Positions 1 through 32,047 of a stretch of DNA of 32,047 bases are shown piece by piece. Each line of letters starts with the position of its first letter. The first letter of the stretch is position 1. Made by a program: the position numbers and the translations under genes. Under the pieces are notes generated by a model, which worked only from the letters and a program-made list of their open reading frames with translations, had not been told where the DNA came from and ran no database searches. Source of the stretch: Nodosilinea foveolarum (GTDB lineage: Bacteria > Cyanobacteriota > Cyanobacteriia > Phormidesmidales > Phormidesmidaceae); assembly GCA_003242035.1 (NCBI GenBank), contig QBMC01000029.1:1-32047 (forward strand), written 5' to 3'.

Positions 1-79
1 AGTTGCCCGATGCTCCTTCTTTAATTCCTCTAGCTACGACCTGAATCCTTACCTCAAAACTTACAGATCAATCAGGTCT

Positions 80-105
80 CCCCTCTTCCAATCCTGGAAA
101 AGGGG
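80..105 (-). terminator. Hairpin just downstream of the thioredoxin gene
   Basis: Bases 80-90 pair with 95-105 around a 4-base loop, with one mismatch in 11 positions. It lies about 15 bases past the thioredoxin stop on the minus strand. No clear T-run follows, so it may be a weak terminator or an mRNA 3'-end stabiliser. Confidence 0.45.
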
Positions 106-119
106 CCGGAGGTTAGCGC

Positions 120-440
120 TTATAAGTAGCTACTCGCTGCTTCACTAAACATCGAATAGGGCTTCACGCCTACCATCGTGTCCATCAGCTCGCCATTCTT
201 AAAAAACATCACCGCCGGGATGCTCTTAATGCCAAATCGCTTAGCCACCGCTTTATTAGAATCTAAGTCCAGCTTAGAAACCTTGATTTTGCCTTCAAAC
301 TCATCCGAAAGCTGATCGATTAGTGGTGCCACCATCTTGCAAGGCCCGCACCAGCTCGCCGTACAGTCCACTACCAGCACAGACTCATCCTTCAGCAAAG
401 CATCTAGCTCCGCTTCATCCTTCACATATTCTGCTGACAT
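120..440 (-). CDS. Thioredoxin
   Basis: This 106-residue protein is a single thioredoxin fold that reduces disulfides in cytoplasmic targets. The redox motif WCGPCK sits at residues 30-35. A buried Asp (D25) precedes it, and the cis-proline motif SIPAV lies in the second half, so all catalytic elements are present. The length is normal for thioredoxin. The ATG is preceded by GGAG about 11 bases upstream, with a HIP1 octamer (444-451) in between. The gene lies downstream of a transketolase-like gene on the same strand, separated by 147 bases that contain strong hairpins, so it probably also has its own promoter. Cyanobacteria carry several thioredoxins and I cannot tell which type this is. Confidence 0.95.
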   Translation of the reverse strand: MSAEYVKDEAELDALLKDESVLVVDCTASWCGPCKMVAPLIDQLSDEFEGKIKVSKLDLDSNKAVAKRFGIKSIPAVMFFKNGELMDTMVGVKPYSMFSEAASSYL

Positions 441-489
441 GGCGCGATCGCTCCAAAAAATTCATAAGTATACCTACCTAGATCATACA

Positions 490-533
490 CCTTCCGTGGA
501 AAAGCCCTTCTGATGTTTCCACCGGAAGGGCTT
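490..533 (-). terminator. Two competing hairpins between the transketolase-like gene and the thioredoxin gene
   Basis: Bases 502-510 pair perfectly with 525-533 (9 bp). Read on the minus strand this hairpin is followed by TTTT, which looks like a terminator 55 bases after the transketolase-like stop. Bases 490-502 can instead pair with 516-529 (13 bp with one bulged base). The two stems share sequence and cannot form together. Confidence 0.55.
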
Positions 534-587
534 GCTGTTATGGGTTTATGCGATCAATCCTTTGGGCGATCGCACAACAAGAGAATC

Positions 588-2516
588 CTACTTCCCAGCC
601 AGCTTCTTCACCTTCTGCATAATGCTCTCAGGATCTAAGCCCTGGTGATAGAACTGCTCCCAAAGACCGCCGCCGCCTTCTTCATGCGTGCCAGCATGAG
701 CAAACTTAGGCGTATAGCCCCGCTCTAGCAGCCAAGTACCATAGCGAGCGCCCAAACCAGTCTTCTCGTTGAACGACTCAACCACCATCACCAAAGGCGA
801 CTTACCCACCTTCTCCATCATCTGCTCATCCACCACGTTAAGCGTAGACTTGTTGATCAAACCAATGTTCAAGCCTTCTTTCTTCAGTCGCTCAACCGCA
901 TCCAAAGCACGATACAAACCGTCGCCAAAGCTCACGATATAACCATCTGTACCTTCACGTACCACATCATCTTTGCCAGGAACAAAGCTGTAGCTATCGT
1001 CGTACAGCGTCTGACCATCCGCATCGTTCAGCATCGGCACCTTTGCCCGAGTTGAGAAGATAAACCGCAAACCAGGCTGATGGAAAATCTTCTCCACACA
1101 AGCCTTCATCTGATTGGCATCAGCGGGGAAGTACAGACGAGTTTCGTAGCTATCATCTAAACCGTTGTCGGCAAACATGTTGTTAATACCGAAGTGGCAG
1201 GTGTTATCGGCCATGTCATCAATCCCCGAGTGAGAGAAGTGACAGAGCAAATTAGCCCTGTTTAGCCGCGCCATCGTTAGCTCAGAAATGCACATTTCCA
1301 AAAACGCGCTAAAGGTCGCAAAGATACCTTGCTTACCTTCTACCATGCCAAAGCCAGCCGCCGCAGAGAGGTTGCCCCGCTCCATAATGCCGCCACTGAT
1401 GAAGATTTCAGGATACGCCTTATGAATGTGGTTCAGACCGCAAGAGCCTTCCAGATCGCAGTCCACCACCAGCACTTTCTCTTTGCGCTCAGCGTCGCTC
1501 ATTTTGCCCAGCACTGCTACCGCCGCCGTACCAAACACGTTGCGGTTAGAACCTAGCTCGCTGCTCGTGCCTAAGAACTCATAGTCATGAGCAGCCTTCT
1601 TAATGTTCTTGAGATAGTCAGCCGCTTCCTGCCGACCGTGCTTCTCCAGGTACTTAATCGCCAAATCTGTAGGAATCACGTCGTGGCCGTGAGTAGTCCC
1701 CTCTAACCCTTCAATGCCAACCGTCATCGGACGCTTACAAATGACCGCAACAGGGCCATCTGTGTTGACGGCTTCACAAATATTGGCATACAGCGCGTCA
1801 ATATCTTCGCCGTCATTGACCAACACTTTTAAGCCGTGGCCTTCAAGTGTTTTCTGAACGCTGTAGCCCTTCAAATACTCAGAAGGGTGTCCAGCAATCG
1901 TTACATCATTGTCGTCAATAATCAGCTTAACGTTGATGCCTTGAGCCACTGCCAAGCGAGCCGCTTCTGCATCGTCGCCTTCTTGCTGTGCGCCATCGGA
2001 ACCGAGGAGGAGGGTGGTTTTGCCGGGGTTTGCGATTGCCACACCATTCACAAACGGCCACATATGCCCCAGCCGACCCGAGCTAAACTGTACGCCCGGC
2101 GTCAAACCCAATTCAGGGTGACCCGGCAGCTTAGAACCCGCCATCCGATACTGCATCAGTTCCTCAGCGGGCAAATCGCCATTTAGCGCCGACATCAAAT
2201 ACTGAGTGCCTACCCGATGACCCGCTTCGTCGAAGAACGTGGGCACGAACTTATCAGGATTGCCTCTAAAAAGCGCATCCATAATCATCACTTCGGGCAC
2301 GGTGTCGTAAGGGCCGCCAGTATGACCACCCACGCCGCGAGCGCCACCCGTCGCGGTGAAAAAGACAATCGCCTCACGGCAAAGCTGAATATTCGCCTTT
2401 AGAGCTTCGCGCTGATCGTCAGTGAGCTTGTTATTAGAAGGATCGAGCGTGATGCGTTTGTACGCACCTAAATCAATCGGAAAAGCAGATTTGGGTTTGG
2501 CTTGGGTCGCTGTCAT
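588..2516 (-). CDS. Transketolase-like thiamine diphosphate enzyme
   Basis: This 642-residue protein has the two-part layout of transketolases. The N-terminal pyrophosphate domain has GHTGGPYDTVPE near residue 64 and a ThDP/metal motif GSDGAQQEGD followed by a DDND segment. The central domain contains the ERGNLSAAAGFGM segment, where the family carries its catalytic Glu. A C-terminal transketolase domain follows. It differs clearly from the main cyanobacterial Calvin-cycle transketolase, which starts with an N-terminal NSGHPG-type motif. I therefore read it as a second, divergent family member with unknown sugar substrate. AGGA lies about 9 bases before the ATG. It is probably transcribed from the 2517-2743 gap. 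The following hairpins (490-533) probably end the transcript. Confidence 0.85.
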   Translation of the reverse strand: MTATQAKPKSAFPIDLGAYKRITLDPSNNKLTDDQREALKANIQLCREAIVFFTATGGARGVGGHTGGPYDTVPEVMIMDALFRGNPDKFVPTFFDEAGHRVGTQYLMSALNGDLPAEELMQYRMAGSKLPGHPELGLTPGVQFSSGRLGHMWPFVNGVAIANPGKTTLLLGSDGAQQEGDDAEAARLAVAQGINVKLIIDDNDVTIAGHPSEYLKGYSVQKTLEGHGLKVLVNDGEDIDALYANICEAVNTDGPVAVICKRPMTVGIEGLEGTTHGHDVIPTDLAIKYLEKHGRQEAADYLKNIKKAAHDYEFLGTSSELGSNRNVFGTAAVAVLGKMSDAERKEKVLVVDCDLEGSCGLNHIHKAYPEIFISGGIMERGNLSAAAGFGMVEGKQGIFATFSAFLEMCISELTMARLNRANLLCHFSHSGIDDMADNTCHFGINNMFADNGLDDSYETRLYFPADANQMKACVEKIFHQPGLRFIFSTRAKVPMLNDADGQTLYDDSYSFVPGKDDVVREGTDGYIVSFGDGLYRALDAVERLKKEGLNIGLINKSTLNVVDEQMMEKVGKSPLVMVVESFNEKTGLGARYGTWLLERGYTPKFAHAGTHEEGGGGLWEQFYHQGLDPESIMQKVKKLAGK

Positions 2517-2743
2517 AAAGCAGTGTCCTACATACGTCTACATTTCAAAGCTATAAAACGTCAGCAAAAATAAAGCGAGGTCTTAAAGGAGGCTTTGAAA
2601 AAGTTAATACCTCTATTCTCCCTGATCGTGACACCAGGGTTAAGGGCTAAGCAAAAATTTGTGCGCTGATCTGGCGGCATAGAGACTTCTGCAATCCCTA
2701 TCAGCCAAGCCTTACATTTCCTAAACTTGGATGTCTCGCAGAG

Positions 2744-3406
2744 TCACAAACCCTGGATAATCTTGGGCAGACCAGCTAGATCTTTACAAACAGCGTCTGC
2801 AAAATCGCAAGATTTCCATTCGGAATTGTGTTTCCAAATCGTCTTCATGCCAATCTGCTGTGCCCCTTCAATATCGGATTTTGGACTATCGCCAACAAAC
2901 ACAGACTCAATTGCAGCGGTGTTTAAGTCGCTCAAAGCTCGGCGAAAGATAGCAGAATCGGGCTTGCGTAGGCCCACCGCTTCAGAGACTAAGATCGTCG
3001 AGAAAAAGGGTTGAATTTTGAGTGCTGAAATATTGCGCTCTTGGAAGGGCGATCGTCCGTTCGTAACCATCCCCATTGCGTAACCTCTAGATTGTAGTTC
3101 TGCCAACATCGGCACCAAGCCGGGAAATCCAACGCAAGACATCGCCAAGTTATCTACGTAGTCTTGCAACATCGTCTCCCACGACACCGCTGTTATTTTG
3201 TGCCGCTCCAGTAGCTGCCGATAAACTTCGTCTTTCCAAACCCGTCCGTTACTGTCTAGCGCTGCAAAATCACGAACATAGATGGACTTAGGAATCTTGC
3301 CGAGAACATTGTGGAATCTCTGATGCTGTTGCTCGGCAAAGTGGATGAGCGATCGCGCTCTATCCAAAAGGGTGCCGTCTAGGTCGAATAGGACTGCTTT
3401 GATCAT
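2744..3406 (-). CDS. HAD-superfamily hydrolase (phosphatase-like)
   Basis: This 220-residue protein is a type IA haloacid dehalogenase hydrolase. All four motifs are visible: the nucleophile motif DLDGT at residues 8-12, motif II VTNGR near the middle, motif III Lys in GLRKPD, and motif IV VGDSPKSDIEG. A helical cap domain lies between motifs I and II. It probably dephosphorylates a small metabolite, but the substrate cannot be read from sequence; YjjG-like nucleotidases and phosphoglycolate phosphatase-like enzymes are possible. It shares a strand with the transketolase-like gene 227 bases downstream. The gap 2517-2743 presumably holds the promoter of the latter; I see no gene in it. Confidence 0.88.
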   Translation of the reverse strand: MIKAVLFDLDGTLLDRARSLIHFAEQQHQRFHNVLGKIPKSIYVRDFAALDSNGRVWKDEVYRQLLERHKITAVSWETMLQDYVDNLAMSCVGFPGLVPMLAELQSRGYAMGMVTNGRSPFQERNISALKIQPFFSTILVSEAVGLRKPDSAIFRRALSDLNTAAIESVFVGDSPKSDIEGAQQIGMKTIWKHNSEWKSCDFADAVCKDLAGLPKIIQGL

Positions 3407-3426
3407 TTTTTGTTAGGGCGTTTGAA

Positions 3427-3630
3427 TTATTGGCGTAGGGTTTGGGTGGGCGTTGGCGAAGCCTTCCCTTGGAGAAATCGCCACTCACACCCCTCCACAT
3501 GATCGTTCACTATCTCCATTGACTCAGCCGTCTTACCTATATTCATCGCCGACTCAATCTTTTGTCGGGGCCGCACAATTCCAGCATCTTGCATCAAGCG
3601 CTCTACTTTAGAGGCCCCGTAACCAGCCAC
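3427..3630 (-). pseudogene. tag: Remnant of 3-methyladenine-DNA glycosylase I
   Basis: The frame contains a segment (KVERLMQDAGIVRPRQKIES) that matches the region after the substrate pocket in Tag, where E. coli has VERLVQDAGIIRHRGKI. A few residues later it jumps to IVNDHVEGC, which matches the Tag C-terminal zinc motif (VNDHxxxC). About 70 residues that normally separate these parts are missing, as is the N-terminus with its Cys and His zinc ligands. An in-frame TAA lies just upstream, and the GTG at 3628-3630 is not a convincing start. The last 15 or so codons read through a repeat-like stretch. A second frame just upstream reads NNEW, which may be a trace of the N-terminal HDxEWG motif. 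The fragment cannot make an active enzyme. Confidence 0.7.
3449..3482. repeat. Possible small dispersed repeat at the end of the tag remnant
   Basis: The segment contains GGCGTTGGCGAAGCC followed by CTTCCCTTGGAGAAATCGCC. It resembles the short GC-rich dispersed repeats common between and inside genes of filamentous cyanobacteria. I see only this one copy here, so the call rests on general resemblance. Confidence 0.3.
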
Positions 3631-4019
3631 TCGTTATTCATCCCAAACATCCTAAACCCATACAAAAGAACAACTCCAGCTTTTTACTCCCAAGCTAACC
3701 AGACGCACCTAAGCCATGACACGCAATTGGCACACTTGGAAACAACGGTTTTACGTCCACAGAGAGATATATTTACTAGTCCAGCCAGCAAAGTGTCCCT
3801 CCCCAAACAACACCTCCTAGTCACAGGCGATACAACTTAAACATGCGGAACGAAGACAACGTTTCTAACCCAAACAACACTTTTCACCGCGCCCTTCTCA
3901 ACCTTGCTTTTTCGAGTGTCGCCTCTAGGAATGCCACTGAAAAACGCACAGGCCACAGAAGGTCCAAATCACTCAACGTTCTACGTTGTTGTTCTCTACA
4001 CCTTTTTGAGGAAAACACC
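3631..4019. other. Gene-poor gap upstream of the first barrel gene
   Basis: These 389 bases have open frames on the plus strand, but none has a credible start, a ribosome site or recognisable composition. The frame entering the barrel gene at 3843 lacks any signal-peptide logic before the Met at 4020. The stretch probably holds the barrel gene promoter and the worn 5' part of the tag remnant. Confidence 0.5.
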
Positions 4020-4502
4020 ATGAAACTCTCTCGTATTTGGGCTACCCTGGGTCTTGCTGCTACTGTTCTTCTGGTAGTTCCCTTCGGTGCACAAGCTCAA
4101 TCCATTCGCACTGCCGAAGCGCCAGACTATAACTACGTCGGCATCGGCGGCGGCGACAACGGCTTCTCGGTCAACGGCAAGTTCTCCATCTCCGACAACC
4201 TCTCCATCCGCCCCGAAGTCGCCACCGACTTCAACTTCGACGATAGCGAAGTTGTCTCTTACCTAGTCCCTATCACCTACGACTTCAACACCATTGGGCA
4301 AGGCCGCGCGGCCTTCAACCCCTTCGTGGGTGCGGGTGTCTCTGGCGACATCGGTAACGACAGCAACGTTGACTTCACAGCGGTTGCCGGTACAGACTAC
4401 CGCTTTGCTCGCAACTACGTAGCCAATGGCACTGTTAAGTACTCGCCTTTCGCTGATAGCAACGAAGTTGGCTTCAACCTTGGCGTCGGTTACCTCTTCT
4501 AG
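4020..4502 (+). CDS. Exported barrel-like outer membrane protein, copy 1
   Basis: This 160-residue protein starts at ATG 4020, where a purine-rich GAGGAAA precedes it and a typical signal peptide begins (MKLSR, hydrophobic core, AQA-QS cleavage site near residues 25-28). The frame is open further upstream, but that part has no export signal. The mature chain alternates polar and aromatic or hydrophobic residues, is rich in Gly, Asn and Asp, and ends in GVGYLF. A C-terminal Phe is typical of outer-membrane beta-barrels inserted by BamA. Its size suits a small 8-stranded barrel. Function is unknown. A near-duplicate follows 159 bases downstream on the same strand. Confidence 0.85.
   Translation: MKLSRIWATLGLAATVLLVVPFGAQAQSIRTAEAPDYNYVGIGGGDNGFSVNGKFSISDNLSIRPEVATDFNFDDSEVVSYLVPITYDFNTIGQGRAAFNPFVGAGVSGDIGNDSNVDFTAVAGTDYRFARNYVANGTVKYSPFADSNEVGFNLGVGYLF
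4253..4501 (+). repeat. 249-bp exact direct repeat, partner at 4898-5146
   Basis: Bases 4253-4501 and 4898-5146 are identical. Just upstream the copies differ by scattered, mostly silent changes, and the signal peptides differ more. This fits a tandem duplication with later gene conversion over the 3' half of the gene. Confidence 0.9.
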
Positions 4503-4512
4503 TCTGCGATTT

Positions 4513-4529
4513 CTAGATAGTCTATCTAG
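4513..4529. repeat. Perfect 8-bp palindrome between the twin barrel genes
   Basis: CTAGATAG and CTATCTAG flank one T, starting 11 bases after the stop of copy 1. It could be an operator or fold as a short hairpin (7 bp, 3-base loop) followed by TCTTTC, a weak terminator or attenuator before copy 2. Confidence 0.4.
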
Positions 4530-4661
4530 TCTTTCGGCTGGAGTCTTCTCAATGCGGCGACATTAGTTAGCTCTGCCAAGCGCTAATCTAGCCGTTCAAT
4601 CGTCACTTCCCTGAACATCTGATTACTTTTTCCAAACCAACCTACTTACAAGGAACCCACC

Positions 4662-5147
4662 ATGAAATTCTCTCGTATCTCTGTTGCACTTTCTCTAGCC
4701 GCTGCTGCTCTGTTTGCAGTTCCCTTCGGTGCTCAAGCTCAAACCATCCGACCTACTGTCGAAACTTCTAACTACAACTACGTTGGTATTGGCGGCGGCG
4801 ACAACGGCTTCTCGGTCAACGGTAAGTTATCCATCTCCGATAACCTCTCCATCCGCCCCGAAGTCGCCACCGACTTCAACTTCGATGATAGCGAAGATGT
4901 CTCTTACCTAGTCCCTATCACCTACGACTTCAACACCATTGGGCAAGGCCGCGCGGCCTTCAACCCCTTCGTGGGTGCGGGTGTCTCTGGCGACATCGGT
5001 AACGACAGCAACGTTGACTTCACAGCGGTTGCCGGTACAGACTACCGCTTTGCTCGCAACTACGTAGCCAATGGCACTGTTAAGTACTCGCCTTTCGCTG
5101 ATAGCAACGAAGTTGGCTTCAACCTTGGCGTCGGTTACCTCTTCTAA
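4662..5147 (+). CDS. Exported barrel-like outer membrane protein, copy 2
   Basis: This 161-residue protein has its own signal peptide (MKFSR, alanine-rich core, AQA cleavage site near residue 25) and its own AAGGA ribosome site about 8 bases before the ATG. From about residue 47 it is almost the same as copy 1, and the last 83 residues are identical. The first 20 or so mature residues differ. It ends with the same GVGYLF outer-membrane-type C-terminus. The different leaders and upstream DNA suggest the two genes may be expressed differently while giving nearly the same barrel. A strong hairpin follows at 5165-5194. Confidence 0.87.
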   Translation: MKFSRISVALSLAAAALFAVPFGAQAQTIRPTVETSNYNYVGIGGGDNGFSVNGKLSISDNLSIRPEVATDFNFDDSEDVSYLVPITYDFNTIGQGRAAFNPFVGAGVSGDIGNDSNVDFTAVAGTDYRFARNYVANGTVKYSPFADSNEVGFNLGVGYLF

Positions 5148-5164
5148 GCTAGCGATATGAAGAT

Positions 5165-5194
5165 GATGAGTAGGTCTGTCATACCCTACTCATC
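5165..5194 (+). terminator. Hairpin after the second barrel gene
   Basis: GATGAGTAGG (5165-5174) pairs perfectly with CCTACTCATC (5185-5194) around a 10-base loop, 18 bases past the stop. The tail is not T-rich, so termination efficiency is uncertain. Confidence 0.55.
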
Positions 5195-5261
5195 GCAAAA
5201 CTTTCTCCTGAGTAACTGCTTAAAAATAGTTTCCAAGTGATTGCGTTAAAGCTCTAACAAT

Positions 5262-5289
5262 GCCTTCAAAGATTAATTTCTTTGAAGGC
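5262..5289. terminator. Bidirectional hairpin over the acetyltransferase stop
   Basis: GCCTTCAAAG (5262-5271) pairs perfectly with CTTTGAAGGC (5280-5289) around an 8-base AT loop. It includes the last codons and the stop of the minus-strand acetyltransferase. It sits between convergent genes, so it probably ends both transcripts. Confidence 0.65.
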
Positions 5290-5802
5290 TTTCTCAAGCC
5301 ACATCACATCCCAATAGCGGCCAAACTTTCTCCCCACTTCTTTGTACAACGCCGCCTGCTCAAACCCAAACTTGCGATGAATTGCCATGGAGGTTTCGTT
5401 AGGTAGCGTAATACCCGCATAAGCTCGGTGTACATCTTCTTTAGACAAGGCTGAAAACAGTGCCTCATAAAGCTGGCTACCCACACCATTTCCAGCAAAG
5501 TTGCTGTTCAAGTAAATGCTAGTTTCTACAGAAGTCTCATAAGCGGCCTTACTGTGGAACTGACTGCTGGAGGCATATCCGACCACTTGGTTTTTGGCTT
5601 CAGCAGCTTCACCTGTGCATTGAGCGACAAACAAACGATGACGCCCTGAATGAGTATAGTGACTCATCCAATTGAGCTGCCTTTGATCAGGCATGTAAGG
5701 ATATAAATCGAAAGTGATTGCCGTCTCTAAAATGTAGTGGTTGTATAGCTCAGTTAGCGCTTCAATATCTTCTGGCAAAAACTCTCGAACAATTATCTCC
5801 AT
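5266..5802 (-). CDS. GNAT-family N-acetyltransferase (phosphinothricin acetyltransferase-like)
   Basis: This protein of about 178 residues has the GNAT fold: an N-terminal IVREFLPEDIEAL strand-helix, a central strand (TSIYLNSNFAGNGVGSQL) with the acetyl-CoA pyrophosphate loop NGVGS, and a C-terminal GITLPNETSMAIHRKFGF segment. That last segment is typical of the Pat/MnaT subgroup that acetylates amino groups of phosphinothricin or methionine sulfoximine-like compounds. I prefer the ATG at 5802, because MEIIVREF is the usual family start; a GTG four codons upstream is possible. The true substrate is unknown, and small detoxification or metabolite-repair roles are common in this family. Confidence 0.85.
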   Translation of the reverse strand: MEIIVREFLPEDIEALTELYNHYILETAITFDLYPYMPDQRQLNWMSHYTHSGRHRLFVAQCTGEAAEAKNQVVGYASSSQFHSKAAYETSVETSIYLNSNFAGNGVGSQLYEALFSALSKEDVHRAYAGITLPNETSMAIHRKFGFEQAALYKEVGRKFGRYWDVMWLEKAFKEINL

Positions 5803-5858
5803 AAAAGCACCCACTTAAGCATCTCAGGCTTCCATACTAGAACAATGTATTGTTGGGT

Positions 5859-5902
5859 GCGATCGCGATCGCCTTTTGCCTTTTCAAGAGCATAGCGATC
5901 GC
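5859..5902. repeat. Cluster of three HIP1 octamers
   Basis: GCGATCGC occurs at 5859-5866, 5865-5872 (overlapping) and 5895-5902 in the gap before ilvA. HIP1 occurs throughout this window, inside and between genes, and is a hallmark of many cyanobacterial genomes. Confidence 0.9.
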
Positions 5903-5946
5903 ATAAAGTAGGTACACTGGTTACTTAAATAGTGCATTAGTGAACC

Positions 5947-7458
5947 GTGGCTTACCCTGACTACCTGGAAAGAATTTTAACAGCTCGCGTCTATGACGTA
6001 GCCCAAGAAACCCCCCTCGATAAAGCACCTCTGTTGTCAGAACGGTTGGGCAACACAGTTTTACTTAAACGGGAGGATGTGCAGTCTGTTTTTTCGTTCA
6101 AGCTGCGAGGTGCCTATAACAAAATGGCTCAGCTTTCCCCAGAGTTGCTAGCGTGTGGCGTCATTGCGGCTTCGGCGGGCAATCACGCCCAAGGGGTAGC
6201 ACTTGCTGCGAAAAAATTAGGGACAAAGGCAATCATCGTGATGCCCGTAACGACCCCACAGGTCAAAGTGGATGCGGTAAAGGCCGGGGGCGGCAGCGTT
6301 ATTTTGCATGGAGACAGCTACGATGACGCCTGCGCTCACGCCCGTGAAATAGAAGCTGACAAAGGGTTAACCTTCATCCACCCGTTTGACGATCCGGATG
6401 TGATTGCGGGTCAAGGAACGATTGGGATGGAGATTTTGAGGCAGTATCAGCAGCCGATTCACGCCGTTTTTATCGCGATTGGCGGCGGCGGTTTGATTTC
6501 GGGCGTAGCGGCTTACATTAAACGATTGCGGCCTGAAATCAAGATTATTGGAGTGGAGCCGGTTGACTCGGATGCGATGAGTCAGTCTTTGAAGAAGGGC
6601 GATCGCGTTCGATTAGATCAAGTGGGTCTATTCGCTGATGGGGTGGCCGTCAGGCAGGTAGGCAAGGAAACTTTTCGCCTGTGCCAGCAGTATGTAGATG
6701 AAGTGATTTTAGTCAGTACGGACGACACCTGCGCGGCGATTAAAGATGTGTTTGAGGATACGCGATCAATTTTGGAGCCTGCTGGGGCTTTGGCGATCGC
6801 CGGAATTAAAGCTTACGTAGAGCGAGAAGGCGTTCGAGATGAAACTTTAATTGCGATCGCCTGCGGAGCCAACATGAACTTTGACCGATTGCGATTTGTG
6901 GCTGAGCGCGCTGAGCTAGGTGAGAGAAGAGAGGCGGTGTTTGCCGTGACGATTCCAGAAAATCCTGGGAGCCTGGGCAAATTTTGTATTACGTTGGGCG
7001 ATCGCAGCATCAGCGAATTCAACTATCGCATTGCCGACGAGCACCAGGCTCATATTTTCGTTGGCGTAAAGGTTAAAAACAGAGCAGATGCCCAGGAGAT
7101 TGCGCAGGATTTTGAGCGAGACGGTTTCAAGACGCTCGACCTGACCGACGATGAGCTATCTAAAATGCATTTGAGACATATGGTAGGCGGCAAATCGGCG
7201 CTAGCACGCGACGAGCTACTTTACCGGTTTGAATTTCCAGAGCGGCCAAGAGCGCTTACTAACTTTGTTTCTGCAATGAGTCCTAACTGGAATATCAGCT
7301 TATTTCACTATAGAAATCATGGTGCAGACTACGGCAGAATCGTGGTAGGAATGCAGGTTCCACCACGAGAGATGTTACAGTGGGAAGCCTTTCTAGAAAC
7401 GCTAGGATATCGCTACTGGAACGAAAGCAGCAATCCAGCTTACCAACTCTTCTTGTAG
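5947..7458 (+). CDS. ilvA: Threonine ammonia-lyase, biosynthetic long form
   Basis: This 503-residue enzyme converts threonine to 2-oxobutanoate, the first committed step to isoleucine. The PLP-binding lysine is K52 in SVFSFKLRGAYNKM, followed by SAGNHAQG (76-83) and the phosphate-gripping GGGGL loop near residue 180. From about residue 320 there are two ACT-like regulatory domains, which in E. coli IlvA bind isoleucine and valine. The length matches the feedback-regulated biosynthetic form rather than the short catabolic form. The start is GTG at 5947; no better in-frame ATG lies upstream. It is divergent from the acetyltransferase and converges with the cold-shock-like gene, leaving only 23 bases between stops. 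Confidence 0.95.
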   Translation: MAYPDYLERILTARVYDVAQETPLDKAPLLSERLGNTVLLKREDVQSVFSFKLRGAYNKMAQLSPELLACGVIAASAGNHAQGVALAAKKLGTKAIIVMPVTTPQVKVDAVKAGGGSVILHGDSYDDACAHAREIEADKGLTFIHPFDDPDVIAGQGTIGMEILRQYQQPIHAVFIAIGGGGLISGVAAYIKRLRPEIKIIGVEPVDSDAMSQSLKKGDRVRLDQVGLFADGVAVRQVGKETFRLCQQYVDEVILVSTDDTCAAIKDVFEDTRSILEPAGALAIAGIKAYVEREGVRDETLIAIACGANMNFDRLRFVAERAELGERREAVFAVTIPENPGSLGKFCITLGDRSISEFNYRIADEHQAHIFVGVKVKNRADAQEIAQDFERDGFKTLDLTDDELSKMHLRHMVGGKSALARDELLYRFEFPERPRALTNFVSAMSPNWNISLFHYRNHGADYGRIVVGMQVPPREMLQWEAFLETLGYRYWNESSNPAYQLFL

Positions 7459-7481
7459 CTTTTCGGGCAGGTTATTAGCGG

Positions 7482-8729
7482 CTACGCTAGCTCAACCTGG
7501 GTCGCATACGCTTTGCCTTCTTTATGCTCCACAGATACAACAACTTCGACTCCACGCTCCAAGCTATCGAAGATATCTCTATTGATGTATTTCTGGTGAA
7601 ACAGAATGTCTGGAGTGCCGTCTTTAGGTTCTATGTAGCCGTGAAAATTGCCTTCTTTCATGGTGAACAAAAGCTTGACGACACCGTTTTTTGTGGGGTA
7701 ATTCGTTTCCTGAAGCGGTTGGGTAGAGGCAGGATTAAATGATAAGGAGGAGACAGCCTCTTGATTGGTAGCACTATCTTCCTTAGTTTGAAGATGTGTT
7801 TGTTTTTCATCTTCTAGCGGAAGCATTGGTTTATCTTCAGAGATAGAAGTCTTTCTTGGCGTAGCAATCGACCAGGGATATGGCAAACTGGCTTTATCGA
7901 ATGCAGTCGAGTCTGAGTCATTAGCAACAGACTCTTGTGGATTCTCTGATGAGTTTTCTTTAGTACCCTCTAGAGCGATCGCGGTTTCCGGCAAAGTCTC
8001 TTCGTTGATAGACTCCGACGATGAAGAGGAGAACTGTACAGATTCAGCGACATTCTCTTCTTCTACGCTATTCTCTTCTTCTACAGGTTTCCCCTCTTCA
8101 GAAGCACTTTCAATAATGTCGAAGCTAAACAGCAAAGCCTGCACCGGTTCCGCTACTTCATCTAAATCATTGTTCTCTAGCGCTGTCTCTAGCTCTGAAG
8201 GAACGCGGTCAGACACCGCCGCGTCTGAAGCAACCAAGGCTTCCTCTTCATCAAAGTGCACCGAGTTCGCTTTTATCTCCTGCTCCACAGCAGGAAGCAA
8301 ATCGTGAATACTAGGGAGCTGATTGGCTGACTGAATATCCGCAATTGATTCAATTGACGGCGGCGGGTCACCCGGCACGGCATCCAAACCAGATAGTTCT
8401 AACTGGCTACCTGGCACAGATGATGAGGCAGCATTTAATCTCATATGCGTATCTGCATCGTCCGCATTCTCGATAGCCCTTTGAGCAGCGTCTTTTTGCG
8501 AAACTGAAGACGGCTGAGCTAAAGGCGCTGCTGATTGAATAGAGAAGGATATGTCTGTTTGGCTAGAAGTAGACCTATCTGTAGGCGCTAGGCCAGATTC
8601 CTTCGAGGCCGTCGCATCCGCAGCATTTTGCTCAGCGGTAAACGGACGGGAGTTGCTGCGACGCCCGCTAATGGCCCCTAATACCTTCTGCAATTGGTGA
8701 AGTAACCAATTCATAAACCGTCTGAGCAT
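7482..8729 (-). CDS. Acidic disordered protein with C-terminal cold-shock-like domain
   Basis: This 415-residue protein has three parts. Residues 1-30 form a basic, possibly amphipathic helix (MLRRFMNWLLHQLQKVL). Residues 31 to about 345 are a long low-complexity Ser/Glu/Asp/Ala-rich region, with VEEEN repeats and a serine run, that should be disordered. About the last 65 residues resemble a cold-shock OB fold: GVVKLLFTMKEGNFHGYIEP matches GTVKWF...KGFGFI, and ILFHQKYIN matches the RNP2-like VFVHFSAI. The aromatic RNA-binding positions are only partly kept. It may bind single-stranded nucleic acid, with the N-terminus docking elsewhere, perhaps on membrane. AGGAT precedes the ATG at good spacing. 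I know of no function for this architecture. Confidence 0.8.
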   Translation of the reverse strand: MLRRFMNWLLHQLQKVLGAISGRRSNSRPFTAEQNAADATASKESGLAPTDRSTSSQTDISFSIQSAAPLAQPSSVSQKDAAQRAIENADDADTHMRLNAASSSVPGSQLELSGLDAVPGDPPPSIESIADIQSANQLPSIHDLLPAVEQEIKANSVHFDEEEALVASDAAVSDRVPSELETALENNDLDEVAEPVQALLFSFDIIESASEEGKPVEEENSVEEENVAESVQFSSSSSESINEETLPETAIALEGTKENSSENPQESVANDSDSTAFDKASLPYPWSIATPRKTSISEDKPMLPLEDEKQTHLQTKEDSATNQEAVSSLSFNPASTQPLQETNYPTKNGVVKLLFTMKEGNFHGYIEPKDGTPDILFHQKYINRDIFDSLERGVEVVVSVEHKEGKAYATQVELA

Positions 8730-8908
8730 CGCGGCTGGATCCTGCTGTTTGCGTCGTTCTTTGTACTATCGTGTGGCTTCCTAATACTACCAGCCACCAG
8801 GGTAAACAGGACTTCAGCCATAGGTATATCAAGATGTAATAATTTGAGAGCACTCCTATTGAGGGGTCAACTGCCAACGACGCGCTGCGGCTGAAAAACG
8901 CAAGACAG

Positions 8909-9010
8909 CTACTTTTTAGCAGGCTTAATGACCTGCCAAACGACAAAGACAGTAAAGGAAAGATATCCGATAGTAAATAGCCAATTCTGCCAACTGTCTG
9001 AAATTTCCAT
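8909..9010 (-). CDS. Small single-span membrane protein, 33 residues
   Basis: A short frame in the 348-base gap between the cold-shock-like gene and the FAD oxidoreductase encodes an acidic N-terminus (MEISDSWQNW), a hydrophobic segment of about 18 residues, and a polar basic tail ending KPAKK. This follows the pattern of tiny one-helix subunits of cyanobacterial membrane complexes such as photosystem, cytochrome b6f and NDH-1. I cannot match it to a named one. The ribosome site is weak. The layout (acidic end, one span, lysine tail, stop) is unlikely by chance, but conservation would have to confirm it. I see nothing else in the gap, and the longer overlapping frame at 8668-9102 looks spurious. 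Confidence 0.5.
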   Translation of the reverse strand: MEISDSWQNWLFTIGYLSFTVFVVWQVIKPAKK

Positions 9011-9077
9011 AAGCCCGTCAGGACATTGTGAGTAAAAATGTTTCTACCATCATCCCCAATCTCAATAAAAAGAGCGG

Positions 9078-11126
9078 TTACCAGACTCTCCAGTCCTCCC
9101 AATCTAGATTGAAGATGGAGGTATCAGGGAAGGCAGTAGGATTGCCGCTGTCGTTGAGGCGGCGCTGGAGTTGTTCTAGCTGGGGTTCTCGGCTCGGGAG
9201 ATTGTCTACCAGTTCGTAGGGGAGAATCTCGTTATCTAGGACGAAGTCGATGGTGGTGCCTGCGGCTGCACCGGCTGACCATTCGAACGAGTGGACGCGG
9301 TAGGCAGCAGCGGCAATGTTACTAGTGGCAATGGTTTTACCCGCGATCAGCAGGTTGTCGATGTTCTGTGGAATCATCGCTCGCAGTGGAATTTGACCGG
9401 GATAAGCCTGACCGTGAGCTTTGCGAATGTTCTGATATTCCGTGTTGCCAGGGGTCTCGGGCGGAGACTGGGTGAGGCAGGGGTGGAAGTCGATGGCATA
9501 TTGGGCGATGCCAACGGCGTCTGGGTAGATGGTGGAGCGGGTGCGGCGCATGATATCGGCGGCGGGCACGTTGTTTTCAATGGCAGAGATGGTTTCTAGT
9601 CCGGCGAGATTGCGCCATAGCTGGAGATAGCGCTGCGGGCCTAGAGAAGTTTTGTAATATTCGTCGCGGTAGTCGGCGCGAGAAATGTCGATTTCGTTGA
9701 TCATGAAGCCGTCGGGTTGGCCGTAGGCGGGGCGACCAACAATGCGTCTGGCTTCGCGGATGTAGGGGAACTTGGAAAGGCCATGAGCAGTTCCCATGGG
9801 GGCATCTAAGCCAGAGATGAAGAGATGATTGGGGTTAGGTTCTTTGACACCTGGGCCGAGCTGAGAGTCTGTCGTGCCGGTGGTGAGCCAGTGGTAGTAG
9901 CTGTAGGCGTTTTCTTCGCCCTTTCTGAGGGTGTCTACGCGCAGTCCACCGAACCAGCCGCCGGGTGCGAGTTGACCGGTTTCGGCAAGCTGAGGCGCGC
10001 TGAGCACGAGGTTGTCAGCAGACGTGCCGGGTCGGTAGTCGTTGCCCCACGTCCAGTTTTGCATGGAGATATCGCCGGGGGCGACAGCGGAAACGCCAAA
10101 CTCTCTTTTGTCATTGGGGCGCGGGTCGGGAGCGGCGATGCGGCGGTAGGTGAAGACGTAGTCGAAGTAGTCTTTGTTGTCGCGGGGGCGTTCGTAGCTG
10201 AAGTAGGGGGCGTATTGCTGGTAGAAGGCGGGTTCTGGCTGGGGCTGGGGTTCGGCGGTGCGCTCCATGCCAAAGGTGTAGGTGAAGCCTTGGACGCAGT
10301 AGGGGTCGCCGGTTTCGGTGGGGGAAGAGGGGTTAACGGGCGATTTGGGATCTAGTCCTAGCCGGTAGGGAACGCCTGCAAGCGCAATGACTTCACCGGT
10401 TTCAGTTGCTTCTACGACGTACCAATCAGCGGGGCCATCTGCGCCCTCTGCCGGGGGAACGAACTGGATGACTTCTTTGGTGAATCGGTTAGAGTCTTCG
10501 TAGCTGTAGCTGTCTATGATGGTTTCGGATAAGAGGAAAGTGTTGAGCGGCGGTGCGCCGGGAGCGGGCGTCTTTTGGATAGCGATCGCCCGCTCAATCT
10601 GTCTCCCATCCGCGCTCAGCCCAATCTCTTTGATCGCCGTAGAAGGAAACCACTTGAGCTTACCGCCCCCGCGACGGGCAGCATCTTCCAACTCACGACT
10701 CAAAATAGTATTCGCATCACGAGGCAAAAAGCAGGAAACGCTCACCCAGCAGCCGCCTGGATTTAGCTCGTCGTAGAACTCCTTGATGCGGTTACGCAGT
10801 TCCTTGTAACCCTTGGCATAGAACAATAGCTCGCGCTGACGTTTGGCCTCGTCTAGCGCCGAGGTGCCTTGAGAGGAAAGCTGACCGCCCATCCAGTCAG
10901 TCAGCTCGGTCATACAAACCGTGCGACCAGACAGCAGGCTTTCGTAGGCGGTCGCCGTACCGGAAAGCCCACCGCCCACAATCAGCAGCTCGCATTCAAC
11001 AGTTTCATCTGGGGTGGCTGAGGCGGTCTGCGCCACTGCACTCGACTGACTGAAGGGCAACGATAGCGCCGTCAGCAAAAGACTAAGCACACCGGCTGAA
11101 TAGCGACGAATTGAGGAAATAGCCAT
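9078..11126 (-). CDS. Exported FAD-dependent oxidoreductase
   Basis: Translation from the ATG at 11126 gives about 682 residues; a GTG at 11168 would add 14. The N-terminus has SIRRYSAG, a hydrophobic core and AVAQT-type cleavage, which resembles a twin-arginine signal. That would suit a flavoprotein folded with FAD before export. The dinucleotide-binding motif LLIVGGGLSGT follows at once, then WMGGQLSSQGTSALDE. A C-terminal NLLIAGKTIATSNIAAAAYR closes the FAD site. This layout matches the FAD_oxidored family of secreted flavoproteins of unknown substrate. The gene is divergent from the LpxB-like gene, with about 170 bases between starts. The function beyond a redox reaction is not readable. 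Confidence 0.87.
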   Translation of the reverse strand: MAISSIRRYSAGVLSLLLTALSLPFSQSSAVAQTASATPDETVECELLIVGGGLSGTATAYESLLSGRTVCMTELTDWMGGQLSSQGTSALDEAKRQRELLFYAKGYKELRNRIKEFYDELNPGGCWVSVSCFLPRDANTILSRELEDAARRGGGKLKWFPSTAIKEIGLSADGRQIERAIAIQKTPAPGAPPLNTFLLSETIIDSYSYEDSNRFTKEVIQFVPPAEGADGPADWYVVEATETGEVIALAGVPYRLGLDPKSPVNPSSPTETGDPYCVQGFTYTFGMERTAEPQPQPEPAFYQQYAPYFSYERPRDNKDYFDYVFTYRRIAAPDPRPNDKREFGVSAVAPGDISMQNWTWGNDYRPGTSADNLVLSAPQLAETGQLAPGGWFGGLRVDTLRKGEENAYSYYHWLTTGTTDSQLGPGVKEPNPNHLFISGLDAPMGTAHGLSKFPYIREARRIVGRPAYGQPDGFMINEIDISRADYRDEYYKTSLGPQRYLQLWRNLAGLETISAIENNVPAADIMRRTRSTIYPDAVGIAQYAIDFHPCLTQSPPETPGNTEYQNIRKAHGQAYPGQIPLRAMIPQNIDNLLIAGKTIATSNIAAAAYRVHSFEWSAGAAAGTTIDFVLDNEILPYELVDNLPSREPQLEQLQRRLNDSGNPTAFPDTSIFNLDWEDWRVW

Positions 11127-11295
11127 GAGAGTTGAAATCCGTTGAAGCGTGACCCTAAAATTACGCACTAATCTCTAAATTGGCAAGTCCCTATGTATCA
11201 GTTATCGAAGCAAGGCTGCCCTGGGTCACACCGCGAGAGGTGTACGATAGATTCGACATTCACCCATTGCAAGTCCCTTCCTCTACTGTGGCCCG

Positions 11296-12588
11296 GTGCC
11301 CGATCCTCGTATGTCTTCCAAGCCTTCTCAGCGGCTGCTATATATCAGCAACGGTCACGGTGAAGACAACCATTCCTCCCACATTATTCGGACGCTGCGA
11401 GCCATTCGACCTGATTTAGAAATCGCGGCGCTGCCAATCGTGGGTGAGGGCAACGCCTATCGCAAAATAGAGGTGCCCATTGTGGGGCCGACCTATACGC
11501 TGCCGTCGGGTGGGTTTACCTATATGAACCGGCTGCGGCTGATTGACGACATTCGCGCCGGACTGCTGACGATGACCTGGAAGCAGTATCAGGCGATGAA
11601 GGCGTATGTTTCCGAGGCGGACGTAGATTTTGTAGCGGCGACCGGAGACACGATTGGACAGGCATTTGCATTGCTAAGTGGCAAGCCGTTTGTATCTTTT
11701 ATTTCGCCGCTGTCGGCCATGTACGAAGGCAAGCTGAACATGGATTTGATTCTGTGGCAGATTTTGAAGTCTGAGCGCTGTCTGGCGGTGGCGACTAGAG
11801 ATGCCTATACCGCTGAAGATTTGCGCAAGCAAGGACTGGAGAAGGTTCAGTTTGGCGGCATTCCGTCGCTAGATCGCCTCAAGCCTGCGGGCAAAGACAT
11901 TCAGCTATCTGACGGTGAGAAAATGGTGGCGCTGCTGCCAGGATCGCGAACGGCGGAGGCGGTGCGGAACTTTAAGCTAGAAATGCATTTGGCGATGGAA
12001 GCGGCGCAGCTAAATCCGGCAGTGAAGTTTCGAGCGGCATTGGTGCCTAGCGTAATGGCAGAGGTGGCGAAAATAGCGGAGGATTGCGGCTGGCAGTACG
12101 AACAGCACGAGAGCGAAGGCCGCGAGGCGTGGGTGCGCCTGAGCTATGGCGGCGATGAGTACTATCCAAAGCCGGTGGAAATTCTTTGCTATAGCGATGC
12201 CTTTAATGATATTGCCTGTCGGACGACGCTGGTGGTCGGGATGGCGGGATTGGCGGTGGATCAGGCGATGGCGATTGGGAAGCCGATTGTGCAGATTGCG
12301 GGGGAGGGGCCGCAGTTTACCTATGCGTTTGCGGAAGCTCAAGACCGACTGTTGGGGCTGTCGGTGCAGACGATTGGCGAGCAGGCGGCGACGCCGGAGA
12401 TACTGAAGGCGGCGGCGGAGTGCGTGGTGAGGACGCTTGAGGATGCGGAGTATTTGCAGGCTTGTGTGGAGAATGGGCGGCAGCGGTTTGGGCCGTTTGG
12501 GGCGGCGGCGCGGATTGCCAATATGATCTTGTCGAATATGGATCGGGCGATCGCAGCTCAGCAAAGTGAAGCGGCAGTGGGTGTTTAA
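11296..12588 (+). CDS. Lipid-A-disaccharide synthase-related protein
   Basis: This protein of about 430 residues resembles the LpxB-related family found in cyanobacteria. It begins with LLYISNGHGEDNHSSHIIR, a nucleotide-sugar transferase-type N-terminal strand and loop. It continues with FVAATGDTIGQAFAL and FISPLSAMYEGKL in place of the LpxB motifs, and in the C-terminal half has VALLPGSR and GMAGLAVDQAMAIGKPIVQI, a typical GT-B donor-site region. It may be a glycosyltransferase acting on a lipid acceptor, but the exact reaction is unknown and true LpxB should be a separate gene. Starts are GTG 11296 or ATG 11311. The stop overlaps or abuts the next gene, an MsbA-like exporter, so the two are co-transcribed. 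Confidence 0.85.
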   Translation: MPDPRMSSKPSQRLLYISNGHGEDNHSSHIIRTLRAIRPDLEIAALPIVGEGNAYRKIEVPIVGPTYTLPSGGFTYMNRLRLIDDIRAGLLTMTWKQYQAMKAYVSEADVDFVAATGDTIGQAFALLSGKPFVSFISPLSAMYEGKLNMDLILWQILKSERCLAVATRDAYTAEDLRKQGLEKVQFGGIPSLDRLKPAGKDIQLSDGEKMVALLPGSRTAEAVRNFKLEMHLAMEAAQLNPAVKFRAALVPSVMAEVAKIAEDCGWQYEQHESEGREAWVRLSYGGDEYYPKPVEILCYSDAFNDIACRTTLVVGMAGLAVDQAMAIGKPIVQIAGEGPQFTYAFAEAQDRLLGLSVQTIGEQAATPEILKAAAECVVRTLEDAEYLQACVENGRQRFGPFGAAARIANMILSNMDRAIAAQQSEAAVGV

Positions 12589-12589
12589 A

Positions 12590-14383
12590 GTGAAAAGTGA
12601 TAAACAACAATCTAGCTACAGCTATCTATGGCCTTTTCTCAAAGCAGAGAAGCCTTCGTTTCTCCGAAACTTTGTCTGTGTCATTGGCTACGTGATAACG
12701 GTTCCCCTCGTACTGGAGATAGGGAAGAAGGCAATTACTGCGATCGCTGAAGGCAACATCAGAGGAACCGCTTACTGGCTAGGGCTTGCAGTCATTGACT
12801 TTACCTTTCAAAACATCTTTCTGTACGGCGCTAGAGTAAACGCAATCGGGGCCGCACAGAACGTAGTTTTGGCAATACGCAAACAGGTCTATGCCAACCT
12901 GCATCAAATGGACATTGACTATTTTGGACGGGCGCAGACAGGCGACCTGACCTATCGAATAACTGAAGACATCGACAAAGTAGGTGAGGTTATCACCAAA
13001 ATGTCTCAGCAGTTTCTCTCCTGCGTACTGCAAATTATTGTTTTAGTTGGCTATATCTTTCATCTAAACTGGCAGCTCTCCGTCACGGGTCTGGTAGTAG
13101 CTCCGCTGATGGCCGTACTAATTAGCTACTTTGGTCAGCGACAGCTCAAGCTCTCTAGACGCAGTCAAAGTGAAATCTCAAACTTGTCGTCGCTGCTGAC
13201 TGAAGTATTTGGCAGTATTCGCATTGTGCAAGCTTTTGCCGCGCAAGATTACGAAGTTAAGCGGTTTTCGGAAGATGCGTTGAAAAACAGGGATGCGAAG
13301 TATAAAACTGAGCATGTCATGGCTGTTCAATACCCCGTGTTGGGCTTCTTTGAGGCGTTGGGCATTATGCTGCTGTTCTTGGTAGGGGTTTGGCAAATTT
13401 CTATCGGCGGACTGACTGGCGAAGAGTTTGGGGTGTTTATCGGTGCAATTCTGCTGTTGATTTCGCCAATAGATATAGCCACTCAGCACTATAACCTTTA
13501 CAAGCAAACAGAAGCCTCAGCCGAGCGAGTCTTTGAGCTAATGACCTTGCAGCCAACCCTAATAGAAGATCCAAATGCAATGGCATTGCCTGCCATTGTC
13601 GGCAACGTAGATTACCGTAACGTCAGCTTTAGCTACAGCTTGGGCGATACAGAACCTAATGAATCTGGCAAGCAAGAAACCGTTTTAGGCAACCTCAACT
13701 TACAGGTAAGTCCTGGTGAAGTCGTCGCGCTAGTGGGGCCTTCGGGTGCGGGTAAAACTACTATCGTGAATCTGCTTACTCGTTTTTACGATCCGCAGGT
13801 AGGCGCGGTGCTGGTTGATGGCATTGATATTAAGACCGTGACGATTCGCAGCTTGCGGCATCAGATTGGGACGGTGCCGCAGGAGACGACGCTGTTTTCG
13901 GGGACGGTGGCGCAGAATATCGCCTACGGCCAAACGAATCTGGATTATGACGACATTGAGGCAGCAGCCAAAGTAGCAAATGCGCACGAGTTCATCAGCC
14001 AGTTTTCGCAGGGATATCACACCTGGGTGGGGGAGCGCGGGACGAATTTTTCGGGCGGGCAAAGACAGAGGATTGCGATCGCCCGTGCCATCCTGCTCAA
14101 CCCACGCATCTTAATCCTGGACGAAGCCACCAGCGCCCTAGATCCCGAATCAGAAGCGCTGGTACAAGAAGCTTTGGAACGCGCTATGAAAAATCGGACG
14201 GTGTTCATCATTGCTCACCGGTTGAGCACCGTACGCAAGGCAGATCGCATTCTCTTTTTGGAAAGAGGCCAAATTTTAGAATCTGGAACCCACGAAAAGC
14301 TGCTAACGCAGGGCGGCAGATATGCTCAGTTTTACAATCAGCAGTTTGATAGTCGAGGCCAGGAACCGGCGGCGGCTAAATAA
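12590..14383 (+). CDS. MsbA-like ABC exporter (fused permease and ATPase)
   Basis: This protein of about 597 residues is a half-size ABC exporter. Residues 1 to about 310 hold six membrane helices of the type I exporter fold. The ATPase domain has Walker A GPSGAGKTT near residue 383, the signature SGGQRQR, Walker B ILILDEATSALD and the switch His in IIAHRLSTV. It should work as a homodimer in the inner membrane, moving a lipid or other hydrophobic substrate. The start is ambiguous: GTG at 12590 lies just past the upstream stop, and GTG at 12566 would overlap it by 23 bases. Tight linkage to the LpxB-related gene suggests that protein's product is the substrate, but this is inference. Confidence 0.92.
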   Translation: MKSDKQQSSYSYLWPFLKAEKPSFLRNFVCVIGYVITVPLVLEIGKKAITAIAEGNIRGTAYWLGLAVIDFTFQNIFLYGARVNAIGAAQNVVLAIRKQVYANLHQMDIDYFGRAQTGDLTYRITEDIDKVGEVITKMSQQFLSCVLQIIVLVGYIFHLNWQLSVTGLVVAPLMAVLISYFGQRQLKLSRRSQSEISNLSSLLTEVFGSIRIVQAFAAQDYEVKRFSEDALKNRDAKYKTEHVMAVQYPVLGFFEALGIMLLFLVGVWQISIGGLTGEEFGVFIGAILLLISPIDIATQHYNLYKQTEASAERVFELMTLQPTLIEDPNAMALPAIVGNVDYRNVSFSYSLGDTEPNESGKQETVLGNLNLQVSPGEVVALVGPSGAGKTTIVNLLTRFYDPQVGAVLVDGIDIKTVTIRSLRHQIGTVPQETTLFSGTVAQNIAYGQTNLDYDDIEAAAKVANAHEFISQFSQGYHTWVGERGTNFSGGQRQRIAIARAILLNPRILILDEATSALDPESEALVQEALERAMKNRTVFIIAHRLSTVRKADRILFLERGQILESGTHEKLLTQGGRYAQFYNQQFDSRGQEPAAAK

Positions 14384-14412
14384 CTAAAAAAACTTACCAA
14401 AAAAGAAAACCA

Positions 14413-14449
14413 ATACTGCCGGAGATGAGTTTCCATCGTTAGGCAGTAT
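14413..14449 (-). terminator. Terminator for the MlaE-like gene
   Basis: ATACTGCC (14413-14420) pairs with GGCAGTAT (14442-14449), and the loop can form an inner GATG/CATC pair. Read on the minus strand the stem is followed by TGGTTTTCTTTTTT, a good T-rich tract. It lies about 140 bases after the MlaE-like stop and also close to the end of the plus-strand ABC gene. Confidence 0.65.
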
Positions 14450-14588
14450 CGGCTTGGGGGGTGTGAGGAAGCGAAGTAATCACTCCTGATTAATATAGTG
14501 CTAGGCCAGTATGACTTTTGTGTGACAACGAGGTGAAATAGCCGTGATGGTTTCAAGTTTTCTAGTTTTGTTGACTAGTTTTTGTTGA

Positions 14589-15452
14589 CTAGTGCAGCAT
14601 TCTAAACAGCACCAGGCTAGAGAGGAAAAGATCGATAGCAAACAGCCCCACCCAGGCCGTAACCACAGCGGCCGTTGCCGACTCACCGACGCCGTGACCA
14701 TGCCGCGCCGCCGTCAGCCCTCGACTACAGCTAGCGATTGCAATCACCCCCCCAAACACCACCGCCTTCGCGATAATCCTCAGCACGTCCGCCACCTGCA
14801 AATGGGTTCGCAGACCCTCTAAAAAGCTAGACATAGACAAATCGTAAACAGTCGTCGTAATGAAGCCACCGCCCGCAACGCCAAAGCACAGCCCCAAAAT
14901 CGTCAGGATTGGCAGCATCAGGGCACAGGCGATCGCTCTAGGCATTACCAGATAATCAATCGGGTCGGTGCGCAGCATTTTGAGCGCGTCTATCTGCTGA
15001 GTGAGCTTCATCGCCGCAATTTCGGCAGCAAACGCCGATCCCACCTGACAGGCCAGTACCCCAGCGGTCAGCAGTGGCGCTAACTCTCGGCAGTAAGCAG
15101 CGGCAAATACGCTCCCCAAAGCGCTAATAGAGCCAAATTGAGACATTTCTCTAGCCGACTGCGTGGCAAAAATGATCCCCACACAGACATTAGTCATAAT
15201 CACCGGGAGCAGGCAGCGCGGCCCAGCGCACATTAGTTGATCCATAATCTGACGCTGACCGAAACGCCCCTGTAGCAGCCGATGCATCACCTGTCCTGCT
15301 AGTAAAAAGGCCATCGCCGTATGATAAATCGGGTTGTCGGCCTCGATGTTGTGATGGACACGACTGACCCTGCGCCCGGTACGAGAACGGGGCTGGGGAT
15401 TGTCTAATAGTTTGGCTATACGCTGGGATAAGCGTCGATCAGCTTTGACCAT
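14589..15452 (-). CDS. MlaE-family lipid ABC transporter permease
   Basis: This 287-residue protein is a permease of the MlaE/YrbE family, which moves phospholipids between the inner membrane and the outer membrane or, in plastids, the envelope (TGD1). Family hallmarks are visible: CRELAPLLTAGVLACQVGSAFAAE, MKLTQQIDALKMLRTDPIDYLVMPR, and five or so hydrophobic spans. A basic N-terminal extension of about 45 residues (SRTGRRVSRVHHN) precedes the core. MlaF (ATPase) and MlaD (MCE) partners are not adjacent, so they must be encoded elsewhere. A 12-base direct repeat (TTGTTGACTAGT at 14569-14580 and 14582-14593) overlaps the stop codon. Confidence 0.9.
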   Translation of the reverse strand: MVKADRRLSQRIAKLLDNPQPRSRTGRRVSRVHHNIEADNPIYHTAMAFLLAGQVMHRLLQGRFGQRQIMDQLMCAGPRCLLPVIMTNVCVGIIFATQSAREMSQFGSISALGSVFAAAYCRELAPLLTAGVLACQVGSAFAAEIAAMKLTQQIDALKMLRTDPIDYLVMPRAIACALMLPILTILGLCFGVAGGGFITTTVYDLSMSSFLEGLRTHLQVADVLRIIAKAVVFGGVIAIASCSRGLTAARHGHGVGESATAAVVTAWVGLFAIDLFLSSLVLFRMLH

Positions 15453-15954
15453 CGAAACGGACTCATTGTGATAACTGCTAGGGAGGGAGTGTAGAAATGG
15501 AGTCAGCCCTGGTGCACAGTTCAGACCTTCGGCATGACAGAGAATAGTATAAGACCTGAGCTAGCGCCATTAAGCCTATATTCTATCGGTGAGAACCCCC
15601 GGCACGAGCGAATCTCCCCAACCGCTGCTCATATAGATTTCCCCAAGGTGACCGGCTAGGTCGAAACAGCATCGAGACAAGCTGATTCATCCATCGACTG
15701 ACATAAAGAGGCTCACTTAATGGCTGTGAAATAGTACGCTGGCAGCCTCAGAAACTAGTACAGGTATAAAAGAACGACGCTGAGAAGTGGCTAGCACTTT
15801 CTCCAAAGACTCTTTGAAAGCGTTGGCAATAGAGAGATGCAGGGGAGATTAGACGTTCTCGAAAATAAAAGGTTGCAATTTAGTACAAATACAGTACACT
15901 TGTACCAAGCAGCGAGAGGCGCTTATCTTTCATTGCTCTTTTGCGCTTTAGATA
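15453..15954. other. Divergent intergenic region
   Basis: This 502-base gap separates the minus-strand MlaE-like gene from the plus-strand cluster of unknown genes. I find no RNA gene or credible coding frame; the one open frame at 15837-16046 has no coding features and overlaps the next gene. The right end holds the promoter and LexA-like site described separately. Confidence 0.6.
15873..15906 (+). promoter_or_regulatory. Candidate promoter with LexA-box-like operator
   Basis: AGTACACTTGTACC at 15893-15906 fits the published cyanobacterial LexA consensus RGTACNNNDGTWCB. Another AGTAC lies 11 bases upstream (15882-15886), one helical turn away. A possible sigma-70 promoter, TTGCAA (15873-15878) and TACACT (15895-15900) with 16-base spacing, has its -10 box inside the operator, which is suitable for repression. 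It lies about 50 bases before the first gene of the cluster. A consensus this loose can also match by chance. Confidence 0.4.
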
Positions 15955-17205
15955 ATGTTTTGGAAGAGAGTGTTTTGGGAGGCAAAACATACTGCAATGG
16001 AAAAGTACGCTGTCGTCAAGGAAAAACTGAAGAAGCTGAGCGCTGAGCAGACGAGAGGCGATCGCTACGACCCCTTTTTACCGGCTCAAAAAGAGGCTAA
16101 GAACGCCTGTAGCAAACAGCCCCACAATAGATCGGCTCAGGAAAGTACTGTTCACAACAAGGGTGCTCAGGATAGGGCCTTGCAGACTAACGAACCACTC
16201 GCTTTTAAGGTCGAGCCAGCTCACCACTACTCTTCTCAAGCGGCGACTTTTTCGGTTGCTAGGGCCATTGGGACGCTTCAGCATCGGTCGTACCAGGCAG
16301 GAGAAATTTCCGAGGGGTTTGATGAGGTCCTGCACGACCGGCCTTTTGTCACAGAGCTGGCCGCTTACGAAGATGACTTAGTGACTCAGGAAATTCACCG
16401 GCTAGAAATGCGAGCTGTGGACATCAACCATCGTTCGCAGCAGCAGGCCGAGGACATTTTGGGTTTAAAAAAAGCGGCTCAACGGGCGGCGATCGCCCTC
16501 ACGCGTCAAGGCATTCACGACCACCCCCAGCTAGACATCATCAACCGTTTCTTTGATCGCTATGCCGTTTCTCATGTGCCGATGATCAAAAGGGACGACT
16601 GCGGCTACTTTACGTTAGGCGACTACAGCATTAACCTACGGCGCGCTGAAGAAGAAGCCATTGAGAATGCCGCCGTGCTGCGAGGCGATCGCTATCAGGA
16701 GGCGCTACCTGCGGTCATTCCCTTTTCTCAACCCATCGATGGCAAAACAACGCTCAAACAGCACACCCAACCAACCGGCGGTGGGCCTCGCACTCGACGG
16801 CGAAAAGAGAGCGATCGCCTGACCCGATTACAAGATCAGATGAACCATGCCATCAGCGGACTTAGCACACTTTGGAAAGCTAGCCTGCGCTCAATGCCAG
16901 CTAACGCATCGAGAAAACCGATCTCGGAGGGAGTGACCGCAGAGCAGTATATAGAAAAGAGCCGTGAGTTCTCCTTGGCAGACGGTGCGATTTGGTTTAG
17001 CGCAGCGGCGATTGTGGCTCGATTAGTCCTCAATACCCTCGTCTCTGTTCTGCCTATTTTCCAGCCAATCCTCTGGCTAGCACCGCTGGGTCTCTTTTGC
17101 TATGCCATCTACCTGTTGTTTGTTGTCAAGTCTTCCAACAGCACCTTAATGTATCGCTTAGTGCTAGTCGCGCTAGGTTTGTTCTTGAGCGGTTCTCTTT
17201 CATGA
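15955..17205 (+). CDS. Unknown membrane protein, first gene of the coupled cluster
   Basis: I do not recognise this 416-residue protein. Residues 1 to about 340 are hydrophilic, with an Ala/Gln-rich N-terminal stretch, a helical acidic region (EDDLVTQEIHRLEMR, QQQAEDILGLKKAAQRAA), and a compact segment around HVPMIKRDDCGYFTLGDYSI. A basic linker (GGGPRTRRRKESDRL) follows. Residues from about 345 to the end hold three hydrophobic spans. It is thus probably anchored in the inner membrane by its C-terminus, with a large domain on one side. The start is uncertain: ATG 15955 has no clear ribosome site, while ATG 15997 has GGGAGG at long spacing. Its TGA overlaps the next ATG (ATGA), indicating translational coupling. 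Confidence 0.72.
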   Translation: MFWKRVFWEAKHTAMEKYAVVKEKLKKLSAEQTRGDRYDPFLPAQKEAKNACSKQPHNRSAQESTVHNKGAQDRALQTNEPLAFKVEPAHHYSSQAATFSVARAIGTLQHRSYQAGEISEGFDEVLHDRPFVTELAAYEDDLVTQEIHRLEMRAVDINHRSQQQAEDILGLKKAAQRAAIALTRQGIHDHPQLDIINRFFDRYAVSHVPMIKRDDCGYFTLGDYSINLRRAEEEAIENAAVLRGDRYQEALPAVIPFSQPIDGKTTLKQHTQPTGGGPRTRRRKESDRLTRLQDQMNHAISGLSTLWKASLRSMPANASRKPISEGVTAEQYIEKSREFSLADGAIWFSAAAIVARLVLNTLVSVLPIFQPILWLAPLGLFCYAIYLLFVVKSSNSTLMYRLVLVALGLFLSGSLS

Positions 17206-17630
17206 CACCCACAACTCCTCGAATCCAAAACATCAAGCCCCTGATCGCCTTTGGGCTAGTGGTATCGCTGGTTGGCCTAATGCTCGGCCCGCACCGAGTT
17301 GAAGCATTCATTAGCAACTCTTTTGCTTTTTCCAGCGTGGATAGAAACAAGGCAGTTCAGCCTCTTCGTGAGAGCTGCGAAACAGATGTTGTTGAAACTG
17401 CAAAGCTTTCGAGAGAACAACTTTTAGCCATACTGTCGGTGCCCGAAAGAGACAGTAAGAATCGCATCCGTGAAATTGTTCAAGCACCGTATTGTCAGTT
17501 CGCTCCTATCAACGTTCGAGCCGGTGTGGAAGCTCAAGGAGAAGCCTATCCGCTTGCCTTTGACCCTGACGTTGCCCTAGTAATCTTGTACGAAAATGAT
17601 GAGTATGCTGGATATCGTTTTAAGTACTAG
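17202..17630 (+). CDS. Unknown exported protein of the coupled cluster
   Basis: This 142-residue protein starts at the ATG inside the ATGA that ends the previous gene; the longer frame from 17097 is only open sequence. The N-terminus (PRIQNIKPLIAFGLVVSLVGLML) is a signal peptide or membrane anchor. The rest is a small soluble domain with two Cys that could form a disulfide (SCETD and APYCQF) and the segments SREQLLAILSVPERDSK, IREIVQ and YPLAFDP...VILYENDEYAGYRF. I know of no function. The pattern seems familiar from other cyanobacterial hypothetical proteins, which suggests a conserved family, but I could not check. The last 35 bases overlap the next gene. Confidence 0.75.
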   Translation: MTPTTPRIQNIKPLIAFGLVVSLVGLMLGPHRVEAFISNSFAFSSVDRNKAVQPLRESCETDVVETAKLSREQLLAILSVPERDSKNRIREIVQAPYCQFAPINVRAGVEAQGEAYPLAFDPDVALVILYENDEYAGYRFKY

Positions 17631-18129
17631 GGCGATCGCAACTCGGCTTTGCTGGGGTGAGCGATCGCTTAGTTTTTGGCAACGGCTGGTTTTAGGGATG
17701 GGGGCGATCGCGCTAGGCAATACGTTGAGTAGCTGCGTCGGCCATTCGGCCCCTCAGCCCAGATCCATCACGCTAAAGCAGCAGTGGGAAATCAACCCAG
17801 GAGACGACATATCTGGCAGTTTGGTGTCGGGCAGTTTAGGAGATATTTCTCTGGTGCTTAAAAAAGGCGTGCGGGTAAAAGCGCCTTTTGACGGACAGAT
17901 GGAACCGAGTGAGCTAGCAGGTTGCGACTTCTACTCTACCCCCGAGATTCCGGCCTACTTATTTCGGCTATGTGGTCTTAGCCAAACTTCTCATGGGGAG
18001 GTGAAAGCAGGTCAGACGCTAGGAAAAGCAAGCTACATCAGCTTTGCCACGCTGCGCAAACAGCCCGACGGCACCTGGATTATGGTCGAACCGGCTAGAG
18101 GCGTCTTAGAAAAAGTGATTCAAAAATGA
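17596..18129 (+). CDS. Putative lipoprotein with degenerate M23/lipoyl-like domain
   Basis: This protein of up to 177 residues has an N-terminal basic stretch, a hydrophobic segment (LVLGMGAIALGNT) and a lipobox LSSC, so the mature protein should be lipid-anchored at that Cys. The mature part has small beta-strand units (VRVKAPFDGQME, GEVKAGQTLGKASY, WIMVEPARGVLEK) like the beta-sandwich of lipoyl domains and M23 peptidases, but I see none of the M23 zinc ligands (HxxxD, HxH). It may be a catalytically dead peptidoglycan-binding or assembly protein. Starts at 17596, 17599 or 17605 all overlap the upstream gene. The TGA overlaps the next ATG by four bases, again indicating coupled translation. 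Confidence 0.72.
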   Translation: MMSMLDIVLSTRAIATRLCWGERSLSFWQRLVLGMGAIALGNTLSSCVGHSAPQPRSITLKQQWEINPGDDISGSLVSGSLGDISLVLKKGVRVKAPFDGQMEPSELAGCDFYSTPEIPAYLFRLCGLSQTSHGEVKAGQTLGKASYISFATLRKQPDGTWIMVEPARGVLEKVIQK

Positions 18130-19439
18130 TGAGATCGCGCCTATCTGCCCCGCTCAAATTTTGTCTACTGATCTTCCCTCTCCTGGGCGCACTGCTAGGA
18201 GCCGCATCGGTTAGCGCAGAAGACAAGCTGTCGGTTACCTTCGAGCTGCCGCCCGCCCCGGTAGCCCCAGAATCTCTTGTCCGCTATCAGGAAAGCCTGC
18301 CGCCGATAACGCCCTCAGAGTTAGCGGCTCCTGAGACAGTCATCAGCACGGGAGACATGGCTTTGCGATTTGCGCCAGACGACGTTGCCATGCCCATAGC
18401 GAGTAGCCAACCCCAGGGCGAGCAAGTCGGCCCTATCGCTGAGGCATTTGCGATTGACCATGCAGCGGAAGATTTGCGATCAGCAGTTCCCGAGCTAGAG
18501 AATTGGATTTACGACGGGGGATCTGACTCTTTGGTCGCCCGTACGGTAGGCAGTGCGGAAGGCACAAGACAATCGGATGGCCGAAAGACAACGGCCTACT
18601 ATGGCCACACCGATCCGGGCAACGGCGTATGGAACCTGGGAACGTTCTCCTATCAACACGAGGCAGTTTCTCCAGAAGATGCGGATCAGAAGCAGCTAAG
18701 ACGGCTACAGCATCAGGAACGGCAGCTAGAAGAAAAAGCGGCGCAGTGGAAGGTGCCAATGTCGATGGCGGTGCGGCTCAATGGTTTAGATTTGGCAAAC
18801 CAGGCACCGCTGGCGGCGCTGGATAAAGGCGGCTATATAGAACGGTTGGCAGAAGCTTACAAACAAGGCAAGTCGGGAGAAGAGGCGATCGCCTGGGCAA
18901 GAACTCAGGCGTACTTCGATCCAGACAAACAAAATTGGGACGCACCCGGACTCGGCAATAACCCACATAGTATTCAGCGCGATCAGGAACGCCGTATGGC
19001 CGCCATTGACCAAGCGCTTCGAGCCTATAAAGACGAGAACGGAGGGCGAATCCAATTTCCTCAGGAGGTCAGTATTGTCGGCGATCGCCCGACAACAGCG
19101 AGTCCTTTATGGGATCAATCTGAGCCTATAGCTATCGTAGACTTTTCGCTTACGCCCGTCTCGGGTTCTGAGCAAGTGGGTTCTGAGCAGGCGATCGCGC
19201 CCAGCTCGCCGACGCCAGCAACCGATTTCTTAGAAGCACACGCACTAGAAGCCACCGCCTCGGCCAACGACGCCATAGAACCCAACGACAGTCTGATATT
19301 TGAAGGCGACCAAACCGAAGCAGCCACTTCGACTGAGATAGCAAATGACCCCAAAGTCTCAACGGAGGAAGAAAAACCCAAAAACGCTCAGAAAAAAGCA
19401 TTCATCCGCGCAGAAAATTCTATCGTCCGGCCAAAATAG
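18126..19439 (+). CDS. Exported protein with weak lysozyme-like signature
   Basis: This 437-residue protein starts in an ATGA overlap and has a clean signal peptide (hydrophobic LLIFPLLGALLGAA, cleavage near VSAED). A linker rich in Pro, Ala and Glu leads to a folded domain at about residues 120-310. It contains GSAEGTRQSDGRKTTAYYGH, which loosely recalls the EG...D.G..T.GYGH signature of phage-type lysozymes, although the Glu-Asp-Thr spacing is shorter. A helical region (EDADQKQLRRLQHQERQLEE) and the segments NGLDLANQAPLAAL and WDAPGLGN follow. The last 110 or so residues are acidic and disordered. I infer a periplasmic cell-wall-related role, possibly peptidoglycan cleavage, but the catalytic claim is weak. 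It is the last gene of the cluster. Confidence 0.72.
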   Translation: MMRSRLSAPLKFCLLIFPLLGALLGAASVSAEDKLSVTFELPPAPVAPESLVRYQESLPPITPSELAAPETVISTGDMALRFAPDDVAMPIASSQPQGEQVGPIAEAFAIDHAAEDLRSAVPELENWIYDGGSDSLVARTVGSAEGTRQSDGRKTTAYYGHTDPGNGVWNLGTFSYQHEAVSPEDADQKQLRRLQHQERQLEEKAAQWKVPMSMAVRLNGLDLANQAPLAALDKGGYIERLAEAYKQGKSGEEAIAWARTQAYFDPDKQNWDAPGLGNNPHSIQRDQERRMAAIDQALRAYKDENGGRIQFPQEVSIVGDRPTTASPLWDQSEPIAIVDFSLTPVSGSEQVGSEQAIAPSSPTPATDFLEAHALEATASANDAIEPNDSLIFEGDQTEAATSTEIANDPKVSTEEEKPKNAQKKAFIRAENSIVRPK

Positions 19440-19504
19440 ACAATAACTTTGAGTTCGAGCTAAAGTAGTAGTGACTACGGTTTAGGCTCTTTCTCTCGGA
19501 CATT

Positions 19505-19951
19505 GTGTCTCACGCTATGCAAACATCACCTGATATTTTTGCACCCATTGAATCTTTAGAAGATGCGATTGAGCGGTGTCAGGCTCTGGGTATGCGGTTG
19601 AGTCGTCAGCGACGATACATTCTAGAGCTGCTGTGGCAGGTTCAAGAACATCTATCAGCAAGAGACATCTACGACCGGCTAAACCGGTTGGGCCGAGAGA
19701 TTGGCCATACGTCTGTATATCAGAATTTAGAGGCCCTCTCCGACCAAGGCATCATCGAATGCGTCCAGCGTTCTGATGGTCGGCTGTACGGACACATCAG
19801 TTCTTCGCACAGCCACATCAACTGCACCGATACCAACCAGATTATCGACATCAAAATTGATTTACCGGCTGAGCTAATCGCAAAGGTGGAAGCCGAAACA
19901 GGCGTTAAGATCTCAGACTACAGAGTCGATTTCTTTGGCACAAAAGGCTAA
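19505..19951 (+). CDS. Fur/PerR-family transcriptional regulator
   Basis: This 148-residue protein has a winged-helix N-terminal domain (GMRLSRQRRYILELL, LSARDIYDRL, GHTSVYQNLEALSDQGII) with the Fur-type recognition helix. The C-terminal dimer domain keeps the metal ligands of HSHINC. It lacks the CxxC pairs that hold structural zinc in most Fur proteins, since TDTN stands where the first would be. The sequence most resembles the cyanobacterial FurC/PerR branch, which senses peroxide, though I cannot exclude another Fur subtype. The start is GTG 19505 or ATG 19517. It begins 66 bases after the unknown cluster and may be read from the same transcript or its own promoter. Confidence 0.88.
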   Translation: MSHAMQTSPDIFAPIESLEDAIERCQALGMRLSRQRRYILELLWQVQEHLSARDIYDRLNRLGREIGHTSVYQNLEALSDQGIIECVQRSDGRLYGHISSSHSHINCTDTNQIIDIKIDLPAELIAKVEAETGVKISDYRVDFFGTKG

Positions 19952-20065
19952 AAAACAGCGAGAACAGCACCGAACATCAGGGCTGCTAGCATCAAATCCA
20001 TGAGTCTACTTTTGAAGGGTTAACTTTACAACGAGAGGCCGGAGCAAACGCTTTTAAAAGTCGCC

Positions 20066-21202
20066 TTAGCCACGGATCTGTACTGGCATCACCAGATAAG
20101 TGATTTTTGTGCCGCCCAGAGGAGTTAGCACAGAAGGACTAGTCGCCGTATTGCATTGAATTTGAATCTCTGAAGACGGTAGGGCTTTGAGTCCTTCGAG
20201 CAAGTAGCGAACGTTAAACGCGATCTCTAGATCTGCGCCCGTAATCTGCGCTGGTAGCGTTTCTAAACCGTTGCCTACTTCCTGGGCTTCTACGGATAAA
20301 GACAGGGAACTTGCTTCGTTATTGATGGACAGCTTAACGATGTTATTACGCTGGTCGGCCATAACGGCAATGCGCTCTAGGGAAGCGGTGAACTGCTTAC
20401 GGTCTAAGGTGAGCTGGCGCTCGAACTGGCTAGGGATGAGCTGACGATAGTTGGGATATTGACCTTCTAGCAGGCGGGTGGTGATGCGCTGTTGCCCTAA
20501 GTCGAATACGGCTTGAGTGTCGTCTAGATAGAAAGCCACCGGTTCGCTGCTGGGATAAATCTGTAGGATGCGCTCTAGCTCGCGCAGCGCTTTGCCTGGA
20601 ATGGTGACGCTGCTTCGCAAGTTGGTGACGGGCGAGCCAGAGTCTTCGACCGTTGTGACCACTGATAATCGGTGCCCATCGGTCGCGGCAAATTCTAGAC
20701 TGTCTTCATCAGCTCTCAGGTGGACGCCGGTAAGCACCTGCTTGGTCTCGTCTGAGCTGATGGCAAAGAGCGCCCCACGCAACCCCTCTAGCAAGGCGTC
20801 TGCTGAGATTTTGACCGTCTCTGTGGACTCTACTTCAGGCAGATTGGGGTAGTCTTCGGCGCTAAGGCCGCGTACCTGATAGCGGCCCGCAGAACAAGAC
20901 AGGGTGATGACTGGCTCGTCGTCGTCTTCGCTAATGTCGATGTCTTCGTTGGGTAAGCGAGAAACAATATCGCCTAGCAGCTTGGCAGGTAGGGTGAGCG
21001 CTCCGCTTTGGTCTACTTGGGCTAGAAAAGACGTTTGAATGCCCAGCGTTTCATCAAAGCCAATCAGCGTGACCTGCTGCGTGTCGGTGCTGGCTTTAAC
21101 CAAGACATTACCCAAAACCGGCTTGCTCGGACGTGAGGGGACAGCGCGGCTAACCAGGGAGAAATGGGTGTTGAAGTCGGCTTGAGGGCAGCTAAATCTC
21201 AT
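20066..21202 (-). CDS. dnaN: DNA polymerase III sliding clamp (beta subunit)
   Basis: This 378-residue protein forms the ring that holds DNA polymerase III on DNA. It starts at ATG 21202 with MRFSCPQADF, the usual start of cyanobacterial clamps; the open frame continues upstream to 21298 but has no family similarity there. Three repeated clamp domains are visible: the first has PSKPVLGNVLVKAS, the second begins near KISADALLEGL, and the third includes LLEGQYPNYRQLIP and ends in TYLVMPVQI, part of the partner-binding pocket. It lies downstream of the origin on the same strand as dnaA, the classical dnaA-oriC-dnaN order. Confidence 0.97.
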   Translation of the reverse strand: MRFSCPQADFNTHFSLVSRAVPSRPSKPVLGNVLVKASTDTQQVTLIGFDETLGIQTSFLAQVDQSGALTLPAKLLGDIVSRLPNEDIDISEDDDEPVITLSCSAGRYQVRGLSAEDYPNLPEVESTETVKISADALLEGLRGALFAISSDETKQVLTGVHLRADEDSLEFAATDGHRLSVVTTVEDSGSPVTNLRSSVTIPGKALRELERILQIYPSSEPVAFYLDDTQAVFDLGQQRITTRLLEGQYPNYRQLIPSQFERQLTLDRKQFTASLERIAVMADQRNNIVKLSINNEASSLSLSVEAQEVGNGLETLPAQITGADLEIAFNVRYLLEGLKALPSSEIQIQCNTATSPSVLTPLGGTKITYLVMPVQIRG

Positions 21203-21371
21203 GTCTAGGTGGGAAACCGTTGGAATGGACCAGAGAAGTCTAGGTTCTGAGAAATTTAGGCTTTGCAGATAGGTCTTAGAGATGCCCAATATTATCACTC
21301 TGTGGCGCTGCTAGACAGAGACTTTTTAGCTGGATTTTGAAAATTTCTTTTTCTACTAACTCTTCTCTTCT

Positions 21372-21404
21372 TTTTAAAATAATTATTTAAAGTAGTAGTA
21401 GTAG
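21372..21404 (+). promoter_or_regulatory. Candidate DNA unwinding element with TAG trinucleotides
   Basis: An AT-rich run (TTTTTAAAATAATTATTTAA, 21371-21390) is followed by four TAG triplets (21393-21404), a 4-base AGCC spacer and a DnaA box (21409-21417). This order matches the basal unwinding system of Bacillus oriC: AT-rich DNA, DnaA-trios, spacer, box. Confidence 0.55.
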
Positions 21405-21760
21405 AGCCTGTGGAAACTGTGGAAAACTTTCTGAATCGCTACGTACGGTTTGCTTGTAGCGATTTGGTGCCTGTGGAAAACCTGTGGATAACTTTGGGAG
21501 TTTTCCACAGGCTCTAAAAATAGCCAATTCTTTTCCACAGGTACCCCAAAGTTATCCACAAGTTTTCCACAGGTTTTCCACAGAAAAGGGGGGGTTTTCC
21601 ACAGGTAAAATCTTTGCATATTGTAACTTTTGGGCGCTGTTTTGATGATGGCGCGATCGCACACACCCTAGATCAGATCTGCGATCGCACTCTCATCTAC
21701 CTTTTTTGCCTGCCTGGTTTCTGTCATTAGCGGTGTGATCGCGCTAAAAAGTTATCCCCA
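21405..21760. other. oriC: Chromosomal replication origin (oriC) with DnaA-box array
   Basis: Ten DnaA boxes are visible. Four read TGTGGAWAM at 21409, 21418, 21472 and 21483. Six in the opposite orientation read TTWTCCACA at 21501, 21531, 21552, 21563, 21574 and 21595. An imperfect box (TTATCCCCA) lies at 21752. Spacings of 11 and 21 bases put several boxes on the same helical face. The two TTATCCACA-type boxes are embedded in a perfect 16-bp inverted repeat (21483-21498 and 21545-21560). Five GATC sites cluster at 21655-21740. The open frame across the array (21383-21664, minus) is an artefact of the boxes. Position between dnaA and dnaN supports the call. Confidence 0.92.
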
Positions 21761-21788
21761 GCCTCGATGATGAGTGCTGGGGATGGGC

Positions 21789-21830
21789 GTGATGAGTGAT
21801 GAGTGACGAGTGACGAGTGATTAGTGACCG
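21789..21830 (+). repeat. Heptanucleotide tandem repeat at the dnaA 3' end
   Basis: Six 7-base units of the form GTGAYKA run in tandem (GTGATGA twice, GTGACGA twice, GTGATTA, GTGACCG). The dnaA stop codon (21821-21823) lies inside the fifth unit, so the last DnaA residues come from the repeat. Heptamer repeats of this kind are known in cyanobacteria. Confidence 0.75.
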
Positions 21831-23224
21831 GCGGTGAGGATGATGCGATCGCTCACTTCTCTGACAATCTGTGCCAGGTTCAAATCGCGCTTGATGAGCT
21901 GTGCAATTTTGTCGCAGCTATACATCACCGTGGTGTGGTCTTTGCCGCCAAACTGGTCGCCGATTTTAGGCAGGCTCAAGTCGGTGTGCTGGCGCATTAG
22001 GTACATGCCTACCTGTCGGGCGTTAGAGATTTCTCGTCGCCGGGAGTTGCTTTTGAGATCTTCTATGGAGATTTTGAAGGCGTCGGAAACGGACTTGATG
22101 ACGGCTTTGGGTGAAGATTCGATGCGCTGAGCCGGGGGATCGAGGACGGGCACTAGGTTGTCTACCGTCATGGGTAGGCCCGAGATAGAGGTGTAGGCGA
22201 TCGCTCTAGTTAAAGCGCCTTCTAGCTCTCGAATGTTTGAGGTGTACGACGAGGCAATGTATTCGGTGACATCGCGCGAGATGGAAACCTGCTCGTACTC
22301 GGCTTTCTTTTGCAAAATCGCCATGCGCGTTTCAAAGTCGGGCGACTGAATATCAGCAATCAGTCCCATCGAAAATCGGGAGCACAGCCGGTCTTGCAGT
22401 TTGGGAATTTTGTTGGGCGGTCGGTCGGAGGCGATGACGATTTGTTTGCCTGCCTCGTGCAGCGTATTAAAGGTGTGGAAAAACTCTTCTTGGGTGTATT
22501 CCTTGCCTTCGATGAATTGAATGTCGTCCACTAGGATGACATCGACTTCGCGATACTGCTCTCTAAAGCGCTGCATCGAGTCGCGGCGAATGGAGGCAAT
22601 CAGATCGTTGGTAAAGGTTTCAGTCGAGACATAGGCCACCCGAGCGTTTTGGTCGCTTTGCAAGCGGTAGTGGCCAATGGCCTGCATTAGGTGAGTTTTG
22701 CCAAGTCCGACGCCGCCGCAAAGAAACAGCGGATTGAACTCTCGTCCGGGCGATTCGGCGACGGCTAGCGCGGCGGCATGGGCCATGCGATTGTTGGCAC
22801 CGACGACAAACCGGGAGAACACGGCCTTGGGATTGAGGGCGCTAGAACCGCTGTCGTTAGGTTCGTTTGGGCTGGCGGCTTTAGCCATGGCCGCTGGTGC
22901 AAAGGCCGATGAAGACGGGCTAGTGTCTGACGGGGCATCCCTTTGAGTGCCAACAGTGGACAGCGGACTGGTCTGGTCATTGACGGTAATGACGACCTCC
23001 ACTTCGTGACCGATAATCGCGGCTGCGACCTGAGAAATCTGCGGTAGATAGTACTTTTGCAGCCAGTTTCTAGCAAAGGGATTATCGGTTAGCAGCACGA
23101 GCTTTTCATCTGAGAGCTGGCTAATTCGAGTGGGTTTGATCCAGGTTTCAAACGTCGGGCTGCTGAGCTGTGTTTTTAGCTGAGCAAGGACTTGATTCCA
23201 AAGGTCTTCTTTTATTTGCGTCAC
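21821..23224 (-). CDS. dnaA: Chromosomal replication initiator DnaA
   Basis: This 467-residue protein opens the replication origin. Domain I (residues 1 to about 85, [21 protein letters not shown]) loads helicase and forms oligomers. A Ser/Pro/Ala-rich linker follows. The AAA+ domain has Walker [10 protein letters not shown] near residue 167, Walker [11 protein letters not shown], and sensor motifs. Domain IV carries the helix-turn-helix signature [16 protein letters not shown] that reads the TTATCCACA boxes. Length is normal. The C-terminus ends TAGH inside a heptamer repeat. The gene lies immediately beside its own origin, and a box-like TTATCCGCA at 23524-23532 upstream may allow autoregulation. 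Confidence 0.98.
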
Positions 23225-23635
23225 GAATCAACCTCGACAATTTTCTAGGGGCTAGCGAGCTATTGACTAGGTAGTTTTAGTAGTCTTACTAGGGGGGAAA
23301 GGCTTAAATCAGGCAATCTCGAAGCTATGCGACGATTCGCCCAAAAGCAGGACACGATGGCTAGTAGCGCAGCGGCGTAATTTTAGGGGAGCCTTTAGGA
23401 GCGATCGCCTCTGGAATATTGGCAGCAAAGACATGTATAGCACTGCTCTGTTTCTAGATACTCATGAGACATTGAGATTGATATTACTCGGTGGCTTCTT
23501 TTGCTTTGTCGAATTATAGGCTGTTATCCGCACTCAGGTGTATCCCTCAAGACTTTTAACTGTGGGCGTAAATGCTGACTGGTTTTTGGGCGGAAGGCTG
23601 GCGCTATGGGCTAACGAAAAGCTTGTTGGTACTTC

Positions 23636-23674
23636 AGACTTCTTTTAGATAGTTGGCATCTGGAAGTCTTTTTT
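23636..23674 (+). terminator. Orphan rho-independent terminator
   Basis: AGACTTC (23636-23642) pairs with GAAGTCT (23663-23669) and is followed by a run of T to 23674. No plus-strand gene lies upstream within the gap, so it would end either a small RNA or a leader transcript of the downstream protease gene. Confidence 0.5.
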
Positions 23675-23794
23675 GAAAATATTTTCTGAGAGCTGCTTAA
23701 AAAAACTCAGCAAGCAGTGCTTTTTGCAGGTTTAGACATTCTGGGGAACTGGCACTCTTGAAATACCCGACGATTTGCTCCATTTGCTAAAACA

Positions 23795-23811
23795 CAAAGG
23801 CCAAGCCTTTG
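23795..23811 (+). repeat. Short perfect hairpin in the protease leader
   Basis: CAAAGGC and GCCTTTG flank a CAA loop, about 105 bases before the protease start. No T-run follows, so it is more likely a leader structure than a terminator. Confidence 0.35.
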
Positions 23812-23915
23812 CTTTGCTCTGTAAATTCTCAGAATCTTTTTCTAGAATTAAAGCTACATCAGGGTAGTCAGCAATCACTGGTCGAAGCAGAATCAAAATC
23901 GTTGGAAATTTAGGT

Positions 23916-25280
23916 ATGAAGCAGTCTGAACCTGGCCCACCCGTCTCTCAAAGCCCCTCCACCCGACCATTAGCCCAACGCTCAGCCCATTCGTGGCTGC
24001 GTCAGCCGTGGCTCAGGCGATCGCTCTCCTATGCCCTGATGACTGCGGCAAGTGCGGGCACCGTTTTACTCGTCACTGAGTACAAAACGACGAACTACAC
24101 AGCGGCGAACTATCCTTACGAGACGTTGCAATACATCGGCGCTTCCCCCGCGCCTGCGACAGAGGGCTTGGTGTCAGAAGGTTTAGCAGAGAATTCTGTG
24201 CTGCTGAGTCAGGCGACGGGCACAGAGCGACTAGTGGGAGACGCTAACTTTATTGCTTCAGCGGTTGAGCGAGTAGGGCCTGCGGTCGTTCGGATTGACT
24301 CTGAAAGAACCGTTGTCAGCCAAGGCGGTGGACGGCCTAGTATTTTTAACGATCCGTTTTTCCGCGATTTTTTTGGCGAGATGGGGGTGCCTGAGCAGGC
24401 ACCGACTGAGCGAGTTGAGCGAGGCACCGGCTCGGGCTTTATTTTGAATGCTAACGGGACGATTTTGACGAATGCGCACGTGGTAGAAGGCGCTGATACG
24501 GTGACGGTGACCCTTAAAGACGGTCGGGAGCTGCGCGGCGAAGTGATGGGCCAAGACCCGCTGACAGACGTGGCGGTGATTAAGGTGGATGCGCGTGATT
24601 TGCCAACGGTGGCGATTGGTAATTCGGATCAGCTACGTCCGGGTGAGTGGGCGATCGCCATCGGCAATCCGCTCGGGCTAGACAACACCGTCACGGCGGG
24701 CATTATCAGTGCTACCGGGCGCACCAGTTCTCAAATTCGCGTCCCCGACCAGCGCGTCCAGTTTATTCAAACCGACGCGGCGATTAATCCTGGCAACTCG
24801 GGGGGGCCGCTGCTAAATGAGCGGGGCGAAGTGATTGGGATCAACACCGCGATTATCGGTAATGCCCAGGGCTTAGGTTTCGCCATTCCGATTAATCAGG
24901 CTCGCAGCATTGCCGAGCGGCTGATTGCCAACGGTAAGGTGGATCATGCTTATTTGGGCGTTCAGATGCAGACGCTGACGCCAGCGCTGAAAGAGCAGGT
25001 GAATGCAAGTTTACGCGCGGATGCGAAGCTTCAGGCCGATTCGGGGGTGCTGATTGTACAGATGGCCGCTGACGCTCCGGCAGCGGCGGGCGGGTTGCAG
25101 CCCGGTGACGTGATTTTGTCGATGCGCGGCCAAACGGTGACCAACGCGACGCAGGTGCAGCAGATTGTAGAAGCCACTGCCGTTGGCGACAATCTCCCGA
25201 TAACCGTGGCTAGAGGCGCTCAGACGCTGGAGCTATCGGTGCGCCCAGGGGCGTATCCAGTGGCGACGCGGCGACGGTAG
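23916..25280 (+). CDS. HtrA/Deg-family serine protease with PDZ domain
   Basis: This 454-residue protein degrades or refolds damaged proteins outside the cytoplasm. A membrane anchor or signal ([19 protein letters not shown]) lies near residues 37-55. The trypsin-like domain has the complete triad: H188 in TNAHVVEG, D218 in LTDVAVIKV and S295 in GNSGGP. One PDZ domain at about 340-445 ([24 protein letters not shown]) binds substrate C-termini. One PDZ and an N-terminal anchor match the cyanobacterial HhoA/HhoB/HtrA group; I cannot say which. It lies upstream of the deformylase gene with a 78-base gap. The long leader with hairpins may reflect stress control. Confidence 0.95.
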
Positions 25281-25358
25281 CCGTGAGCTTTCCCGTTTAT
25301 TTTGTAGAAGGGACTAATCGTTAGAATAGAAATCCGACGCTCGTAACGAGATGATGAT

Positions 25359-25901
25359 ATGACTGTACGCTCAAAAGCGATATTAAAGGTGGCAGAAATC
25401 GGTAATCCGGTGCTGCGATCGCCCACTCATCCCATCGCAAATATCCACGCTCCGATGGTTCAACAACTCATCGACAATCTTATTCACACCGCCATAAAAA
25501 CCAACGGCGTCGGCATCGCGGCTCCTCAAGTGTCCGAAAGCCTACAGCTCTTTATCGTTGCTTCTCGGCCCAATCTGCGCTATCTGCACGCACCCGTCAT
25601 GGAGCCAACCCCGATGATTAATCCGCAGATTGTCGCCTATTCGGATGAGCAGGAGCAGGGCTGGGAAGGGTGTTTGAGTGTGCCGGGGATGCGGGGATTG
25701 GTGGGGCGATCGCGTGAGATAGAGGTTTTGTGGTGCGATCGCCATGGCCAGCCCCATCAAAAAGTCTTCACCGACTTTGTCGCTCGCATCATCCAGCACG
25801 AGTACGACCACCTCAACGGCAAAGTCTTTCTAGACCGCGTAGAGAGCACGTTAGATTTAATGAGTGACGCCGAATATCATTCGCAGATTGTCTGTGGTTA
25901 A
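25359..25901 (+). CDS. def: Peptide deformylase
   Basis: This 180-residue metalloenzyme removes the formyl group from the N-terminal Met of new proteins. All three family motifs are present: GVGIAAPQ at residues 50-57, EGCLS at 103-107 with the metal-binding Cys at 105, and HEYDH at 147-151 with two His ligands and the catalytic Glu at 148. Length is typical. The segment between motifs I and II (RPNLRYLHAPVMEPTP) is characteristic of one bacterial deformylase subgroup and slightly long. The ATG at 25359 follows a purine-rich stretch. Several bacteria have more than one deformylase, so this may not be the only copy. Confidence 0.96.
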   Translation: MTVRSKAILKVAEIGNPVLRSPTHPIANIHAPMVQQLIDNLIHTAIKTNGVGIAAPQVSESLQLFIVASRPNLRYLHAPVMEPTPMINPQIVAYSDEQEQGWEGCLSVPGMRGLVGRSREIEVLWCDRHGQPHQKVFTDFVARIIQHEYDHLNGKVFLDRVESTLDLMSDAEYHSQIVCG

Positions 25902-25930
25902 CGGTCTGCGGTTAGTAAGGAGATAGCTTC

Positions 25931-26498
25931 ATGGCAACGCTTCAGCTAAGACAAATAAGAGTGCCTGAAGGCCAAACTATCGAGATTCAGGACGTAAGCT
26001 GGCCCGAATTCGAGGAGATTTTGCAGAACTTAGGCGAGAAACGAAATACGCACAACTTTTAAGAACGACAAGATGAAGAAGGCGGTAGAGCCAGACGACT
26101 GCTTCTACATCCGGCACTTCGAGCGAGTGTTAGGAAAATCTAGAATCGACTTAAGCATTGATCCGTCGCTAGATCTGGCCATTGAAGTTGATCTGACCTC
26201 TAAAACTCAGTTGGAGGCATACGAGGGATTGGGTGTATTAGAGCTGTGGCGATATGACGCTAGAAAGTTGCGGATAGATAGTTTGAAACAAGATAAATAC
26301 GTTGAAGTCGCGCAAAGCCCTTCTTTCCCTTCCTGGTTGACTAAACGAACTATCGAACTATCGAACTATCGAACTATCGAACTATCGAACTATCGAACTA
26401 TCGAACAGTCTATAAATCGGGCAATGGCTGTAGGGCAGGGCAAAGCTAACAAAGAGTTCAGGCAATGGGTCGTCGAGAGCATTGAGAATAGTCCGTAA
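25931..26498 (+). pseudogene. Uma2-family nuclease gene with internal deletion
   Basis: The gene is in two pieces. Bases 25931-26062 encode a typical Uma2 N-terminus (LQLRQIRVPEGQTIEIQDVS, WPEFEEIL) and then stop. From about 26057 another frame reads TFKNDKMKKAVEPDDCFYI and continues to 26498 with DLSIDPSLDLAIEVDLTS, GVLELWRYDARKLRI and a C-terminal FRQWV. About 45 codons that normally join the parts are gone and the frame is shifted. The second piece keeps part of the PD-(D/E)XK-like site, but the fold is broken. Uma2 (DUF820) genes are present in many copies in filamentous cyanobacteria and often decay. An 8-bp repeat has expanded near the 3' end. Confidence 0.8.
26346..26407 (+). repeat. 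8-bp tandem repeat inside the Uma2 pseudogene
   Basis: Seven full copies of CGAACTAT (26346-26401) are followed by a partial CGAACA. They translate as repeated TIELSNYR. The array seems to have grown from the native codons for TIEQS. The six extra units equal 48 bases, so the frame is kept. Confidence 0.95.
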
Positions 26499-26540
26499 TT
26501 GCTTTTCGCTTCTTGTGATGTAGGGCTGTTGGTTAGTTGT

Positions 26541-27098
26541 TCATGATCGCAGATGTTTTGAATCTAAAACCCAGCCATAGACTTCAGCTAGGCCGTCTAC
26601 CTGATAGTGAGCGTTTAATCCACTGGGGTTTGGCAAGGCCCAAATGGAGATGCCTTCCCAGTCTGGCTGTGGGCCGATTTTTGCCTTAGGCTGTGCAAAG
26701 GCGATGCGGTAAGCGGTGATGCCTAAGAACGCGAGGCATTTGGGCTGGTATTTTTTGACTTTAGCGGCGAGAAGCTGCTGGCCTGCTTTAATTTCGTCTT
26801 TGCTCAGCTCATCGGCTCTGGCCGTGGCACGAGGGGCCATATTCGTGATGCCGTAGCCTAGATCTATGAGGGAGGCGTCTTCGCTGGGGTCGTAAAGGCG
26901 ATGGGTGAAGCCTGCCTGGTGAATGGCCTTCCAGAAGCGGTTGCCGGGTCTGCCGAAGTGATGGCCGATGACGACGCTGTAAAGGCTGGGGTTGATGCCA
27001 CAGAACAGCACGTCGAGGTTGGGCGCGATGATGTCGGGCATGGTTTGGCCGTGGGCGGCGAGGACTTCGGCGCGGCTGGGGCCTTTGGGTTTGGGCAT
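26541..27098 (-). CDS. mug: G/T(U)-mismatch DNA glycosylase
   Basis: This 185-residue protein removes uracil or thymine opposite guanine after cytosine deamination. The Mug/TDG signature is clear: the catalytic-site loop GINPS in DVLFCGINPSLYS, GRPGNRFWKAI, and the second loop LPNPSGLNAH that inserts into the helix. Length is slightly above the E. coli enzyme because of an N-terminal extension (PKPKGPSRAEVLAA) seen in other family members. The ATG at 27098 overlaps a 14-base tandem repeat, so the leader has recently changed. It converges with the Uma2 remnant. A DNA repair gene is present here intact, while tag nearby is decayed. Confidence 0.93.
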   Translation of the reverse strand: MPKPKGPSRAEVLAAHGQTMPDIIAPNLDVLFCGINPSLYSVVIGHHFGRPGNRFWKAIHQAGFTHRLYDPSEDASLIDLGYGITNMAPRATARADELSKDEIKAGQQLLAAKVKKYQPKCLAFLGITAYRIAFAQPKAKIGPQPDWEGISIWALPNPSGLNAHYQVDGLAEVYGWVLDSKHLRS

Positions 27099-27124
27099 GA
27101 GTGATGAATTATGAGTGATGAATT
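27097..27124 (+). repeat. 14-bp tandem repeat at the mug start
   Basis: ATGAGTGATGAATT occurs twice in tandem (27097-27110 and 27111-27124), with a degenerate third copy to about 27138. Each unit is two related heptamers. The array begins in the mug start codon and fills its leader. Confidence 0.85.
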
Positions 27125-27263
27125 ATGAACGATGAGTGGGGAGTTGGCAGGCAAAGATGGACGCTGATTTGCTGGGGCTAGAAACTACTTGGACTAGAAA
27201 CTATTATTGTTAGGTCTGTATGATGATTTGTCTATTTGGGGCCAGGGGCCGCACGATCTCGTT

Positions 27264-29021
27264 ATGAAACCAACGCTGAATGAATTGAAAACTCGTGTAC
27301 AGGCGGCTTTGGCTGCGGCGTTTGGCGATGAGTATCGCGATCGCGATCCCCTACTGGTAAGTACGAATAATCCTAAGTTTGGCGACTATCAGGCGAATGT
27401 GGCAATGAGCCTAGCGAAGCCGCTGAAGAGTAAGCCGAGAGCGATCGCACAAAAAATTACCGAAAATCTCAGCGTCGAAGATTTCTGCGAAGCGCCCTCT
27501 ATTGCTGGCCCCGGCTTTATTAACTTCAAGCTGAAGACGGATTATTTGGAGAGGTTATTGAATGCGGCTTATGAGAGTGATCGCCTAAACATCCCCAAAG
27601 CCGACCCCATTCAAAAGGTCATCGTCGAATATCCTAGCCCCAACATCGCGAAGGAAATGCATGTCGGACACCTGCGTCCGGCGATTATTGGCGAGTGCTT
27701 TGCTAGAGTGATGGAATTTTTGGGTCACGACCTGCTCAAGGTCAACCACATTGGTGACTGGGGAACGCCCTTCGGCATGTTGATTACCTATTTGCGAGAG
27801 GCGTATCCCGATCCTACAGAGGCGGCTGCCGCTTCTACCTCTGGCGATTTGGCTACGTTTTATCGGCAGGCGAAAAAGCGCTTTGACGAGGATGAAGCGT
27901 TCAAAGCGAGAGCGAGACAGTCTGTTGTACAGTTGCAGGCAGGCGATCCGGAGATTTTGGAAGCTTGGGAGCGCGTTTGTCAGCTTTCTAAACGGTCGTA
28001 TCGCAAAATATATAATCTGTTGAACATCTCGCAAGACATTGTTGATCGTGGCGAGTCTTTTTATAATCCGTACCTACCGGACGTGATAACAGATTTAGAT
28101 AAGGCCGGGTTGTTAGTAGAAGACGATGGCGCACAGTGCGTTTTTCTAGAGGGCTTCAGCAACAAAGATGGTGAGGCATTGCCAATGATTGTGCAGAAGT
28201 CGAACGGCGGCTATAACTATGCCACCACTGACCTGGCAGCGCTACGCTATCGCATTACCCAAGACCAGGTAGACCGAATTGTGTACACCACAGATGCTGG
28301 GCAGTCGAATCATTTTTCTCAGGTGTTTCAGGTGGCGCGGCGAGCGGGATGGGTGCCAGAAACAGTGGCACTTGACCACGCGCCGTTTGGCCTGGTACTA
28401 GGTGAAGATGGCAAACGGCTAAAGTCTCGTTCGGGGGAGGCGGTGCCGCTGAAGGATTTGTTGGATGAGGCGATCGCTCGCACTAAAAAAGACATTGAAG
28501 AACGCCTAAAAACTGAAGAAAGAACAGAATCTGAAGGGTTTATTCAAAACGTGGCGGAGAAGGTAGGCATCGGCGCGGTAAAGTACGCAGACCTTAGCCA
28601 AAACCGGGTGAGCGACTACACCTTTAGCTACGACCGAATGCTTGATCTTAAAGGGAACACAGCTCCTTATATGCTGTATGCCTATGTTCGAGTGCGTGGC
28701 ATTAGCCGGAGCGGAGATGTCGATCTGTCGAACTTGAAGGCGGATGTAAAACTAACGGAAGAGAGTGAGCTGACCCTAGCTAAGCATCTGCTACAGATGG
28801 ACGTTGTGATCGATGAAGTGGCGACAGATTTGCTGCCTAATCGACTGTGTCAGTATCTGTTTGAGCTGAGCCAAAAGTACAATCAGTTTTATGATCGCTG
28901 CCCGGTGCTGAAGGCAGAAGAACCCGCGCGGACTTCGAGATTAGTACTGTGTGATTTGACAGCGCGATCGCTCAAACTAGGACTCTCTTTACTCGGTATA
29001 GAAGTCTTAGAGCGAATGTAG
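27264..29021 (+). CDS. argS: Arginyl-tRNA synthetase
   Basis: This 585-residue class I synthetase charges tRNA-Arg. The N-terminal additional domain is followed by the HIGH-type motif (HVGH near residue 133, in [20 protein letters not shown]), the core [11 protein letters not shown], the region [12 protein letters not shown], and the KMSKS-equivalent [10 protein letters not shown]. The C-terminal DALR-type anticodon domain ends in [12 protein letters not shown], typical of ArgS. I place the start at ATG 27264 ([12 protein letters not shown]); the frame is open from 27207 but that part shows no similarity. It converges with the Nramp-like gene, with 26 bases between stops. Confidence 0.97.
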
Positions 29022-29047
29022 TGAGCGCTTGACTTGGAGCAACGCGG

Positions 29048-30379
29048 TCATCCGATCAACTGCAAGCCAATAAAAGTCAGGCTGAATCCCGACAAATAAA
29101 TCAACCCCACAACGGCTAGTTTCTTCAGCCAGGACTCAGGTTGGTCGGCTTCGTCCAGGGTTTCAATGCTGCGCATATTTAGCCAAGCGTAGAAAGGGGC
29201 CGCGACGAAGGCAATGATTGTAATCGTGTCGATCAGTGGCTCGAATCCGGCGGTGAAGATGGTAAGGAGCAGTCCAGATAGAGCAATCAGGGTGAGCGCG
29301 ATCGCCTGCTTAATCGGAAAGGCAATTTCCTTAGTCTGCGGCCATAGCTCGTGTAAGCCCGCTTCTAAAGTGCGAGGGAAGGCATCTACGACGGTGAAGG
29401 TTGTGGAGAAAATGGCAGCGATCGTGCACAACCCAATCACCGGTTCCGCCCAATCGCCAATGGTGTTCGTATACATCCCAATGAGCTGTCCCGCAAACTC
29501 GGCAGGCTCACTCGCCAATCCTTGCTCCGGCAGCGTTAGCGTCCCCAACGCTAAAAACAGGCAGGCCAACACCACCGTCAGCGCATAGCCAAAGTTAAAG
29601 TCAACGCTCGCCTCCTTCATCGGTGTCCGCACACCGCTATCTTCGCTATCTGCCTGCACCCACAGCGACTGCCACACCGAAAGCTCCAATCCTCCGGGCA
29701 TCCAGCCCATAAACGCCACGATAAAGGGCAGCGCAGACCAGGAAAACACAGAATTTCGCTCAGGCATAGTTGTAGATACAATCTTTACCGCTTCCTCGCC
29801 GCCGACTTCCAGAGTGCTGGAACTTGATAGCCCACCCGAAAGCGCGGGAGCCACGACTGTCAAAATAGCCATAATCACTGCGCTAATAGTGGCTATTGAA
29901 AGCAAAATGACGCACCACTTCGTAATCTGCTCGAACAGGCGATAGCGACCCACCGCAATCAATCCCCAGCAGAAGAGCAGGACGGCGATCGCCAGCACAG
30001 TCGCTGAAACCTGAGGAAACCACAAATATTGCAGCAGCATCGCCGCCACAAACGCATCCACCGCAAAGCTCCCAATCGCGCTCACTACGCTGATGACCAA
30101 AAACGGCACAAAAACCCGCTTGCCCTGCTGCCGATACGCCTGAATCAGATTTCGTCCAGAGGCCGCCGCATACCGATGTCCATACTCATAAAACGGATAC
30201 TTCATCAGGTTAGCGAGCAGTATAAATAGCAGCGCCCCCCAGCCATACGTTGCGCCCGCCCGCGTACTCTGTACTAAATGCGAAACGCCAATAGCCGCCC
30301 CCGCCATCAACAGCCCTGGGCCAAGCTGCGCTAAGGAAAATCTGAAGCGGTCTTCTACAGCGGGCGTCATGCGGAGCAT
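29048..30379 (-). CDS. Nramp-related membrane transporter with altered metal site
   Basis: This 443-residue protein has about 11 hydrophobic spans in the LeuT/Nramp arrangement. The first span reads GPGLLMAGAAIGVSHLVQST where Nramp proteins carry the metal-binding DPGN motif. The sixth reads WMPGGLELSVWQSL where they carry MPH. Both ligand motifs are therefore absent, placing it in the divergent Nramp-related branch whose substrate is not settled, rather than among Mn/Fe importers like MntH. Starts are ATG 30379 or 30370; neither has a clear ribosome site. It is divergent from the methyltransferase gene. Confidence 0.85.
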   Translation of the reverse strand: MLRMTPAVEDRFRFSLAQLGPGLLMAGAAIGVSHLVQSTRAGATYGWGALLFILLANLMKYPFYEYGHRYAAASGRNLIQAYRQQGKRVFVPFLVISVVSAIGSFAVDAFVAAMLLQYLWFPQVSATVLAIAVLLFCWGLIAVGRYRLFEQITKWCVILLSIATISAVIMAILTVVAPALSGGLSSSSTLEVGGEEAVKIVSTTMPERNSVFSWSALPFIVAFMGWMPGGLELSVWQSLWVQADSEDSGVRTPMKEASVDFNFGYALTVVLACLFLALGTLTLPEQGLASEPAEFAGQLIGMYTNTIGDWAEPVIGLCTIAAIFSTTFTVVDAFPRTLEAGLHELWPQTKEIAFPIKQAIALTLIALSGLLLTIFTAGFEPLIDTITIIAFVAAPFYAWLNMRSIETLDEADQPESWLKKLAVVGLIYLSGFSLTFIGLQLIG

Positions 30380-30516
30380 TGGAGAGAGGAGTTAACCTAG
30401 ACTAGCAGGGTTAGAATCACAATCAGCTAACGGCATCATCTGCAAGCGGTATCAATTGTTGCGACAAATGCGTTAGGTTTTAAAGCAGTCTGAAAGCAAT
30501 ATCTGCCTTAAATTCA

Positions 30517-31452
30517 ATGGGTTCACTTCTTGTCTCCTTGCTGCTACTGCTCATCTTCGTGGGGGGCACAGCCGCTTACTTACTCACAGCTCGGCAGTAC
30601 GACTCTGCCGAATCGGTGGCCACCTCCTACGATGAGTGGACGCAAGACGGCATCTTGGAGTTTTATTGGGGCGAGCATATTCACTTGGGGCACTACGGTT
30701 CGCCCCCCAGACAGAAAGATTTTCGTCAGGCCAAGTACGACTTTGTGCACGAGATGGTGAAGTGGGGCGGATTGGACTGCCCGCCCGGTACGACGCTTCT
30801 AGACGTGGGCTGTGGAATTGGCGGTAGCAGCCGGATGCTGGCTAAAGATTACGGCTTCGACGTAACGGCAGTGACAATTAGCCCGCAGCAGGTGGAGCGG
30901 GCAACGCAGCTAACGCCTGCGGGTCTAAGCGCGAAATTTATGGTGGATGATGCGATGGCGCTATCGTTTCCTGATAACAGCTTTGATGTAGTTTGGTCGC
31001 TAGAAGCAGGGCCACATATGCCGGATAAGGCGGTGTTTGCCAGAGAGCTATTGCGGGTGCTAAAGCCCGGTGGAAAGCTAGTGGTGGGTGATTGGAACCA
31101 GCGGGACGACCGCCGAAAGCCCCTGAATTCTTGGGAAAAGCCAGTGATGAAGCAACTGCTCGATCAGTGGTCGCATCCTGAGTTTTCTAGTATTGAAGGA
31201 TTTTCGGAGCTATTAGAGGCGACTGAAATGGTGCGCGGACAGGTAGAGACTGCTGATTGGGCAAAAGAGACGCTGCCGTCTTGGATTGATTCGATTTGGC
31301 AAGGCATCATCCGACCTCAAGGACTAGTAAAGTTCGGCTTTTCTGGATTCATCAAGTCTGTGCGAGAAGTGCCAACGCTGCTGCTAATGCGTTTGGCCTT
31401 TGGCAGTGGGCTTTGTCGGTTTGGGATGTTTCGGGCGGTGAAAGCTCAGTAA
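30517..31452 (+). CDS. MPBQ/MSBQ methyltransferase (tocopherol pathway)
   Basis: This 311-residue enzyme closely follows Synechocystis Sll0418, which methylates 2-methyl-6-phytylbenzoquinol in tocopherol synthesis and acts on the solanesyl analogue in vitro. It starts with a membrane anchor (SLLVSLLLLLIFVGGTAAYL). The SAM site is LLDVGCGIGGSSR near residues 94-106, with ISPQQVERA and VDDAMALSFPDNSFDVVWS as further class I motifs. It also has the family segments WGEHIHLGHYG, EAGPHMPDKAVFA, GDWNQRDDR and, near the end, FIKSVREVPTLLLMRLAFG. The anchor fits a place at thylakoid or plasma membrane where its lipid substrate lies. It has a single start at 30517 and probably its own promoter. Confidence 0.94.
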   Translation: MGSLLVSLLLLLIFVGGTAAYLLTARQYDSAESVATSYDEWTQDGILEFYWGEHIHLGHYGSPPRQKDFRQAKYDFVHEMVKWGGLDCPPGTTLLDVGCGIGGSSRMLAKDYGFDVTAVTISPQQVERATQLTPAGLSAKFMVDDAMALSFPDNSFDVVWSLEAGPHMPDKAVFARELLRVLKPGGKLVVGDWNQRDDRRKPLNSWEKPVMKQLLDQWSHPEFSSIEGFSELLEATEMVRGQVETADWAKETLPSWIDSIWQGIIRPQGLVKFGFSGFIKSVREVPTLLLMRLAFGSGLCRFGMFRAVKAQ

Positions 31453-31478
31453 GAAATTGTCATCCAACTAATGTTGTT

Positions 31479-32047
31479 CTAAACCTCTCCCCAACCGGGG
31501 CTAAGTCGTTTCATCACCGGGTTGTATAGCTTAAAGTAGGCAATCGAGCCAATCTGCCGCAAAAGAGACTTTTGTTTAGTATCTGCGCCCATGCACTGTT
31601 TGCAGACTGGGTGAGTGACCCGGAACTTGTTGAAGTCCGTCCGTAGACCGCAGGCTGGTGATTGCTGGTACAGAATGTTTTCGAGCGAGTTGTTGTTTAT
31701 ATTGCCGAGCGGAATTTTGCCATCGTAGTCTTTGCAGCAGGGAACTACTGTGCCATCGTACAAAATGCCTGCTTGATCGGTGGTGCCATTGCAGTAACCA
31801 AAGCTGGCGGGCACGACGGTCTCGCTTTCTACATTGCCCCAGCTATCTAACGGAAAAGTCTCTAAAGCAAGCTTAGGTGTGAGTTCTATGACCTGCCAGC
31901 GACCGGGCTTATGGCCTGCTAGTTTTTGTTCTATTGCGGCAGGGGATGGGCGATTTGGCAGGTGTTTTAGGAGGCGATCGCACCACCCCCTTAGGAACGC
32001 TCAATCAATAACTGTCAAGTTTTCAGGAATAGCTCTGTAATTCCATT
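31479..32047 (-). pseudogene. 3' part of a radical SAM/SPASM gene, apparently disrupted
   Basis: The C-terminal 110 residues are a SPASM-type iron-sulfur domain: FGYCNGTTDQAGILYDGTVV, PCCKDYDGKIPLGN and HPVCKQC supply the cysteines. The frame stays open upstream of the GTG at 31814 with coding-like sequence (RWQVIELTPKLALETF, PLDSWGNV), but there is no other start codon up to an in-frame TGA at 32001-32003. Beyond it the same frame again looks coding (RAIPENLTVID). Either a stop codon or a small insertion around the HIP1 site at about 31975 broke the gene, or the stop ends a different upstream gene. The radical SAM core with CxxxCxxC would lie outside the window. Confidence 0.55.

Follow-up and report, generated by a model that had tools for sequence, protein, structure and literature searches.

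Four overlapping genes of Nodosilinea foveolarum, here called g1 to g4, form a real and previously unnamed module, and many thread-forming cyanobacteria hold the four genes together in this order. The genes lie in a window of 32,047 nucleotides, the whole stretch of DNA analysed. The analysis suggests, with a probability of about 0.5, that the module performs controlled cleavage of peptidoglycan, in which g3, aided by g2 and g1, would recruit and activate g4.

Gene Organization

The four ORFs are all located on the + strand, as are all features given below, and each overlaps the next by 4, 35, and 4 bases, respectively. The g1/g2 junction is an ATGA stop-start overlap at 17202..17205, identified by sequence inspection. 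The 35-base g2/g3 overlap (17596..17630) and the g3/g4 ATGA stop-start overlap (18126..18129) were identified by sequence inspection and in homologous loci. These coordinates confirm the end-to-end coupling (ATGA, 35 bases, ATGA) described in an earlier note on this DNA. The g2 and g3 ORFs overlap in 47/67 homologous loci, with a length of exactly 35 in five of them, and the 4-base g3/g4 overlap also occurs in 8/51 homologous loci.

Single-sequence searches of Pfam, NCBIfam, PHROGs, and PADLOC returned no match for g1–g4, in line with the description of the genes as unrecognised, and a defence-profile match in PADLOC was absent for the module at E values up to 0.1. The PDB sequence profiles gave no genuine match for the module proteins; the match of g3 to designed 'Cake' repeat proteins consisted of many sub-threshold repeats and was rejected as not real. 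In scans for promoters and terminators, no signal exceeded that of shuffles.

Conservation and Distribution

The complete order g1-g2-g3-g4 on one strand was found in 36 of the 80 named loci, and g2-g3-g4 on one strand in 16 further loci. The gene order is repeated over many genera and several families among the tested genomes, and the module DNA was matched in 7/7 genomes of the window's genus. This arrangement is far beyond chance. Profile searches of 362 cyanobacterial genomes placed g2 and g3 in an identical set of 10 genomes, all 10 of which also contained g4. The g1 profile (A8) matched seven of the 362 genomes, every one with g2 and g3, and thus 7 of these 10. The genes do not stand apart in most genomes; the order, which the earlier note proposed to follow across cyanobacteria, is kept.

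Thirteen loci contain g3 without g2 or g4 as neighbours, and seven contain g2-g3 without g4, so adjacency of the four parts is not obligatory. Of the 28 genomes whose g3 locus is without g4, 27 carry g4 elsewhere in the genome, compared with 13/352 genomes without g3. The idea of one envelope-spanning complex is supported in part; an obligate four-part complex is too strong a claim because g1 and g4 are absent beside g2-g3 in some loci. In one genome, two loci have g2 and g3 fused into a single ORF.

The median identity of the cores was 61% for g4, 54% for g3, and 49% for g2, and this high conservation suits a housekeeping role. The mirror-tree correlations show joint inheritance only, and common species history alone could give them. 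A plasmid origin of the module is unsupported, as g3 had no plasmid match.

A Fur-family gene and a dnaN-like gene adjoin the module on the chromosome in close relatives. Fur-family, dnaN-like, and dnaA-like neighbours were rejected as functional partners because only close relatives have them. In the window, the DNA upstream of the module contains a gene for MlaE and an ABC exporter. In six loci, none with detected g1, ExbB and ExbD genes come after g4 in the same orientation, together with a TonB-like gene that is convergent. Apart from this group and the Fur/dnaN-like genes of close relatives, the analysed loci had no conserved neighbour.

Predicted Membrane Proteins g1 and g2

The g1 gene (15955..17205) encodes a 416-aa protein and was defined by its ORF, hydropathy, homologues, and profile A8. 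Its N-terminal region is poorly conserved, while its C-terminus (residues 339–416, 16969–17202) is conserved and membrane-embedded by hydropathy. The hydrophobic stretch covers residues ~341–415, which agrees with the C-terminally anchored membrane protein predicted earlier. Homologues of g1 are located 5′ of g2 in 44/80 loci. In a single-sequence search g1 appeared to be unique, and this was overturned when the family profile found homologues.

The g2 gene (17202..17630) encodes a 142-aa membrane-anchored or exported protein, as judged from the ORF, the AF2 model, Foldseek/VIA, and co-occurrence with g3. It has one hydrophobic stretch, at the N-terminus (residues 8–26, hydropathy), and this bears out its reading as a small exported protein. 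The AF2 model showed pLDDT values mostly above 90 from model residue 31 onward. A conserved domain (about 17379–17627) has a predicted BLIP/BamE/OsmE-like fold: all top 16 Foldseek matches were of BLIP type, and VIA rows 1–41 (Z 6.7–4.2) were nearly all BLIP, BamE, or OsmE, with following rows at Z 3.6. The VIA Z score reached up to 6.7 across ~80 residues; being below 8, it assigns g2 to BLIP/BamE at the fold level only. The model thus indicates a BLIP/BamE-like helix-helix-beta-sheet fold. No Pfam match was obtained for g2, including BamE (PF04355), for which the fused homologue scored 13.9 bits against a cut-off of 23.2. Beta-lactamase inhibitor proteins are among the closest folds, as is a T6SS immunity protein, and a BLIP-like fold could equally mean inhibition.

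Predicted Lipoprotein g3 with a Degenerate M23 Domain

The g3 gene (17596..18129) encodes a 177-aa predicted lipoprotein, recognised by profile alignment and a lipobox. The lipobox pattern places LSS before Cys47 (codon 17734–17736), and the strict pattern was present in 60/80 g3 homologues. The region 17734–18126 was matched by hhalign to M23/LytM: profile A5 aligned with 13 M23 domains at a probability of 95.9 (P 5.4e-9, 91 columns), and the shuffled, reversed, and unrelated control profiles gave P values of 0.06 or more. The catalytic M23 zinc ligands, H(x)nD and HxH, were sought in the g3 alignment. The His of the first motif was absent, and HxH was eroded: one of its positions was His in just 18/47 sequences and Ser in the window protein. 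By these profiles, g3 is a degenerate M23 (LytM) lipoprotein without catalytic ligands, as the earlier note had proposed. Pfam gave no match of any kind to g3 at E values up to 5, and hence no LysM domain as in NlpD/DipM orthologues.

Predicted Glycosidase g4

The g4 gene (18126..19439) encodes a 437-aa exported protein whose lysozyme-superfamily domain is accompanied by a C-terminal tail of low complexity, according to the ORF, AF2, and fold matches. Hydropathy shows a signal-like stretch at residues 12–30, and the sequence carries AEGTR..DG..T..YYGHTDPGN, in agreement with the export and the weak lysozyme-like signature suspected before. The lysozyme-like core comprises residues about 123–305 (18492..19040), as delimited by the profile A4 match in its own genome.

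The AF2 model of g4 had a pLDDT of 95 and a pTM of 0.91. The best VIA rows were P22 lysozyme (Z 8.3), MltF (8.2), MltE (7.9), and a GH46 chitosanase (7.5), and the top 18 rows were all GH24, GH23, and GH46 enzymes (Z 8.3–7.3 over about 128–159 residues). The BFVD matches were mostly phage lysozymes. The comparison with lysozyme-fold families therefore yielded a lysozyme-superfamily fold in the model, as a remote match (best PDB Foldseek E value 0.17, none below 0.001; VIA Z near 8). A Pfam glycosidase match (GH23, GH24, GH46) was absent in 35 g4 members at E values up to 1.

Two candidate catalytic residues were indicated by invariance in homologues: Glu145 of the AEG motif (codon 18558..18560) as the acid, and Asp163 of the HxDPG motif (codon 18612..18614), 18 residues further on, as the second residue. 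Both are invariant in 35 module homologues and 14 diverse relatives, including phages. This spacing is like that of GH46 chitosanases.

Relatives of the g4 domain are located in phage lysis clusters. A Microcoleus phage carries the domain between amidase and M23 genes, and the domain also lies inside phage proteins of about 1000 aa. M23 domains are fused to it in tape-measure and other phage proteins, on a plasmid, in one chromosomal g4, and in its own genome. Because of the lysis clusters and the M23 fusions in tape-measure proteins, g4 is very probably a peptidoglycan glycosidase by prediction. The phage and plasmid contexts strongly favour the action on peptidoglycan that the earlier note had suggested.

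Proposed Function and Alternative Explanations

Exported g4 would be an active glycosidase and cut glycan strands in the periplasm via its lysozyme-superfamily domain (Glu145, Asp163). The groove of g3, vacant through loss of the zinc ligands, would serve for docking, so that g4 is localised and switched on, not inhibited. This role is modelled on degenerate LytM factors that act on other hydrolases, such as DipM on a lytic transglycosylase. A membrane-anchored BLIP/BamE-like protein-binding domain, g2 may be an adaptor and so close a partner of g3 that both are sometimes found in one protein, and g1 may fasten the assembly to the inner membrane. We infer these roles of g2 and g1, as well as the cellular process.

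Lysozyme inhibitors, lipoprotein and periplasmic, are known. A lysozyme-inhibitor family has been reported (PMC2267010). If g4, as a lysozyme-like enzyme, endangered its own cell or were exported for use against neighbours, g2 and g3 might block it in the periplasm, as the inhibitor and immunity folds closest to g2 would suggest. The g3 and g2-g3 loci without adjacent g4 are expected of orphan immunity genes, but these g3 genes are not orphans, since 27 of the 28 genomes concerned still have g4. We regard such inhibition as unlikely: none of the other three is as conserved as g4, which lacks the variability of toxin/immunity pairs, PADLOC gave no match, g3 was not found on plasmids, and the chromosomal place by the Fur-family and dnaN-like genes is kept in close relatives.

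It is quite unlikely that the opening of peptidoglycan by the module serves an energised machine across the envelope, such as an ExbB/ExbD/TonB-like system, a pilus, or a junction pore, instead of growth or division. The ExbB, ExbD, and TonB-like genes after g4 and the MlaE gene and ABC exporter upstream in the window point in this direction, but the ExbB/ExbD link is confined to one locus group and no other neighbour is conserved. A very improbable explanation is that g4 descends from a hydrolase of phages or plasmids, has no enzymatic activity, and was retained for a different purpose in a structural, peptidoglycan-binding module. Its domain does occur in phages and plasmids, and g3 shows that hydrolase folds in the module can lose catalysis; unlike the eroded ligands of g3, however, Glu145 and Asp163, with the residues around them, do not vary in any module copy or in phage relatives.

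The module is conserved and comprises four families, none of which has a Pfam or NCBIfam model. It includes an apparent new lysozyme-superfamily hydrolase that cyanophages also have. Regulator and enzyme are apparently encoded side by side and co-occur across genomes, so the principle is testable with two small proteins. The module offers an entry into wall remodelling of filamentous cyanobacteria outside heterocyst-forming models.

Comparison with Known Systems

The g3 protein resembles the degenerate LytM factors (DipM, NlpD, EnvC, and cyanobacterial Alr3353) in its periplasm-facing, ligand-free M23/LytM-like domain linked to a cell-wall hydrolase; it combines a LytM domain without ligands, assigned by profile, with a predicted lipid anchor. 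In DipM, the LytM domain has a stimulating effect on the lytic transglycosylase SdpA, and binding needs the degenerate groove (PMC10336132). Degenerate M23 folds serve as interaction hubs (PMC9662197), and Alr3353 was reported to bind AmiC1 (PMC6463045). In contrast to these factors, g3 lacks a Pfam LysM domain, has only ~130 residues past the lipid Cys, shares an operon with the enzyme that it presumably serves, occurs in linkage or fusion with a BLIP/BamE-like domain, and would target a lysozyme-fold enzyme rather than an amidase.

The g2 protein shares its predicted fold with BamE/OsmE and BLIP proteins, but has no lipobox and no significant sequence match, and travels with g3. The g4 protein resembles the lysozyme superfamily (GH24 phage lysozymes, GH23 MltE/MltF, and GH46 chitosanase) in its core fold, its presumed glycan substrate, and a Glu located where the first core helix ends. 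It differs from GH23, GH24, and GH46 in having no Pfam match and in its own conserved motifs (YYGHxDPGN, FSYQ, DLANQ, and DQxRR), and is apparently an unnamed family of this superfamily.

Phages and plasmids likewise have bifunctional M23-lysozyme proteins, which pair this g4 domain with an M23 domain. There the pair forms one polypeptide, whereas the module divides it between two genes, has a ligand-poor lipoprotein as the M23 half, and adds g1 and g2. We also speculate, as an improbable case, on a dedicated trans-envelope wall-perforation system of filamentous, mostly non-heterocystous cyanobacteria. In it, an enzyme that cuts glycan, kept in place by membrane partners and a LytM lipoprotein without catalysis, would drill openings of defined form, such as septal nanopores, junction pores, or secretion pores. 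The module would then be a glycosidase-based counterpart of AmiC/Alr3353 of Anabaena.

Gene layout and surroundings

The genes g1 (15955-17205), g2 (17202-17630), g3 (17596-18129) and g4 (18126-19439) lie in succession on the forward strand. They overlap by 4, 35 and 4 bases, as the earlier note described, and its statement that they are unrecognised was confirmed: none of the four proteins had a convincing match when compared with Pfam, NCBIfam, PHROGs and PADLOC. Their surroundings are unremarkable. By Pfam, an ABC exporter and an MlaE permease precede the module, and a gene for a Fur-family regulator follows it. The genes beyond the regulator are presumably dnaN and then dnaA, judging from their translations. 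No neighbour outside g1-g4 was conserved further than close relatives. The Fur-family gene (19505-19951) follows g4, a position shared by about 14 close relatives. In Anabaena, FurC/PerR has been reported to regulate cell-wall amidases (PMC10936207). Elsewhere in the window, two tandem near-identical genes (3843-4502 and 4662-5147) encode small exported proteins whose sequences resemble outer-membrane beta-barrels.

Conservation of the four-gene unit

The four genes form a real unit. Single-sequence searches with g2 and g3 matched the same 5 of 117 cyanobacterial genomes, where the two genes are adjacent and g4 is usually alongside. The g3 profile search gave 80 named loci. Nearly all carry the names of Leptolyngbya-like or other filamentous, non-heterocystous cyanobacteria, the lifestyle being read from the names. 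By its nearest named loci, the window's organism is a Phormidesmis/Leptolyngbya-like cyanobacterium. Iterated profiles over these loci found g1-g2-g3-g4 in this order on one strand in 36/80 and g2-g3-g4 without g1 in 16/80. Another 8 loci have g1-g2-g3 without g4 (some at contig ends), 7 have only the g2-g3 pair and 13 have g3 alone. Where g3 lacks an adjacent g4, g4 was found elsewhere in 27 of 28 genomes. The survey of 362 genomes sampled across the phylum showed that g2 and g3 occur in exactly the same 10 genomes. These 10 are among the 23 genomes that have g4, and they include every one of the 7 that have g1. The module DNA was matched in 7/7 genomes of the window's genus. The g2/g3 overlap is present in 47/67 loci and the g3/g4 ATGA overlap in 8/51, and one genome carries two copies of a single ORF (284-285 codons) joining g2 and g3. 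Across the four proteins, pairwise distances track one another (r 0.62-0.74), the pattern that joint inheritance predicts.

The g3-alone loci belong to Nodosilinea-like genomes with g4 sited elsewhere (L089, L090, L093, L094, L096, L097, L099, L101, L108, L111, L113, L118, L126). Most have a glycosyltransferase-like gene on one side and a large opposite-strand membrane-protein gene on the other. At six loci without detected g1 (L109, L119, L123, L125, L127, L132), ExbB and ExbD directly follow g4 on the same strand, and a TonB-like gene is convergent.

Fold and family of the products

The core of g4 (about residues 123-305) was modelled with pLDDT 95 and pTM 0.91. Foldseek against the PDB gave only weak E-values (best 0.17, a phage endolysin), and among viral structure models a phage homologue ranked first (E 5e-8), followed by phage lysozymes. 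The top 18 rows of the VIA re-alignment were lysozyme-superfamily enzymes, including P22 lysozyme (Z 8.3), MltF (8.2), MltE (7.9) and GH46 chitosanase (7.5); receptor structures further down are probably T4-lysozyme fusions. A Z near 8 is modest by itself for a helical protein, but a single superfamily occupies the top rows, so the model assigns g4 to the lysozyme superfamily, in agreement with the suspected lysozyme-like signature. Invariant in 14 diverse relatives are A-E-G, H-x-D-P-G, N, G, S, D, D, Q, A-R and D-Q-x-x-R, and E145 and D163 are the candidate catalytic pair. As no Pfam glycosidase family matched any of 35 members, g4 looks like an unnamed family.

The g3 profile matched 13 M23 domains (probability 96, P 5e-9), while column-shuffled, reversed and unrelated profiles gave P 0.06 or more. 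The first zinc motif of M23 has no counterpart in the alignment, and HxH survives in reduced form: one of its positions is His in 18/47 and Ser in the protein of the window. By strict pattern 60/80 homologues have a lipobox, and most of the others appear by eye to have one. These features identify g3, at sequence level, as a degenerate LytM lipoprotein, matching the ligand-free M23-like lipoprotein described earlier.

The g2 model was confident across the conserved domain. Its first 16 Foldseek matches were beta-lactamase inhibitor proteins (BLIP) or relatives; VIA rows 1-41 comprised BLIP, BamE, OsmE, an immunity protein and one further envelope protein (Z 6.7-4.2), after which Z falls to 3.6. 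The predicted fold is thus BLIP/BamE-like, a resemblance of fold without sequence membership. The g1 protein is variable apart from its membrane-embedded C-terminus.

The g4-type domain outside the module

Phages place peptidoglycan hydrolases in tape-measure proteins and lysis clusters. A Microcoleus phage encodes a 195-aa g4 relative flanked by an Amidase_2 gene and M23 genes. Thirty IMG/VR contigs carry g4 relatives. These are stand-alone proteins of about 190-260 aa, ~1000-aa proteins resembling, by our reading, internal virion proteins, for which no family match was found, and two tape-measure proteins (L169 and L187, 2100-2550 aa), which contain both g4-type and M23 domains. In all, an M23 domain occurs in 4 of 6 examined viral hosts of the g4 domain. 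Both domains are likewise present in a Leptolyngbya BL0902 plasmid protein and in one chromosomal g4. The window's own genome has a second g4-type domain, fused to an M23-like domain (weak match), on the 14.6 kb contig C19 (6589-7671, L045). This contig also has an ORF with weak AAA ATPase profile matches and another that we take to be ParM-like, and the fusion is possibly a plasmid-borne wall hydrolase. These co-occurrences show that the M23 and g4-type pairing recurs independently of the operon.

In another genome, two near-copies of a cluster of unknown proteins (L048 and L049, contig G091:C3) lie ~490 kb apart, each including a g4-type domain protein. This duplicated cluster may be a mobile element.

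Proposed function

The earlier note proposed one envelope-spanning complex acting on peptidoglycan. The g4 fold and the M23 pairing support part of this: the conserved module very probably acts on peptidoglycan. A physical complex of the products and their activity are putative. Most economically, the module would be a split, regulated version of the M23-lysozyme pair, in which g3 is the former M23 half, now a lipid-anchored non-enzyme, and g4 still has its candidate active site. By sequence, g3 could either activate or inhibit g4. With its BLIP-like fold, g2 would also suit a less likely arrangement in which g4 is inhibited. The strong conservation of g4 and its persistence in genomes with unlinked g3 argue against toxin-immunity.

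Activators are known among degenerate LytM proteins. One example, DipM, stimulates the lytic transglycosylase SdpA, and binding depends on the degenerate groove of DipM (PMC10336132). Degenerate LytM-type folds also serve as interaction hubs (PMC9662197), and the Anabaena LytM factor Alr3353 has been reported to bind AmiC1 and to affect septal nanopores (PMC6463045).
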